Part shown: in pieces, positions 1 to 64,000 of the stretch
Numbering within the stretch: position 1 is the stretch's first letter
Layout: each line of letters begins with the position of its first letter
Origin: an uncultured Rhodopila sp.
GTDB lineage: Bacteria; Pseudomonadota; Alphaproteobacteria; Acetobacterales; Acetobacteraceae
NCBI GenBank assembly: GCA_903932145.1
Contig: CAIZFE010000042.1
Coordinates: 124,001-188,000 of the forward strand
Length of the DNA: 64,000 nucleotides
Direction: 5' to 3'
Made by a program: the position numbers and the translations under genes
Notes under the pieces: model-generated
What the model saw: the letters and a program-made list of their open reading frames with translations, nothing else
What the model was told of the DNA's origin: nothing
Database searches by the model: none

Positions 1-236
1 AACGCGGCGAAACCGGCGGGGTCCAGCGACGTGGACGACACGATGGCGGCGCGCTTGCCGACGAACACGCGCAGGCCAAGGTCGCGGCCTTCCGATCGTT
101 CCAGATGTTCGATCTTGCCCTGGCGGGAGGCGACCGACAGCGACGTGCCATTCACCAGCACCGCATCCGCGGTATCGGCGCCAGCCGCACGGGCCTGCCG
201 GACGAGGTCTGATACGAGTGATAGGTAGTCGGTCAT
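1..236 (-). CDS. pmbA: PmbA/TldE-type TldD-family peptidase subunit, N-terminal part (cut by window edge)
   Basis: The reverse strand reads from an ATG at 236 off the left edge, giving about 78 residues that begin MTDYLSLVSDLVRQARAAGA. The stretch with SVASRQGKIEHLERSEGRDL and a following GLRVFVGKRAAIVSS is the classic N-terminal domain of PmbA (TldE). In the family, TldE partners TldD to form a heterodimeric zinc protease that degrades unfolded peptides and matures microcin or modified peptides. The metal site lies in TldD, so this subunit is not expected to carry it. The gene is divergent from the dehydrogenase at 400. The catalytic-domain portion lies outside the window, so integrity cannot be judged. 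Confidence 0.85.
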   Translation of the reverse strand, partial: MTDYLSLVSDLVRQARAAGADTADAVLVNGTSLSVASRQGKIEHLERSEGRDLGLRVFVGKRAAIVSSTSLDPAGFAA

Positions 237-399
237 GGTCTCAGTGTCTCCGCCGCTGGCTCGGGCATGTTCATACCGGGTTTGGATTGGAAGCCATAGA
301 TAGGGTGTCGCCGACGGATGTCACCACGGGACGGTGAGCCGCTTGGCTTGACACCGCCCGTCCCGGCCTCATCATCGCTCCAACAGGGGGAAACGGGGC

Positions 400-1584
400 A
401 TGTCCAGGCTCGACGACTGCTACAATGTGTACGATCTGCGAGAAGTCGCGAAACGCCGCCTGCCGAAAGCCGTGTTCGAGTTCGTGGACCGCTCCACCGA
501 GGATGAACTGGCGCTGCGCAACAATCGCTCGGCGTTCGAGAAGATCAAGCTGAAGCATCGCGCGCTGGTCGATGTCTCCGGCCGCTCCACTAAAACAACC
601 CTGTTCGGCAAGGAAATCGCGCTGCCGATGGCCATCGCGCCCACCGGCGCGGCGGGTCTGTGCTGGCACGAGGGCGAACTGGAGCTGGCCAAGGCGGCCG
701 CACGCGCCAAAATTCCGTTCACACTCGCGACCGGGGCGATGACCTCGATGGAGAAGATCGCCAAGGAGGCGAACTTTCGTTTGTGGTTCCAGCTTTATGT
801 GTGGAAGCAGCGGGAGTTGTCCTACCAGTTGATCGAGCGGGCCAAGAATAACGGGTTCGAGGCACTGATCGTTACGACAGACACAATCGTTCCTCCGAAC
901 CGTGAATACAATGCCAGGAATGGTTTTCTGCTGCCGTTCCACCCGACCTGGCGGTTTACCTGGGATATCATGCAGCACCCGACCTGGTTCACCACAGTGC
1001 TGATGAAGTATCTCACCACCATCGGCATGCCGCGTAACGAAAACTATCCCGAACCGTACCGGCGCCCGATCGGCACCGATCCCGGCACGCGGGAAGTGAT
1101 GCGGCAGGACTCGCTGAACTGGGACGACATCCGGATATTTCGCGATAAATGGCCGGGGATTCTGATGCTGAAAGGCATCAACCGCGTGGACGATGCCTTG
1201 AAGGCGATCAGCTACGGTGTCGATGGTCTGATCGTGTCCAACCACGGCGGCCGCAACATGGACAGCGCGGCGGCCACTCTGGACATGCTGCCGGACATCG
1301 CCGAGGCGGTCGGCGACAAGGCGACGGTCATCCTGGATTCCGGCGTTCGGCGCGGTTCGGATATCGTGAAGGCATTGGCCCTGGGCGCGAAATGTGTGCT
1401 GACCGGGCGGGCGACCCTGTACGGCACGGCGGCGGGCGGCCAGGAGGGCGCCGCCAAGGCGGTCGGGTTCATCAAGACGGAGATGGACAAGACGATGGCC
1501 TACACCGGCTGCAACGGGGTGGACGAGATTTCGACCGATATCTTCTTCGGCGACCGCCAAAGCAACCGTTTGATGGCGGGTTAA
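400..1584 (+). CDS. FMN-dependent alpha-hydroxy acid dehydrogenase (L-lactate/mandelate dehydrogenase family)
   Basis: A 394-residue protein of the LldD / (S)-mandelate dehydrogenase / glycolate oxidase family, an FMN TIM barrel that oxidises an L-2-hydroxyacid to the 2-oxoacid. The visible signatures are the N-terminal YNVYDLREVAKRRLPKAVFE, the FMN-contact segment PMAIAPTGAAGLCWHEGE, LWFQLYVWKQ, VTTDT, the catalytic block LIVSNHGGRNMDSA (His base followed by GGR) and the phosphate-binding LDSGVRRGSDIVKALALGA. Length and motif order are normal for the family. The long insert after residue 165 (HPTWRFTWDIMQHP) resembles the membrane-contact loop of mandelate or lactate dehydrogenases, suggesting a membrane-associated enzyme feeding the respiratory chain. 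The exact substrate cannot be told from sequence. The gene stands alone, with no lactate permease beside it. Confidence 0.9.
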   Translation: MSRLDDCYNVYDLREVAKRRLPKAVFEFVDRSTEDELALRNNRSAFEKIKLKHRALVDVSGRSTKTTLFGKEIALPMAIAPTGAAGLCWHEGELELAKAAARAKIPFTLATGAMTSMEKIAKEANFRLWFQLYVWKQRELSYQLIERAKNNGFEALIVTTDTIVPPNREYNARNGFLLPFHPTWRFTWDIMQHPTWFTTVLMKYLTTIGMPRNENYPEPYRRPIGTDPGTREVMRQDSLNWDDIRIFRDKWPGILMLKGINRVDDALKAISYGVDGLIVSNHGGRNMDSAAATLDMLPDIAEAVGDKATVILDSGVRRGSDIVKALALGAKCVLTGRATLYGTAAGGQEGAAKAVGFIKTEMDKTMAYTGCNGVDEISTDIFFGDRQSNRLMAG

Positions 1585-1751
1585 ACCCGGCCTTAGAGGC
1601 GAGGGTCGGAGGGCGGACATCCACACGGGGATTCAACCGGTCGGACTATGATTGTCATCGACGCCGGATTTCACGCAGGGCCGACCAGCGGCCGGCCTGA
1701 CCTGCGCAATTCTGGAAGGACACTGTGGCGGCCGGCTGCAAGGCCGGCCCG

Positions 1752-1770
1752 GTGTCGGAAAACTTTACAC
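1752..1770 (+). promoter_or_regulatory. Copy 1 of the GTGTCGGAAAACTTTACAC motif (candidate activator site)
   Basis: An exact 19-mer GTGTCGGAAAACTTTACAC, with imperfect dyad symmetry (GTGT...ACAC), lies in the 690-base gap between the dehydrogenase and the PEP-CTERM gene. It sits about 450 bases upstream of the predicted sigma-54 start. The same word recurs at 2045 and, with one change, at 3162. Sigma-54 promoters are normally activated from sites at this kind of distance. Assignment to a PrsR-type regulator is inference. The rest of 1585-2044 shows no convincing gene. Confidence 0.6.
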
Positions 1771-2044
1771 TTCCACGGGCAAAAATGGGGCAATCGGCAC
1801 AACCGGCGGCGCCGCGTCCTTCCATGCACAACCGCCTCAATAACCGGCATTTCGGGTCGCCGTAACGACAAAGGTTCAAAACGCATAATATTCGTCCATA
1901 GAATGAATGACTAACCCTGTGCGGCGGAAATATTTCGCGCTCATCGAGCAACCCACCGCGAAGCCGGTCGGTCGTATCTCCGATTGTAACGCCAGCCGTT
2001 CCGCGCCGCGTGGCGCGTCCAATTCCTCAATCGGGGACGTCTGG

Positions 2045-2063
2045 GTGTCGGAAAACTTTACAC
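2045..2063 (+). promoter_or_regulatory. Copy 2 of the GTGTCGGAAAACTTTACAC motif
   Basis: This is an exact repeat of the word at 1752. Its centre is about 160 bases upstream of the predicted sigma-54 transcription start, an ideal distance for an enhancer-binding activator. The flanking sequence is otherwise unrelated between copies, so the repeat is the word itself and not a larger duplication. Confidence 0.65.
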
Positions 2064-2188
2064 TCTGCGCCGCTCCCGCACCGCAACCGGCGGACGCCCG
2101 CCCACCGCGCCGCGATCTCAACGCGGTAGTATGTTGAATTGTCGGAACAAATTGCAAAAGCATCCGGAGTTTGATTAAAATCGGCGCT

Positions 2189-2205
2189 TTGGCATATTAT
2201 TTGCA
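2189..2205 (+). promoter_or_regulatory. Sigma-54 (-24/-12) promoter of the PEP-CTERM gene
   Basis: TTGGCATATTATTTGCA matches the RpoN consensus TTGGCA-N6-TTGCA. The invariant GG (2191-2192) and GC (2203-2204) are 12 bases apart. The start of transcription would be near 2216, giving a leader of about 60 bases before the GTG at 2276. The local AT-rich stretch stands out in a GC-rich genome. Two copies of the dyad motif lie upstream at enhancer distance. Confidence 0.8.
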
Positions 2206-2275
2206 ATTGTTGATTGTGGCGCTTCGTAGTGTCACCAACCTGTCCCGAGAGTCGGGAACACACAAAGGGGATATC

Positions 2276-3100
2276 GTGAAGCAGTTTCTTTTAGCCGGAG
2301 CCTCCGTTCTGGCACTGACGCTCGCAGCGCCTTCGGCGCGCGCGACGACGATCGACTATACTGGCGCGATCGTCGATTGGACGGTGGCTGACACGGGCAC
2401 CTACGACATCGTTGCTTACGGCGGACAGGGAGGTGCCACTTCCTACGCCGCCGGCGGCCTGGGCGGCGAAGCGGGGGGGTCTTTCACGCTGACAGCAGGC
2501 ACGGTTCTACAAATCGCCGTGGGTGGTCAGGCCGGTGGTTATGGTGGTGGCGGGGGAGGTAGTTTCGTGATTGGTGTCGCCCCGCTCGTTATCGCTGGCG
2601 GTGGCGGCGGTGCCTATGTGGGTATCGGAGGCGGCAGTGGCGGCGCCTTCATCGGCGGCAGCGGCTACGGTGGCGCGGCGGCATACGGTAAAGCTGGCGG
2701 CGGCGGTGGCGGCTTTCTCGGCAACGGCGGCAATGCCAATTATGGTTCTGTCACTGGTGGCGCCTCTTTCGGCAACGGCCTCGCGGCCACTGGCGGTTAT
2801 TTCGCAGGTGGCTTTGGCGGCGGTGGCAGTGGATATGCCGCAGGCGGCGGCGGCGGCGGTGGCGGCGGCGGCTTTACCGGCGGCAACGGCGGTTACGGTG
2901 GCGGCGGCCAAGGTGGCAGTTCGTATGTCGGTCCCGGTGCAACGAACCCGATTTTCAATGCCGGCGCGAACTACGGCAACGGCTTCGTGACCATCAGCGA
3001 AGAGTCCTCGTCCTCGCCGGTGCCCGAGCCGGCATCGATGACGCTACTCGGTGCCGCCCTCGCCGGGTTGGGCATGACACGCCGCCGCATCCGCCGCTAA
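2276..3100 (+). CDS. Secreted glycine-rich PEP-CTERM protein
   Basis: A 274-residue exported protein. The start is taken as the GTG at 2276 because AAGGGG sits six bases upstream and it gives a clean signal peptide (KQFLLAGASVLALTLAAPSARA, cleavage after ARA). An upstream ATG at 2171 would precede the predicted sigma-54 promoter and is rejected. After a short beta-rich segment (TTIDYTGAIVDWTVADTG) residues about 50-235 are almost entirely Gly/Ala/Ser/Tyr repeats with runs of up to nine glycines. The C-terminus carries VPEPASMTLLGAALAGLG followed by MTRRRIRR: the PEP motif, hydrophobic helix and basic tail that form the exosortase sorting signal. Family knowledge: the tag is cleaved by an exosortase (EpsH/Xrt) and the product joins the extracellular matrix. 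No exosortase is in this window. Regulation is probably RpoN-dependent (promoter at 2189). Confidence 0.9.
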   Translation: MKQFLLAGASVLALTLAAPSARATTIDYTGAIVDWTVADTGTYDIVAYGGQGGATSYAAGGLGGEAGGSFTLTAGTVLQIAVGGQAGGYGGGGGGSFVIGVAPLVIAGGGGGAYVGIGGGSGGAFIGGSGYGGAAAYGKAGGGGGGFLGNGGNANYGSVTGGASFGNGLAATGGYFAGGFGGGGSGYAAGGGGGGGGGGFTGGNGGYGGGGQGGSSYVGPGATNPIFNAGANYGNGFVTISEESSSSPVPEPASMTLLGAALAGLGMTRRRIRR

Positions 3101-3118
3101 TCGCGCGAAACACAGGTT

Positions 3119-3154
3119 GTCGGGCGGGCTGGCCGCAATGCCGGCTCGCCCGAC
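3119..3154 (+). terminator. Strong hairpin downstream of the PEP-CTERM gene
   Basis: GTCGGGCG at 3119-3126 pairs with CGCCCGAC at 3147-3154, with further inner pairing (GGC/GCC). It begins 18 bases after the stop codon. There is no clear T-run after it, so it may be a transcript-stabilising or Rho-associated hairpin and not a classic intrinsic terminator. Confidence 0.45.
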
Positions 3155-3161
3155 TGATTCG

Positions 3162-3180
3162 GTGTCGGAAAACTTTACGC
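3162..3180 (+). promoter_or_regulatory. Copy 3 of the 19-bp motif (GTGTCGGAAAACTTTACGC), downstream of the gene
   Basis: This copy differs from the other two at one base (ACGC for ACAC). It lies 62 bases after the PEP-CTERM stop, beyond the hairpin, and 89 bases before the 3' end of the convergent sulfotransferase gene. No promoter-like sequence or coding start follows it, so it is either a downstream enhancer for the same promoter or a leftover of a lost neighbour. Confidence 0.5.
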
Positions 3181-3268
3181 CATTTTGTATTCGATATAAT
3201 CGTGCGTCTGAACACCTTCTAAGTCAGAGGGTATTGCGGGCACGCAACATCCCGGAACAGTGCAGCGC

Positions 3269-4090
3269 CTAAATGACCCGCACCGCCGCCGGGATCTGCG
3301 TCAAATCCTCCCAGAACGCATCGCCCTGGAACCGCGCGAACAGGTCGGGTGGCAGCACCGTCGGCCGCTTCCGCGCTCGCACGGCGGAGCCAACATGGTG
3401 CAACCCGGGCGTGCCGAGCCTGATGTCGAATTCGATCATGTCGTAGGTGGGTTCGATGTTTTCCGGGTCGTGCGCGAATAACGGCTCGCCGATCGCGTGG
3501 TAGATCGCCGCCAGGGTGCCGAGCGGGTTGGTGGTCAGCGATTCGTAGCGCACCAGGATCAGCCGGTCGGCTTGCGGGCCATACACCGCCTCGCGCAGGG
3601 CGTTCCAGGCGAAGCCGGTCATGCCGTCGCCTTTGCTCAGGGCCTCGACGCGGGAATACACCGTGCCACCCGGATCGAAATTGAAGATCCCGGAGAGTTC
3701 GAAGGCATTGTGGCGGATCAGGTTTTCGATGCTGTCGATCACCCAGGCCGGATTGCGCACGCAGCAGATCACCTTGGCCGCCGGGAACAGCCGCACCAGC
3801 GCCGGCAGCTTGGTGGTCCACAGCCGGTTGGTGTCGAAGACAAGCTGGGCCGGGTGAATGTCGGCGTAATACGCATCGAAACAGGCGGCCAGCAGGCGCT
3901 GGCGATGCTCGTCTTCGATGAACACCGAACCCTCGTTGCGCGCGCTGGTGACGCCGAGCATGGCGTTGAAGATGGCGCCGACCGGGCTGGTCATGCCGGC
4001 GGAGAACCGCGGGTTCTGCCGCAGCAGCGCCGACAGCAGGGTGGAGCCGGACCGCGGCAAGCCTGAGATGAAATGAATGCCGTTGTCCAC
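3269..4090 (-). CDS. Sulfotransferase family protein
   Basis: A 273-residue protein whose first 20 residues hold the PAPS 5'-phosphosulfate loop GLPRSGSTLLSALLRQNP, the diagnostic P-loop-like motif of sulfotransferases. The 3'-phosphate region follows around residues 105-125 (AAKVICCVRNPAWVIDSIE, with the R-N-P and S-x3 pattern), then a C-terminal TYDMIEFDIRLGTPGLHHVG. Such enzymes transfer sulfate from PAPS to a carbohydrate, lipid or tyrosine; the acceptor here is unknown. The start is GTG at 4090, supported by GGGAG ten bases upstream. It is convergent with the PEP-CTERM gene. A role in matrix-polymer sulfation is only suggested by that closeness. Confidence 0.8.
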   Translation of the reverse strand: MDNGIHFISGLPRSGSTLLSALLRQNPRFSAGMTSPVGAIFNAMLGVTSARNEGSVFIEDEHRQRLLAACFDAYYADIHPAQLVFDTNRLWTTKLPALVRLFPAAKVICCVRNPAWVIDSIENLIRHNAFELSGIFNFDPGGTVYSRVEALSKGDGMTGFAWNALREAVYGPQADRLILVRYESLTTNPLGTLAAIYHAIGEPLFAHDPENIEPTYDMIEFDIRLGTPGLHHVGSAVRARKRPTVLPPDLFARFQGDAFWEDLTQIPAAVRVI

Positions 4091-4292
4091 GTTGTGCTAT
4101 CTCCCGAACGATACGATCGGCATCCTATACGATCGCCGCCGTTCGGCTAAGGGATGGCGGACGATTTCGCCCCCTCAGCATCTTCAGCCCGACTGGAATC
4201 GCACGGGTCTCCCTGATCGTCATGGGACCAAGTGGCCATGACGAATAAGTCCCCCGTCCGCCTCAACACGGCATTTCGCCCGTACCGCCTGG

Positions 4293-4982
4293 CTAACCCG
4301 AACCGTGTTGCATCCCGGCCCGATAGATCGCGCTTTGCCGCAACAGCGCTTCTTTGAACGGCGCCGATGTGGCCGGGCCGGCCTGTGGCATGGCGACACT
4401 GCTCCGAATCGCACTTGCCGACGGAACAGCCGGAGGTTGCAAAACGGCCGACTTCCCAGCCACCGGCGCCCGACTCGCCACCACCGTCTCGGCTTTCTTC
4501 GGCGGGCAGGCAGCCCTGTATTCCCGCATCACCTCGGTCACGCCGGCTTCAACCGCAGCGGCGTCGGCCCGCGCATCGCGCGGTGCGGGCCGCGGCCCAT
4601 CCTGTTCGGCCGCCGCGTCCCTTCTCTGGTCCCGCCGCCGCTGCATCATCGTGCGCTCACTCTGGTTGGCGGAGCGGTGCAGCGCATTGGCTCGGCCGTA
4701 CGCGCGCATCTGTTCGGGAAATTTCATGTCCTGTGCAGCGGCTTTACCGAGCAAGGCAACCGCGGCCATCGAAAAGGCGATGATGCGGGCGGCGCTGACG
4801 AAGTCCGCGTGGGTTTCGGGCTGGTAGGCGCGCAAGGCGCTGACCGCCATGCTGTTGGCGAGCGAGTGGCCTACCGGCCCGATCTCAAACACGGCAGTGA
4901 GATGTTCGGCGGCGACCGCCATCAGGCCGAGTTGAGGGTCGATGGCGAACGGCTGCTGAGGGGCTTGCGTCGGGTTGGCCAT
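4293..4982 (-). CDS. Hypothetical protein, Ala/Arg-rich, unknown function
   Basis: A 229-residue product not recognised. The N-terminal half (residues 15-90) is helical and moderately hydrophobic (LGLMAVAAEHLTAVFEIG, then AARIIAFSMAAVALLGKAAA). It is followed by a charged stretch rich in Arg/Asp/Ala (residues 105-145) that may be a coiled coil, and a low-complexity Ala/Pro tail. There is no signal peptide and no clear membrane anchor beyond one weakly hydrophobic segment. Codon-position GC bias supports coding on this strand. The gaps at 4091-4292 and 4983-5248 show no other gene. Confidence 0.55.
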   Translation of the reverse strand: MANPTQAPQQPFAIDPQLGLMAVAAEHLTAVFEIGPVGHSLANSMAVSALRAYQPETHADFVSAARIIAFSMAAVALLGKAAAQDMKFPEQMRAYGRANALHRSANQSERTMMQRRRDQRRDAAAEQDGPRPAPRDARADAAAVEAGVTEVMREYRAACPPKKAETVVASRAPVAGKSAVLQPPAVPSASAIRSSVAMPQAGPATSAPFKEALLRQSAIYRAGMQHGSG

Positions 4983-5248
4983 AAAAGGGCGACCTTGGTT
5001 GGGGTGGCGCGTATAAGTTCCTTATATGTTCTTTACAATGAATGGTTGTAGAAAGGCAAGCAAAAACTGGCACGATCCGCAGCCTGAAATCCGGCCGGGC
5101 AACCTGCGCCTGATCCCGTCCCATTGGTCGCCGCGAATTCACGACAGGTTGTAAACTTTCTTCCCAACCGGGCCGCCGGGTTTAGCCATTCTGGGAGATA
5201 CGATCCGAACATACGCCTGTTCAACCGAAGTCTGTGAGGCTTTGCCGC

Positions 5249-6835
5249 ATGCCGATTGTCGATATGATGAAGTATCGTCCCGCCGTTACGCACCGTCCTT
5301 CCGGCCAAACGGCCGGCGTCTGGATCGACATCCTGGCCGGTGCGCTCTGCATTCTACCGCTTTTGCTGACCGCCCACCTGCCGCTGTCCGACCTCCCGAA
5401 CCACCTTGCCCGGCAATACGTCCTTCGCGACTGGGCCACCAGTCCGGCGCTGCAACAAATCTACTTCATTCACTGGGACCTTGTCCCCAACCTTGCGCTG
5501 GAGCTTTTCGTCATCGCTGCCAGACAGGTGATGTCGATCGACATGGCGGTTCGGGCGTTCTGCATCACGACGATGCTGATGCTGTTTCTTGGCACCCGAT
5601 CGATCAACCTAAGCCTCAGCGGCGGAACGTCGCGCGCCTATCGGATTGCCCCGCTGCTTTGCTACGGAGGCCCGTTTCAATACGGGTTCGTCAGCTACTG
5701 CTTCGGCATCGGTTTGGCCTTGGTTCTGTTCGGCACATGGTTGCATCTGCGCGGCCGCTCGGTCGCCACAAAAGCCACATTCCTGATCGTATCCGGCTTC
5801 GCCCTGATGCTTTGCCACTTCGCCGCGTTCGGCCTGTTCGCGATCGCCATTGGGATTTGCGAAGCCGGCGATGGCGTCTCGGCCACGGGTTTCCGCCGGC
5901 CATTATCCAGCGTGCTCCGGGTCTTGTTGCCGATCGCCTGCCTGACCCCGGTCTTCCTGCTGTTCGTTGTCCTCAGTCCGACGACCGGAGCGGTGGCCAC
6001 CAACGCCGTTTCCTACAGCACACTGCATGAGAGACTGCGCGGGCTTGTATCTATCACCTTCTTCACCAGTCCGAAGTTGGAGGTCGGTCTGCTGGCGCTG
6101 GCCATCGCCGGATTGGCCGTCGCGCTGCTGACGCGAACTGTCCGTTTCCATCGCACCGCGTTGGTGATCGTGGCCGTCATGACGCTTGTCTGGCTGGCCT
6201 TGCCAGCCATCGCCATGGGCGCTTCCTACATCGACTACCGCTTCCCGTGGGCGATATCCTTCTTCGTCCTTGCCGGCTTGATCCCCGATCCCGCTCACAG
6301 ACGATGGGTCGGCCCGCTCACCGCCGTATTCGCCGGCCTCACCGTCGCCCGCATCGCCATCATCGCCGGTCTTTGGCTATCCTGGGAGCCCACCTTCTCC
6401 GCCATAGACCAGGCGTTGAGCCACCTGCCGATCGGGAGCCGGCTGACTGTCATCGAGGGACAACCGGCGTCCGGGGTGCCGTTCCGAGATCCCGACATGA
6501 ACACGGTCGCCGGCTACGCCGTCGCGCGCCGCCAGGCGTTTCAGCCGGGCATGTTTGCCAGCATTCCCGGCCAGATCCTGTATTTCCAGCCGCACTACCG
6601 GGGGCTGTTTCTACAGGCCGATTGGTATACAACCGGGCTTCCGTCCACACTGGACAGGATCGATCCCGACTATGACCACGTCCTGGAACTGGTTCCGTCG
6701 CTGGCCCATATCGCGCCCGGCCTGCCGCTGGCGTGCGAGGCAAGCGGCCCACACTTCGCCTTGTTCAAAGTCGTCCGGGAAGGAGAGGGCCATTCGGCCG
6801 ACCCGGGGTCATGCCTCAACCCGCCAACGCGGTAG
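5249..6835 (+). CDS. Polytopic inner-membrane protein, GT-C-like topology, unknown function
   Basis: A protein of about 528 residues. I prefer the ATG at 5249 because GAGG lies eight bases upstream; a GTG at 5234 in the same frame is an alternative. There are roughly ten hydrophobic segments, e.g. ILAGALCILPLLLTAHLP near the start, LLIAxL-type helices through residue 400, and then a soluble C-terminal region of about 140 residues (WEPTFSAIDQALSHLPIGSR onward). The layout of a periplasmic C-terminal domain after many helices, and the early loop DLPNHLARQYVLRDW, resemble membrane glycosyltransferases of the GT-C fold. No full catalytic signature is evident, so the function is left open. Confidence 0.75.
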   Translation: MPIVDMMKYRPAVTHRPSGQTAGVWIDILAGALCILPLLLTAHLPLSDLPNHLARQYVLRDWATSPALQQIYFIHWDLVPNLALELFVIAARQVMSIDMAVRAFCITTMLMLFLGTRSINLSLSGGTSRAYRIAPLLCYGGPFQYGFVSYCFGIGLALVLFGTWLHLRGRSVATKATFLIVSGFALMLCHFAAFGLFAIAIGICEAGDGVSATGFRRPLSSVLRVLLPIACLTPVFLLFVVLSPTTGAVATNAVSYSTLHERLRGLVSITFFTSPKLEVGLLALAIAGLAVALLTRTVRFHRTALVIVAVMTLVWLALPAIAMGASYIDYRFPWAISFFVLAGLIPDPAHRRWVGPLTAVFAGLTVARIAIIAGLWLSWEPTFSAIDQALSHLPIGSRLTVIEGQPASGVPFRDPDMNTVAGYAVARRQAFQPGMFASIPGQILYFQPHYRGLFLQADWYTTGLPSTLDRIDPDYDHVLELVPSLAHIAPGLPLACEASGPHFALFKVVREGEGHSADPGSCLNPPTR

Positions 6836-6865
6836 CCACCTGATCGGCCTCCTCCGTCAGAGGAC

Positions 6866-8224
6866 CTAGTCCTCTTCGACGAACGGATTTTTCGTGCCGC
6901 GGAACTGAATCCGGATCGGCGTACCCGGCAGCTTGAAATGATCTCGAAGACTGTTCACCAGATACCGGGAATAATCCTCCGGCGTCTGCTCCGCCCGCGT
7001 GCCGAACACCACGAAGGTGGGCGGCCGAGCCTTCGCCTGGGTGACGTAACGCAGCTTCAAACGGCGGCCACTGATCAGCGGCGCCTGATGAGTCTCTAGC
7101 GCATGCTCGAACCAGCGGTTCAGTTCGCCGGTCGGAATGCGCTTGTTCCACACCTCGTGTGCGGCGCGCACGGCGGGCAGCAGGCGATCCATGCCGGCGC
7201 CGGTCAGCGCGGAGATCGTCACGACAGGAATGCCCTTCATCTGGGCAAGGCTTTCCTCCAGCCGCTCGCTCGCCAGCTTGCGGGTGGCGTTGCGATCCGG
7301 CACCGCGTCCCATTTGTTCAGGGCGACGATGCAGGCGCGACCCTCGCGCTCCACCAGCCGGGCAATCTGCAAATCCTGGTCGTCGATGCCGCGCGCGGCG
7401 TCCAGGCACAGCACCACGACCTCGGCCATTTTCAGCGCCTGAATCGCTGAACTGACCGACATCTTCTCCAGCTCTTCCTCGACCCGGGCTCGGCGGCGCA
7501 TCCCGGCGGTATCGACCAACTCGATATCACGACCATGTTCGTCATGCAGAATCGTGGCGACGGCATCGCGGGTCAGGCCGGGTTCTGGGCCGGTGATCAT
7601 CCGCTCCTCACCCAGCAGGCGATTGATCAGCGTCGATTTGCCAGCGTTCGGGCGGCCGACGATCGCCAGCTTCAGCGGGCGGGTGTCGTCGTAATCCTCG
7701 GGTTCGGGGGGCGGCGCCGGTGGCAGGCGGTCGGCGATTTCCGACATCAGATCGGCCACGCCATCGCCGTGTTCCGCCGAAACCCCGACCGGATCGCCCA
7801 GGCCCAGCGAATACGCGTCCAGGATCGAAGAGGTGGCGATGCGGCCTTCCGCCTTGTTGGCGACCAGCAACACAGGCTTGCCCTGGCGGCGGAGCCATTT
7901 CGCGAAATGCTCATCCGCCGGAGTCACGCCAATGCGCGCGTCCAGCACGAACAGCACCAGATCGGCCTGACTGACGGCGCTCGCCGAACTGGTGCGCATC
8001 CGCCCGTAGATCGTATCGGGGGCGGATTCCTCCAGGCCGGCGGTGTCGATCAGCCGCACCATGCGGCCGCGCAACTGCGCCTCGGCATCCTTGCTGTCGC
8101 GGGTAACGCCCGGCGTGTCGGCGACAATCGCGATGCGCCGTCCGGCCAGACGGTTGAACAACGTCGATTTACCGACATTGGGCCGTCCGGCGATGACAAC
8201 GATGGGCAGCATGGGCGACGACAT
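6866..8224 (-). CDS. der: Ribosome biogenesis GTPase Der (EngA)
   Basis: A 452-residue double-GTPase. The first G domain has GRPNVGKST (residues about 13-21), DTPGVT and NKAE; the second has GRPNAGKST (about residue 189), DTAGMRRRARVEE and NKWD. A C-terminal KH-like domain ends in FRGTKNPF. Der binds the 50S subunit and is essential for its assembly. It is the last gene of the yfgM-bamB-der run, separated from bamB by six bases, the same order as in many proteobacteria. All nucleotide-binding residues appear intact. Confidence 0.97.
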   Translation of the reverse strand: MSSPMLPIVVIAGRPNVGKSTLFNRLAGRRIAIVADTPGVTRDSKDAEAQLRGRMVRLIDTAGLEESAPDTIYGRMRTSSASAVSQADLVLFVLDARIGVTPADEHFAKWLRRQGKPVLLVANKAEGRIATSSILDAYSLGLGDPVGVSAEHGDGVADLMSEIADRLPPAPPPEPEDYDDTRPLKLAIVGRPNAGKSTLINRLLGEERMITGPEPGLTRDAVATILHDEHGRDIELVDTAGMRRRARVEEELEKMSVSSAIQALKMAEVVVLCLDAARGIDDQDLQIARLVEREGRACIVALNKWDAVPDRNATRKLASERLEESLAQMKGIPVVTISALTGAGMDRLLPAVRAAHEVWNKRIPTGELNRWFEHALETHQAPLISGRRLKLRYVTQAKARPPTFVVFGTRAEQTPEDYSRYLVNSLRDHFKLPGTPIRIQFRGTKNPFVEED

Positions 8225-8230
8225 TGTTTT

Positions 8231-9619
8231 CTACCGTAGCGCCAACAGGCGCCCGTCATTGGTGGTGATGAGAACCGTGCCATTCGCGACAACGGGAGCG
8301 AACGGAGCGGCCTCTCCGGAAAGTTCGATATGGCCCAGGATTTCGCCGGTGTAAGGGCTGATCGATAAAGCGTCCTGGCTGATGCCGGTGACGATCAACC
8401 GGTCGCTCACCAGCAGCGGGCCGTACCATGTCAGCGTGTGTTTGCGTTTGTCCGGGTCTTCCCAGTGCGGCAACTGGATGATCCACGCAATCCGGCCATC
8501 ATTGATGTTGATCGCCGCCAGTTCCTGCTGCGCGGAGATGACGAACATCCAGTCGCCGGCAATATAGGTCGTGTCCTCGCCCGCGACCTGACGGTCCCAC
8601 ACGCGCCGGCCGGTGGGAACGTCGTTGCACACCAGCAGGCCGCCCATGCTGATCGCATAGACCAGACCGTTGGCGATCACCGGTAGGCCGCGGATCGACA
8701 GGAAGTCGGCCATGGACGCACGCCCTTGTGAGGCGCCCAGGCTGTCGGACCAAACCACAGATCCGCTGTCGGCGCGCATGCAGGACAGTTCGCCCGATCC
8801 GAAACCGGCGACCACCAGGCCGCGGTAATACGCCGCGGCGGGTTGCCCGAGCATGGAGGTGACCGGTTCGGCAGCCTGGTGGACCCAGAGCTGGCGGCCG
8901 TCGTGAGCGGTAAAGGCGAACAGGCGATCGTCGATCGTGGTGACGAAAACGCGGCCGTCCGCGATCATCGGGGCGGAGCGGCCGGGCACCTCCAGATCGT
9001 GGCGCCATTTTTCTTTGCCGGATGCGACGTCCAGCGCGACCAGCGTGGACAGGCCATTCACCGCGTACAGGGTGGTGCCGTCAGCGCCAATTCCGCCGCC
9101 GACATTGGTACTGTCGTCCGTGTCCGCCGGCTTGGTATCGACTTTCCAAAGCCGCTTGCCGTCCGCCAGGGAGAACGCCGACACCACGGCGTCCGAGTCC
9201 ATGGTGAACACCGTCCCGTTCAGGACGACGGGCCGGGCCATGATGATCTTGCGATAACCGCCACCTTCGCCGATGTCGGTTTTCCATGCCTCTTTGAGCT
9301 GGTCGCCGGCCTCGAGATGGCCCATGAGATGGGCTGGATTGCCACCGTCCTGCGGCCATGCGGCGTTCCGCACAGCCGGTGGCAGCACCACCTTGGGGGC
9401 GTTCTTGTCTTCAACCAGGCCGCGGCGGTCGATGAAGACCGACTCACGCTTACCGGGTAGGATGGCTTTCTTCTCGCCGAACCAGTCGTCGAATAAGGAG
9501 CAGCCGCCCAACGCGAAAGGGGCGATCAAGGCGGATCGGCGGGCCAGCATGCCGGCTTTGGAGGATGCATTCAGGCTCACGCCAAGGCTTCCCTGTCGGT
9601 TGGATGGTTCAGAGGTCAT
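8231..9619 (-). CDS. bamB: Outer-membrane assembly lipoprotein BamB (PQQ-repeat beta-propeller)
   Basis: A 462-residue lipoprotein with an N-terminal signal region (ARRSALIAPFALGGCS) containing the lipobox ALGGC, so the mature protein starts at that Cys and is anchored to the outer membrane. The rest is an eight-bladed propeller with repeated VYAVNGxxxLVALDxxSGKEKW-type blades (e.g. TTLYAVNGLSTLVALDVASG, LFAFTAHDGRQLWVH). BamB helps BamA insert outer-membrane beta-barrels. Its start overlaps the stop of the upstream TPR gene by four bases, and der follows immediately, so the three are one operon. The N-terminal extension before the lipobox (about 25 residues) is longer than usual, and the start could be internal. 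Confidence 0.93.
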   Translation of the reverse strand: MTSEPSNRQGSLGVSLNASSKAGMLARRSALIAPFALGGCSLFDDWFGEKKAILPGKRESVFIDRRGLVEDKNAPKVVLPPAVRNAAWPQDGGNPAHLMGHLEAGDQLKEAWKTDIGEGGGYRKIIMARPVVLNGTVFTMDSDAVVSAFSLADGKRLWKVDTKPADTDDSTNVGGGIGADGTTLYAVNGLSTLVALDVASGKEKWRHDLEVPGRSAPMIADGRVFVTTIDDRLFAFTAHDGRQLWVHQAAEPVTSMLGQPAAAYYRGLVVAGFGSGELSCMRADSGSVVWSDSLGASQGRASMADFLSIRGLPVIANGLVYAISMGGLLVCNDVPTGRRVWDRQVAGEDTTYIAGDWMFVISAQQELAAININDGRIAWIIQLPHWEDPDKRKHTLTWYGPLLVSDRLIVTGISQDALSISPYTGEILGHIELSGEAAPFAPVVANGTVLITTNDGRLLALR

Positions 9620-10278
9620 TTTGTTTGGGAGCCGCCGAGCCCGGCCAGAAGGGCGGAGGCGCGCGCCCGTAGGCCGGATGGCGCGCTGGCATCGAAGCTG
9701 AGTATCTGCAACGTCGAGCGTGCGTCAGCGACCTTGCCTTGCCGCAAGTCCAGCATCGCCAGTTGTTCCCGAGCCAGGGCGGACCAGGCGTTGCCGGGTT
9801 CGGCCAGCGGTTTCAGGCGGGCTTCGAGCTGGTTCGGATCGCCGCGGTCGAGTTCCCGCGCGGTCGCCATCAGGCTGGCGAAATCGCGCAGCAGCCGGTC
9901 GGCGCCGGAGTCGGCGGCGACCGCGTTCCACAAGGCGATGGCGCCCGGCAGATCGCCGGTGTCGGCTTTCAGTCCAGCCTCGCGCAGGCGGGCCAATGTC
10001 TTATAGCCTTGAGGTGCGGCAGCGGTCAGGTGTTCGAGCGGCGCGATCTGGTCGGCCTTGGCGGCGTTCGGCTGCTCCAGGGCGGTCTGGATGGTGACGA
10101 ATTGCGCGGCGGCGGCGGCATCCTGTTGGTTCTGGTAGCGGGACCAGAGCTGCCAGCCGGCCGCCGCGGCGACGACGGCCACGGCCGCGGCAACCATCAG
10201 CCAGGCATATTTTTTGAACAGCTTTTCGGCGCGTTCGGCCCGGAGGTCTTCCTCGACCTCGTCGAAAATATCAACCAC
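9616..10278 (-). CDS. YfgM-like tetratricopeptide membrane protein
   Basis: A 220-residue protein starting MVDIFDEVEEDLRAERAEKL, followed by one transmembrane helix (WLMVAAAVAVVAAAAGWQLW, residues about 26-45) and a periplasmic all-helical region of TPR type (Pfam TPR_21 family). In Escherichia coli YfgM is an ancillary SecYEG factor linked to periplasmic chaperones and is encoded upstream of bamB, as here. The overlap with bamB is ATGA. It is divergent from tRNA-Arg across about 230 bases. Confidence 0.88.
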   Translation of the reverse strand: MVDIFDEVEEDLRAERAEKLFKKYAWLMVAAAVAVVAAAAGWQLWSRYQNQQDAAAAAQFVTIQTALEQPNAAKADQIAPLEHLTAAAPQGYKTLARLREAGLKADTGDLPGAIALWNAVAADSGADRLLRDFASLMATARELDRGDPNQLEARLKPLAEPGNAWSALAREQLAMLDLRQGKVADARSTLQILSFDASAPSGLRARASALLAGLGGSQTK

Positions 10279-10446
10279 GCGGATTCTCTCGCCTGCCAGT
10301 GTCTGCCACGGCGTCCGAACGCCGGCGGCGGCGGACCATAGCGGCGTCGGGGTGTGGCCGCAAACCGCCGGTTCGGCAAGGGTTCATTTGGTTTTGGGCG
10401 GGCAGGTCCGTATCGTGGCGTGGTGAAAATCGGTGAAATGGAGACA

Positions 10447-10475
10447 TTGAGGTTTGCGGGGAATGCCGCTATAGA
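10447..10475 (+). promoter_or_regulatory. Sigma-70-type promoter of tRNA-Arg
   Basis: TTGAGG at 10447-10452 and TATAGA at 10470-10475 are separated by 17 bases and sit about 30 bases upstream of the mature tRNA 5' end. The remainder of 10279-10446 shows no gene. Confidence 0.55.
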
Positions 10476-10505
10476 GTGGGTGTCGCCCTCTGATGAGGGT
10501 GCGCG

Positions 10506-10582
10506 GGACCCGTAGCTCAGCTGGATAGAGCGTTGCCCTCCGAAGGCAAAGGTCGTACGTTCGAATCGTATCGGGTCCGCCA
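10506..10582 (+). tRNA. tRNA-Arg (anticodon CCG)
   Basis: A 77-base tRNA. The acceptor GGACCCG (10506-10512) pairs with CGGGTCC (10572-10578), and the discriminator G and CCA are encoded (10579-10582). The D arm is GCTC...GAGC. The anticodon stem TTGCC/GGCAA encloses the loop CTCCGAA, whose anticodon CCG reads CGG. The T arm closes a TTCGAAT loop. It is intact. The 3' end borders an excisionase-like gene and an IS remnant, as is common where tRNA genes served as integration sites. Confidence 0.97.
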
Positions 10583-10670
10583 ATCTTTCCAAGCACTTAC
10601 CGGGTCGCCAGACAGGTTCCCAAATGCCATGGGTACCCGGTTTCAACCCCGCAGAACAGGCGGATACCCG

Positions 10671-10886
10671 CTAGCCTGTCGGCGCTTGTAGCGGTGGAGG
10701 CGCGGTGCATCCCTCGATCCAGGCAAGCTCGATCCAGGCAAGGAAGTGATCCACCCGAATAAGCACTCGCGAGCCGATGCGGGTAATCGCAGGTCCGCTG
10801 CTGGTGGCAAGAACGCATTCAAAAGTTCGCTCTGACACGCGGGCGCGGTTAGCCGCCTCACGCTTGGCGAGTAGGAGTTGGGTCAT
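10671..10886 (-). CDS. Small excisionase/AlpA-like helix-turn-helix protein
   Basis: A 71-residue protein from the ATG at 10886. Its core (LLLAKREAANRARVSERTF, then a RIGSRVLIRVDHFLAWIE ending) has the layout of MerR-like excisionase HTH domains: an 'AA..L.VS..T' helix-turn-helix, then 'R.G..VLI....L..W'. Such proteins direct excision of integrated elements. An imperfect short repeat (FLAWIE/LAWIE) suggests slight tail duplication. No integrase is beside it, so it is probably the residue of a mobile element that used the tRNA. The stop falls 88 bases from the tRNA 3' end. Confidence 0.6.
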   Translation of the reverse strand: MTQLLLAKREAANRARVSERTFECVLATSSGPAITRIGSRVLIRVDHFLAWIELAWIEGCTAPPPLQAPTG

Positions 10887-11060
10887 GATTCCTCGTTTGA
10901 TGGAATTGCCGCCGCGCATATGGACTCTACAGGCCAAGGGGCGCGGGGTGGGTGTTGGGGTGGTGTTTGGGTCGCCTAGCCCAGCCCGGCAATTAAGTTG
11001 TTGTTGCGAGCCTGTCCGTAATTCTGTGTGCGAGGCATAACGAACGCCAAGGAGCGTATT

Positions 11061-11777
11061 ATGCCGAGCAAAGCGAAGAAAGTAGACCGTGACGTAGCGA
11101 AGCTGCCATCGATCCCGAAGGAGTTGGTGGACCTGTTCCTGGCGGGTCCGATGACCGGGGAAGCGATCAATATAGCGGGTATCGCGTTCAGGACGGCATT
11201 GATAGAGGCATCGCTGAACGCGGAGTTGAGCCATTATCTGGGCTACGGGCCCGGTTCGGAGAAGCCCGGTCACGTCACCAACCATCGCAACGGCAGCACG
11301 AGTAAGACGGTGCTGACGGGTGATGGTAAAGTGCGGATCGAAGCCCCGCGCGACCGGGATGGCAGTTTCGAACTACTGCTGCTGCCCGGGCATGCCCGCC
11401 GTTTCCACGCCTTTGACGACAGCATCGTCGCGCTGTATGCGCGCGGCCTGACGGTGCGCGAGATCCAGGGTTACCTTGTTGAAACGTATGGCACCGAGGT
11501 CAGCCCGCAACTGATCAGCACGGTGACCGACGCGGTGCTGGCGGAAGTGACGGCCTGGCAGAGCCGGCCGCTGGAGGCAGTTTATGCAGTCGTATTGTTC
11601 GATGCGCCGCGGGTGAACATCCGGGAAGACAATGTGGTGCGCAACAAAGCGGTGTATCTGGCGCTGGGGGAGCGAAGGGACGGCACGCGGGAGATTCGGG
11701 GTCTGTGGATCGAGACGACCGAGGGCGCCAAATTCTGGATGAAGGTGTTCAACGACCTACGCACCCGCGAGGCCTGA
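11061..11777 (+). pseudogene. IS256-family (Mutator-type) transposase, 3'-truncated
   Basis: The start ATG at 11061 has AAGGAG a few bases upstream. The first 236 residues are well preserved: the family block ALIEASLNAELSHYLGY, the GNxRNG-like NHRNGSTSKTVLTGDG, PRDRDGSFELLLLP, and the first catalytic Asp in VVLFDAPRVNIRED. The reading stops just after KVFNDLRTRE, where intact members continue into the second Asp and the Glu of the DDE triad. About 160-170 residues are missing, so the enzyme cannot be active. Confidence 0.88.
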
Positions 11778-11840
11778 TGCGCCTTTGCGTATGAAAGTAA
11801 CAAGAAGCCCCTCGTATGCCGGAGCATGGCGTCGTGCTCA

Positions 11841-11932
11841 GCCCGGTCAAATTGTGGGTCCTCGCCATGCTCGCCCCAAGCGGGGCTGCGCGTGGCTCCG
11901 GTCCCGCCGCAAAGCGGCGAATTTGACCGGGC
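11841..11932 (+). repeat. 92-bp nested palindrome inside the IS remnant
   Basis: GCCCGGTCAAATT (11841-11853) and AATTTGACCGGGC (11920-11932) are a perfect 13-bp inverted repeat. Enclosed between them are two more hairpins, GCCCC-AAGC-GGGGC and CGCCGC-AAA-GCGGCG, giving a cloverleaf-like fold. It replaces the missing part of the transposase. It may be a MITE-like insert or a structured RNA; no protein reading fits. Confidence 0.6.
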
Positions 11933-12088
11933 CTGCGCGTGATCGCCGTTACGATGGCAGGTCGGGACGACGGAACAGGCGTTTTGATCGAACCAAGGAA
12001 CATGGGTCAAAAAGCATCATGAACTTGCCGGCAAGGTCATTACCCAGATACAGTCACTTGCCCAATGGTGGGTGAGACCGAAAACGCC

Positions 12089-12418
12089 TCACACACAGAA
12101 ATTCTGATACTTCCCCGTCGGGATAATGCGTGTGACGACAATGGCGGAGCGATCCAGATACTCCGGCACCCGCGGCGCGATCTTGGTCTTCCAGAAATCG
12201 GACTCATACACCGCGGCGTAAAGCGCGACCCGTTGTTCCTCGCTGTCGAACCGGCGCAGCCAGACGTAGACAGATGGATCGGTCTCGCCGTGGAAGCTGC
12301 CGGTGATGACCATGCCTTTGGAGACCTGGAAGGGGATGATCTCCTCCTCCATCATCTTCACCCAGCCCTCCAGTTGACCGGGCAGCACTTTGTATTGACG
12401 CAGTTCGTAGAATGCCAT
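12089..12418 (-). CDS. NIPSNAP family protein
   Basis: A 109-residue protein from the ATG at 12418 starting MAFYELRQYKVLPGQLEGWV, the signature opening of the NIPSNAP domain, a dimeric alpha/beta barrel (ABM-like) fold. Its middle (GSFHGETDPSVYVWLRRFDS) and the EEQRVALYAAVYESDFW segment are typical. The biochemical role of bacterial members is unknown. The last codons (QNFCV and stop) coincide with the terminal-repeat-like end of the IS remnant, so the native C-terminus may have been replaced on insertion. An upstream extension of the frame to 12583 overlaps the AsmA gene and is not used. Confidence 0.85.
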   Translation of the reverse strand: MAFYELRQYKVLPGQLEGWVKMMEEEIIPFQVSKGMVITGSFHGETDPSVYVWLRRFDSEEQRVALYAAVYESDFWKTKIAPRVPEYLDRSAIVVTRIIPTGKYQNFCV

Positions 12419-12482
12419 GGGGTTCCCTCGTAATGGTTTTGGACAGCCATCAGCAAGCCACGGCAATCGCAAACACGCAACC

Positions 12483-14495
12483 TCACCGAGCGCTTTGCGT
12501 CTCCGGCTGAGGGGCCGCCGGTAACGCTTTGCCGCCGGCGCTCGCCCTCGCCTGATGCAACAACTCGCCGCACCGCGCATCATCCGCGTCCGAGGTGCCG
12601 AACTGAACGGTCGGCAGGATTGCCAGCGGAGCGAACAGCACCGCCAACCCGGCCGCCGCGCCGACCCTTGCCGCTACTTCGCCGCCAGGCTTGATCGATG
12701 GGTTCTTGAATGTTCCTGTAATATTGATCCGCGTCGGCAGCGAACCAACCGAGAAGTGCTTGGCGTCCGTCTTCAACGCCAGATCGATCGTCTCTTTCGA
12801 CAGATTCAGATCGCCGCCGACGTTAGTGATTCCCTCTCCGGTATCCAGCGTCATTGCGTTGAACTTCAGCAGGCCCTGCTGGAGCCCCAGATCACTGACG
12901 AAGCATTGCACCTGCGTCTTCTGCGGCACGCCAAGCGCTGACAACAAGGCGTTGCCGAACTGCAAGCCGGTAAGATCGACCAGCACCGCCGACAGATCGC
13001 CGCCCGACATCGCCATCTTTATCTGGCCGTTGCCGTTCGCCATCAGCGACGCCAGCGAGTTTCCCGTCGCATCGATCGCCCCGACGCCGCTGACCGCACC
13101 GGCCCCTTGGAACGTATGCGTCGCCGCCATCATGCGCGACACATCCAGGTTCTGCATGTGCAGGTCCATCTTGGCGTGGACGTTCTTACCGGATTCCGGC
13201 GTCATAATGAGGTTGCCCAGCAACCGCCCTTTGCCGACACCGAAACTGATCGGATGCACGGCGATTTGCCCGCTCACCACGTCCATGGTGACGGCCACAT
13301 TATCCAGCGGCACGTTACGTCCCTCGATATGCGCGCCGTTATACCGCAAGTGAATATCCGCCCAATCCAACCGAGGCACACTGATCGGCGTATCGGGCAA
13401 CAACTTATCGCTGGCATTTGCCTTCGCCGCCGCCTCCCGCTGCTGAGGCGTCGCATTCGCGGTGTTGGAACGTCCGGGAGCGCCCCCGGTAAAGCCATTC
13501 AAATCCGCCAGATCGACCTTGTTCGACCGCAGGTTCATCGTCACCACCGGCTTGGTTTTGCCCTTCACTTCCGTCCCGCTCGGTTGCTCGTCGATCGAAC
13601 CCGCTATGTCGGAACTCCCCAGCCGCCCCTGGAAGTCGTCGAACTTTATCTTGTCAAAACCGTCCAGGTTCAAACGACCGGCAATCTGATAGGCCGGTGT
13701 TTTCGGAATAGGGAAGCCAACCAGCGGCTCCAACAGACCCATGTCCGGGCCACTGAACTGCAAGCGCAGATCAGCCCCCTCAAATGCAAGTGGGTCACGC
13801 AACGTCCCGTTCAGCGCGATCTGCGTCGGTCCGTTGGAAAGATTTAAATCCACTGGCCAAGGGTGTTGCTTGTCGCGTAACGACAACAGCGCGCCGCCTA
13901 CCAACCGAGCGGTAATGGGCTGATCGGAATATGTCCCATTGGCATTCACCACGATCCGGGCGTCGTCGCCCTTGCCCTCCGACGCGACCTTGGCGCCGAA
14001 ATCGGCCTTCAATTTCGGAATGACGACATGCACGTCGCCGTCGGCAATTTGCAGGTCACCGACCTTGACGCCGGTTCCTCCGCCGTCACTTTTCCCTCCG
14101 CTGGACAAACGAAAATTCGCTGTTCCATCCTTGGTCTCCGCCGCGAGGATCCTGGGTTGATCCAACCCGATCAATGGCAGCACCAAGCCCTGCCCCCGAA
14201 AATAAGCCCCGGGGTCAACCTGAAGTGTCAGCGTCCTAATGGCAACGAAAGGCAGATCGTCTCGCGGCCAGTCTGGCGGGTTCGCCACGACCACATCGTC
14301 GGCGGCCACCTGCACGACGCGTCCGATCCGCACATGCAAATGCGACAGCGTGACCGGCCTTCCGAGCGCGGCGGATGCTCGGGAGTGCACGATCGGGATG
14401 AACCAATCCCAGTTCCAGACCGCCGCAAGAACAGCGAGCAGTACAACCGGGATGCCGATCCAGATCAGACACCGCGTGACTCGGGAACCTGCCAT
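12483..14495 (-). CDS. AsmA family protein (paralogue 1)
   Basis: A 670-residue protein with one N-terminal membrane helix (CLIWIGIPVVLLAVLAAVWN) and then a long beta-rich periplasmic region, the layout of AsmA/YhdP-like proteins thought to form hydrophobic grooves for phospholipid transport to the outer membrane. Early motifs ALGRPVTLSHLHVRIG and the late domain GAGAVSGVGAIDATGNSLASL followed by LDLALKTDAK-type strands mark the AsmA N- and C-terminal domains. It lies 86 bases downstream of a second, clearly homologous copy. The C-terminal tail after the domain is Ala-rich, with a conserved QFGTSDADDARC segment shared with the paralogue. Confidence 0.9.
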   Translation of the reverse strand: MAGSRVTRCLIWIGIPVVLLAVLAAVWNWDWFIPIVHSRASAALGRPVTLSHLHVRIGRVVQVAADDVVVANPPDWPRDDLPFVAIRTLTLQVDPGAYFRGQGLVLPLIGLDQPRILAAETKDGTANFRLSSGGKSDGGGTGVKVGDLQIADGDVHVVIPKLKADFGAKVASEGKGDDARIVVNANGTYSDQPITARLVGGALLSLRDKQHPWPVDLNLSNGPTQIALNGTLRDPLAFEGADLRLQFSGPDMGLLEPLVGFPIPKTPAYQIAGRLNLDGFDKIKFDDFQGRLGSSDIAGSIDEQPSGTEVKGKTKPVVTMNLRSNKVDLADLNGFTGGAPGRSNTANATPQQREAAAKANASDKLLPDTPISVPRLDWADIHLRYNGAHIEGRNVPLDNVAVTMDVVSGQIAVHPISFGVGKGRLLGNLIMTPESGKNVHAKMDLHMQNLDVSRMMAATHTFQGAGAVSGVGAIDATGNSLASLMANGNGQIKMAMSGGDLSAVLVDLTGLQFGNALLSALGVPQKTQVQCFVSDLGLQQGLLKFNAMTLDTGEGITNVGGDLNLSKETIDLALKTDAKHFSVGSLPTRINITGTFKNPSIKPGGEVAARVGAAAGLAVLFAPLAILPTVQFGTSDADDARCGELLHQARASAGGKALPAAPQPETQSAR

Positions 14496-14581
14496 TTTGA
14501 GGCAACGGCAGGCCCGTCCGCCGGTTCGCAGCGGCCTGTATCAACTTATGGCGTAGGCGCCGACATAGCCATAAATCGGCC

Positions 14582-16570
14582 TCAGCGCGTCTGCGGAAGC
14601 GCCTGAGGCAATACCTTGCCGCCCACGCTCGCCCGCGCCTCCCGCAGGAGCTCGTCGCAGCGGGCGTCATCGGCCTCGGACGTTCCGAACTGAACCGTCG
14701 GCAGGATCGCCAACGGAGCAAACAACGCGGCCAAACCGGCAACGGCGCCAACGCGGGCCACCGCCTCTGCCCCCGGCAGGATCGACGGGTTCTTGAACGT
14801 GCCGCTAACGCTGAGGCGGCCCGGCAGCGAACCAACACTGAAGTGCTTGGCGTCAGCCTTAAGCCCCAGGTCGATCGTCTCCTTCGCCAGATCGACCTTG
14901 CCACCGATGTTCACGATCGCCTCGCCGGTATCCAGCGTCATCGACTTGAAATCCACCATTCCGTGCCGCAATGCCAGATCGCCAACGAAACACTGAACGG
15001 GAGTCTGATGCGGCACCCCAAGCGCGGACAGCAACGCGCTGCCAAATTCAAGGCCGGTCAGATCCACCAATACAGCCGATAAATTGCCACCAGCCATCGC
15101 CATTTTCAGTTGACCGTTACCATTGGCCAAAAGCGAGGCAAATGAGTCTCCCGTTCCATCAAGCGCCCCAACGCCACTGATCGACCCGGCCCCTTCGAAC
15201 AGATTGGTCGCCGCCATGATCCGCGACACATCCAGATTCTGTAGATGCAAGTCCAAACGCACATGCACCGTCTTATCGGTTTGCGGCGCGAGATCGAAGT
15301 TCGCCAGCAATTTCCCCTTGCCGACACCGGAGCTAATGGGATGCACCGCGATTGTCCCGCCCACCACATCCATAACCACGGTCAGGTCATCCAGGGGCAC
15401 GTTGCGTCCCTGAATATGCGCGCCGTGATAGCGCAGGTGGATATCAGCCCAATCCAGGCGCGGCACGCTGATAGGGGTGTTCGGCAGGAACGTTGTCTTT
15501 GCCTCGGTTTTCGCGACCACGTCGGCGGTCCGCCCTGGCGTGCCGCCAATAAACCCGCTCAGATCCTTCAGATCGACCTGGTTCGATCGCAAATCCATCG
15601 TCACGACAGGCTTCGATCCAAGCTTTCCCTGCGTGGCATTTATTTGCTCCTCGATCGAGCCGGCGATATCGGATGTCCCAATCCGCCCTTGAATCGCGTC
15701 GAACCGGATCGTCTGAGCGCCTGGCATGCTCAACTTACCGGCGATCTGGAATGGCGGCGTCTTCGGAATCGGGAAACCGACCAGATGCTCCAACAGGGCC
15801 ATATCCGGTCCACCGATCTGCAACCGCACATCTGCACCCTCCAGCGAATGTGGATCTCGCAGCGTGCCGTTCAGCGCCAAATGCGTCGGCCCATTTGCAA
15901 GGGTCATCGCGATCGGCCAGGGATGCTCGGGATCCGGCAATGACAACTGACCGCCTGTGGACAAATTGCCGGTGATCGGCTGCCCCGAATAGGTGCCCTT
16001 GGCATCGGCGACGATTTTTGTCGTGTCGCCGTCAACCTGAGTGGCGACCTTTAGTAAAAAATCAGCCTTTAATCCGGGAATCAGCACCCGGGCATCACTG
16101 TCGGTGATGCGGATGTCACCGATCTGCACGACGGGTCCGGCAGGGTCGTAAATCGGCGAAATTTGAAAATTGGTCTTTCCGTCAAGGGCCTCTGTGGCAA
16201 AGATCTTGAGGCCATCGATCCCGATTGCCGGCAATGCCAAGCCGTGACCCAGCACATAGCCCCGGGTATCGACCGTGACTGTCAGCAGACGCAGGGAGGC
16301 GAATGGCGCGTCGGTATCTTTCCAGCCGGTCGGGTTGGCCATCAGCAGGTCGTCGGCCACGACCTCCGTCACCCAGCCCGGGCTGACATGCAAATGGGCG
16401 ATGGTCACCGGCCGGCCCAACGCCGCCGAGATGCGCGATTGCGCCGCTGGAATCAACCAATCCCAGTTCCAGAAGCCTACCAACGGTGCGATCACCACGA
16501 TCGGTGCACCTGCCCAAATCAAGCGCCGCTTCCAGGCGGATCGACTTTGCATCTCGTTGGGCTGGCTCAC
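14582..16570 (-). CDS. AsmA family protein (paralogue 2)
   Basis: About 662 residues from a GTG at 16570, chosen because GGAAG lies ten bases upstream; a TTG at 16603 would add 11 residues. It shares with paralogue 1 the anchor plus WNWDW motif, ALGRPVTIAHLHVSPG, VSVPRLDWADIHLRY-type strands, FEGAGSISGVGALDGTGDSF and the QFGTSEADDARC tail. The two are plainly a tandem duplication that has since diverged. Inferred location: inner membrane with the bulk in the periplasm. Both probably act in envelope lipid homeostasis. Confidence 0.9.
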   Translation of the reverse strand: MSQPNEMQSRSAWKRRLIWAGAPIVVIAPLVGFWNWDWLIPAAQSRISAALGRPVTIAHLHVSPGWVTEVVADDLLMANPTGWKDTDAPFASLRLLTVTVDTRGYVLGHGLALPAIGIDGLKIFATEALDGKTNFQISPIYDPAGPVVQIGDIRITDSDARVLIPGLKADFLLKVATQVDGDTTKIVADAKGTYSGQPITGNLSTGGQLSLPDPEHPWPIAMTLANGPTHLALNGTLRDPHSLEGADVRLQIGGPDMALLEHLVGFPIPKTPPFQIAGKLSMPGAQTIRFDAIQGRIGTSDIAGSIEEQINATQGKLGSKPVVTMDLRSNQVDLKDLSGFIGGTPGRTADVVAKTEAKTTFLPNTPISVPRLDWADIHLRYHGAHIQGRNVPLDDLTVVMDVVGGTIAVHPISSGVGKGKLLANFDLAPQTDKTVHVRLDLHLQNLDVSRIMAATNLFEGAGSISGVGALDGTGDSFASLLANGNGQLKMAMAGGNLSAVLVDLTGLEFGSALLSALGVPHQTPVQCFVGDLALRHGMVDFKSMTLDTGEAIVNIGGKVDLAKETIDLGLKADAKHFSVGSLPGRLSVSGTFKNPSILPGAEAVARVGAVAGLAALFAPLAILPTVQFGTSEADDARCDELLREARASVGGKVLPQALPQTR

Positions 16571-16718
16571 GTTTCGATCACTTCCGCGCGCTGCGTCTGC
16601 CAAGATGGCCGATTAATCGCGAGGATTGCTGCAACATGAATTTACAGCGCGATCGTCTGTATCACCCTTTGGTATAGATGAGCGTCAGCCGGATCGTTTC
16701 AAGCTGGCGCATGACCGG

Positions 16719-17297
16719 CTAATGCCGGACCATCCCCTTGTCGGTGGCTCGTTCCAGCCAGAACCGGCGCAGCCCCAGCACGCACACCGGCAGCACCTGT
16801 TCGGCATCCTGCATCAGCCCGTCCAGCGCCTCATCCGTCATCGCCTGACCGCCGCGCTGGTCTTCAGGCAGCGTCATGCCGGCGATGCTGGCGATCGGGA
16901 TCAGCAACATCGACGCGTCCTCATCCGCCAGGGCCGGCTGCCATTCCTTGGCGCGCAACGTCACCGCCTGCATGAAGCCGGCCGCCCAATCCTCGGCGAC
17001 CGTCGTGCCGGCCTCATCCTGCCAAAGAATCGCCGAATAGGCCAAGGGGTTGGCGTCCAGACCTGCCTCGATGGCCGCGTAGCGATCCGCCAGGGCCTGT
17101 TCGACCGCCGCTTGTTCGTCATCGTCAGCGTAGTCCGGTTCGTCATGATCCCAGACCTCCGCCAGCCATTCGTCCTGCGCCACAACCTCCGGCCCGGCGA
17201 CCAGGCCGGCGAGAAAACCGTCCAGTTCGGACAAATCCATGCACCCCTGGGGCGCATTGTCGGAGTTCAGGAAATGCGCGAGTTCATCGAGAGTCAC
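16719..17297 (-). CDS. UPF0149 / YecA family protein
   Basis: A 192-residue protein with the YecA/YgfB layout: LDELAHFLNSDNAPQGCMDL, the hallmark LSELDGFLAGLVAGPEVVAQ (residues about 20-42), AEDWAAGFMQAVTLRAKEW and a helical tail. Many relatives end in a SEC-C zinc motif; none is present here. The molecular role is not established. There is a 146-base gap to the divergent molybdopterin gene. Confidence 0.85.
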   Translation of the reverse strand: MTLDELAHFLNSDNAPQGCMDLSELDGFLAGLVAGPEVVAQDEWLAEVWDHDEPDYADDDEQAAVEQALADRYAAIEAGLDANPLAYSAILWQDEAGTTVAEDWAAGFMQAVTLRAKEWQPALADEDASMLLIPIASIAGMTLPEDQRGGQAMTDEALDGLMQDAEQVLPVCVLGLRRFWLERATDKGMVRH

Positions 17298-17443
17298 CAG
17301 ATCACCGTCCGCTGCTGTAGGGTTATTTTATAGAACCGGGATTCGTTCCTGTGGAACGGTCCATTGCATGACAAAGCAAGTGGTCTTTCGCAAATGCCGT
17401 TCCAAGGGCCTAAAGTAACGCAACCGTCATCCGGAGAGTCCCC

Positions 17444-19432
17444 GTGGCCACCATTCGAACCGTCTGCGCCCATGATTGCCCCGATATGTGCTCCTTGCTC
17501 GCACACGTCGAGGACGGCCGAATCGTGCGCATTCAGGGCGACCCGGAGCAGCCGTTCACCGCCGGTTTCGCCTGCGGCAAGGTCAACCGGGATATGGAGC
17601 TGGTCTATTCGCCGGAGCGCCTGACGACTCCGCTGCGACGGGTCGGCCCGAAAGGCAGCGGTGCGTTCGAACCGATCACCTGGGACGCGGCGCTGGACGA
17701 AATCGTTGCCCGCTGGACCGGACTTATCGCGGAGTCCGGCCCCGAGACCATCCTGGGCTACGCCTACAGCGCGCATCAGGGCCTAATCAACCGAGGCCTC
17801 ACCAACGGTCTGTTCCACGCCCTGGGCACCAGCCGGCTGCTCGGTGGCACCGTGTGCGATTCCTGCGCCGATGCGGCGTGGGAGGCGACGGTCGGCCCGA
17901 TCGGCGGCGCCGATCCGGAGTCAGCGTCCGAGTCCGATCTGTTGATCTCCTGGGGATCGGACCTACACGCCACCAACGTGCATCTGTGGGCGAAGTTTGA
18001 GCAGGCGCGCAAACGCGGCGTTAAGCTTGTGGTGATCGATCCGCGCCGGACGCGCACGGCTCAGGCCGCGGATTTATACCTGCCCATCCGGATCGGGACC
18101 GACTCGGCCCTGGCGCTGGGCGTGATGCACATCCTGGTGCGTGACGGTCTGGCCGACCGGGCCTACCTGGCCGAACACGCATTGGGCTTCGATCAGGTGG
18201 AACGCGACGTGCTGCCGCGCTTTACCCCGGAACGCACCGCCGCCATCACCGGCCTGTCCGTCGCCGATATCGAGCGTTTTGCGGCGATGTACGGTGTCGC
18301 GCAAAAATCGTTCATCCGGATCGGCTTTGGCATGAGCCGCTATCTTCACGGCGGCCAGAACCTGCGCACCGTGGCATTGCTGCCGGGTGTGACCGGTGCC
18401 TACGGCCGTTACGGCGGCGGCGCGATCGTCGCGACGGCCGCGTCGTTCGATTTGAACTACAATGCCGTGCGGAAGCCGTCGGGACCGGCGACCGCGCGCA
18501 CCGTCAATCATTTGAAACTGGGCGAGGCTTTGTCGGCGGATGCATCGATCCGAGCGCTGTTCATCGCCGCCAACAATCCGGCCATCACCAATCCGGACAC
18601 TGCGAAAATCCGCGCGGGACTGTCCCGTGAGGATCTGTTCACCGTGGTGCATGACCCGTTCATGACCGCCACCGCGCGCTATGCCGATATCGTACTGCCG
18701 GCGACGACCTATCTGGAGACGGAGGATTTCTACCGTAGCTACGGCACCTACTACATGCAGTATGGACAGCAGGTCGTGGAACCGCTCGGTCAGGCGTGGT
18801 CGAATGTGCGGCTGACGCAGACGCTGGCGGCGCGGATGGGGGTCACCGATCCGGTGTTCAATATGACTCCGCCGGACATCATGAAGGAATTGTTCCGGGG
18901 CGCTGGCCTGAAAGCCGATCCGGAGACGCTACTGAACGGTGTCGCGGTCTCGATCGCGGGCCGTTCCGGCCAGGAATTCCGGACCCCATCGGGCAAGCTG
19001 GAATTCTACTCCCAAACGCTGGCGGATCAGGGCCTGCCGCCGATGCCGGACTGGGCGCCGGAGCCGGCCGCCGCGTACCCGCTTCGGTTGCTGACCACCC
19101 CGGGATACTTCCAGAGCCACACGGCCTTCTCCGGCGTCGCCTTCCTGCGCCAACGCGAAGGCGTGCCCTGCGCTGTGCTGCATCCCGAAGACGCGGCCTC
19201 GCGCGGACTGACCGATGGGCAGGCGATTCGTTTGAAAAACGATCTCGGCCAGGTGTCGCTGCGCTTAAGGGTTCGCGATGAGGTCCAACCCGGTGTTGTC
19301 CTGGTTCCGGGTCAACGCCCGGATGAGGAAGCGGAAGGCGGCACGGTGAACATGCTCTGCGCGGACGGATATACGGACATGGGCGCTGGCGCGACCTACC
19401 AGAGCACATGGTTGGAGGTCAGTGCGGTGTAA
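17444..19432 (+). CDS. Molybdopterin-dependent oxidoreductase with N-terminal [4Fe-4S] site
   Basis: A 662-residue member of the DMSO reductase superfamily starting at a GTG. The N-terminus carries C-x3-C-x3-C (CAHDCPDMC) and a fourth Cys in FACGK, the ligand set of a [4Fe-4S] cluster. Then come the Mo-bis-MGD domains: TWDAALDEIVARW, GTVCDSCADAAWEATVG (candidate Mo-ligand area), LISWGSDLHATNVH, VVIDPRRTRTA, and the C-terminal dinucleotide-binding domain with DGQAIRLKNDLGQV. No twin-arginine signal is seen, so it is probably cytoplasmic. No partner electron-transfer subunit is adjacent. The substrate cannot be read from sequence. Confidence 0.9.
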   Translation: MATIRTVCAHDCPDMCSLLAHVEDGRIVRIQGDPEQPFTAGFACGKVNRDMELVYSPERLTTPLRRVGPKGSGAFEPITWDAALDEIVARWTGLIAESGPETILGYAYSAHQGLINRGLTNGLFHALGTSRLLGGTVCDSCADAAWEATVGPIGGADPESASESDLLISWGSDLHATNVHLWAKFEQARKRGVKLVVIDPRRTRTAQAADLYLPIRIGTDSALALGVMHILVRDGLADRAYLAEHALGFDQVERDVLPRFTPERTAAITGLSVADIERFAAMYGVAQKSFIRIGFGMSRYLHGGQNLRTVALLPGVTGAYGRYGGGAIVATAASFDLNYNAVRKPSGPATARTVNHLKLGEALSADASIRALFIAANNPAITNPDTAKIRAGLSREDLFTVVHDPFMTATARYADIVLPATTYLETEDFYRSYGTYYMQYGQQVVEPLGQAWSNVRLTQTLAARMGVTDPVFNMTPPDIMKELFRGAGLKADPETLLNGVAVSIAGRSGQEFRTPSGKLEFYSQTLADQGLPPMPDWAPEPAAAYPLRLLTTPGYFQSHTAFSGVAFLRQREGVPCAVLHPEDAASRGLTDGQAIRLKNDLGQVSLRLRVRDEVQPGVVLVPGQRPDEEAEGGTVNMLCADGYTDMGAGATYQSTWLEVSAV

Positions 19433-19475
19433 TATCAGTCCGCTTTGAGACTAACGTCGATCGACTATTCCACTG

Positions 19476-19556
19476 CCGTCCTGGCCCGGCTTGTCCGGGC
19501 CACCTGTGCCCTGACGGTGCCGCGATAGGTGGCCCCGACGAGCCTGGCCAAGACGG
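19476..19556. repeat. Palindromic intergenic repeat (copy 1)
   Basis: An 81-bp imperfect palindrome with arms around TGGCCCGGCTTGTCCGGGCC and GGTGGCCCCGACGAGCCTGG. It is related to copies at 21821, 54353, 58736 and 58859. It fills most of the 155-base space between the convergent molybdopterin and trmJ genes. Confidence 0.75.
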
Positions 19557-19587
19557 GGAAGACGATCAACGTCAACGTCCGTTGCTA

Positions 19588-20399
19588 TTACCGGGACGCA
19601 ACATCCTCATCCCCCTCCGGCTCCAGCCGCCCACGCCGCCGCCGGCCGATCGCCAGTTCCGTCACCACGCCGTGCAGCGTCCGCAATTCCTGATCCGTTA
19701 CTTCGCCGCGCTGAAACAGATGCTGCAAATTCCGCAGCATCCCAGGCCGCTTCGGCGCATTGCGGAGGAAACCGCACGCATCGAGCTGATCCACCAGATG
19801 CGCCAGGAAATTGTTCAGCCGTCCTTTGGTCGCGACCTGGCTTTCATTGGTCATCAGCGACTTTGGCGGCGTGCCATCCTCGGCCGTCCACCACTCATAC
19901 GCCATCACCATCACGGCCTGAGCCAGATTCAGCGACATGAACGCCGGGTTCAGCGGAAACCGCACCAGCGCATCCGCCTGAGCCATATCGTCGTTGTCCA
20001 ACCCCGCCCGCTCCGGCCCGAACATTAGCCCGGTCCTCAGTCCCCGCGTGCAAATCTGCCTCAGTTCCACCGCCGCGCCGCGTGCCGTTAGCACCGGCTT
20101 CACAATGTGCCGCGGCCGAGGGCAGGTCGCGAACACATGGTGCAAATCCGCCACCGCATCAGCGACCGTCGGATGCACCGTCGCCTCCTCCAGGATGCGA
20201 TCCGCGCCCGACGCCATGCGCCACGCCTTCTCCTGCGGCCAGCCATCCCGCGGCGCCACCAACCGCATATGAAACAACCCGCCGTTGGCCATGGCCCGGG
20301 CGCAGGCGCCGACATTGTCCGCCAATTGCGGGCGGACCAGGATCACCACCGGGCTGTTACCGATCGGGTGCAGATCGGCGCCGCCGTCGCGTCCGGTCA

Positions 20400-20400
<1 letters not shown>
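19588..20400 (-). CDS. trmJ: tRNA (cytidine/uridine-32-2'-O)-methyltransferase TrmJ-type (SPOUT)
   Basis: A 270-residue SPOUT/TrmH-family enzyme: VVILVRPQLADNVGACARAM (motif 1 with the catalytic Asn-x-Gly-x3-Arg pattern), GLMFGPERAGLDNDDMAQAD (motif 2, E-R-x-G) and FPLNPAFMSLNLAQAVMVMAYE (motif 3 knot). TrmJ methylates position 32 of tRNAs with S-adenosylmethionine. Its ATG overlaps the stop of cysS (ATGA), so the two are translationally coupled. Assignment to TrmJ over other TrmH members rests on length and the C-terminal helical extension. Confidence 0.88.
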
Positions 20401-21752
<1,352 letters not shown>

Positions 21753-21820
21753 TTTACTACGGTCCATCATCGGCGGCGGTTCTGATTTTGGAGAGCAATC
21801 GGCCCCACCCCTCGCCCTTA

Positions 21821-21900
21821 CCGTCATGACCGGCTTGTCCGGGCCACCCGGGCAGCACAGGGGCCGCGACAGGTGGCCCGGACAAGCCGGGTCATGACGG
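21821..21900. repeat. Palindromic intergenic repeat (copy 2, near perfect)
   Basis: CCGTCATGACCGGCTTGTCC at 21821 is mirrored by GGACAAGCCGGGTCATGACG ending near 21900, forming an 80-bp dyad with a 20-odd base central spacer. It sits in the 315-base gap between cysS and the Nramp gene, which otherwise shows nothing. Confidence 0.85.
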
Positions 21901-22067
21901 TGGGGCGGCGAGGGCGGAGCGCAGCGGACAAGCCCACTTTCCATCGTCGAAACCGCTGCATTATCAGCTTTTCGCTTTGTCCGCGAAACCGGCCGCCAAC
22001 GCAACGCGATTTGACTCAACAGGGGAGGGACGTTACCCACGACACTCCTGTTGAGAACCATTCGCAA

Positions 22068-23330
22068 ATGTCCGATCGCTTGCTGACACCAGACGCGACG
22101 CGTCGCGCGGCCTCCCGCCTGCGCCGTTTCATGGCGGTGTTCGGCCCCGGGCTGGTCGTCATGTTGGCGGATACGGATGTTGGCAGCATCGTCACGGCCG
22201 GGCAGAGCGGCGTGCAATGGGGCTACCGCCTGCTGTTGCTGCAACTGCTGTTGGTTCCGGTTCTCTATATGGTGCAGGAACTGACCGTCCGCCTGGCGAT
22301 CTTCACCGGGCGCGGCCACGGCGAGTTAATCCGCGACACTTTCGGTCCGGTCTGGGCCTGGCTGTCCGCCATCGGGTTGGGTGTCGCCTCGATCGGGGCG
22401 CTGCTGACCGAATTCTCCGGCGTCGCCGGGGTGGGAGAGCTGTACGGCCTTCCCCGTTTCATCTCGTTGCCCATGGCTGCCGGCGCCTTGCTGCTCGTCG
22501 TCATTACGGGGTCCTACCGGCGGGTCGAACGGGTGGCCATGGCGGTCGGCCTGTTCGAGCTGGCGTTCTTCTTCGTCGCCTGGGCGGCGCATCCCGACGG
22601 GGCGGCGCTGATGGCAGGCTCGATCGATATCCCGTTTCGCAATCCCGAGTATTTGTATCTGGCGGCGGCGAATATCGGGGCGGTGGTGATGCCCTGGATG
22701 GTATTTTACCAGCAGTCCGCCATCGCCGACAAACGCCTGGGCCCCGAACACCTTGCGGCCGCCAGATGGGACACGGCGATCGGCGCGGTGATCACGCAAT
22801 TGATCATGGCGGCGGTGCTGATCGCCTGCGCCGCCACGATCGGGCGCGGCAATTCCGAGGCCGCCTTGTCCACCGTCGGCGACATGGCGCAGGCGCTTAC
22901 CCCGTTCCTCGGCACCACCATGGGAAACCTCATCTTCGGCCTCGGCGTTCTCGGTGCCGGCATGGTCGCCGCGATCGTTGTCTCGCTGGCATTCGCCTGG
23001 GGCCTGGGGGAGGTTGCCGGGTATCGCCGGTCCCTGGAACTGCATCCGCTGGAGGCGCATTGGTTTTACGGCGTCTATGCGTTCTGCGTCATCGCGGGCG
23101 CGCTGATCGTTGGGGTCTGGCCCAATCTGGTGGCTCTGAATGTGGCGGTGCAGGTGATGAACGCGTTCATGCTGCCGCTTGTGCTCGGGTTCCTGATCGC
23201 GCTGGCGATCAAGGCGCTGCCACGGGCGCACCGGCTGCAAGGCGTGTATCTTTGGGTGGTGGTCGCCGTGGCTGTGGTGACCTGCGCGCTGGGCGTATTC
23301 GGTGGGTTGTCGGGAGCGGGGTTAGTCTAG
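22068..23330 (+). CDS. Nramp-family divalent metal transporter, atypical
   Basis: A 420-residue protein with about 11 hydrophobic helices. Family placement rests on [41 protein letters not shown] and the helix-6 block [22 protein letters not shown]. In canonical Nramps helix 1 reads D-P-G-N and helix 6 reads A-x-x-M-P-H. Here helix 1 reads DTDVG, losing the Pro, Gly and metal-ligand Asn, and helix 6 reads VMPW, keeping the Met. This may shift ion choice away from Mn or Fe; it belongs to a subgroup of Nramp-like carriers whose substrate is not settled. No clear ribosome site decides the start; ATG 22068 is the first start in frame after the upstream repeat. Confidence 0.85.
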
Positions 23331-23332
23331 CC

Positions 23333-24304
23333 TCAAACCGCCTCAAACCGCCCCAACCGCACCGCCGTGTGCCCTCGGCTCGGTCGCAGGCTCGGCATCA
23401 CCAGCAGACACTCATCGTGCGGCGTGCGGATTTCCGTCTCGCCGTCCGTCGCGATCAGAGTGTCGCGCCGCGGAATGATATCCCCGCCCCGAAAGGTCTT
23501 CACAAAACAGAAATTGGAGGTCATCGCCGTCACCGCCGTCGTGACCGTGGCGATCCGCGTTGGTGCGGGTTCCGGCACCGGCGGCAGCGGCGCATCCGGC
23601 GCGGCCATCCCAAGATGCCGCAGCAACCCGGCGACACTTGCATTCATCGTATCGACGGTTGCCTGTTCCCAGTGCTGCCCGGCCTCCACCAGACACGCGG
23701 CGAACGGCGTCTCCGCCCGGGAAAACCGTGTGTAATCGATCAGCCGCCGCCCATTCGCATGCCCATGGTCCGCTACCACCAGCGGCGGTGTGCCGATCGC
23801 CCTGGCCATCGCCCGCCCCTTCTCCGGTACGCCGCTGAGGATCAGCGCCTCGGACGGCCACAGCATCGAATGCAGGTCCAGCACCACATCCACGGAATCA
23901 ATTAAGCAACGAAAATCCCGGGCGCGGTCGAGTTCTATGGAACGGCGTGGCCCGTTCAGGATCGTTTCGTCCCAAACGCGATTCATATCCTCGTCAAGAA
24001 AACGCGAGGCCGTCGGGCGCAACGGATCGAACCGCTCGAACGCCGCCAGATTGAGAAATCCGAACGACAACCGCCCTTTCTCCGGCCGCAAACCGGCCCG
24101 CAGCAGCCGGTCCAGCACGATGGCGCCCGCCAGTTCATTGCCGTGCATTAATGACAGCAACGCGACATGCGGGCCGGGGCGGTTCGACTCCAGCGTCGTG
24201 AAGCCCGCGATACCGGTGTTGCCCGCGATCCACGGCGCGATGTCGGGTGCGACAATGCGAACCTTGAAGTCCGGCAGCGGCGCGGTTGAGGTGAACGACG
24301 GCAT
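23333..24304 (-). CDS. Succinylglutamate desuccinylase/aspartoacylase-family M14-like hydrolase
   Basis: A 323-residue zinc hydrolase of the AstE/AspA type from the ATG at 24304. Zinc-binding HGNE (SLMHGNELAGAIVLDRLL, residues about 50-68) and LDLHSM (the third ligand His) are visible, as is VEAGQHWEQATVD near residue 235 carrying the catalytic Glu region. A C-terminal beta domain (FRGGDIIPRRDTLIATDGE) follows. These enzymes deacylate N-acyl amino acids. Its start lies five bases downstream of the ArgE-like stop, so the two are co-transcribed and probably act on acylated amino acids together. Confidence 0.85.
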   Translation of the reverse strand: MPSFTSTAPLPDFKVRIVAPDIAPWIAGNTGIAGFTTLESNRPGPHVALLSLMHGNELAGAIVLDRLLRAGLRPEKGRLSFGFLNLAAFERFDPLRPTASRFLDEDMNRVWDETILNGPRRSIELDRARDFRCLIDSVDVVLDLHSMLWPSEALILSGVPEKGRAMARAIGTPPLVVADHGHANGRRLIDYTRFSRAETPFAACLVEAGQHWEQATVDTMNASVAGLLRHLGMAAPDAPLPPVPEPAPTRIATVTTAVTAMTSNFCFVKTFRGGDIIPRRDTLIATDGETEIRTPHDECLLVMPSLRPSRGHTAVRLGRFEAV

Positions 24305-24309
24305 CGCGG

Positions 24310-25488
24310 TCACACCAGCAGCCGATCGGCAAGGCGCCGGATAAAGCGGTCGCAGGCGGCCAGCTCGGACTCCGCGATCCACTCGTCCGGCTGATGCGCC
24401 TGCGCGATATGGCCAGGGCCGCAGATGATCGTCGGAATACCGGCTCGTTCGAAAAAACCGCCCTCGGTGCCATAGGCGACTTTGCCGGCGCTGTTGGAGC
24501 CGGCGAGTTGCTTCACCACCGTGGCCAACGGATGATCGGCTGGCAGCGCCATGCCGGGCATTTCCAGTGCGACTTCGTAAGAAAACCCGCAGTCGGGATG
24601 GACCGCCTTCATCGCCGGCTCGATCGTTTCGGCAATCCACGCCTTCATCCGATCCGCGTGAACATAGGGCGAGTCGCCGGGAATGGGCCGCCATTCCATG
24701 GTGAACGAGGCGCTTTCCGGAATGATATTCAGAATCGTGCCACCCTGCATGGTGCCGACATGGATGGTCGTGTGCGGCGGGTCGAAGCCGTCCTCGAACG
24801 GGCCTTCCGCCGCCAGCCGGCGTGCCTCGCGGGCAACATAGGCAATCGCCTCACCGGCCGCCTGCGCCGCGTTGACGCCCTTCGAGGGCTCACTGGAATG
24901 GCCGGTCAGTCCGCGCACCGACACGTTCAGGTTCAGCTTTCCTTTGTGGGTCAGGATCGGCTTCATGCCTGACGGTTCGCCGACCAGGCACAGATCAGGG
25001 CGCAGGCCGGACTCGCCGATATCCTGGATCAGCCGCTTCACACCGTGACAGCCCACTTCCTCATCGTAGCTGATGAACAAATGCAGCGGCCGCAGCAACG
25101 GCAGCGCCTGGAAATCGGGAATCGCGGACAGGCAGGCGGCGACGAAACCCTTCATGTCGCAGCTTCCGCGCGCGAACAGCTTGCCGTCGCGCCGCTGTAG
25201 CGCGAACGGATCGCTGGTCCAGGCCTGGCCATCCACCGGAACGGTATCGACATGGCCGCTGAGCGCCAGGCCGCCCGCGGTTTCCGGTCCGATCACCGCG
25301 TGCAGGTTGGCTTTTTGGCCGGCGGCGTCAGTACTGACGCGATACGTCACCCCATGGTTGTCCAGGTACTCCCGAATAAAGCCGATCAGCCCAAGATTCG
25401 AATGCCGGCTGGTGGTGTCAAACGACACCAGCCGGTCCAGCACTTCAGTCGTGGTCATCCGGGTCGCGGCGGTTTGAACAGTGAGCAT
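24310..25488 (-). CDS. argE: Acetylornithine deacetylase (M20 family, ArgE-like)
   Basis: A 392-residue M20 metallopeptidase. Metal ligands are visible in LSGHVDTVPVDGQAW (His/Asp), SYDEEVGCHGVKRL (Glu base and bridging Glu), LVGEPSGMKP and the C-terminal CGPGHIAQAHQPDEWI (final His). The dimerisation domain lies between about residues 180 and 290, with RGLTGHSSEPSKGVNA. ArgE releases acetate from N-acetylornithine in arginine synthesis. With the adjoining AstE-like hydrolase a catabolic N-acyl amino-acid role is equally possible. Its upstream region (25489-25749) is shared with a divergent MFS gene. Confidence 0.88.
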   Translation of the reverse strand: MLTVQTAATRMTTTEVLDRLVSFDTTSRHSNLGLIGFIREYLDNHGVTYRVSTDAAGQKANLHAVIGPETAGGLALSGHVDTVPVDGQAWTSDPFALQRRDGKLFARGSCDMKGFVAACLSAIPDFQALPLLRPLHLFISYDEEVGCHGVKRLIQDIGESGLRPDLCLVGEPSGMKPILTHKGKLNLNVSVRGLTGHSSEPSKGVNAAQAAGEAIAYVAREARRLAAEGPFEDGFDPPHTTIHVGTMQGGTILNIIPESASFTMEWRPIPGDSPYVHADRMKAWIAETIEPAMKAVHPDCGFSYEVALEMPGMALPADHPLATVVKQLAGSNSAGKVAYGTEGGFFERAGIPTIICGPGHIAQAHQPDEWIAESELAACDRFIRRLADRLLV

Positions 25489-25749
25489 AAGTGCACTCTA
25501 TACGGGTCCGCGCGGGCGGCAACCGGTGGGGTGGGGGCTGAAACCGTGCCGCCGTCCCGGTTCCTGACGGTTCAGGCGGGGCATCGGCCCGACTCACAAT
25601 CTCTTGTACTCTGGTTTGCCCAGTTAATCGTGCCGTGGCCGTGCAAATTCCCGCGATCGGGTTCGGTTCGGAGGTCTCGATAGTGCTTGCGCGGGCAGGT
25701 CCCGAAGTGACATCGTCGGCATAACAATAAAGACGGGAGGACAGCGGCG

Positions 25750-27090
25750 ATGGACGCATCCATGAGTCCGGCATTGGCACGCGCGGCGGTGCTGGAACGC
25801 ATGACGTTGCGAAAAGTCTATTTTCGTTTGGTGCCGTTTTGTTTCCTGCTTTACATCCTGTGCTACGTGGATCGCATCAATGTCAGCTTCGCCGCGCTGA
25901 CCATGAACAAGGATCTCGGCCTCAGCGCATACGTCTATGGCCTGGCCGCGGGCGCGTTCTTCTGGGGCTACTGCCTGCTGGAAGTCCCTTCCAACATCAT
26001 CCTGGAAAAAGTCGGCGCCCGCTTGTGGATCGCGCGGATCATGATCTCGTGGGGGCTGCTGTCGGCGGCGACCGCGCTGGTGACCGGCCCGACCAGTTTC
26101 TTCATCGTCCGCGTGCTGATCGGGATCGCCGAGGCCGGTTTGTTTCCCGGCCTGCTGCTGTATTTTCATCGCTGGTTCCCGCAGGAGCACCGCGGCCGCG
26201 TGGTCGGCTGGTTCTTGACCGGCCTGCCGCTGGCGACCGCCATCGGTGCGCCGGTGTCCACCGCGTTCTTGCAGATGGAGGGCATCCTGGGCCTGCACGG
26301 CTGGCAATGGATGTTCGTCGGCGAAGGCATCCCGACCGCATTGATCGGCATCACCGTGCTGTTCTTCCTGACCGAACGCCCGTCGGAGGCTAAGTGGCTG
26401 GAACCGGACCAACGGGCCTGGCTGGATGACCGGCTGCGGCGCGAGACACATGCGATCGAGCAGGTGCGCAGCTTTGGCGTGCTGTCCGCGATGACCAACC
26501 CCAGATTGCTGATCCTGACCGTGATCTTCGCCGGAATCGGCATGGCGGGGGTCGGCACGGTGCTGTTCCTGCCGCAAATCCTGAAGTCGATCGGGGTGAC
26601 CAACACGCAGGCCGGGCTGCTGACCTCGGTGCCGTATGTGTTCGGGACGATCGCGATCGTGGTGTGCGGGCACTTGTCGGACAAGGTCGCCGATCGGTAC
26701 TGGACGCTGGTGGTGACGTGCGGAATCGCCACGATCGGGATGCTGCTGGCGGCGATGCTGCACGACAGCCTTTGGGTGCTGGCGGCGTTCTCGGTGGCAA
26801 CGATCGGGTTTTACGGTATGAAGTCGCCGTTCTGGCCGTTGCCCTCCACCTTCCTGACCGGGTCGGCGCTGGCGGCCGGGCTGGCCCTGGTGAACTCATT
26901 GGGGAATTTTGCCGGGTATCTGGGGCCGATCGCCGTTGGCTATGCGAAGGACGCGACCGGGAATTTCGAGGCCGGATTGTATGTGCTCGCTGGGGCCGCG
27001 TTCGTCTCGACGATGACGGCGTTGGGGTGTGCGCTGTGGATGCCGAGGGGGGCGACCTCGGTGGGGCGGTTGGTGCCGATCCGGCGATAG
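25750..27090 (+). CDS. MFS transporter, anion:cation symporter (ACS) family
   Basis: A 446-residue protein with 12 predicted helices. YILCYVDRINVSFAALTMNK near residue 40 and FEVPSN-type LEVPSNIILEKVGARLWI are hallmarks of the ACS family that imports phthalate, tartrate, glucarate and related organic anions. The central loop (TERPSEAKWLEPDQRAWLDD) is also typical. GGGAGG nine bases before the ATG supports the start. The substrate is unknown. The last codons run into a terminator hairpin at 27086. Confidence 0.9.
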   Translation: MDASMSPALARAAVLERMTLRKVYFRLVPFCFLLYILCYVDRINVSFAALTMNKDLGLSAYVYGLAAGAFFWGYCLLEVPSNIILEKVGARLWIARIMISWGLLSAATALVTGPTSFFIVRVLIGIAEAGLFPGLLLYFHRWFPQEHRGRVVGWFLTGLPLATAIGAPVSTAFLQMEGILGLHGWQWMFVGEGIPTALIGITVLFFLTERPSEAKWLEPDQRAWLDDRLRRETHAIEQVRSFGVLSAMTNPRLLILTVIFAGIGMAGVGTVLFLPQILKSIGVTNTQAGLLTSVPYVFGTIAIVVCGHLSDKVADRYWTLVVTCGIATIGMLLAAMLHDSLWVLAAFSVATIGFYGMKSPFWPLPSTFLTGSALAAGLALVNSLGNFAGYLGPIAVGYAKDATGNFEAGLYVLAGAAFVSTMTALGCALWMPRGATSVGRLVPIRR

Positions 27091-27108
27091 CGTCGGACCG
27101 ACGCTATC
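27086..27108. terminator. Bidirectional terminator hairpin overlapping the MFS stop codon
   Basis: GATAGCGTCGG-A-CCGACGCTATC is a perfect 11-bp inverted repeat. It includes the TAG stop at 27088 and is followed by GTTTCT on the plus strand. It lies between convergent genes and could end both transcripts. Confidence 0.7.
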
Positions 27109-27126
27109 GTTTCTAACTCTGTATGG

Positions 27127-27600
27127 TTAGAGACCCAGATCGCTCAGTCCCGGATGATCCAGCGGCCGAGCCGAACCGACGGGCCAGTGGAACAACCGAG
27201 CCTCCGGCAGGAGCGGCAAATCGTTGATGCTGGCATAGCGCACCCGCATCAGGCCGCGCTGATCGAACTCCCAATTTTCATTGCCATAGGCGCGGAACCA
27301 GAGGCCGGACTCGTCCTGGTATTCGTAAGCAAATCGCACCGCGATTCGGTTGTCGGTGAACGCCCAGAGTTCCTTGATCAGCCGATAGTCGCGCTCATTG
27401 GCCCATTTCCGCGTCAGGAACGCCACGATTTCCGGCCGGCCCTGGAAGAACTCCCGCCGGTTCCGCCAACGGCTGTCCTCGGTATAGGCCAGCGAAACCC
27501 GTTCCGGATTGCGGCTGTTCCAGCCATCCTCGGCGGCGCGGACCTTGATCCGCGCGGTTTCCAACGTGAACGGCGGCAGCGGGGGGCGGTCGGTGGACAT
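27127..27600 (-). CDS. DUF1348 / NTF2-like family protein
   Basis: A 157-residue protein with [40 protein letters not shown] and a distinct [20 protein letters not shown], which together mark the DUF1348 branch of the SnoaL/NTF2 fold. The cone-shaped fold binds small ligands, but no function is established for this branch. It is followed at a 12-base interval by gpmI upstream on the same strand, so it may be read from the gpmI promoter. Confidence 0.85.
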
Positions 27601-27611
27601 GATCGTTTCCT

Positions 27612-29129
27612 TTACCGGCGGACGATGGAGTGGCCGGTCATTTCCGCAGGCTGCGGAATGCCCATCAGCGCCAGCATTGTCGGCGCCAGATCGGCCAACC
27701 GGCCATCGCCGATCGCCGTCGCCCCGCCGCCCATCAGCAGCACCGGCACTTTGTTGGTCGTGTGCGACGTATGCGGTCCACCGGTTTCGGGATCCTTCAT
27801 CATCTCACAGTTGCCGTGATCGGCGGTGACCAGCAGTGCGCCACCCTGCCGCTGCACAGCCTCGGCGATGCGACCGAGGCCGGTATCCACCGTCTGCACC
27901 GCTGTGATCGCAGCCGCCAGCACGCCGGTGTGGCCGACCATGTCCGGGTTAGCAAAATTCAACACGATCATATCGTATTTGCCGCTGTCGATCGCCGCGA
28001 CCGCTTTGTCCGTCAGTTCCGGCGCCGACATTTCCGGCTGCAGATCGTAGGTCGCGACCTTGGGGGAGGCGACCATGATCCGGTCCTCGCCTTCATAGGC
28101 GATCTCTCGCCCGCCGTTCAGGAAGTAGGTGACGTGCGGGTATTTCTCCGTCTCCGCCATGCGAAGCTGCGTCTTGCCAGCGTTGGCGACAACCTCGCCC
28201 AAAATGTTGGTCAAACGATCCGGTGCGAACAGCACGCCCAGAAACGGTGCCAAAGCATCGGAGTAACGAGTCATCCCCACCGCGGCGGCCAGTTTCAGCA
28301 CCCGTTTGCGCGGAAACCCGTCGAACGCCGGGTCCAGCAGCGGCGCCAGGATTTCCCGCACCCGGTCGGCGCGGAAGTTGAAGCACAGGATGCCATCGCC
28401 GTCTTTCATCCCCGCGTAATCGCCGATCACCGTCGCTGGAACGAATTCGTCGAATTTCCCGGCCGCGTAGGCAGCCTGAATGGCGTCGCCCAGCGTCGCG
28501 GCCCGGGCGCCCTCGGCTTCGGCGATCGCGTTGTAAGCCTGGGTGACGCGTTCCCACCGCTTGTCGCGGTCCATCGCGAAATAGCGGCCAATGACGGTGG
28601 CAACCGGCACGCCGGCCGGCAGCGCGGCTTGCAGGCGTTTCAGGTCCTCACCGGCTGATTGCGGTGGGGTGTCGCGTCCGTCGGTGATGGCATGCACGAC
28701 CGTCCGGATGCCCGCCGAATGCAAATACCCGGCGATGGCGGCGCCATGATCCTGGTGCGAATGCACCCCGCCCGGCGACACCAAGCCGATCAAATGGCAG
28801 GTTCCACCGGTTTTCCTCAGCGCATCCACCAGTTCGGTGAACGCCGGCATGGTCGCGATGGAGCCGTCGGCGACCGCATCGCCAATCCGCACCAGTTCCT
28901 GCTTCACCACCCGGCCGGCGCCAATATTCAGATGCCCGACCTCGGAATTGCCCATCTGGCCCTCCGGCAAACCGACATCGCGGCCGGAGGCTTGCAGGAA
29001 GGCATGCGGGCAGGACTGCCACAAGCCGGAGAACGCGGGTGTCTTCGCCAGTCGCACGGCATTGTCCGCGCTGTCCTCCCGCCAGCCGAAGCCGTCGAGG
29101 ATCACCAGCATGACCGGTCGTGTCGCCAT
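27612..29129 (-). CDS. gpmI: 2,3-bisphosphoglycerate-independent phosphoglycerate mutase
   Basis: A 505-residue alkaline-phosphatase-superfamily enzyme interconverting 3- and 2-phosphoglycerate. The metal centre and phospho-Ser are visible in [10 protein letters not shown] and [15 protein letters not shown] (Ser). Later ligands are in [13 protein letters not shown] and [10 protein letters not shown]. GpmI alone covers glycolysis in organisms that lack GpmA; GpmA is not seen here. The ATG at 29129 has AAGGA ten bases upstream and is preferred over an in-frame TTG at 29138. Confidence 0.96.
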
Positions 29130-29206
29130 TTGTTGCAATTCCTTCGCCTGCGGTGAGCCGTGAGCGCCTGCCTAGCGCCCCGGGACCCTGTGGACAAGTC
29201 GTGACA

Positions 29207-30331
29207 TCAGTCCAGCGTTTCTCGATAGCTCAGCGTGGCGATCACGCCGACGACCAGTGTAAACGCCGCGATCGGCCAAAGATCGGGCGCGATCTCGGTA
29301 ATCCCGTTCCCCTTCAGCAGCATACCGCGCACGATCCGCAGCGCGTGGGTGGTTGGCAGCAGTTCCCCCACCCATTGCGCCCAGACCGGCATACCTTTGA
29401 ACGGAAACATGAAGCCGGACAGCAAAAACGATGGCAACAACGTGAACTGTGCCATCTGGATCGCCTGCATCTGATTGCGCGCGAGGGTAGAGAACGTGAT
29501 GCCCAGCGCCAGATTGCTGGCAATGAACAGACCGAGCGCAACACTGAGCAGCGGGATGGAGCCGCGCACCGGCAGCCCGAACACCGCCACCGCGATTGTC
29601 ATGATCATCACCACCTGCACGTAGCCGATCACGATATACGGCACGACCTTCGCCAACATCACCTCAATCGGCCGCACCGGCATCGCCAGCAGATTCTCCA
29701 TCGTTCCCCGCTCGGTTTCCCGCGTGATCGACAGGGTGGTCACGAACAGCGTCGATATGATCAAAACAATACAAATCAACCCCGGCACGATGTTCAGGAC
29801 GGTCAGTTGTTCGGGATTGTAACGAGCATGCAGATTGAACTGGAACGGCACCTGTGCCGGTACGGATCGCATCGACGGCGGCAGATCCCGGTCCAGTGCG
29901 GTCATCAAACCGGCGAGCGCGGCGGCGGCATTGCCGATCGCGGTCGGATCGGTGGCGTCAGCATCGACCAGCACCGAGGGTTGCTCGCCCCGATCGACCG
30001 AACGGTCGAAGTTGGGCGGGATCTCGACGACGAACAGCAGTTCGCCATCGGCCAACCCCCGTTCGGCCTCCGCCTCCGACGCCAGCGGCCTGATGTCGTA
30101 GTAGCCGGTGTTCTTCAGGGCCATCAGCAGGGAACGTTCATAGCTGGAATGATCCACCGTCAGAATCCCGGTGGGGAGATGCTTTGGATTGGCGTTGATC
30201 GCGTAGCCGAACAGGAACAACTGCATGACCGGCAGCGCGATGATCATGCGCAAGGTGAACGGATCGCGGCGAACCTGGATCCATTCCTTGCGCAGCAGCG
30301 CCAGGAAGCGCCGGAACGAAAAACCGTTCAT
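29207..30331 (-). CDS. ABC-2 type exporter permease
   Basis: A 374-residue membrane permease of the YbhS/YhhJ type: an N-terminal helix after KEWIQVRRDPFTLRM, a large periplasmic loop (residues about 50-180) and five C-terminal helices with the conserved ERGTMENLLAMPVRPIEVML cytoplasmic motif. Its start overlaps the ATPase stop by four bases. The three-gene unit (adaptor, ATPase, permease) exports drugs or lipophilic compounds in relatives. There is no outer-membrane partner in the window. Confidence 0.9.
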   Translation of the reverse strand: MNGFSFRRFLALLRKEWIQVRRDPFTLRMIIALPVMQLFLFGYAINANPKHLPTGILTVDHSSYERSLLMALKNTGYYDIRPLASEAEAERGLADGELLFVVEIPPNFDRSVDRGEQPSVLVDADATDPTAIGNAAAALAGLMTALDRDLPPSMRSVPAQVPFQFNLHARYNPEQLTVLNIVPGLICIVLIISTLFVTTLSITRETERGTMENLLAMPVRPIEVMLAKVVPYIVIGYVQVVMIMTIAVAVFGLPVRGSIPLLSVALGLFIASNLALGITFSTLARNQMQAIQMAQFTLLPSFLLSGFMFPFKGMPVWAQWVGELLPTTHALRIVRGMLLKGNGITEIAPDLWPIAAFTLVVGVIATLSYRETLD

Positions 30332-31239
30332 GGGGCGGGCTGGCTGAGCATATGGATGAACACGTCCTCAAGCTGTGGCGGGACCTCCCGCCAGACCAAT
30401 CCACTATCGAGCGCTTTGGTTGCCGCTTCCAACGCGGCTCGGTTCATCCCGGCGATGTGCAGCGCGGACCCGAACACGGCCGCCGACTCCACGCCCGGCA
30501 TCGCTCGCAGGGACCGGGCCGCGAGATCCAGCCCCTCGCCGGTCGCGGCGAACGTGACCAGACCGCTGCCCTTGGCGACCTCATCGGGCGTACCCTGCAC
30601 GACGATCTTGCCGTCCGAGAGATAGACGATCCGGGCGCAGCGTTCCGCCTCGTCCATGTAATGGGTGGAGACGAGGACCGTCAGCCCGTCCGCCGCCATA
30701 TCGTGGATCAGGTCCCAGAATTCCCGCCGCGCTTTGGCATCGACGCCCGCCGTGGGCTCGTCCAGCAGCAACAGTTTTGGCTTGTGCAGCACGCAGGCCG
30801 CGAGAGCGAGACGCTGCTTCCAGCCACCCGACAACTGCCCGGCCAACTGGTCTGTTCGGTCTGCCAGACCCATCCGGTCAATGATCGCCTTGACGGCCTC
30901 GGCTCGATTGTCGATTTCGTACACCGCGGCAACGAAATCCAGGTTTTCGCCGACCGTTAGGTCCTCGTAAAAGCTGAAGCGCTGCGTCATGTAGCCGATC
31001 TGGCGCCGGATCAGCGGCGCATCGCGAACGATATCCAGGCCAAGGCACGTGCCACCGCCGCCATCCGGCTTGACCAGACCGCACAGCATGCGGATCGTGG
31101 TGGTCTTGCCGCTGCCGTTGGCACCGAGGAACCCGCAAATTTCGCCGGCGCCGACCGCCAGCGTCAGGCCATCCACAACCTTGCGTTCTCCGTATCGTTT
31201 ATGCAGATCGCGGACATCGATGACAGGCGCCGCCGTCAT
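30328..31239 (-). CDS. ABC transporter ATP-binding protein (YbhF/CcmA-like)
   Basis: A 303-residue single ATPase domain with Walker A GANGSGKTTT (about residue 37), signature QLSGGWKQRLALA and Walker B KLLLLDEPTAGVD. The H-loop is STHYMDEAE. YbhF relatives are often double-ATPase fusions; this one is single. It is coupled on both sides by four-base overlaps to the HlyD-like adaptor upstream and the permease downstream. Confidence 0.93.
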   Translation of the reverse strand: MTAAPVIDVRDLHKRYGERKVVDGLTLAVGAGEICGFLGANGSGKTTTIRMLCGLVKPDGGGGTCLGLDIVRDAPLIRRQIGYMTQRFSFYEDLTVGENLDFVAAVYEIDNRAEAVKAIIDRMGLADRTDQLAGQLSGGWKQRLALAACVLHKPKLLLLDEPTAGVDAKARREFWDLIHDMAADGLTVLVSTHYMDEAERCARIVYLSDGKIVVQGTPDEVAKGSGLVTFAATGEGLDLAARSLRAMPGVESAAVFGSALHIAGMNRAALEAATKALDSGLVWREVPPQLEDVFIHMLSQPAP

Positions 31240-32216
31240 GGCGTCACCACCGGCCGCACCTCGATCGGCTCACCGGGATTGAGCCGAACCGCTTGCTCGC
31301 GCGCCGGACGGGCTTCGACGATGAACACCAGCTTGGCTTTACTCGACTCGCTGTAGATCAAGGGTGGCGTATATTCAGCCTGGGGAGAAATGAACGAAAT
31401 CCGGGCGGTCAGTCCGGTAGGGCAACCGTCGCAGGCAAGCGCGACCCGGTCATCGAGGTGAACGGTCGAGAACAACGCCTCCGGGACAAAGAACCGGACA
31501 AAAATATTGCCGGGCGGCAACAACGATACCACCGGCGCTCCGGCCGCCATCGTTTCGCCCGGGCGAGCCAGCACGTCGGCAACGCGGGCGCTGACCGGCG
31601 CAACGACCCGGCGCTGTGCCAGCCGCCATTCCGCCATATCCAGCGCCGCCCGGGATGCCGCGACCGATGCGCGTTGCGCCTCGATCTCCCCATCCCGTCC
31701 CATCGGGGCGCGGGACTGTTTCAGGGCGGCCTGTAGTGCCTCGACCTTGGCCTGCGCCGAACGGTAATCGGCCCGCAGTTGATCGACGCTTTGTTTGGTG
31801 GCGTCGCCGCGTGGCAGCAGATTTTCGCCGCGCGCCAGATCGCCCGCGATGCGGGCCAGGGTCGCCTGCGCGTCGGCCAAATTGGCTTCGGCCTGCTCGA
31901 TTTCGGTGGGTTTGCCACCCGCCATCAGGTTGGCGAGCTGCCGTTCCGCCTGCGCCAGCATCTGAGCGGCCTGATCGCGCGCGGCCCGGTCGTTGGCGTC
32001 GTCCTGGGTGAACAAGACCGCGCCGGCCTCAACCGCATCCCCACGCGAGACGGCGACGGCCGTCAGCAGCCCTTGCTGGGTCGGGCCGACCTTGACGAAG
32101 TCCGCTTCAGCGTAACCCTGCCACATGATCGGATCAGGACGGCGCGATGACCACCACCAGGCGCCGCCACCGGCAGCAACCAATAGCACGACCAGAAGCA
32201 GCACACGTCTCGTCAC
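31236..32216 (-). CDS. HlyD/YbhG-type periplasmic adaptor (membrane fusion protein)
   Basis: A 326-residue protein with one N-terminal helix (RRVLLLVVLLVAAGGGAWWW), a biotin-lipoyl half-motif (VAVSRGDAVEAGAVLFTQDD), a long coiled-coil hairpin of alternating Glu/Ala/Leu (residues about 75-190) and a C-terminal barrel (LNPGEPIEVRPVVTP). GGAAGG is eight bases from the GTG start. It would link the ABC exporter to an outer-membrane channel. It is the first gene of the operon; the gap at 32217-32403 contains the likely promoter, but no clear box was picked out. Confidence 0.88.
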   Translation of the reverse strand: MTRRVLLLVVLLVAAGGGAWWWSSRRPDPIMWQGYAEADFVKVGPTQQGLLTAVAVSRGDAVEAGAVLFTQDDANDRAARDQAAQMLAQAERQLANLMAGGKPTEIEQAEANLADAQATLARIAGDLARGENLLPRGDATKQSVDQLRADYRSAQAKVEALQAALKQSRAPMGRDGEIEAQRASVAASRAALDMAEWRLAQRRVVAPVSARVADVLARPGETMAAGAPVVSLLPPGNIFVRFFVPEALFSTVHLDDRVALACDGCPTGLTARISFISPQAEYTPPLIYSESSKAKLVFIVEARPAREQAVRLNPGEPIEVRPVVTP

Positions 32217-32403
32217 ACCGGATCATCCTTCCTGGTGAGCCGGTCAGGGCGTCACAAGTTGCCTGATGCTAAACTATCAGGGGACGATCCGATCGGGGAA
32301 GAATCGGAAACTACTTACGGATGGCCAAGCGGCGATAAATGCCGGAGTGGCTCGTTCAAACCGAGACGACGCGGCCAGGGAAGCCGCCGGCACTGAGCGG
32401 GCG

Positions 32404-33507
32404 TTAGTTCCGCGGCAACCGCGTCGTCGTTGGCGCATCCGGGTTTTGCGCTCTGTGCCGCAGCAGGTGATCGGCGAGCACGCAGGCCATCATCGCCTCA
32501 CCCACCGGTACGCCGCGAATGCCGACGCACGGATCGTGGCGGCCTTTGGTGACGATCTCGATCTCGTTCCCCAGCCGATCGACGGACTGCCTGGGGGCGA
32601 GGATCGAACTGGTCGGCTTCACCGCGAATCGCGCCACGATCGGTTGCCCGGTGGAAATGCCGCCCAGGATACCGCCGGCGTGGTTCGATCCGAATTCGAC
32701 CAGCCCGTCGCGCATGCGCATCTCGTCGGCATTCGCCTCACCGGACAGCGCGGCGGCGGCGAAGCCCTCGCCGATCTCGACACCCTTGACGGCATTGATC
32801 GACATCAGCGCGCCCGCCAGATCGGCATCCAGTTTGCCGTAAATCGGCGCCCCCAGGCCGGGAGGCACGCCGTCGGCGACAACCTCGATCACTGCCCCGG
32901 CCGAGGACCCGGATTTGCGCACACCCGACAAATACTCGTCCCAAATCGCAGCCATGACAGGGTCCGGGCAGAAGAACGGGTTCTCGTCCACCTGCGCCCA
33001 ATCCCAGCGGTCGCGGTCGATAGCGTGCGGCCCGATCTGCACCAGGGCGCCGCGGATGCGAACCGCGCTGCCCAGTACCAACCGGGCGACCGCGCCCGCC
33101 GCCACCCGCATCGCGGTTTCCCGAGCCGAGGATCGCCCGCCGCCACGGTAATCGCGGACTCCGTATTTCAGGTCGTAGGTCAGGTCGGCATGACCCGGCC
33201 GGAACTGGGTCGAGATCGCCGCATAATCTCGAGAACGCTGATCCTGGTTCTCGATCATCAGGCTGATCGGAGTGCCGGTCGTGACGCCCTCAAACACCCC
33301 GGACAGGATGCGAACCTGGTCCGGCTCCTGCCGCTGGGTGGTGAATTTGGACTGGCCGGGGCGGCGTTTGTCCAGCCACGGCTGGATATCCGCCTCGGTC
33401 AGAGGCAACCGCGGCGGGCAGCCATCGACGACCCCGCCGATCGCCGGCCCGTGGCTTTCGCCCCATGTGGTGACCCGGAACAGATGACCGAAACTGTTAT
33501 GGGACAT
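32404..33507 (-). CDS. aroC: Chorismate synthase
   Basis: A 367-residue enzyme with the three AroC signatures: [20 protein letters not shown] near the N-terminus, [20 protein letters not shown] (residues about 123-142) and [20 protein letters not shown] near the C-terminus. It converts EPSP to chorismate with reduced FMN as cofactor, the last common step of aromatic amino-acid synthesis. It lies 12 bases downstream of fabI and probably shares its transcript. Confidence 0.97.
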
Positions 33508-33519
33508 GGCGGCGCTCTG

Positions 33520-34362
<843 letters not shown>

Positions 34363-34497
34363 GTTGATCCTCTCGGTGGCGATGTCCGGTCAACGGCATC
34401 GCTGAGTCGTGGTGGCACAATGCAAAGGGATCGGGCAAGGGGCGGCGCGCGTTTTGTTCGCGCCAAAGAACGCTGAAGGGCGGCAAGCCCGGGGTGT

Positions 34498-35862
34498 TCA
34501 TGGTCCGGCCGCGACCCGGCGCCGAACGGTGGGCGCCGTCAATGTTGGGCCGGTTAAGGGTTTGCTCCGCCGAATCGCTGGTTTGGGTGTCCGGCCGGCT
34601 ATCGGTGCCGGCACCGGTTCGACCGACGGATTTTCCCCGGTCAGACGACCGATCAACTGGCAGTAGGAGTCGAGATAATCCGCCATTGCCAGCCGTCGCA
34701 TCGCATAGGAACGGGCATTCTCCCGCAGCTTGCCCGTCAAATTCTTGTCTTCGAGCAGACCCAAAACGGTTCGGGCCAGGGTCAGCGGATCAAGGGTGGG
34801 GGTTATCAGACCGTTGTCACCGTGGGTGACGAATTCCCGTACCGCCTGTGTATCGCCACCGACAACCGCGCAACCGATCGCCAAAGCCTCCCGCAGCGAC
34901 CAGGACGCCACGAACGGATACGTCAAATAGACATGCGCGTCGGATCGCCGCAACGCCGCGAGATAAGTCGAATAAGCGACGCGTCCAGGAAACACGACAC
35001 GGTCCATGTCGATATCCTGGCCCACCTCTGCCAACATTCGGTCGCGCCAGGTGCCGCCACCGGCCGGGCCGGAGCCGTAGCTGACGCCATCGCCGCCAAT
35101 CATCACAACCTTGATGTCCTTGCGCGCCCGCATCAGCTCGGGCAGCGTTCGCATCATGGTGTGGAAGCCGCGATAAGGCTCCAGATCGCGCGACACATAG
35201 GTCACCAGTTTGTCTGTCGGCCTGATCGTCATGCCGCCGATCTTCAGCGTCTTTTTGTGGGCCGCCGGATCGGGACGGCACAGCTCCAGATCGACGCCTT
35301 CCCACAGCAGATCGATTTTCGGCTGTGCCCAATCCGGGTAGGTCGAGAGCTGCCACGCGGTCGGGCATTGGCCCGCGCCGCCCAGATTGAGCGCGATATG
35401 ATTGATCGCGTTCTTCGCCCGGATGCGCGGGAAATCCAGCGGTTCGGCCGGAAATTCAGGATCGAAGCCGACATCGGCCGAATCGTGCTGGTAGTAGAAT
35501 TCAAAATAGCCAAGCATCGGGGCGTTGGGCCACAGGTCGCGGAGATTGAGCATCTCGCCCCATCCGTGATGGCCGATAATGATGTCGGGCGTATAGCCGA
35601 GATGGCGCAAACCGAAGGCGGTTTTGAACACCGCCTCGGCCCGTTTGACACCGTTGTCGAGTTCCCGCGCGGCAATGTGGGTTTCGGCGATGTCCAGCGG
35701 AGGCCGTTGATAGGGGACCTTACGGACCCCCGGAATTTCGTTGGCATTCGGTTCGGTGATGAACACGACCTCGTGCCGGCCCGACGCGACGAGGTGGCGA
35801 ACGATATGCAGGAATTGTCCGGGATAGTTCTGGTGGACAAACAGGAACTTCAATCTGGTCAC
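34498..35862 (-). CDS. Glycosyltransferase family 4 (GT-B) protein
   Basis: A 454-residue enzyme starting with GTG (LKFLFVHQNYPGQFLHIVRH). The N-terminal acceptor domain spans residues 1-190 and includes the GT4 D-x-I-x-G-H-H-G segment (PDIIIGHHGWGEML). The C-terminal donor domain has YVSRDLEPYRGFHTMMRTLP and the E-x7-E signature region SLREALAIGCAVVGGDTQAV. The tail after residue 415 is a basic Pro/Arg-rich extension. It is likely to add a sugar to a surface polysaccharide or glycolipid. It is last in the co-oriented surface/secretion cluster from 45783. Confidence 0.9.
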   Translation of the reverse strand: MTRLKFLFVHQNYPGQFLHIVRHLVASGRHEVVFITEPNANEIPGVRKVPYQRPPLDIAETHIAARELDNGVKRAEAVFKTAFGLRHLGYTPDIIIGHHGWGEMLNLRDLWPNAPMLGYFEFYYQHDSADVGFDPEFPAEPLDFPRIRAKNAINHIALNLGGAGQCPTAWQLSTYPDWAQPKIDLLWEGVDLELCRPDPAAHKKTLKIGGMTIRPTDKLVTYVSRDLEPYRGFHTMMRTLPELMRARKDIKVVMIGGDGVSYGSGPAGGGTWRDRMLAEVGQDIDMDRVVFPGRVAYSTYLAALRRSDAHVYLTYPFVASWSLREALAIGCAVVGGDTQAVREFVTHGDNGLITPTLDPLTLARTVLGLLEDKNLTGKLRENARSYAMRRLAMADYLDSYCQLIGRLTGENPSVEPVPAPIAGRTPKPAIRRSKPLTGPTLTAPTVRRRVAAGP

Positions 35863-35949
35863 CTCGTCTGGCCGGGCGGCTGCCCGGACCGGAACCGTCG
35901 TCAGCCGGCACGGGCGCCGGCTGACTTTGGATGCTTAGTCGCGCAATGC

Positions 35950-37140
35950 TTAGTCGCGTGGAAAAAGGCCCTTGGCACGCGGCTTCACGGGCGTTTTGGG
36001 GGCAGCCGGCGTCTTGCCGGGTTTCGCCTTACCGGCGGGTCGTTTCGGGGCATTCGCAGCCGTCGCTTTGGCATTGACCTTCGGGGAAGATGCAGCCGCG
36101 ACGGCGCCACGGGGGCGCAGCACGATTTGGAACGCTTCCAATGCGGCCAGGCTTGGGGCCTCGCAGGCCTCACCACCGTTGACCGGTCCTACCGCACTGC
36201 CATCGACAAAGGTCGCGGAATATCGACATTCAAAGGCTTTCGCGGCGGCGCCCTTCAGCCGCACCTTCAGGCCGAGCAGTGGCAATGCCATCCCGCGGCT
36301 ACCGCAGAACTTCCCGCCTTCAACCCAGGGAGACAGCCAATTGCGGCCGAGCACCGCCTGATATTCGATGTCTTGCAAGGCAATGCCGTTGGCCGGCGCA
36401 AGACCGAAGCCCTCTATCCACTGGCGGCTGCCCTTGATCCCGAGCCAGTCGCCCAACATGCAGGTGAGGTCGCCGGAGAGCTGGACGTGCGCCATGACTT
36501 CGGGATTTGTCTCCGGCACAGGGGGAGTGGCGGCGTTCGGTTTTGCCGTCGTCGGCGCTTCGGGTCCGCTCGCGCCGGCGGCGGCCGCTTCCGCGCTCAA
36601 ACGCAAAACCTGTAGGCTGGGAGGCGCATTCTGGCCTTTGAGCTGATAGATCGTCACCAGAATAGGGGCCGAACCATCCGCTATGCGAACCAGGGCGGCC
36701 GTGCCGTCCAGCCACCCATCTTCACGAAAGGTGCTGACGCTGACAGCTTCCTGACGCCCGCCGAGTCCCGGGGCAGGCGTAATCCGAACGCCTGGCAGGC
36801 CGGTGGTTGGATCGGGCGGAGCGCTGCCCGGCGTTTGGAAAACGCAAAACAGTCCGGTGTCCAGCGTCATCAGATGCGCGGTGACCTGCAATTCGGCAAC
36901 CCGGCTGGACGGATTCGGGGTGGCGTTGTCCACCCGGGTATTACCTGCCGGGACATGCCCCGCGGGCGATTGTCCATCGGGGACGGTGTCCGCTTGGGAC
37001 GCGCCGGGGCGCAGCTTGGCCGGTGGGGTCCGTGTTGAAGGGGTGACCGGTGCGGCGGGCGGTGTCGCCTTGATCCGGGTGCGTAACGCGCTCGCGGCTT
37101 CAGGAATGCGGCTAACTCGCTTTGTGGATTTTTCGGCCAT
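35950..37140 (-). CDS. Protein with three ChW-like (hydrophobic W) repeats
   Basis: A 396-residue protein. Residues 1-85 are a Pro/Thr/Ala-rich linker and residues 85-180 a beta-rich domain. Three related units then follow: about 217-247 (DWLGIKGSRQWIEGFGLAP), 258-297 (with NWLSPWVEGGKFCGSRGMAL) and 305-345 (ATFVDGSAVGPVNGGEAC). Each has the Trp or hydrophobic core, a Gly-rich turn and a closing LEAFQI/GLKVRL strand like clostridial hydrophobic-W repeats, which are known from cell-surface proteins. The tail from 345 is Lys/Pro/Ala-rich with no anchor. There is no signal peptide, so export might be by another route. Function is unknown. It sits between two glycosyltransferases. Confidence 0.65.
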   Translation of the reverse strand: MAEKSTKRVSRIPEAASALRTRIKATPPAAPVTPSTRTPPAKLRPGASQADTVPDGQSPAGHVPAGNTRVDNATPNPSSRVAELQVTAHLMTLDTGLFCVFQTPGSAPPDPTTGLPGVRITPAPGLGGRQEAVSVSTFREDGWLDGTAALVRIADGSAPILVTIYQLKGQNAPPSLQVLRLSAEAAAAGASGPEAPTTAKPNAATPPVPETNPEVMAHVQLSGDLTCMLGDWLGIKGSRQWIEGFGLAPANGIALQDIEYQAVLGRNWLSPWVEGGKFCGSRGMALPLLGLKVRLKGAAAKAFECRYSATFVDGSAVGPVNGGEACEAPSLAALEAFQIVLRPRGAVAAASSPKVNAKATAANAPKRPAGKAKPGKTPAAPKTPVKPRAKGLFPRD

Positions 37141-37251
37141 GTCTCGACTTATGTCATCAGGTCAAAAGGATCGGCGGAGGCAACGGAGCATCTGCCGCCG
37201 GGGGAAAAATTATGCCATTATCGAGATCGTTTGTTTTGCACGCACATATCC

Positions 37252-40140
37252 TCAATGCCCCGGCGCCCGTATGGCGGCAATCAGTGCGTTGTTAATAGCA
37301 CTGGCGGGCAGTGCCAATGGAAGCAGAATTCCGCGCCCGGTTTGTCGAATTCGTTCGGCCGGCGCGCCGATGTCGAATGCCGCCACGGTCAATCCGGCAC
37401 GCCAGAGGTCACCGAGGCTGAGGCACCAGGTTTCCGGCCAAATCGACGCGATGAAGCCGATATTGGCGTTTTGTGCCGCGATCAGATCAACGGCCTCACC
37501 TGGTTCGAACCGCCCCGTCACAAAAACCCGTCCGGTGGCCATCAGGGCCGCATCGTCGATGGTATGGCCGACAACGACGAACTCCAGATCCAGGTTGCGC
37601 TGTGCCGCGTTGCGGGCGCAGGCAAGCAAGACTTCGTATCCTTTGTGTACGCCGATCGAGCCGACCACACATACCCTTGCCCGGGTTTCCAGCTTGGCGC
37701 CGTGCGGTCCGGAGCGCCCGGCCGTCATTCCGGGATCAGCGAGAGGAATACTGGCGTCGTCCTCGTGCGGAGCCGTTGCTGTCACGAGTCCGTCGAAGTG
37801 CCGTCGCAGCCGCTGGCCAGTGTCGCCGGACGGCACGACAACCCGCCGGGCGGACGCGAGGAAAGTGGCAGAGCGAGTCCGCAGCGCCGCGACCGATATC
37901 TTTTCTTTTAGAAAACCGCCGTGATCGGCGACGCAGGTTTCGCAGCCATGCAGGTCAGGCTCGCCACAGTAGCGGCTATGCGCGCCCACCAGCGAGATTC
38001 GAGGGCAGAACCAAGCGTAATCATGCACATGAACGTCGTATGGCATACCGAGTCGGGTTATCAATTCGTAAATGGCCGCCGGATAATCGGCCAGATGATG
38101 GGCCTCGATCCGATCCGGTTTTGCCGCGCGTAGCAGCCTGAGCAGGACCGGCAGTTCCCCAGGCATGGCGAACACCAGGTTCGGGACGTCGTTCGTCAGC
38201 CCCTCCCGCGCCGCGATGGCCGGCTCTCCCGCGGCGGTTTCGGCCGGTCTCAGGATAATCGGACGGCGGCCGTTACGGGCGTGCTCTTCCGCCGAAAGGC
38301 GCACTCGCTGCTCAACACCGCCGCCCGATGCATGGGTAATCAACAGAGCCGCCTGCCGCCACGTCCTGCTGCGCTCCCGCCAGTCCAGCAGATCGATCCG
38401 GCGGCGTGCATCGGCCAACGGGTCGTCCGCGACGAAACGGGCGATCACTGCGTCATGGCCGGGATGGAGGTCTTCGATGATGCGGCCATTGCGCCGTTGC
38501 AGATGCCGGGCTGTGCCGTTGAACGAGGCGCCACCGTGATGCCCCACAAACAAGCCGGTCAAGGCAACGTTCCGCCAGCCTAGCCGGCGGGCGCGCAGGC
38601 AGAAATCGTTCTCCTCACCATACCCCTGGGCAAAGATATCGGCTCTGAACGGCCCCGTGGCATTCAGGCAGTCGCGGCGGAGATACAGGCAAAAACCGAC
38701 CCCGACCGGAATGTCCGTCACCTCCCCGCCGTTGGCGCGGTGCGCCAGGCGGTCCAGCCGGTTGGTGGCTGTTTGGTCTGGTGGCGGGTTGGTGCCCGAT
38801 GCGCCAGGATAGCTCAGGATGGAGGCTTCGTTCGAAAACGGCGTGACGGTGCCGATGTCGGGATTGGACCAGGCCGCCGCTCGCAGCCGCTCAAGCCAAC
38901 CGGGAGGCACTAGCGTGTCGCTGTTCAGCAGCACGGCGTCGCCATCGGTCACGGCGGCGATGCCGGCGTTGGCCGCGGCGGGGAACCCCAGCGGTGCGGG
39001 ATGGCGGATGAGGCGAATGGCGTGCCGTTGCGCCAGATCGTCCAGTACAGCGATCACGGCCGGATCGGACGTTCCGTCATCCACGACCACTATGGACGTT
39101 TGGTTGGGGACCGAGGCGATGACACTGCTCAGGCAGGCCTGGACGATATCGCCGCCGTTATGGACCGGGATGACAATCGTCGTGGATCGGCTGAGGTCAT
39201 CGACGCCCATCGTCCCATCCTCGACAGGCCCACCTGCAAGCGGCACCGAATTGCCCTCGCCATCCTCCTCCGCGAACGGGTCGAGCGGACTGCCCGGCAA
39301 ATCGAGACCATCCGGACCCCGGATGTGGATCGGTCCCGGCGCCGCTGAGGCAAGCTGATCGCGCGTCATCTGGAATGAACGCGGCATTGCCAGTGGGCCC
39401 GTGTCCGGGACGCCGCCGGAGGTTTCCGTGGCAACGACGGTAATCGGTGCGCCGCCGCCAGGGCCGGTCAAGCTTAGCACCGGCGGCGTCTCCGGATCGG
39501 ACGGATGCCAGGCCCAGCCGCGCAATCCGCCCTGCCAGACCTCCACGCAGCCGGACAGGCGGCGGATCGCCGCGATGTCGATCGGGCTGCCTAGCAGCGG
39601 ACGTTCGCCTCGACGTATGGAAAGCGTGCGGGCGCGTTCCCAACCGGCGGGCAATGCCGATCCTCGCACAGGCTTGCCATCAAGCAACACGCTGACGGTT
39701 CGGCGGCCCGCGCCGTGGATCTCGAGTCCCCCGTCCGAACGCAGCGCACACCAACCTGCTGCACCGCCCATTTGCTCGGCGAGTGACCCAGTATCCAGGG
39801 CAAAGGCATGGCGGGACAACGCCACTGCCAGGGACCGGACGGCTTTATCGGGTTCTTCGTTGCGCAGGTGGGCGACGGCCAGGCCAAGCCATGCCTGCCG
39901 CACATCGTGTTGCGAGAGGACAGTTAGAAACAGCGCGGCGGCCCGGGTGGCATTTGACGCCAGACAGGCACCGGCGAGCATCAGGGTCGTATTGGGGTCG
40001 TTGGGTACCAGCCGGTGCGCCCGATCCAACCAGCGCACCTTGTCTGCCGGGTCGGTGGTGGCCAATGCGTTTGCCATGGCGATGCGGGCGAGTGCGGCAA
40101 CAGCCGAACCATCAACCTGCCCCGTCGGTTCGTTCAACAA
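37252..40140 (-). CDS. Large bifunctional glycosyltransferase (GT2 plus GT4-like)
   Basis: About 962 residues. The frame is open to 40284, but the extra sequence is Arg-rich and overlaps the Sel1 gene by 113 bases. I place the start at a TTG near 40140; an internal ATG at 40077 is possible. Order: helical TPR-like N-terminus (residues about 10-110), a middle beta-domain, and a GT2 domain with TTIVIPVHNGGDIVQACLSS, VVDDGTSDPAVIAVLDDLAQ and LLNSDTLVPPGWLERLRAAA (DxD-like SDT). The last third is a GT-B/GT4-like domain with VHVHDYAWFCPRISL, ARVCVVGSIGVHKGYEVLLA and SIWPETWCLSLGDLWRAG. Such fusions usually build surface glycans. Confidence 0.85.
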   Translation of the reverse strand: MLNEPTGQVDGSAVAALARIAMANALATTDPADKVRWLDRAHRLVPNDPNTTLMLAGACLASNATRAAALFLTVLSQHDVRQAWLGLAVAHLRNEEPDKAVRSLAVALSRHAFALDTGSLAEQMGGAAGWCALRSDGGLEIHGAGRRTVSVLLDGKPVRGSALPAGWERARTLSIRRGERPLLGSPIDIAAIRRLSGCVEVWQGGLRGWAWHPSDPETPPVLSLTGPGGGAPITVVATETSGGVPDTGPLAMPRSFQMTRDQLASAAPGPIHIRGPDGLDLPGSPLDPFAEEDGEGNSVPLAGGPVEDGTMGVDDLSRSTTIVIPVHNGGDIVQACLSSVIASVPNQTSIVVVDDGTSDPAVIAVLDDLAQRHAIRLIRHPAPLGFPAAANAGIAAVTDGDAVLLNSDTLVPPGWLERLRAAAWSNPDIGTVTPFSNEASILSYPGASGTNPPPDQTATNRLDRLAHRANGGEVTDIPVGVGFCLYLRRDCLNATGPFRADIFAQGYGEENDFCLRARRLGWRNVALTGLFVGHHGGASFNGTARHLQRRNGRIIEDLHPGHDAVIARFVADDPLADARRRIDLLDWRERSRTWRQAALLITHASGGGVEQRVRLSAEEHARNGRRPIILRPAETAAGEPAIAAREGLTNDVPNLVFAMPGELPVLLRLLRAAKPDRIEAHHLADYPAAIYELITRLGMPYDVHVHDYAWFCPRISLVGAHSRYCGEPDLHGCETCVADHGGFLKEKISVAALRTRSATFLASARRVVVPSGDTGQRLRRHFDGLVTATAPHEDDASIPLADPGMTAGRSGPHGAKLETRARVCVVGSIGVHKGYEVLLACARNAAQRNLDLEFVVVGHTIDDAALMATGRVFVTGRFEPGEAVDLIAAQNANIGFIASIWPETWCLSLGDLWRAGLTVAAFDIGAPAERIRQTGRGILLPLALPASAINNALIAAIRAPGH

Positions 40141-40171
40141 CCCGCCTCGATCGACAACCGGGACCGAACCA

Positions 40172-41959
40172 TTACGCGCCGGCTGCGCGGGCCGGATTGC
40201 CCATCGCCGTTGCGTTGGTATCCGGAGCTTGTGGCAGCGCCGCGAGATCTGCCTTGGCCTCCTGTAGGCCCTGCGCAACGGCACGCTCCGTCCAGCGCCT
40301 GGCTTCCTCGATGTTCAGCTCTCCGCCCAAATTGCGAGCCAAATAGCGTCCGAGCATCATTTGCGCATAGGGGTGGCCGCGTTCGGCGGCGGCGCGGAAC
40401 CAGTGCTGCGCGGTTGCCCTGTCCCACGGCACATCGTGGCCGCCGCCGAACATGGCGCCGACCGCGAACATCGCCCCGACATGGCCGTTGGCCGCGGCTT
40501 TTTCGAACAGCACGAGGGCGGCCGAATGATCTTTCGCACCGCCCCGCCCTGACAGCATCATGTCCGCCAGCATGACCTGCGCCTCGATCATCCCGACGTT
40601 CGCCGCCTTGGCGATCCAAAGCCGGCCTTCTTCCACGTTGGCTTCGACGCCACGGCCTTCGACCAACATTCGCCCATACCAATATTGCGCGTTGATCACC
40701 CCGTCGGCGGCTCGGCGCAGCCATTCGGCGGCCCGGCGGTCGTCACGCTCGATACCCACGCCTTCGGCCAGGCAGACGCCAAAGTTGAAGGCGGCGATCA
40801 GATCGCCGGACGCCGCCGCCTGCTCGAACCATTCGCGGGTGCGGATCGAGTCCTGCTCGTCGCCATGGCCGCGCAGCAGCAGATTACCGAGATCGACATG
40901 CGCCGTGGTGTCGCCGGCCTGAGCCGCAATGGCGAATAGCCTGGCTGCCTCATCCTGGTCGCGCGGCACACCGGCGCCGGTCAGATGCAGCATCCCCAGG
41001 GCGCGGGCGGCGCCTTTGTGGTTGGCATCGGCGGCCCGGCGAAACCACATCGCCGCTTCGGCATAATTCGGCGGCAGTTTGCCGCCCTTCGCGTAGATAT
41101 CCCCCACCAGCGCGGCGGCTTCGGCGTCGCCGGCCAGCGCGGCCCGGCGCAGCCAGGACTCGCCTTCAGTCAGGTTGGCTTCGACGCCGCTGCCCGTCAT
41201 CAATGCGTAGCCCCATCGGGCCTGAGCGTTGCGGTGGCCCTTTTCGGCTGCCTGCTTGTAGCACAGCGCGGCGGCGGCGCGGTCCTGCGTCACGCCGACG
41301 CCGCGTTCCAGCACCATCCCATAGAGATACAGCGCGGTTGCCAGCCCCTTCTCGGCCGCCTGGCTGAGATGGCGCAGAAGTTCGGCTTGTGTCTCCGGGT
41401 TGGTTGTGTCGCGCGCCAGCACCAGCGCGTATCCGAGCTGACCCTGTGGGCACAGGCCGGCGGCCGATTTCTGATACCAGCGGTCGCCTTCCTCGATGTT
41501 GCGCAGTTTTTCCGGACCCGAGGTCAGGATGAAGCCCAGCACCGCCTGACCATCGGCCGATCCCGCCTCGGCCGCGCGGCGGGCCCATTTGGCGGCAGCC
41601 GCGTAATCCGGCTCTTCGGTTGTTTTCTGGCCGAACAGGCCCCCACCCGATCCGGCTACTTCGCTGCCAGCCCCCATACCATGCAGGCATAAGGTGGCCA
41701 GAAGCGCCTGGGCTTCGACAAATCCGTTTGTCGCGGCGCGCTCTACCCAACGTACCCCGTCGGTTCGGCTGGGGGGAACACCGACGCCTTCAAGATAACA
41801 GCGGCCGACGCGGAATTCCGCTTCTGGCAAACCGGCGCGGGCGGCGCGGGACAGCAGGGCGAACGCGCCTTTGACGTCACCTTGTTCCGATTGGCGGACA
41901 CCCCGCCGCAACGCGGCGGCGGGGGACAGGCCGGAGAGGAGCGTGTCGAAAAGAGCCAT
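40172..41959 (-). CDS. Sel1-like repeat (SLR) protein
   Basis: A 595-residue protein from the ATG at 41959 (MALFDTLLSGLSPAAALRRG). The frame extends upstream to 42142, but that part is Arg-rich and looks non-coding. It consists of more than a dozen tandem Sel1 units of about 36 residues, e.g. AQYWYGRMLVEGRGVEANVE, AIAAQAGDTTAHVDLGNLLL and AMFAVGAMFGGGHDVPWDRA. These solenoids serve as protein-protein scaffolds. No signal peptide. It lies between the T1SS genes and the glycosyltransferases, and may organise the export or glycosylation machinery. The 136-base gap to the HlyD stop shows nothing. Confidence 0.9.
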   Translation of the reverse strand: MALFDTLLSGLSPAAALRRGVRQSEQGDVKGAFALLSRAARAGLPEAEFRVGRCYLEGVGVPPSRTDGVRWVERAATNGFVEAQALLATLCLHGMGAGSEVAGSGGGLFGQKTTEEPDYAAAAKWARRAAEAGSADGQAVLGFILTSGPEKLRNIEEGDRWYQKSAAGLCPQGQLGYALVLARDTTNPETQAELLRHLSQAAEKGLATALYLYGMVLERGVGVTQDRAAAALCYKQAAEKGHRNAQARWGYALMTGSGVEANLTEGESWLRRAALAGDAEAAALVGDIYAKGGKLPPNYAEAAMWFRRAADANHKGAARALGMLHLTGAGVPRDQDEAARLFAIAAQAGDTTAHVDLGNLLLRGHGDEQDSIRTREWFEQAAASGDLIAAFNFGVCLAEGVGIERDDRRAAEWLRRAADGVINAQYWYGRMLVEGRGVEANVEEGRLWIAKAANVGMIEAQVMLADMMLSGRGGAKDHSAALVLFEKAAANGHVGAMFAVGAMFGGGHDVPWDRATAQHWFRAAAERGHPYAQMMLGRYLARNLGGELNIEEARRWTERAVAQGLQEAKADLAALPQAPDTNATAMGNPARAAGA

Positions 41960-42095
41960 TCTGCGATGCGTCCGTTCGAACCTGTGCCTGATTAACGTCC
42001 CGGCCGGCGCGGCGGCGCCACGCGCGCGGCGCGAACGCCGCTTGCATGGGCAGCCGTAACCGGGAGAGACGCCGGAAAGCCGCTGGTGCGTGCCA

Positions 42096-43505
42096 TCATG
42101 GCTCCCGCATACCCTCGGTGGCCAGCAGGACGGCTTTGCCAAGCATATAGCGCAGCACGGTTTGCTGACCGACCCGAATGTCCGCCTGAACCGGCATGCC
42201 GGGAATCAGATGGAAATCGTTCGGGGTGTTATGCAGGGCGATCTGGTCGAGCGTGATGCGCGACCGGAACCAGACGCCGCCGGCATTGTTGGCGACCGCC
42301 ACGGCGCCGGTCGGATTCCGCTGTTCGTCCTGGGCGGTGAAGCTGTCCGGGCTGACAATGCGCACGATGCCGTGCGCCATACCGTATTGCGTATACGGGA
42401 AGGTATCGAACTTGATATCGACCGCATCGCCGACCTGGATATACCCATCGTCGGTGCCCGCGATGTTGGCCTCGATTTCCAGCGGCGCATCGGTCGGCAC
42501 GAGCGTAATGAATTGCTGCCCGGCGGCCAGCACCGATCCGACCGAGACTTTACTGACGGTCAGCACGGTGCCGTCGCGTTCAGCGCGCAGCTCCACGAGC
42601 TGACGCTTCAACTGAGCCTTGTTCAGAGATTCGCGGGCATCCGAAAGCTTGGTGAGCGCCTCGGTCAGCTTGTCGGCGGTTTCGGTGTGCCAGTTCTGGA
42701 TGTAGCCATTGCGTTCGGCGATCAGTGCCGCCAGATCGCGTTGGCCGCCCAGGGCCTGCTGTTCGGCCCCGGCCAGGCTGCCCTGCATTTGGGCCCTGGT
42801 GTCCATGGCTGACAGGGTGTTGATCTTTGACCCGACGTTCAGATGTTCCAGTTCCTTGCGCATCGATTCAAGCGACGTCGCGTAGGCGAGGCGGTCCTTA
42901 AAGCTGGCGACATCGGCTTGGGCGCGGCTGATGGTGGCGGTCAGGCTGTCGGCCTTCTGCTTGTAGTTTTCCAGCTTGAAACTGAACTCGGCCTGGCGCT
43001 GGCCATAGATCGCGGCCTGCAGGGCCATGTTCGGGTCCAGTCCGCTGTAGGTGAACGGACGGTTATCCAGTTCCGCCTGCATGCGGGACACCTGCGCCTG
43101 CAGAGTGGACACCTGGGCGACCAGCGTACCCATGTCGGCCGTGGCGAATGTGGGATCGAGATGCGCCAGAATCTGGCCCGCATGCACGATGTCGCCCGGA
43201 TGCACGTCGATTGAGCGGACGATGGAGATCTCCAACGGCTGCACGACGACGGTGGGCGCCCGCGCCACCACCACACCGGCCGCCGTGACCACCCGGTCCA
43301 CTTTGATCACGCCGGCCAGAATGCCCATCGTCAGGATCATGCTGCTCAACGTCCAGGTGAAGCCGCGGGCAATCGGCGGCATCGGCAGGGTGATGATCGC
43401 GGTCGAGGGCGACTGATACTCAAGGATGGCCGGCAGGGTCGGATCGAGCCGATCCTCCGGCGAGGAACTAATGGCCTTGGAGGAGGGTCGGGGCAGGAGC
43501 TGCAT
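42096..43505 (-). CDS. Type I secretion periplasmic adaptor (HlyD family)
   Basis: A 469-residue membrane fusion protein. The start ATG at 43505 overlaps the exporter stop by 38 bases. One N-terminal helix (TLSSMILTMGILAGVIKVDR) follows about 45 cytoplasmic residues. The lipoyl motif is in IVRSIDVHPGDIVHAGQILA and RAERDGTVLTVSKVSVGSVL, a long coiled coil spans residues about 135-310, and the C-terminal part carries IPGMPVQADIRVGQQTVLRY, the HlyD signature. With the ABC exporter it makes two of the three parts of a type I system. The outer-membrane TolC-like part is not here. Confidence 0.93.
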   Translation of the reverse strand: MQLLPRPSSKAISSSPEDRLDPTLPAILEYQSPSTAIITLPMPPIARGFTWTLSSMILTMGILAGVIKVDRVVTAAGVVVARAPTVVVQPLEISIVRSIDVHPGDIVHAGQILAHLDPTFATADMGTLVAQVSTLQAQVSRMQAELDNRPFTYSGLDPNMALQAAIYGQRQAEFSFKLENYKQKADSLTATISRAQADVASFKDRLAYATSLESMRKELEHLNVGSKINTLSAMDTRAQMQGSLAGAEQQALGGQRDLAALIAERNGYIQNWHTETADKLTEALTKLSDARESLNKAQLKRQLVELRAERDGTVLTVSKVSVGSVLAAGQQFITLVPTDAPLEIEANIAGTDDGYIQVGDAVDIKFDTFPYTQYGMAHGIVRIVSPDSFTAQDEQRNPTGAVAVANNAGGVWFRSRITLDQIALHNTPNDFHLIPGMPVQADIRVGQQTVLRYMLGKAVLLATEGMREP

Positions 43506-45783
43506 GACCTGAGCCTTCGTTTTGCATGTGACGATTCTGCTGATTCCAAAGCGTGCGGTAGATCGCACACCGTTCCAGCAGCACGGAATGGGGACCGATA
43601 TCCATGAGCTTGCCGCGCTCCAACACCAGGATCTGGTCGCAATTGACCAGGGATGACAGGCGATGCGACACGATCAACATCGTTCTGCCGCGGGCGATGC
43701 GTAGTAAATTGGCGTTGACCAGGGCTTCCGATTCCGGATCGAGCGCGCTGGTGGCCTCATCCAGAATCAGAATGCGCGGATCGGTGATCAGGGCGCGGGC
43801 AATGGCAAGGCGCTGGCGCTGGCCGCCCGACAGGTTCGGCGACCCTTCCTCGATGTAGGTTTCGTAGCCATTCGGCATCCGCTCGATAAATTCCTCGGCC
43901 CCGGCCAAACGCGCCGCTCGGATTGCATCCTCCAGGGTCAGGCCGGGCCGGCCGGCCAGGATGTTGTCGCGGATCGATCCGCGGAACAGGAAGTTTTCCT
44001 GCAACACAACGCCGAAATTGGACCGCAGATGCCGCAGATTGATCTCGCGCAGATCGGCGCCGTCGATCTTCAGGAACCCGGAATACTCGCGGTTGATTCC
44101 CTGCAGCAGCCGGGTGACCGTCGATTTGCCCGACCCGGAGCGGCCCACCAGACCCAGCATGGTGCCGGCCGGGATGGAGAAGCTCATGCGGTCGAGGGCA
44201 GGCAGCTTGGTGCCGGCGTAAGTGAAGGTGACGTCTTCGAACGTGACCGCACCGGCGAATTTCGGACGCAGACCGTTGGTCGCCGAATCCTCCAGCGGGC
44301 GGTTCAGAACCTCGGCCGCCTGACCCATGGCGCCGCCGACCTCCTCCCATTCCTCGATCAGGCGGGCCAGCCCGACCAACGGGGCACTGACGCGCTGCGA
44401 CAACATCATGAACGCAAACATGCTGCCGACCTGGAACCCGGTGTCGTCCGACAGGGCCAGGTAAGCGCCGATCAGGATGACGCCCATCCACATGAAGCGT
44501 TCGATCGGCGTGACCAGGGTTTGCGGCCAGTTCGACAACCGGCCCATCGCGTAGCGCCATTTGCCGACCTCCGCGGTCCGCTCGTCCCACAGAGCTTTCC
44601 GTTGTGGTTCCAGCGCGAGCGACTTGACGGTCTTGATGCCGAAAATGGTTTCGCCGAGGGCCGCCTGCTTCATGGTTTCCGCGGCGATGACCTTGCCGAA
44701 GATCGCCCGCATGGGACGCAGATAGGCCAGAATGATCAGCATGATCGACGTCGCGCAAACCAGCACGATCCAGGCCAGGGTGGCATTCAGCCAGAACAGG
44801 AACGGCAGCAACACCAGCAGCGTGATCAGATCCAGCAACGTGGTCATCAGCTTGCCGGTGATAAAATTCCGCACCTGGTTGATCTGGCTGACACGATACA
44901 TCGTCTCACCGGCCGGATGCCGTTCGAAGTAGTCCAGCGGCAGTCGGATCAGGCGGTTGAACACATGCAGGCTGAGTTTCGCGTCCGTTCGTATGCCGAC
45001 AACAAGAATGATCAGTCGCCGGGCAAAGCCCAGCAAGGTCTCGTAGAATACCATCGTGCCCAAAATGAGCGACATCAGGAACAGCGTCGAATAGCTCTTA
45101 TGAGTCATCACCCGATCCGCCACCTGCATCACCATCAACGGTGGCACGATGGTGAGGAAGCTGATCGCGACCGAGGCGATCAGCAGGTCGCGCAGGTGTT
45201 TGCCCTCTTTCAACACGATGCCGGCGAGCCAGCCTAAGGTGAACGGCGGATCAGCCTCGGCCTGCGACCGTTCGGCGCGCAGCAGAATGGCGTCGCCGTC
45301 CCACACCTCGTTCAGGCGCATCTCATCCACTGGCACCGGCGGGTCGGCTTCCGGCGCGCGCGGGTCGCGGATGAAGACGATCTTGGTTTCGGGATTGGCG
45401 CCGGTCAGCAGTCCGGCCGATCCATCCTTGAACAGCAGCGTGACAGGTCCGGCGCCGGACACCGAGAACAAATGACGCCAGCGCAGCCGCAGCGCACGCG
45501 ACCACATGCCGGTGCCCTGCGCCCAGGCGGACAGCGCGGCGGCGGTGGGAATCGTCTCACCCGGGGCAAGGCGGAATTCGCCCGGATCGAGTTCCAGGCC
45601 GTAATATCGCGCCGCCATCATCAGGGCGAGCAGGCGGGGATGGATTTGACCGCGGTTGTATCCACCTCCCGAGGCCGGCGCGTCGGCACCGGACGAGCCG
45701 CCGCCTCCGGCTGCCTGCGCAATTGTCACGGGCGTACGACTGTTCCCGAACGGTCCGGGTGCGTGTCCGTCAGAAATATCCAC
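43468..45783 (-). CDS. Type I secretion ABC exporter with degenerate C39-like domain
   Basis: About 771 residues. The GTG at 45783 has AGAGGG seven bases upstream and is preferred over the TTG at 45789. It has a Gly/Ser/Ala-rich leader and a C39-like domain (residues about 45-170) in which the usual catalytic Cys position is occupied by HPRLLALMMAARYYG with no Cys, so it would bind but not cut substrate, as in HlyB-type CLDs. A membrane domain spans residues 200-470. The ATPase has GRSGSGKSTVTRLL, the signature NLSGGQRQRLAIAR, Walker B ILILDEATSALD and H-loop VSHRLS. HlyB-type exporters move RTX-like or other proteins with C-terminal signals; no substrate gene is recognised nearby. Confidence 0.93.
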   Translation of the reverse strand: MDISDGHAPGPFGNSRTPVTIAQAAGGGGSSGADAPASGGGYNRGQIHPRLLALMMAARYYGLELDPGEFRLAPGETIPTAAALSAWAQGTGMWSRALRLRWRHLFSVSGAGPVTLLFKDGSAGLLTGANPETKIVFIRDPRAPEADPPVPVDEMRLNEVWDGDAILLRAERSQAEADPPFTLGWLAGIVLKEGKHLRDLLIASVAISFLTIVPPLMVMQVADRVMTHKSYSTLFLMSLILGTMVFYETLLGFARRLIILVVGIRTDAKLSLHVFNRLIRLPLDYFERHPAGETMYRVSQINQVRNFITGKLMTTLLDLITLLVLLPFLFWLNATLAWIVLVCATSIMLIILAYLRPMRAIFGKVIAAETMKQAALGETIFGIKTVKSLALEPQRKALWDERTAEVGKWRYAMGRLSNWPQTLVTPIERFMWMGVILIGAYLALSDDTGFQVGSMFAFMMLSQRVSAPLVGLARLIEEWEEVGGAMGQAAEVLNRPLEDSATNGLRPKFAGAVTFEDVTFTYAGTKLPALDRMSFSIPAGTMLGLVGRSGSGKSTVTRLLQGINREYSGFLKIDGADLREINLRHLRSNFGVVLQENFLFRGSIRDNILAGRPGLTLEDAIRAARLAGAEEFIERMPNGYETYIEEGSPNLSGGQRQRLAIARALITDPRILILDEATSALDPESEALVNANLLRIARGRTMLIVSHRLSSLVNCDQILVLERGKLMDIGPHSVLLERCAIYRTLWNQQNRHMQNEGSGHAAPAPTLLQGH

Positions 45784-45789
45784 GAGCAA

Positions 45790-46248
45790 ACCCTCTTAGT
45801 GGCGTATCGGACAACAAGACGAACCGGGCCTTTCCGGTCGCCGCGCCGCCCCGCCAATTGATAACACAGACGCGTCAACCCGGCACTGGTTCGATTTCTA
45901 TAGCGAACCAGGGGAGTGTATCGACCGCATCCTCCAGGCTGGCGCGATATTGACAGCCACTGGATCACAAATCGAGTATGGCCGCCCTGGACTTCAAAAC
46001 CAACCGAAATCTTAATTTCGAGATCGGACCAGCCACGGTTGCGCACTTGATGCCAGTCAGGATTGAATATCCATCTTGGTCACACAGCTTGTGGCACGCC
46101 CGCGCCGGCACGCCAAACGTCAAAAGGTTACAGCCGGCCGATTGCGGCATCGCGTGTCGCCGCGACGCCCGGTGGCGTAAGGTACCGGTCGTCAGGGCGG
46201 CGGTTTGCCTCTATCATCACTCGGCGACGCAACAGGAAAGCAACCGGG
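45790..46248. other. 459-base gap without a recognisable gene
   Basis: This is the divergent space between the exporter operon and the GNAT gene. Both strands were read. A minor plus-strand frame from 45978 has no family likeness and a poor codon pattern. Promoters for both flanking genes must lie here, but no strong -35/-10 pair stands out. Confidence 0.5.
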
Positions 46249-46767
46249 ATGGACATCCGCAACGCCACCGACGCCGATGTGCCTGACATCCAGGCGATCT
46301 ATGCCCACCATGTGCTGCACGGTACCGGCACGTTCGAGGAGGAACCTCCGTCCGTCGAGGAAATGGCCGCCCGGTTCCACAAGGTGGTGGATCATGGCTG
46401 CGTCTGGCTCGTCGCGGCGGATGCGACCGGGGTGCTCGGCTACGGGTATTATGCCCAGTTTCGGGACAGGTCCGCGTACCGTTTCACCGTCGAGGACAGC
46501 ATCTATGTACGCGAGGACGTGCGCGGCCAGGGCGTCGGCAAGGCGCTGGTGTCACGCCTGATCGAATTGGGCACCGCGGCAGGGCTGCGGCAGATGATCG
46601 CGGTGATCGGTGACTCGGACAATGTCGGGTCGATCGGCGTGCATGCCAGCCTGGGGTTCCACATGATCGGCACGATGAAATCCACGGGCATCAAGTTCGG
46701 CCGCTGGCTGGACGTGGTGACGATGCAGCGCTCGCTGGGCCGGGGCGACGCGAATATTCCGGCCTGA
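46249..46767 (+). CDS. GNAT family N-acetyltransferase (phosphinothricin acetyltransferase-like)
   Basis: 172 residues from an ATG. RNATDADVPDIQAIYAHHVL, the acetyl-CoA loop VREDVRGQGVGKALVSRLIE (R-x-x-G-x-G/A) and the later IAVIGDSDNVGSIGVHASLG and FHMIGTMKSTGIKFGRWLDV match the PAT/Bar and MddA branch, which acetylates phosphinothricin, methionine sulfone or similar amino acids. The downstream MFS gene starts 14 bases after its stop and is probably co-transcribed. Confidence 0.88.
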   Translation: MDIRNATDADVPDIQAIYAHHVLHGTGTFEEEPPSVEEMAARFHKVVDHGCVWLVAADATGVLGYGYYAQFRDRSAYRFTVEDSIYVREDVRGQGVGKALVSRLIELGTAAGLRQMIAVIGDSDNVGSIGVHASLGFHMIGTMKSTGIKFGRWLDVVTMQRSLGRGDANIPA

Positions 46768-46780
46768 ACCGGCGCGTCCG

Positions 46781-48043
46781 ATGCGTTTCGATCGGCGTTT
46801 GGCGGCGATGGGAGCGTACGGGTTCGTCTCCGGCCTGCCGCTGCCGCTGTCGGGATTCACGTTCCGGCTGTGGCTGACCGACAGCGGAGCCGGTCTGGCG
46901 ATCGTCGGACTGACCGCCTGGATCGGGCTGGCGTATTCGCTGAAATTTCTGTGGGCGCCACTGCTGGATCAAACTCCCCCGCTGTGGATGCTGCGCGGTT
47001 TCGGCCGGCGGCGCGGCTGGCTGCTGCTGATCCAACCGCTGTTGGCGGCGGCCGCTGTTATGCTCGCGCTGTCTGATCCCGGCGCGGTGCCGTTGGCGGC
47101 CTTCGCCGCGGCGGCGAGCGTGGCGGTGCTATCCGCCACGCAGGATATCGCCATCGACGCCTGGCGGATTGAGGTGTTTCCCCCGCGCCGCCAGGGTGTG
47201 GCGCTGGCCTGCTATGTCTGGGGCTACCGCATCGCGATGCTGGTCTCCACCACAGGCGTGATCGCCGCCTCCGCCGTGATCGGCTGGCATCAGGCGCTGT
47301 TATGTGTGGCGGTGCTGGTCGGATGTGGCGCGATCGTGACGCTGGCGGCGGCGCGGGAGGACACTGTGGCCGACAGTGCGGCTGAGGTCCCGGGGCACGG
47401 CTTGCGTCACGCGATCGTCGATCCGGTGCGAACTTTTCTGGCGCGCCCGTCCGCCTGGCTGGTGCTGGCGTTCGTCGCCCTGTTCAAACTGGGTGAGGCG
47501 ATGGCCGGCATTATGACCGCGCCGTTCTATCGCCACCTCGGGTTCGACAAAGCCGCTATCGCCGCGACAGGTCCGTTCTCGCTGGGGGCCACACTGGCCG
47601 GTATCACGCTCGGTGGCTGGCTGGTCGTCCGGATCGGCGTCGGGCGAGCGCTGCTGGTGACCGGATGGGCGCAGACCCTGGCGATGGCGATGTATGTCGT
47701 GCTGTCGCTTGCCCCCGGTCAGCACATTGCCCTCTACGCCACCGTGACGACCGAGGCGTTCGCCCAAGGCCTCGCCGACGCTGCGTTCCTGACATTTCTG
47801 TCCGCGTTGTGCGAGCGGGCCTTCGCCGCGACTCAATATGCGCTGCTGTCATCCGTGCCGCAGTTGGCCATCCACACGCTCGGTGGCGCATCGGGGGTAA
47901 TGGCGGCGTCACTGGGTTGGACGCTGTTTTATGCCGTTTGCATGGTGGGGGCGTTGCCGGGGATGGTGCTGATGATCGTGCTGCTCCGGCGGGACCGCCC
48001 GGGCGATGACGGTGACCCCGCCGGGTTGGAACCGCATCGCTGA
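46781..48043 (+). CDS. AmpG-like MFS transporter
   Basis: 420 residues, 12 helices. YGFVSGLPLPLSGFTFRLWL and SATQDIAIDAWRIEVFPPRR are the hallmark AmpG segments (helices 1-2 and the Q-D-I-A-x-D-A motif). AmpG imports anhydromuropeptides for cell-wall recycling. Only one member is in the window, and the function could extend to related cargo. The last 20 residues are charged and cytoplasmic. Confidence 0.85.
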   Translation: MRFDRRLAAMGAYGFVSGLPLPLSGFTFRLWLTDSGAGLAIVGLTAWIGLAYSLKFLWAPLLDQTPPLWMLRGFGRRRGWLLLIQPLLAAAAVMLALSDPGAVPLAAFAAAASVAVLSATQDIAIDAWRIEVFPPRRQGVALACYVWGYRIAMLVSTTGVIAASAVIGWHQALLCVAVLVGCGAIVTLAAAREDTVADSAAEVPGHGLRHAIVDPVRTFLARPSAWLVLAFVALFKLGEAMAGIMTAPFYRHLGFDKAAIAATGPFSLGATLAGITLGGWLVVRIGVGRALLVTGWAQTLAMAMYVVLSLAPGQHIALYATVTTEAFAQGLADAAFLTFLSALCERAFAATQYALLSSVPQLAIHTLGGASGVMAASLGWTLFYAVCMVGALPGMVLMIVLLRRDRPGDDGDPAGLEPHR

Positions 48044-48192
48044 GGTGCTGAGCGCTTCGCCGCGACTGTCCGTTCGGCACACCAAGCCGGCTAATGCGGC
48101 GTCCAGTTCGATGTGATGATCCGGTTCGACGGTTCACGCGCAAAAGCGCCCTCGGAATCAGAGGGTACGACGCATGTCCAGGAGGATGGGAG

Positions 48193-49035
48193 TCAGGGTG
48201 GAGCGGTGGCCAGCCTCGGGCCAGGCGGGTCCAAAATGGGCGCCTCGCCGATCATATATCCCAGCACCTGGCGGACCGTATCCGGGGGCGGGTGCCTCCA
48301 GGTAAAGCTCCAGGTGTCCGGCTTTTTGTCCCGTTCTTTCTGAAACGATATCTCGCGGTGTTCTCGTATTTTAAACAGCGTCGCGAAGCTGCCGCCGTAA
48401 TTAGTCAGGGTGTCCGAGATCTGGTTCCAGAAATGGCCGGTGCAGAAACCGGGGATGACGGCGAGGTCCATGCAGATAGCGAGGATGGTACGGCCGAACG
48501 GACGGCGGCGCACCTCAGCGTCGAGTTCCTCCGGTGTGGGGATACGGAGATCGTCCGGATCAAACGCGGGGCGCTTGGGCGTCCTTTCGTCATCGCCGGG
48601 CTCGGCCGGCTCGGCCCGGCCACCCGGCACTTTGCTTCCCGGCTCTTCAGAAGGCGGCGCCCCCTTCCGCGGTTCGGCCGGCGGCTTGGCCGGAGTGCGC
48701 TCACGCGGGTCCACGTAGTAAACGAATCCGATCTCGCGGCCTTTGGCGGCGCGGGCGAGGAGATAACGCTCCAACGCCATCGCCCGCATAATACCGCGCT
48801 GCAGCCGAGCGAGAATGGCCGGCATTGCGTAGGTGCCCCAGACGGCGGCCAGCGTGGCAAATTCAACGTTGGCGGCGCGCTCCGGGACGGTCTCGACGAG
48901 GCGGCGGCCGTGACCGAGCAAAACGCGGACGACATGCAGCAGGGCGGCGAGGCGTTTCGGTATGGTGCGGCCGGCCGGGTCCTGCGCGGGATCGGACGAT
49001 GTGGGACGGGTCGTGGTTGGCGCCGTATGCTCCAT
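48193..49035 (-). CDS. Hypothetical protein with palindromic, near-leaderless promoter
   Basis: 280 residues, not recognised. Order: disordered Thr/Pro head, a helical region (residues 25-105, ALLHVVRVLLGHGRRLVETV and AILARLQRGIMRAMALERYL), a Pro/Glu linker (residues 105-165) and a C-terminal domain with RTILAICMDLAVIPGFCTGH and FATLFKIREHREISF. There is no signal peptide and no clear membrane span. The promoter sits so close to the ATG that the mRNA may have almost no leader. Confidence 0.6.
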   Translation of the reverse strand: MEHTAPTTTRPTSSDPAQDPAGRTIPKRLAALLHVVRVLLGHGRRLVETVPERAANVEFATLAAVWGTYAMPAILARLQRGIMRAMALERYLLARAAKGREIGFVYYVDPRERTPAKPPAEPRKGAPPSEEPGSKVPGGRAEPAEPGDDERTPKRPAFDPDDLRIPTPEELDAEVRRRPFGRTILAICMDLAVIPGFCTGHFWNQISDTLTNYGGSFATLFKIREHREISFQKERDKKPDTWSFTWRHPPPDTVRQVLGYMIGEAPILDPPGPRLATAPP

Positions 49036-49042
49036 GCCTTTT

Positions 49043-49071
49043 TAGCTAACATTAAAGTTAGACAATGTCAA
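49043..49071 (-). promoter_or_regulatory. Promoter with an inner operator-like palindrome
   Basis: On the minus strand TTGACA (49071-49066) and TAGCTA (49048-49043) are 17 bases apart. The inverted repeat CTAAC-N6-GTTAG (49046-49061) overlaps the -10 and spacer, a place where a repressor would block the polymerase. The predicted start of transcription is within a few bases of the ATG at 49035. AAAGG next to the ATG is too close to be a normal ribosome site. Confidence 0.55.
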
Positions 49072-49250
49072 CACTGAAGTGACGCCTTGTTTCGGTTCCT
49101 GCACCGGCATCCAAACGCTGCGAGAAATTCCAATTGACACAACGATTCGCCAACCCCGGTCGTCACACCAAGGTCAACCCAGCACCGTATTTTAACGAAG
49201 CCACCGGCACGCGGCAGGCACCGCTGCGATCAAAACGTGGGACAAGTGGC

Positions 49251-49469
49251 CTAACTCAACGCCGCCACCACCTCTTGTTCGGTCGGGAAACGTCCGGTTG
49301 CCTTTTTGGAGTATGCAACCCGCCCATCGACGGTGATCTCGAAAACCCCGCCGCCACCTTTACGCAGGCTAACTCTGGCGGCCGGTTGTGTCTTCCTGAT
49401 CAGGTCCCTCGCCGCGATCGCACGCGGCTCGTAGCCTCACATTCCGCAGAATTCGATCTCAATTTGCAT
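49251..49469 (-). CDS. SelW-like (Rdx family) selenoprotein with in-frame TGA
   Basis: A 72-codon gene on the minus strand, ATG at 49469, stop TAG at 49253-49251, with an in-frame TGA at codon 11 (49439-49437). Reading: MQIEIEFCGM, then U for the TGA, then GYEPRAIAARDLIRKTQPAA, ending with GGGGVFEITVDGRVAYSKKA and TGRFPTEQEVVAALS. This is the thioredoxin-like Rdx fold (SelW/SelT/SelH). The C-x-x-U of SelW (in animals CGAUGY) lies exactly over FCGM-U-GY, and the FEITVDGRVAYSKK strand-helix is a family hallmark. GAAGGA lies ten bases before the ATG. The TGA makes ordinary gene calling miss it. Family members are small redox proteins. If TGA meant stop, the remaining ten residues would be useless. 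The possibility of a sequencing error turning Cys TGC/TGT into TGA exists; the stem-loop at 49411 argues against it. Confidence 0.8.
49411..49428 (-). promoter_or_regulatory. Candidate bacterial SECIS stem-loop after the TGA
   Basis: In the mRNA, GCCGCG-UGCGAU-CGCGGC forms a 6-bp stem with a 6-base loop. It starts nine bases after the UGA. The G at the second loop position is 16 bases after the UGA, at the start of the usual 16-37 range for bacterial SECIS loops (loop G near the 5' side). It lies inside the coding region, as bacterial SECIS elements do. A bulged U, as in Escherichia coli fdhF, is not obvious. Confidence 0.6.
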
Positions 49470-49564
49470 CTTTTGATCATCCTTCGCATCGTTTCACACG
49501 CTTGCAGCTTGGCAGCCGCCCCCGGGATAGGCAAGAAGGACCCGACCAGCAGGAGTCTTCGCCC

Positions 49565-50989
49565 ATGACCGAACGCCGTATCGTGCCCGTTATCCTGTCC
49601 GGTGGCTCCGGCACCCGGCTGTGGCCGGTTTCGCGCGAGAGTTTCCCCAAGCAGCTTTGGCCGCTGGTCTCCGACCGCACCATGATGCAGGAAACCGCGC
49701 TACGCGCTGCCTCGGCCGAATTCGCCCCGCCGATCGTCGTCTGCAACCAGGAACACCGTTTCTTGATTGCCGAACAGCTCCGCGAAGCCGGTATCGTCGA
49801 CGCGCGCATCGTGCTGGAACCGGTCGGCCGCAACAGCGCCCCCGCCATCGCCGCCGCCGCCTTTCTGGTGGCCGAGGAAGATCCCGACGCCGTGCTGTGG
49901 ATGATGGCCGCCGACGCCTCCATCACCGACAACGTGGCTTTGCAGAAGGCGCTCCACGCCGCCGCCACGGCTGCGCGCGCGGGCCATATCGTGACGTTTG
50001 GCATGAAGCCGACGGCGCCGGAAGTCGGATACGGCTATATCGAGATGGGCCATCCCCTGCCAGGTGCCGACGGGGTCTTCACCGTCGCCCGATTCCTGGA
50101 AAAACCGGATGCCGCCACCGCGGAACGCCTCGTGTCGGACGGCCGGCATCTGTGGAACTCCGGCATGTTCGTGTTCACCGCGCGGACGTTGCTGGAAGAA
50201 CTGGAACGCCACGCGCCGGAGGTTCTGCCGCCGGTTCGCCAATCGGTCGCCGATCGCGCCTCGGACCTCGACTTCATTCGCCTCGGGGTCGACGCCTTCA
50301 AATCCTGCCCGTCGATCAGCATCGACTACGCCGTCGCCGAACGGACAAACCGAGCGGCTGTGGTGCCGGCGGATCTGGGGTGGTCGGATGTGGGAAGCTG
50401 GGGCGCTTTGTGGGAGCTCGGCACCAAGGACGCGAACGGCAACGTGGCGTTGGGCGACGTGATCCTGGAGGGGGCCGAGAACTGCTATGTCCGCAGCGAC
50501 GGCATGCTGGCCGCGGTCGTCGGGCTGACAGACGCCGTGATCGTGGTGACCGAGGACGCCGTGCTGGCGATGCATCGCGGCCAGTCGCAGGACGTCAAGA
50601 AGATTGTCGAACGCCTGAAGGCCGCCGGCCGCTCCGAAGCCGTGGCACACAATCGCAGCTATCGTCCGTGGGGCTATTACGAGAGCCTGATCCAGGGCGA
50701 TCGCTTTCAGGTCAAGCGCATCGTTGTCTCGCCCGGCCGTCAGTTGTCGCTGCAAAGCCACTTCCATCGCGCCGAACATTGGGTCGTGGTGAACGGCACC
50801 GCCCGGGTCACCCGCGATGCGGAGATCGTGATCCTGCGGGAGAACGAGAGTATCTACCTGCCGCTCGGCTGCGTGCACCGGCTGGAGAACCCCGGTAAGA
50901 TCCCGCTCAGCCTGATCGAGGTGCAGTCCGGCGCCTATCTGGGCGAGGATGATATCGTCCGCTACGAAGATACCTACGGACGTGCCTGA
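49565..50989 (+). CDS. manC: Mannose-1-phosphate guanylyltransferase / mannose-6-phosphate isomerase
   Basis: 474 residues, the bifunctional AlgA/XanB/ManC type. The N-terminal nucleotidyltransferase has VILSGGSGTRLWPVSRESFP and FLEKPDAATAE, with WNSGMFVFTAR. The C-terminal cupin isomerase part has RPWGYYESLIQGDRFQVKRI and SHFHRAEHWVVVNGTARV (metal His). It makes GDP-mannose for capsule, exopolysaccharide or LPS. AGGAG precedes the ATG by nine bases. It is divergent from the selenoprotein gene (95-base gap). Confidence 0.95.
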   Translation: MTERRIVPVILSGGSGTRLWPVSRESFPKQLWPLVSDRTMMQETALRAASAEFAPPIVVCNQEHRFLIAEQLREAGIVDARIVLEPVGRNSAPAIAAAAFLVAEEDPDAVLWMMAADASITDNVALQKALHAAATAARAGHIVTFGMKPTAPEVGYGYIEMGHPLPGADGVFTVARFLEKPDAATAERLVSDGRHLWNSGMFVFTARTLLEELERHAPEVLPPVRQSVADRASDLDFIRLGVDAFKSCPSISIDYAVAERTNRAAVVPADLGWSDVGSWGALWELGTKDANGNVALGDVILEGAENCYVRSDGMLAAVVGLTDAVIVVTEDAVLAMHRGQSQDVKKIVERLKAAGRSEAVAHNRSYRPWGYYESLIQGDRFQVKRIVVSPGRQLSLQSHFHRAEHWVVVNGTARVTRDAEIVILRENESIYLPLGCVHRLENPGKIPLSLIEVQSGAYLGEDDIVRYEDTYGRA

Positions 50990-51080
50990 GCACCCGGAAT
51001 CGCGGATTTAGGTCTTTACGAAACAATCGCTTGTGCCCCATAGCAACATCTGAAGGTTGACAAAAAAAAGGGCACAGGCG

Positions 51081-52373
51081 ATGGCATCTACAAGCGCACG
51101 GGCCGCCAAGGGCCTGTACATCCAGGTTCTGCTCGGTGTCGTCATCGGCGCCGCCCTCGGCCATTTCTGGCCGGCGATCGCGGTGCAGATGCAGCCGTTC
51201 GGCGACGCATTCATCAAGCTGGTCCGGATGATCATCGCCCCGATCGTGTTCGTGACGGTCGTCGTCGGGATCGCCAAACTGGCGGACGCCAAGGAAGTCG
51301 GGCGGATCGGCATCAAGGCGATCCTTTACTTCGAAGTGCTGACCACGATCGCGATGTTCATCGGCCTGATCGTCGCGCATGTTTTCCAGCCGGGAGCCGG
51401 CCTGAACATCAATCCCGCGACCTTGGACAGTAAAGCTGTCGCTCGCTATGCCGATGCGCCGCATCAGGACGTGGTGACATTCCTGCTGAACATTATCCCC
51501 AACACCGTCGTCGATGCGTTCTCCAAGGGCGAGATCCTGCAGGTCCTGCTGTTCGCGGTGCTGTTCGGCCTGGGCCTGTCCCGCATGGGTGAACGCGGCA
51601 AGACGGTGACGCACGTTCTGGACGAAGTCGGCGGCGCATTGTTCGGCGTCATCGCCATCATCATGCGGGTGGCTCCGTTGGGCGCATTCGGTGCGATGGC
51701 CTTCACCATCGGCAAATATGGCATCGGCGCGCTGGCCCAGCTTGGGTTTCTGATGCTGTGCTTCTACCTGACCTGCGCCATCTTCATCTTCGTGATCATG
51801 GGCGGCGTGGCGGCGCTGATGGGGCTGAACATTTTCAAAATCATCCGGTTCGTGAAGGAAGAATTCCTGATCGTGCTGGGCACCTCGTCCTCCGAGGCCG
51901 CGATGCCGACGCTGATGGAGAAGCTGGAATTGCTGGGGTGCGGCAAATCCCTGGTCGGGTTGACCATCCCGCTGGGATACGCGTTCAACCTGGACGGGTC
52001 GTCGATCTACTTCACCATGGCGATCGCCTTCATCGCCCAGGCGCTGAATATTGACCTGAGCTGGGCCGATTATTTGCTGATCCTGGCGGTGCTGCTGCTG
52101 ACCTCCAAAGGCGCCGCGACGGTGACCGGCGGCGGCTTCATCACCCTGGCGGCGACGTTGGCAACGATGAACGGCAAGGTGCCGGTGGCTGGCATGGTCC
52201 TGGTGCTGGGGATCGACCGCTTCATGAGCGAGGCGCGCGCCATCACCAACCTGTTCGGCAACACCGTCGCAACCATCTTCGTCGCGTGGTGGGAAGGGAC
52301 GCTGGACCTGGAAAAGGCGCGGGTCATCCTGGACAATCCGGCTGGTGTTGAGGCGGCGGTGCTGGCGGAATAG
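51081..52373 (+). CDS. dctA: C4-dicarboxylate:cation symporter (DctA-like, DAACS family)
   Basis: 430 residues from the ATG at 51081; a TTG at 51057 in frame is the alternative. [20 protein letters not shown], the serine-rich hairpin [40 protein letters not shown] and the helix-8 block [20 protein letters not shown] are the family's transport signatures. It takes up succinate, fumarate, malate or related acids with protons or Na+. No DctBD pair is nearby. Confidence 0.92.
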
Positions 52374-52614
52374 CTTTCAGTTCACACATGGCTCTTCGCA
52401 TTTAGTGAGTCGCTGGGCGTCATTGACGATTCGGCGGGACAATGTGCGGGGGCAACTAGATGGATTTGGAATTATGGCCGACGTCAGGACGAATGGTTTC
52501 TCCGGCCCTCGATCGCATGATCCGGGAGGCCGGTCGAAGCGAGATTGATCCCCGAATTCAAGAGTATCGGCTGATTTCTCGGATTGCGGCCATTATCGGT
52601 ACGGGCTTGAAGAG

Positions 52615-53037
52615 GTGTGGGATAACGAACTCCCGTTAGTGATGTTCCTATTAATGAATCCATCCGTTGCGGGACGGGAGCACTCAGACCCAACAATAGA
52701 TAAGACTGGCAAGTTTGCTCGCTCCTGGCAACGCTACGGTGGTCAGCTTGTTGGAAATGTTCATGCCTATAGGGCCACAGACAAGAGTCGATTGGTGGAG
52801 GTTGATGATCCTGTCGGGCCGGATAATGATGATAAGCTTCTATCGATGGCAGTTCGTTGTTCAATCGTAGTTCTCGCTTATGGTAAACCACCGACGCCGT
52901 TACGGGCGCGGGGGGAGCATGTTATTCGAATGCTTCGAGATGCGGGTGCCCGACTAAAATATCTGCACCTCCTAGCGGACGGGACGCCGGGCCATCCCCT
53001 ATATCTCAGGTCTACGTTGATGCCTCAGGACTACTAG
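52615..53037 (+). CDS. DUF1643 protein, N-terminal start disrupted or non-canonical
   Basis: From the GTG at 52615 the protein reads LPLVMFLLMNPSVAGREHSD, then DPTIDKTGKFARSWQRYGGQ and GNVHAYRATDKSRLVEVDDP and GPDNDDKLL, the DUF1643 pattern. The same frame runs upstream to a TGA at 52546 and holds SDCGHYRYGLEEVW, which fits the normal family N-terminus, but no start codon lies between. Two short frames before it (from 52460 and 52474) may be the lost beginning. A frameshift, mutation or rare start are the options. The region is AT-rich compared with its neighbours, which suggests transfer. DUF1643 function is unknown. The gap at 52374-52548 has no other gene. Confidence 0.65.
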   Translation: MWDNELPLVMFLLMNPSVAGREHSDPTIDKTGKFARSWQRYGGQLVGNVHAYRATDKSRLVEVDDPVGPDNDDKLLSMAVRCSIVVLAYGKPPTPLRARGEHVIRMLRDAGARLKYLHLLADGTPGHPLYLRSTLMPQDY

Positions 53038-53132
53038 CGAAACAGTTAAATCGAAGCCGATACGAGTATCGGAAATATAAATGCAGAGATTCGAATAGTC
53101 CGCCCAACAAAACCAAACCGGAGGGACCGCCA

Positions 53133-54311
53133 ATGAAGATCGCCAAGATTGAAGACCTGCACGCCGACGCCGGTTGGCGCACGTTCTCGTTCCTGAAAGT
53201 CACCACCGACGACGGACTGGTCGGTTGGTCCGAATACACCGAGGCCGACGGCAGCCGGGGCCTCACCTCCGTCATTCACGGCATGGCCGAGGCGCTGATC
53301 GGCACCGACCCGCGCCCCGTCCAGGCGATCGATTCGCTGCTGTATGTGAAGCAGGTCCAGGCCCCCAACGGCGTCAACCAACGCGCGATCGCCGCCATCG
53401 GCAACGCCCTGCTCGACATCAAGGGCAAGGCGCTCGGTGTTCCCGTCTATGAACTGTTCGGCGGCCCGATTCGCCGCCGCATCCCGGTGTATTGGTCCCA
53501 TTGCGGCACCTACCGCGTCCGCAACGCCGAGGCCGTCGGCGTCCCCGCGGTAAAAACCTACGACGATGTTGCCGCCCTGGGCGCTGAGGTCAAACGCCGC
53601 GGCTTCAAAGCCCTGAAGACCAACATCCTGCCGTTCGACGGCGAGAAACTTGTCGGCTTCGGCCCGGGCTTCGGCCGCACGCCCGGTCATCCCGAACTGA
53701 ACGCCGACCGCGCCACCCTGCGCGCCGTCCGCGACACGCTGGCGGCGTTCCGCGCGGGTGCCGGTCCCGACATGAACATCCACCTCGACATCAACTACCA
53801 TTTCAAAACCGAGGGCAATCTGCTCGTTGCCAAAGCCGTCGAGCCGTTCGACCTGACCTGGCTGGAGATCGACAACTGGGACCCGCAAGCCCTGGCCCTG
53901 ATCCGCAGCCGAGCGCCATGCCCGATCGCGTCGCTGGAGTCGGTGACGGGACGGCGTGCCTTCCGTCCGTTCCTGGATGCCTACGCCGCCGACGTCGCCA
54001 TCATCGACGTGATCTGGAACGGCTTCCTCGAATCCATCAAGATCGCCGCCATGGCCGAGGCCTACGAAGTCAACGTCGCCCCGCACAACTACTACGGCCA
54101 CCTCTGTTCGGCGGTCAGCGCGCATTTCTGCGCCCTGGTGCCCAACTTCCGGGTGATGGAAATCGACATCGACAGCGTGTCCTGGAGAGACGAACTCTTC
54201 ATAGGTGCGCCAGCAATCGAGAACGGCGAACTGATCGTCCCGGACGGCCCCGGCTGGGGTGTCGAGGTCAACGAAGCCGCTGTGAGGGCGCACGCGCCGA
54301 CGGGCAGATAG
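53133..54311 (+). CDS. Enolase-superfamily (mandelate racemase/muconate lactonizing type) enzyme
   Basis: 392 residues. The N-terminal capping domain ends near residue 125. The barrel has Lys in GFKALKTNIL, the metal ligands Asp in IHLDINYHF, Glu in LTWLEIDNWD and Glu in IASLESVTGR, and a general base His in NVAPHNYYGHL. The Lys and His pair is that of MR-type acid-sugar dehydratases or racemases. The substrate is unknown. GGAGGG is nine bases before the ATG. The MFS gene at 54487 is convergent with it and may supply the substrate. Confidence 0.88.
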   Translation: MKIAKIEDLHADAGWRTFSFLKVTTDDGLVGWSEYTEADGSRGLTSVIHGMAEALIGTDPRPVQAIDSLLYVKQVQAPNGVNQRAIAAIGNALLDIKGKALGVPVYELFGGPIRRRIPVYWSHCGTYRVRNAEAVGVPAVKTYDDVAALGAEVKRRGFKALKTNILPFDGEKLVGFGPGFGRTPGHPELNADRATLRAVRDTLAAFRAGAGPDMNIHLDINYHFKTEGNLLVAKAVEPFDLTWLEIDNWDPQALALIRSRAPCPIASLESVTGRRAFRPFLDAYAADVAIIDVIWNGFLESIKIAAMAEAYEVNVAPHNYYGHLCSAVSAHFCALVPNFRVMEIDIDSVSWRDELFIGAPAIENGELIVPDGPGWGVEVNEAAVRAHAPTGR

Positions 54312-54352
54312 GGCGTCCGGCCAGGGAGCGGCAGGCGGGTATCATTTCTTGA

Positions 54353-54383
54353 CCGTCATGGCCCGGGAAAACCGAGCCATGAC
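54353..54383. repeat. Short palindromic intergenic repeat (copy 3)
   Basis: CCGTCATGGC...GCCATGACG forms a hairpin with a CCGGGAAAACCGA centre. It is a shortened relative of the 80-bp palindromes at 21821 and 58736. It lies in the 175-base gap between convergent genes and could act as a terminator. Confidence 0.65.
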
Positions 54384-54486
54384 GATGCGGCGGCTGGCAT
54401 GAGCCCTCGACCAATACCCATGGACGGCGGCACATCGAGTACGCGGATCACGTCGGCGTATGACCGTGCCGGACGCGCCGGCACCA

Positions 54487-55788
54487 TTACTCCGCCGGCG
54501 CCATCGAACTGATCAGGTCGCTTCGATGCCTCGGCAAAATGAGATGCACCGCCAGCGTCGCCACCACATAGGCCCCGGCCCCCACGAAGAACACCAACGT
54601 GTAGTTATTCCCCGTCGCGTCCAGCACCCGCCCCACCACAGCCGCCGACAACCCGCCAAAGATCGAGCTGATACACCCGCCCAACCCCACCGCCCCGGCG
54701 ACGGCGCTCTTCGGCAAGCTATCCGACACCAGCGTGAACAAATTCGCCGAAAACCCCTGGTGTGCCGCCATCGCCAACCCGATCAGCAACACCGCGACCC
54801 AGATCGAGTCGACCCGCGGCGCCATGAACACCGGCAGCGTGCAAATCGCACAGGCCAGCAACGCCAGTTTGCGCGCGGTGAAGACTCCGAACCCCAGTTT
54901 GATCATCCTGCCGGACAACCAGCCTCCACCAATCGAGCCGACATCGGTCATCAGGTAGATCACCACCAACGGCAAACCGAGCGCCAACAGGTTCACGTGG
55001 AACTTGGAGAACAGGAAGCTGGGAACCCAGTTATTGTAGAACCACCAAACCGGGTTGGTGAGGATTCCGCCGACGATATACATCCACGTCCCCTGGTACC
55101 GCAGTAGTTGCGCCCACGGAATATGCTTCATCGGAATTTCGGGGTCGCTGTGGATATAGGCCAGCTCGGCCGCCGACACTTTCGGATGCTCTTCCGGGGC
55201 CCGGTACATCACCAACCAGAACGCAACCCAGATGAAACCGACAAGCCCGGTCACGTAAAACGCCGCCTGCCAGCCCCAGTAAGTCGTAACAAACGCAGCG
55301 ATCAACGGCGCCAGCAAGCCACCCACGTTACTGCCGGAGTTGAAGATCCCCGTCGCCAACGCCCTGTCCCGCACCGGGAACCAGGTGGCGACGGACTTGA
55401 TGCAGGTCGGAAAATTACCGCCCTCACCCAATCCGAGGGCAATACGCGCGGCGGTAAACCCGGCGACGGACGTGACCAATCCGTGCGCGGCGGAGGCGGC
55501 GCACCAGATCATCGCCGCCACCGCGAGGCCGATCCGCACACCCACCTTGTCCGTGAAGGCGCCCATGCTGGCGTAGCCGGCCGCATACGCCATGCTGAAC
55601 GCGAAGACGATGTTGCCGTAGTCGGTCTCGGTGAAATGCAGATCGCCCTGGATGGTCGGCTTCAACACACCGAGCAGGTTGCGATCCATGTAGTTGATGG
55701 TCGTGATGACAAACAGCAGGCCGATGATGACCCATCGATAGTGACCTGTCGCAGTGGCGCCCGCGGGCGCGGAAATCGGTGCTGACAT
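54487..55788 (-). CDS. MFS transporter, ACS family (sugar-acid type)
   Basis: 433 residues from the ATG at 55788, which has GGAGGA upstream; an extended frame to 55857 is unlikely. WVIIGLLFVITTINYMDRNL and the later GGNFPTCIKSVATWFPVRDR are typical of the glucarate/galactarate/hexuronate branch. It has 12 helices, with an APEEHPKVSAAELAYI central loop. It would supply sugar acids or similar anions to the enolase-superfamily enzyme next to it. Confidence 0.9.
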   Translation of the reverse strand: MSAPISAPAGATATGHYRWVIIGLLFVITTINYMDRNLLGVLKPTIQGDLHFTETDYGNIVFAFSMAYAAGYASMGAFTDKVGVRIGLAVAAMIWCAASAAHGLVTSVAGFTAARIALGLGEGGNFPTCIKSVATWFPVRDRALATGIFNSGSNVGGLLAPLIAAFVTTYWGWQAAFYVTGLVGFIWVAFWLVMYRAPEEHPKVSAAELAYIHSDPEIPMKHIPWAQLLRYQGTWMYIVGGILTNPVWWFYNNWVPSFLFSKFHVNLLALGLPLVVIYLMTDVGSIGGGWLSGRMIKLGFGVFTARKLALLACAICTLPVFMAPRVDSIWVAVLLIGLAMAAHQGFSANLFTLVSDSLPKSAVAGAVGLGGCISSIFGGLSAAVVGRVLDATGNNYTLVFFVGAGAYVVATLAVHLILPRHRSDLISSMAPAE

Positions 55789-55936
55789 TTGGTTCCTCCG
55801 GGCGCGCTCTCGGGCAGCTTTTCCACGACCCATTCTGTGCCATGGCCAGGGAGCCATTGCAACGACGCGTCCGGCCTTTCCATGCCTTGCTGCTGAGGAA
55901 ACGGTATCGACCTGACGCGGCTATTATCGAATGCCG

Positions 55937-56875
55937 CTAATGCCCGGCCGCGGGTTTGCCGCCGCCGCCGTATTTCGATGCCAGTTGATCCTTTGTCAGG
56001 AATTTCTGTTCCAGGTCCCGGATCGTGCCCAGGCCCATCAGGTCGTTGATTTCCTGGAAAGACACCGCGAATTCCGGCCGCTCGATCACCCGGCCTTCGT
56101 CGATCGATTGCTTCAGCACACCCAGCGCGTTGCGCATGCCCATGATCGCCGCGCTGGTGACCAGCCGGGGATACGATGCCACCGCCACGCCGACATCCTG
56201 CAACTCTTTGGCACAAAGTAACGGAGTGGTCGGGCGCGCCCTGATTCCGAAACCCATATTGACCGACAAAGGTTTGCAGACTTCCTTCGCGACAAGCGCA
56301 ATATCTTCCTTCTTCAGCAATGCATCAGCGAACAACAGATCGGCGCCCGCCTCGGCATACAGGTTCAACCGGCGGATAGCCTCTTTCACCCCATGCGTCG
56401 CGGTGGAATCAGTGCGCGCCTTGATAATGAAGTCGGGGTCGCGCCTGGCTTCAACCGCGGCGCGGATTTTTTCCACGCCCTCCTCGGCGGAGATGACTTC
56501 CTTGCCGTCCATGTGGCCGCAGCGTTTCGGCGACACCTGATCCTCCAGCATCACCCCATCCAGCCCGGCGGCTTCGAAGCCGCGTACCGTGAAGAAGACG
56601 TTAACGGCGTTCCCGTAACCGGTATCCGCATCGGCGCTGAGCGGAATATCCACGCAGGCCGCGATATCGCGGGACCGCGAAACATTGGTCTCGTAACTCA
56701 GAATTCCAACATCCGCCCAACCAAGGGTGGTTTCGGACAAACCGGCGCCGGAGATGCCGCCGCACCTGAAGCCCATTTGTTGCACAAGGCGAGCGCTGAA
56801 CCCGTCATACACACCGGGCTGGATCAGGATTTCCTCGGCCTCGATCAACTGGCGGAACAGTGTGGTTTTTTTCAT
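55937..56875 (-). CDS. Isocitrate lyase/PEP mutase superfamily enzyme (dimethylmalate-lyase-like)
   Basis: 312 residues. The TIM-barrel motif ISGAGLSETTLGWADVGILS, the Mg-binding ADADTGYGNAVNVF and the active-site loop EDQVSPKRCGHMDGKEVISA (K-R-C-G-H) are present, and IIKARTDSTATHGVKEAIRR follows. The KRCGH motif is that of C-C lyases of 2-methylisocitrate, dimethylmalate or isocitrate; PEP mutases differ there. It is divergent from an aconitase-type pair with a 65-base gap. A hydratase and lyase working on the same acid is a reasonable inference. Confidence 0.88.
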   Translation of the reverse strand: MKKTTLFRQLIEAEEILIQPGVYDGFSARLVQQMGFRCGGISGAGLSETTLGWADVGILSYETNVSRSRDIAACVDIPLSADADTGYGNAVNVFFTVRGFEAAGLDGVMLEDQVSPKRCGHMDGKEVISAEEGVEKIRAAVEARRDPDFIIKARTDSTATHGVKEAIRRLNLYAEAGADLLFADALLKKEDIALVAKEVCKPLSVNMGFGIRARPTTPLLCAKELQDVGVAVASYPRLVTSAAIMGMRNALGVLKQSIDEGRVIERPEFAVSFQEINDLMGLGTIRDLEQKFLTKDQLASKYGGGGKPAAGH

Positions 56876-56940
56876 GCCCGTGGTCCCCTCGCTTTGCTTG
56901 CGCGAATGCTAGGGCTAACCTGTGGGAGGGGGAAGCAAAC

Positions 56941-58203
56941 ATGGCCGGCAAGACGATTTCGGAGACCATTCTATCGGCGAAAAGCAAGTCTGACGCGCGC
57001 GCCGGGGACATCGTCGTCGCGGCGCTGGACCTGACCTATTCGCATGATGGCAACCGCCCGCTGGCGATGGATTTGCTGACCAGCATGGGCACCGACAAGG
57101 TTTGGGACCCGGCGCGCTATATCCTGTTCCTGGATCACCACCCCAGCCCGAACGCCCTGTCCGCCGCCGCGCACACCAAACTACGGGACTTCGCGATCCA
57201 ACAGGGCGTGCGGCTTTACGAAATGGGTGACGGCATCAGCCATGTCATATTGCCGGAGCGCGGACATATCGCACCGGGCGATCTGGTGATCGGATCGGAC
57301 TCGCATAGTTGCACCGGCGGCGCCTTGGCTGCATTCACGACCGGCGTTGGGTCCACCGATATGGCCGCCGCGATGGCAACCGGCCAATTATGGATGCGGG
57401 TGCCGGAGACGATCCTGGTGCGCTGCTCCGGCGTTTTGCCACGCGGCGTGGCCGCGAAAGATCTGGCGTTGGCCATCGCCGGCCGCATCGGTGCCGATGG
57501 CGCCAACTACATGGCGATCGAGTTCGCCGGGTCGGCGATCGACGCCCTGTCGATGGATGGTCGTTTTACCCTGACCAACCTCGCGATCGAAATGGGCGCC
57601 AAGGCGGGCCTGATTGGCACTGACGCCGTAACGGAGGCCTGGTTGGATGGACGGCTGACCCGGCCGTGGGCGCATCTGACCGCCGACGCTGATGCGGTTT
57701 ATGCGCGGATCGTGGACATCGATGCCAGCACCCTGACCCCCCGCATCGCACTGCCGCACAACGTCGATAACGTCGTTGCCATCGAGGATCTACCCCGCAC
57801 CCGCGTGCATCAGGTCGTCATCGGCACCTGCAACGCCGCTCGGGAATCCGATCTCGCCGAGGCCGCCCGTATCCTGAAGGGCAAGCGCATCGCCCCCGGC
57901 GTGCGGCTGATCGTTACACCGTCGTCGCGCGATACGATGGTGGCGTCGATGCAGTCCGGTGTGCTGGCGACACTGGTGCAGGCCGGTGCGGTCATTGCGA
58001 CGCCTGGTTGTTCCGGCTGCGCCGGTGGCTGTCATTTTGCGGTGCCCGATGTGGGCGAAAACGTATTGTCCACCGCCAACCGTAACTTCAAAGGCCGTTT
58101 GGGCAATGCCGAGAGTTTCATCTATCTCGCATCCCCCGCCACCGCCGCGGCGTCAGCACTGACCGGCTGGATTACTGATCCGAGGGAGGAGTTCCGCGCA
58201 TGA
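56941..58203 (+). CDS. Aconitase-superfamily hydro-lyase large subunit (LeuC-like)
   Basis: 420 residues. LDHHPSPNALSAAAHTKLRD, the active-site GSDSHSCTGGALAAFTTGVG and the cluster Cys in IGTCNAARESDL and CSGCAGGCHF are visible. This is the LeuC/HacA type of 3-isopropylmalate dehydratase large subunit. The small subunit overlaps by four bases. Leucine synthesis is possible, but the divergent lyase and the lack of leuB suggest another dehydration, for example of 2,3-dimethylmalate or a homologue. GGAGGGGG precedes the ATG by eight bases. Confidence 0.88.
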   Translation: MAGKTISETILSAKSKSDARAGDIVVAALDLTYSHDGNRPLAMDLLTSMGTDKVWDPARYILFLDHHPSPNALSAAAHTKLRDFAIQQGVRLYEMGDGISHVILPERGHIAPGDLVIGSDSHSCTGGALAAFTTGVGSTDMAAAMATGQLWMRVPETILVRCSGVLPRGVAAKDLALAIAGRIGADGANYMAIEFAGSAIDALSMDGRFTLTNLAIEMGAKAGLIGTDAVTEAWLDGRLTRPWAHLTADADAVYARIVDIDASTLTPRIALPHNVDNVVAIEDLPRTRVHQVVIGTCNAARESDLAEAARILKGKRIAPGVRLIVTPSSRDTMVASMQSGVLATLVQAGAVIATPGCSGCAGGCHFAVPDVGENVLSTANRNFKGRLGNAESFIYLASPATAAASALTGWITDPREEFRA

Positions 58204-58700
58204 ACATCGCAGGCCGCGCGCATTGCTTCGGCGATGATATCAACACCGACTATATCATTGCGTCCAAGTATAAGACCGCGTCGCTGGATCCGCGCGATCT
58301 CGCCCGACATTTGATGGAGGACATCGATCCCGGGTTCGGCCAGCGGGTGCGGCAGGGCGATATTCTGGTGGCCGGCAAAAACTTCGGGTGTGGATCGTCG
58401 CGGGAGGGCGCGCCGTTGGTGATCAAGGCCGCCGGGATCGGCGTCGTCGTTGCGCCGTCATTCGCTCGGATATTCTTTCGGAATGCAATCAATATCGGAT
58501 TGCCGGTGTTTATTTGCGATACGTCGGCCATCAGCACCGGCGATGATCTGGAATTTGATCTGGAGGCCGGCACCGGACGCAATCGCTCGACCGGGGCCTT
58601 GATCGAGGCAGCGCCACTGCCCCGCGTGATGATCAACATCGTGCGCGACGGCGGGTTAGCGGCGCATATCCGGAAGCATAAGACGTTTCAGGTGGTGTGA
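58200..58700 (+). CDS. Aconitase-superfamily hydro-lyase small subunit (LeuD-like)
   Basis: 166 residues. CFGDDINTDYIIASKYKTAS at the N-terminus holds the substrate-selecting loop (YKTA), and NFGCGSSREGAPLVIKAAGI is the swivel-domain signature. The usual REHA is REGA here. It overlaps the large subunit by ATGA. The loop sequence does not match that of leucine isomerases (RFL type), which supports a substrate other than 3-isopropylmalate. Repeats fill the gap that follows. Confidence 0.88.
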   Translation: MNIAGRAHCFGDDINTDYIIASKYKTASLDPRDLARHLMEDIDPGFGQRVRQGDILVAGKNFGCGSSREGAPLVIKAAGIGVVVAPSFARIFFRNAINIGLPVFICDTSAISTGDDLEFDLEAGTGRNRSTGALIEAAPLPRVMINIVRDGGLAAHIRKHKTFQVV

Positions 58701-58735
58701 TATCAACCGACGGGGAGGCCGGGTCTTGCGTACGA

Positions 58736-58815
58736 TCGTCATGGCCCGGCTTGTCCGGGCCACCTCTCGCGGCACTGTCGAGTCACGGGTGGCCCGGACA
58801 AGCCAGGCCATGACC
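58736..58815. repeat. Palindromic intergenic repeat (copy 4)
   Basis: CGTCATGGCCCGGCTTGTCC at 58736 is mirrored by GGACAAGCCAGGCCATGACC near 58815. It is nearly the same as copy 2 and has a similar spacer length. It occurs in the 207-base space between convergent leuD-like and TPP-enzyme genes. Confidence 0.8.
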
Positions 58816-58858
58816 GCCGTGGAATAGTGAGACGTTGCGTCATTGCCGATAGCGTCAT

Positions 58859-58889
58859 CGTCATGGCTCGGACGAACCAAACCATGACG
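58859..58889. repeat. Short palindromic repeat (copy 5)
   Basis: CGTCATGGCTCGGACGAACC and its mirror AAACCATGACG form a small hairpin of the copy 3 type next to copy 4. Confidence 0.55.
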
Positions 58890-58907
58890 TAAAAGAAATT
58901 CGGGGGC

Positions 58908-60566
58908 CTACGCGGTATGCCAGTTGAATTGCTGCGGCTTGCGGCCGGCGGCGTGGTGCAGTTTGACGTTGACCAGCGCCGGGCCAGGATAGGCCATGGC
59001 CTCGTTCAACGCCTGTCGCAAATCTTTCGGATCATCGACGTACCAGCCTCTGCCGCCGAATGCGTCCATGATTTTCTCGTAGCCGGAGCCGATCGCCATG
59101 ACCCGTGGCGGCAGTTGGCTGCGATCTTCCGGGAATTCCTCGATTCCGCCGCCGATGCCGCCATTGTTCAGCACGATGATCTTAACCGGCAGGTTGTACC
59201 GGCACGCCGTTTCGATCTCCATGCCGGAGAAGCCAATCGCCGCGTCGCCAAACACCGCAACAATCGGCCGGTCGGGATGCGCCACCGCCGCGGCGATGGT
59301 GAAGCCCATGCCGATGCCCATGGTGCCATAAGTTCCCGCATCCAGCCGCAGACGGGCATTCTTGTTCGGCATCTGGGTGCGACCGATATCCATCGTGTTG
59401 GCACCCTCACCAATAATCACCGCATTATCGGGCAGCCACGCGCTGATATCCTTGAATGCTCTGTAATAGTTGGTTGGCGCCGAGTTGTCGTCGATCATCG
59501 GCTGGATTTGTTTCGCATTCGCCGCCGATTTCTCAGCAATCGCCGCATGCCAGGGCGTGTCCTTCGGATAGAACCACTGGCGGCTCTCCAACGCTTTGTT
59601 CAACTGCCCGACAATGGCCTTGCCGTCGCCGACAAGCGCGACCTCGGCCGCCACGTTCTGGCTGATCGCCTCGGGCGAGATGTCCAACTGTACGATCCGC
59701 ACCTTCTTGTTGAAGCGCGGCGGCAGGCCGAAATGCATGATCCAGTTCAGCCGCGATCCCATCAGGAATATCACATCTGCCTCCTGCAACGCGTGACTGC
59801 GCGCGGCACCGACAGATAGCGGATGATTGTCATCCATCACGCCCTTGCCCATCGGGGACGCCAGGAACGGCAGTTGCGTGCGCTCGATGAAGGCACGTAC
59901 TTCGTCCTCAGCCCGTGACCAGCCCATGCCCTTGCCGACGATCACCAGCGGCCGTTCCGCCGATTCCAGTACATTCAACGCCTTGTCCACGTCCACCGGC
60001 ATTGCCTGGGAGCGCGGCGGATCGGCGACGGTGGCGGCCTGATGGACTTTTTCCTCCTCGACCTCGCCCAGGATGATGTCGTCCGGCATATCCAGATAGC
60101 AGGCGCCCGGCCGCCCATAGATCGAATTTCGAACCGCCATTTCCACATAGAACGGGATGCGGTGCACGTGTTCGACCGCGTGGGCAAACTTGCAGAACGG
60201 GGTGGCGATCAGCACCTGCCGCTCCTCCTGGAAGGCGCCCATGCCGTTTTGGTAGGTGGGCGACGCGCCGCCGATCAGGATCATCGGCCAGCAGTTCTGC
60301 TGCGCATTCGCCAACCCCGCGAGGCCATGCACCACGCCGGGTCCCGACACCACCAAACAGGCACCCGGCCGGCCGGTCAGATAGCCGACCGCCTGCGCGG
60401 CATAGGACGCGGATTGCTCATTCCGCATGCCAAGATATTTGATTCCGGCCCTTTGCGCGGCCACCGCGATCGGTCCCACCGGGAAACCGACAATGCCGAA
60501 CATGTATTCGACACCCTGTTGCTTCAGGCTGCGCGCCATCAGGGTGGCGCCATCAATTTTAGCCAT
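58908..60566 (-). CDS. Oxalyl-CoA decarboxylase / 2-hydroxyacyl-CoA lyase-like ThDP enzyme
   Basis: 552 residues. The ThDP proton-relay Glu lies in RNEQSASYAAQAVGYLTG, and the cofactor-binding motif GDAAIGFSGMEIETACRYNL ends with the NN (LNNGGIGGG). FGIVGFPVGPIAVAAQRAGI and GRPGACYLDMPDDIILGEVE match oxalyl-CoA decarboxylases (Oxc) and their relative HACL, which cleaves 2-hydroxyacyl-CoA to formyl-CoA and an aldehyde. No formyl-CoA transferase is beside it, so oxalate use is not proven. The promoter would lie in 60567-60880. Confidence 0.88.
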   Translation of the reverse strand: MAKIDGATLMARSLKQQGVEYMFGIVGFPVGPIAVAAQRAGIKYLGMRNEQSASYAAQAVGYLTGRPGACLVVSGPGVVHGLAGLANAQQNCWPMILIGGASPTYQNGMGAFQEERQVLIATPFCKFAHAVEHVHRIPFYVEMAVRNSIYGRPGACYLDMPDDIILGEVEEEKVHQAATVADPPRSQAMPVDVDKALNVLESAERPLVIVGKGMGWSRAEDEVRAFIERTQLPFLASPMGKGVMDDNHPLSVGAARSHALQEADVIFLMGSRLNWIMHFGLPPRFNKKVRIVQLDISPEAISQNVAAEVALVGDGKAIVGQLNKALESRQWFYPKDTPWHAAIAEKSAANAKQIQPMIDDNSAPTNYYRAFKDISAWLPDNAVIIGEGANTMDIGRTQMPNKNARLRLDAGTYGTMGIGMGFTIAAAVAHPDRPIVAVFGDAAIGFSGMEIETACRYNLPVKIIVLNNGGIGGGIEEFPEDRSQLPPRVMAIGSGYEKIMDAFGGRGWYVDDPKDLRQALNEAMAYPGPALVNVKLHHAAGRKPQQFNWHTA

Positions 60567-60880
60567 TTTTGTTTCTCCCCCTTATTGCGGCGGCCGATTG
60601 ACTTGTCTGGCAGAGACTTGGGTGCGTAGGCCGCGTCACCGGCAACACTGAGCGCATATTGACGGGTTGAAAAGAGGCTCGGGTACTGTAGCCAAGGGCC
60701 ATCTCTGACCAGACAGGACAAAGACCTGCAAGCCTGCGCCTAAAAACACTTGTGATTATGCGCGTATGCCGGACTCTCACGACTTCTTGACGTGAATATT
60801 TGATCCATATGCGCTTCAATTGCTTCATGAGACATTTAACGAATACGTAAAGAGTGTCCCCAAACCACTAGGAAGTCCTT
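60567..60880. other. 314-base divergent intergenic region
   Basis: It separates the ThDP enzyme from the small membrane protein. It is AT-richer than average and holds TTGACG at 60787 and several A/T tracts. I see no gene, no RNA fold I can name and no repeat. Promoters for both sides are expected. Confidence 0.5.
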
Positions 60881-61108
60881 ATGCCTGTTCAACTTGTCAG
60901 TCGTTCAATGGCTGACCCCGAAGTCGATCTGATCGATCGTGTGGCGGCGACCGCTGAGGCATCGTCACGATCTCGCGTGATCTACGACGTCGATGAAGCG
61001 GAGGACGATGACCGGATGGCCCTGGGACGCGGGGTCGTCATTGCCATTTTACTGTCCGCGCCGGCGTGGGTGCTGCTGGGTGCGATTGTCTGGTTGGTTA
61101 AGCTGTAA
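60881..61108 (+). CDS. Small single-span membrane protein
   Basis: 75 residues with AGGAAG just before the ATG. The N-terminal half is acidic and polar (DVDEAEDDDRMALGRG); the C-terminal 25 residues (GVVIAILLSAPAWVLLGAIV) form one membrane helix, so it is a tail-anchored or N-in protein. No family is recognised. It is convergent with the NiCoT gene (13-base gap). Confidence 0.65.
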   Translation: MPVQLVSRSMADPEVDLIDRVAATAEASSRSRVIYDVDEAEDDDRMALGRGVVIAILLSAPAWVLLGAIVWLVKL

Positions 61109-61121
61109 GCCCCATTTTCGG

Positions 61122-62135
61122 TTATATCCCGGTGACCTCGATCCGGTCATACCCCCGCACGCGATAGATCAGCGCCGACACCAGCCAGCTCATCACGAAG
61201 ATGCCGATGATTATCACGCCGAAAATGCCGAGATTGGCATTCAGGCCGGCGACCAGGCTCCACACGCCCTGATCCAATCCCAGTCTGTCGCCGATGATCC
61301 CAAGCGCTTCGATCCCGCCGACGAACAGGGCGATGGCGACGGATACGAACGTGATGGTCAAATTATAATAGAGCTTCCGGATCGGTTTAACGAACGCCCA
61401 GCCATAGGCACCCAGCATCAGGATGCTGTCGGTGGTGTCGATCAGCGTCATCCCGGCGGTGAACAGGGCCGGGAAAATCAGAATCGTCCAGATCGGCAGC
61501 CCTTGCGCGGCCCCCGCCGCGGATATCGCCAGCACACCTATTTCCGTCGCGGTGTCGAAGCCCAGGCCAAACAGGAACCCAAGCGGATACATGTGCCAGC
61601 TTTTGCCGATCAGCCTAACGGTGGATCGTAGTATGCGGCCGAGATACCCTCGGCTCGCCGGCAGCGCGTCAAGCTCCGCTTCGACAAACCGGCCGCTGCG
61701 TTTGACCCGCTGAAAGCAACGATAGATCCCGGTCAGGACCACCATGTTGGCGAACGCAATGGCGAACAGAAAACCCGCCGACACGATCGTGCCGATCAGC
61801 CCGCCGATCGCTCGCATGTCTCGAAATTGACCCTCTAGCGCCGAGGCGGTGATGGCGATGCCGACCGAGGCCAGGAACACGACGGTTGAATGACCGAGCG
61901 AAAAATAGAGTCCGACCGATAAGGGGCGCTGACCGGCCTGCATCAGTTTGCGGGTGACGTTGTCGATCGCGGCGATATGGTCCGCATCGACGGCATGGCG
62001 CAGCCCCAGGGTGTAGGCGAGCAACGCGGTTCCCAGCAGCACCGGGTGCGGCCGCGAGACCAGCACGGCCAAACCCCAGATCGCCAGATTGCAGCCGATC
62101 AGGACTGCGTAGAGGCCGAGTATCTTGTTACGCAC
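61122..62135 (-). CDS. Nickel/cobalt transporter (NiCoT, HoxN/NixA family)
   Basis: About 337 residues. The GTG at 62135 with GGAGG nine bases upstream is preferred over the TTG at 62228. The family signature RHAVDADHIAAIDNVTRK in helix 2 and LGFDTATEIGVLAISAAGA are both present, along with GLYFSLGHSTVVFLASVGIA. About eight helices. It imports Ni2+ and/or Co2+. No urease, hydrogenase or cobalamin gene is in the window to tell which. No cobalamin or nickel riboswitch is evident upstream. Confidence 0.93.
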   Translation of the reverse strand: MRNKILGLYAVLIGCNLAIWGLAVLVSRPHPVLLGTALLAYTLGLRHAVDADHIAAIDNVTRKLMQAGQRPLSVGLYFSLGHSTVVFLASVGIAITASALEGQFRDMRAIGGLIGTIVSAGFLFAIAFANMVVLTGIYRCFQRVKRSGRFVEAELDALPASRGYLGRILRSTVRLIGKSWHMYPLGFLFGLGFDTATEIGVLAISAAGAAQGLPIWTILIFPALFTAGMTLIDTTDSILMLGAYGWAFVKPIRKLYYNLTITFVSVAIALFVGGIEALGIIGDRLGLDQGVWSLVAGLNANLGIFGVIIIGIFVMSWLVSALIYRVRGYDRIEVTGI

Positions 62136-62242
62136 GGGCCGTGGCCTCCAATCAACGGGTCCATAGTGGGCTGGCGGCCCCGGGCTTGACAATGCCGAGC
62201 GCCGAACATCAACAAAGGACGATAGCAATCAGGAAACGTACC

Positions 62243-62848
62243 ATGCCCCACAGCGATCCGGTATCCGACCGCCGCGAAATTCGCGAACTCCTGGAAAACT
62301 GGGTGGTCTGGCGCGACTCCGGGCATTGGGACCGGTTCCGCACGGTCTGGCACGATGACGGTGTGATGATGGCCACCTGGTTTCAGGGCACCGCCGACGC
62401 ATTTATCCGGGTCAGCAAGGAAGGCTGGGACAAGGGCGTCAGCATCCTGCACTTCCTGGGCGGCATCTCGATCGACCTGGCCGGCAATCGGGCGGTATCG
62501 CAGACCAAGATGACGATCTCTCAGCGCGGCGACGTCGATGGCGTGTTGAGCGACATCGTTTGCACTGGCCGTTTCTACGATTTCCTCGAGAAGCGCGACG
62601 GCCGCTGGGGCATGGTGCTGCGGCAGCCGATTTACGAGAAAGACACGCTGGTACCGGTCAGCCCCTCAGCCAAACTGGAGCTCGATCCCGCCCTGCTGGC
62701 TCGGTTTCCCGCCGGATATCGCCATCTCGCCTATATCCAGACGCGCATCGGCTATACGGTGAAGCCGGATATGCCCGGGTTGAAGGGGCCGGAGGTCGAA
62801 CGTCTCTACGCCAAAGGCGCGGCCTGGTTGGCTGGCGGCGGTCTGTAA
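62243..62848 (+). CDS. NTF2/SnoaL-like protein
   Basis: 201 residues with AGGAAA ahead of the ATG. IRELLENWVVWRDSGHWDRF and VWHDDGVMMATWFQGTADAF place it in the SnoaL-like cone fold. Its 60-residue C-terminal extension after VLRQPIYEKDTLVPVSPSAK is characteristic of a subgroup beside aromatic- or sugar-catabolism genes. The role is unknown. It starts a three-gene run with the TIM-barrel and SDR genes (gaps of 1 and 12 bases). Confidence 0.8.
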   Translation: MPHSDPVSDRREIRELLENWVVWRDSGHWDRFRTVWHDDGVMMATWFQGTADAFIRVSKEGWDKGVSILHFLGGISIDLAGNRAVSQTKMTISQRGDVDGVLSDIVCTGRFYDFLEKRDGRWGMVLRQPIYEKDTLVPVSPSAKLELDPALLARFPAGYRHLAYIQTRIGYTVKPDMPGLKGPEVERLYAKGAAWLAGGGL

Positions 62849-62849
62849 C

Positions 62850-63659
62850 GTGCTGTCGCTCGCCCATCTGACGGTCCTGGATGCGCATCCGCTGGAACTG
62901 ATCGACGCCGCTCTGGCCGGCGGGTTCGATGCGCTGGGGTTACGGATCGTGGCGCCGATGCCGACGGATGCCATCGTCCCGGTGATCGGCGACGAACCGT
63001 TGATCCGCGAGATCGAGCAACGGTTGGATGCCACCGGGCGGCGGATTTTCGATATCGAGTCGGTCTGGCTGTTGCCGCACACCGATGTCGCCGCCCTCGA
63101 ACCGGCTCTGGCGTTGGGCAGCCGCCTGGGGGCGAAACACCTTCTTGTGGTCTGCAATGACCCGGACCCGGCGCGGTCGGACGCCAGGTTCTCCGCGCTG
63201 TGCGATCTGGCGCAGGCCTATGGGATCGGGATCGCGTTGGAACCGATGCCCTATGTGTGCCTGCGCACGCCTTTGGATGCGCTGGCGGTGCTGAAACGGG
63301 TGAATAAACCGAATGCGGGCCTGCTGGTCGATGCGCTGCATCTGTATCGTTCGGGAGCGACGCCCGCCGATCTGGCCGGGATCGACACGTCACTGTTTCC
63401 TTACATTCATCTGTGTGACGCGCCTTCCATCGCCCCTCCGGCCGAGGGCCTGCGCGCGGAAAGCCGTGGCAGCCGTTTTTATCCGGGTGAGGGGGCATTG
63501 CCCCTGGCGGATTTTCTGCGCGCATTTCCCGCGGATATCGCGATCGGCGTCGAGGCGCCCTGCGCCCGCTACGCCCACTTGCCGGTCCTGGAACGGGCCC
63601 GTATCTGCGGCGCCGCCACGCGTGCGCTGCTGAGCGGCGTGCGTGGTCCGGCCGTATAA
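62850..63659 (+). CDS. Xylose isomerase-like TIM-barrel (sugar phosphate isomerase/epimerase family)
   Basis: 269 residues starting with GTG, one base after the previous stop. Metal ligands expected in the family are seen in GIALEPMPYVC (Glu), LLVDALHLYRSG (Asp/His), IHLCDAP (His/Asp) and IGVEAPCARYA (Glu). The substrate is a polyol or keto-acid in relatives, not told here. It is in a run with NTF2-like and SDR genes, so it is probably part of a small catabolic operon. Confidence 0.88.
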   Translation: MLSLAHLTVLDAHPLELIDAALAGGFDALGLRIVAPMPTDAIVPVIGDEPLIREIEQRLDATGRRIFDIESVWLLPHTDVAALEPALALGSRLGAKHLLVVCNDPDPARSDARFSALCDLAQAYGIGIALEPMPYVCLRTPLDALAVLKRVNKPNAGLLVDALHLYRSGATPADLAGIDTSLFPYIHLCDAPSIAPPAEGLRAESRGSRFYPGEGALPLADFLRAFPADIAIGVEAPCARYAHLPVLERARICGAATRALLSGVRGPAV

Positions 63660-63671
63660 AGGAGAACATCC

Positions 63672-64000
63672 ATGTCACTCGGCATCGAAGGTCATACCGC
63701 CATTGTCACGGGCGGAGCGCGCGGCATCGGTCTGGGGATCGCCCAACGCCTCGCGAAAGAAGGCGCCGGGGTCATCCTGTGGGATCTGGATTTCTCCGCG
63801 TTCGACGCCAAGGCGGCGGGGTTCCAGCCGATTCGCACCGATATCGTCGATGTCACCAACTTGGCTGCCATCGAGGCAGCCACGGCGGCGGCCCTGCAAC
63901 AGACCGGACGGATCGACATTCTGGTGAACAACGCCGGCATCAATGGACCGATCCACGACGTTGTGGATTGCCCGGTCGATGTTTGGACTCAAATCCTGAC
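63672..64000 (+). CDS. Short-chain dehydrogenase/reductase (cut by window edge)
   Basis: The first 109 residues are present. TAIVTGGARGIGLGIAQRLA is the NAD(P)-binding Gly-rich loop, LWDLD the adenosine-binding acid, DIVDVTNLAAIEA follows, and NNAGINGPI is the SDR structural motif. GGAGA precedes the ATG. The catalytic Tyr and Lys lie outside the window. Confidence 0.93.
   Translation, partial: MSLGIEGHTAIVTGGARGIGLGIAQRLAKEGAGVILWDLDFSAFDAKAAGFQPIRTDIVDVTNLAAIEAATAAALQQTGRIDILVNNAGINGPIHDVVDCPVDVWTQIL

Follow-up and report, generated by a model that had tools for sequence, protein, structure and literature searches.

A SelW-like gene with an in-frame TGA, probably encoding a selenoprotein, in an uncultured Rhodopila sp.

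Results

The window analysed here, a stretch of 64,000 nucleotides from an uncultured Rhodopila sp., carries on its minus strand a short gene of the Rdx family with a TGA inside its reading frame. The features of the locus are as follows.

49251..49469, minus strand: predicted SelW-like (Rdx family) selenoprotein gene, 72 codons with an in-frame TGA, plus TAG stop
49437..49439, minus strand: TGA, codon 11, predicted to be read as selenocysteine (Sec), second position of C8-x-x-U11
49411..49428, minus strand: candidate bSECIS hairpin, 6-bp stem and 6-nt loop UGCGAU with G second
49480..49484, minus strand: AAGGA, ribosome-site-like by its sequence, 10 nt 5' of the ATG
49565..50989, plus strand: divergent neighbour, presumably mannose-1-phosphate guanylyltransferase-like, SGGSGTRLWP motif

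Read from 49469 to 49251, the gene comprises an ATG and nine further codons, the TGA, 61 codons and the TAG, and its product would run MQIEIEFCGM-U-GYEPRA...GGGGVFEITVDGRVAYSKK...ALS (in full, MQIEIEFCGM-UGA-GYEPRAIAARDLIRKTQPAARVSLRKGGGGVFEITVDGRVAYSKKATGRFPTEQEVVAALS-stop). The initial annotation had described a complete 72-residue Rdx protein on this strand if the TGA is read as Sec, with the frame continuous around it (FCGM before, GYEPRA after), the TGA at the redox position of a C-x-x-U motif and a ribosome site ahead of the ATG. Its coordinates proved right and we obtained the same reading, in which the motif is C8-G-M-U11 and AAGGA is a reasonable ribosome site. The gene could not appear in the list of open reading frames, which started at 80 amino acids, and a plain stop-to-stop reading ends after 10 codons, and the find adds a short gene. 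From base composition, the chance of 61 open codons following the TGA is about 12%, which is not rare alone; the gene stands out from chance because the family match extends to either side of the TGA, the TGA is shared with relatives and the change downstream of it is mostly synonymous in the nearest ones. In 16 of the 27 close loci, a gene with the SGGSGTRLWP motif, from which we take the neighbour's name, stands next to SelW in divergent orientation, a pairing that suggests inheritance at one place.

The read-through product matches Pfam Rdx (PF10262) over residues 2-70 (E 1.1e-18, 67.7 bits, cut-off 22.6) and passes the cut-off of TIGR02174 for SelW/T/H (60.9 bits against 34.2). Its best NCBIfam score is to the SelT/SelW/SelH family (seleno)protein model NF041051, at 80.9 bits, yet this lies under the curated cut-off of 88 bits for that narrower SelTWH equivalog. 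A profile search of the source genome gave no other Rdx match, and the product has the Pfam family and the C-x-x-U motif in common with bacterial SelW-like (SELENOW-like) selenoproteins. The motif lies near the N-terminus, behind strand 1: in an AlphaFold model (pLDDT 97.1; 27-sequence alignment, U replaced by C), a strand of residues 2-8 is ended by C8, and U11 occupies a loop ahead of a helix spanning residues 14-27. By query length, the TM-score of the model is 0.92 with 2p0g_A and 0.70 with mouse SelW (2npb); the PDB yielded 23 matches at E <= 0.001, all to bacterial proteins related to Rdx/SelW, to MIEN1 or to mouse SelW. Fold and sequence are similar to those of mouse SelW and of the bacterial Rdx proteins 2fa8, 2oka, 2obk, 2p0g, 3dex and 2ojl, although the bacterial Rdx chains in the PDB, at 103-108 residues, are longer than the 72-residue protein here. 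The model thus places the predicted protein within the Rdx fold.

At 72 related loci, the codon that aligns with the SelW-like TGA is TGA in 66 and Cys (TGC or TGT) in five, and one locus is cut before it. Judged by their record titles, the TGA-bearing loci include ones from Acetobacteraceae, other Alphaproteobacteria, Desulfobulbaceae, Myxococcaceae, Planctomycetota and Anaerolineales; the nearest named ones are from Rhodopila and Acidisphaera, and Rhodopila globiformis DSM 161 (L007) has a SelW with TGA. The closest relative, L002, is 92% identical, and past the TGA (codons 12-69) its comparison with the window gives dN 0.048 and dS 0.607, while L003 gives dN 0.137 and dS 0.747. Across 27 comparisons of the window with relatives, two yielded no dS and the remaining 25 all had dN below dS, many of the distant dS values being near or beyond saturation. 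These values indicate that protein-level constraint on the gene persists past the TGA and, as dN lies below dS, that its frame has not decayed, which removes one of the objections that the initial annotation had raised against itself, a decayed frame in near relatives.

The source genome contains a full set of genes for Sec synthesis and insertion. Profile searches placed selA at C4:61623-62954 (554.8 bits), selB at C2:12841-14691 (409.5 bits) and selD on contig C86 (300.4 bits), all over cut-off, and a tRNA-Sec (71.8 bits; anticodon TCA by ARAGORN) lies at C4:62977-63068, 22 nt behind the selA match. SelD makes up the C-terminal portion of a protein of 703 residues (L142 3156-5267, minus strand), the N-terminal part of which we take to be pyridine-nucleotide-disulfide oxidoreductase-like. 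It is a Cys form, with CGAK at the position of the UxxK motif listed for Sec-form SelD in Table 1 of PMC13188914. Judged by gene content, the source cell should be able to make Sec; the initial annotation had expected a working Sec system and counted absence of the sel genes against its own reading, and these genes are all present. The arrangement differs from the selA-selB-selC operon that PMC1794560 describes, in its account of Alphaproteobacteria, in that selB lies on a contig other than that of selA and the tRNA-Sec.

A TIGR02174 search of 299 genomes of the bacterial family gave matches in 73, of which 32 have an in-frame TGA, 40 have no stop and one (G165) has a fragment only. The TGA-bearing gene goes together with selA, which is over cut-off in 28 of the 32 TGA-SelW genomes versus none of the 40 no-stop Rdx genomes (Fisher p 5e-16, treating genomes as independent of kinship). 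The four TGA-SelW genomes in which selA over cut-off was missing are G034, G139, G230 and G289, with completeness of 82%, 72%, 95% and 75%, respectively. The no-stop, Cys-type genes share the TIGR02174 profile with the SelW-like gene but, unlike it, occur in genomes without selA and carry a CxxC-x-W motif in all 30 loci fetched of the 40 (L094-L123); the five loci of this type that were aligned also have a three-residue insertion.

Immediately 3' of the UGA, the candidate SECIS hairpin folds with a minimum free energy (MFE) of -15.7 (50 nt). According to the legend of Fig. 2 in PMC13188914, the bSECIS model has a loop of 3-9 nt, a stem of 4-16 bp, a G at loop position 1 or 2, a spacing of 16-37 nt and MFE <= -7.5; the candidate fits in loop, stem, G and energy but not in spacing, since its UGA-to-loop distance is 14 nt. 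The fold is not clearly stabler than shuffled sequences (z-score -1.09), an Rfam search of the region gave no match, and the hairpin register is not conserved, that of the window differing from many relatives. Covariation as support was ruled out, since RNAalifold on 24 sequences of the region returned two consensus pairs, both invariant, and no compensatory changes. Of 61 TGA loci, 54 had a hairpin whose loop carries G as its first or second base, versus 21 of 35 Cys loci (Fisher p 0.0019, at a looser spacing of 12-37 nt and with relatives counted as independent). The TGA set consisted of the window and 60 of the 66 TGA loci, L031, L062, L064, L066, L071 and L072 being left out as their offset differs or their 5' end is cut. 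Given the looser spacing, the uncorrected kinship and the incomplete TGA set, this contrast lends weak support to a SECIS. As PMC13188914 states in its treatment of bSECIS that many resemble neither one another nor those of E. coli, the candidate neither proves nor refutes Sec insertion, and a SECIS hairpin downstream of the SelW UGA is plausible.

Discussion

The results of the current study support the initial annotation, and we consider 49251..49469 to be a genuine SelW-like selenoprotein gene with a probability of about 0.96, judging from sequence comparison. We propose that SelB with Sec-tRNA(UCA) would read the SelW UGA, helped by the hairpin just downstream, to give a 72-residue protein with the Rdx (thioredoxin-like) fold, in which the C8-x-x-U11 pair would alternate between reduced and selenenylsulfide forms. 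The CxxU motif points to a thiol/selenol redox role, so that thiol-dependent redox chemistry is the most likely job of the protein, probably fed by glutathione or thioredoxin. The passage of PMC1088965 that deals with SelW calls its function unclear, with a redox role suggested and an interaction with glutathione noted.

The UGA might instead be read as another amino acid by near-cognate suppression, for example as Trp, giving a selenium-free protein. The inserted residue is not identifiable from sequence alone and the SECIS is not clear-cut, which leaves this reading some room; however, the genome holds the full Sec gene set, TGA-SelW goes with selA, and all five loci that lack the TGA at this position have Cys there, so that we regard it as highly improbable. 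That a Cys-type Rdx gene has been broken by a TGC/TGT-to-TGA change, either as a pseudogene or through a sequencing error, has in its favour that TGA is one base from both codons and that Cys-type Rdx genes occur in the same bacterial family. Those genes are of a different kind, however, with CxxC-x-W, the codons past the TGA are constrained at the protein level, and the TGA is common to 66 of the 71 readable relatives, by which this explanation is in effect refuted; a sequencing error, which the initial annotation had raised in the form of a TGC or TGT in place of the TGA, is very unlikely, since 66 relatives have TGA at this codon and five have Cys. A real stop, leaving a 10-residue peptide and a downstream part that is either started internally or not produced, can be practically dismissed, as we found no point in its support and the conservation of the family extends over the first 10 codons (N-terminal consensus MxIxIEYC), residues 2-8 forming the first strand of the predicted fold.

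As a selenoprotein gene, the SelW-like gene belongs to an already well-known bacterial family and its novelty is therefore modest. SelW-like proteins are reported to rank first in abundance among selenoprotein families in the GOS survey (427 sequences; abundance results of PMC2398784) and in the Sargasso Sea survey (48 genes; corresponding results of PMC1088965), and are, by these accounts, one of the known bacterial selenoprotein families found most often in metagenomes. Table 1 of PMC13188914, a 2026 review, lists SELENOW-like as 'predicted with high confidence', the bacterial ones being only predicted. Our literature search found no paper joining Rhodopila and selenoprotein, and for selenoprotein with Acetobacteraceae it returned only papers that appeared unrelated by title and start of abstract.

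The less expected part is the apparent uncoupling of Sec use from formate dehydrogenase, to which published accounts tie it: the alphaproteobacterial and betaproteobacterial part of a 2006 survey (PMC1794560) gives fdhA, beside the selA-selB-selC operon, as the only selenoprotein of Sec-decoding members, and alphaproteobacterial sel genes are described together with fdoGHI in the relevant passage of PMC8124441. The Acetobacteraceae host here, in contrast to the FdhA family alone that PMC1794560 credits to Alphaproteobacteria in that account, has TGA-SelW. TIGR01591 and TIGR01553 searches found no in-frame TGA in the formate dehydrogenase-related proteins of the source genome (G000). The same genome has a second TGA gene, Prx-like, at C53:59562-59996 on the minus strand (L151), with one TGA in FRGFWUPYC, a U-x-x-C motif. 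SelW is thereby ruled out as the sole selenoprotein gene; the two together indicate, by gene content, at least two TGA genes in a genome where a Sec formate dehydrogenase is not visible. A similar Prx-like TGA gene, with FRGQWUPYC, occurs in G099 (L152). None of the AhpD-like (PF02627) matches in the source genome has a TGA; another genus member, G235, has a candidate AhpD-like match with one in-frame TGA (C13:26112-26342, L153).

Within the genus, selA is present in all seven genomes and TGA-SelW in four (G000, G099, G199 and G265), which have no TIGR01553 match at 1e-80 among at most eight candidates scored per genome. Among members without SelW, G235 has a TGA formate dehydrogenase, G290 the C-terminal part of one, and G156 no TIGR01553 match at 1e-80. 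Across the 79 selA genomes, TIGR01553 at 1e-80 is matched in 9 of 28 with TGA-SelW versus 36 of 51 without it (Fisher p 0.0018, ignoring kinship, leaving out G165 with its SelW fragment and scoring at most eight candidates per genome); the 45 matching genomes are not all proven Sec forms, as the match in G167 has no stop and that in G290 is a C-terminal part only. As nine genomes have both TGA-SelW and a TIGR01553 match, the idea that SelW and a Sec formate dehydrogenase strictly exclude each other was rejected. Fifteen selA genomes, G156 included, lack TGA-SelW and, under the same limit on candidates, also any TIGR01553 match at 1e-80. By this pattern of gene content, the lineage to which the SelW-like gene points seems to use Sec independently of formate dehydrogenase. 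We lean, with reserve, towards the view that the Acetobacteraceae studied here and their relatives keep Sec for small thiol-redox selenoproteins (SelW and the Prx-like U-x-x-C protein) and not for formate dehydrogenase; if true, this contradicts the older alphaproteobacterial picture of FdhA alone.

Just downstream of SelW, the window encodes a 280-residue protein (48196-49035, minus strand) that matches nothing in Pfam and no NCBIfam model above its cut-off, and tblastn found it neither in the 72 SelW loci nor in the plasmids searched. A 69% identical paralogue (L141 5507-6337, plus strand) lies just upstream of selA and the tRNA-Sec in the same genome, and the DNA similarity of the pair takes in an upstream stretch of TTGACAT type and a tail that resembles a terminator. 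The link of this protein with the Sec genes may be due to chance.
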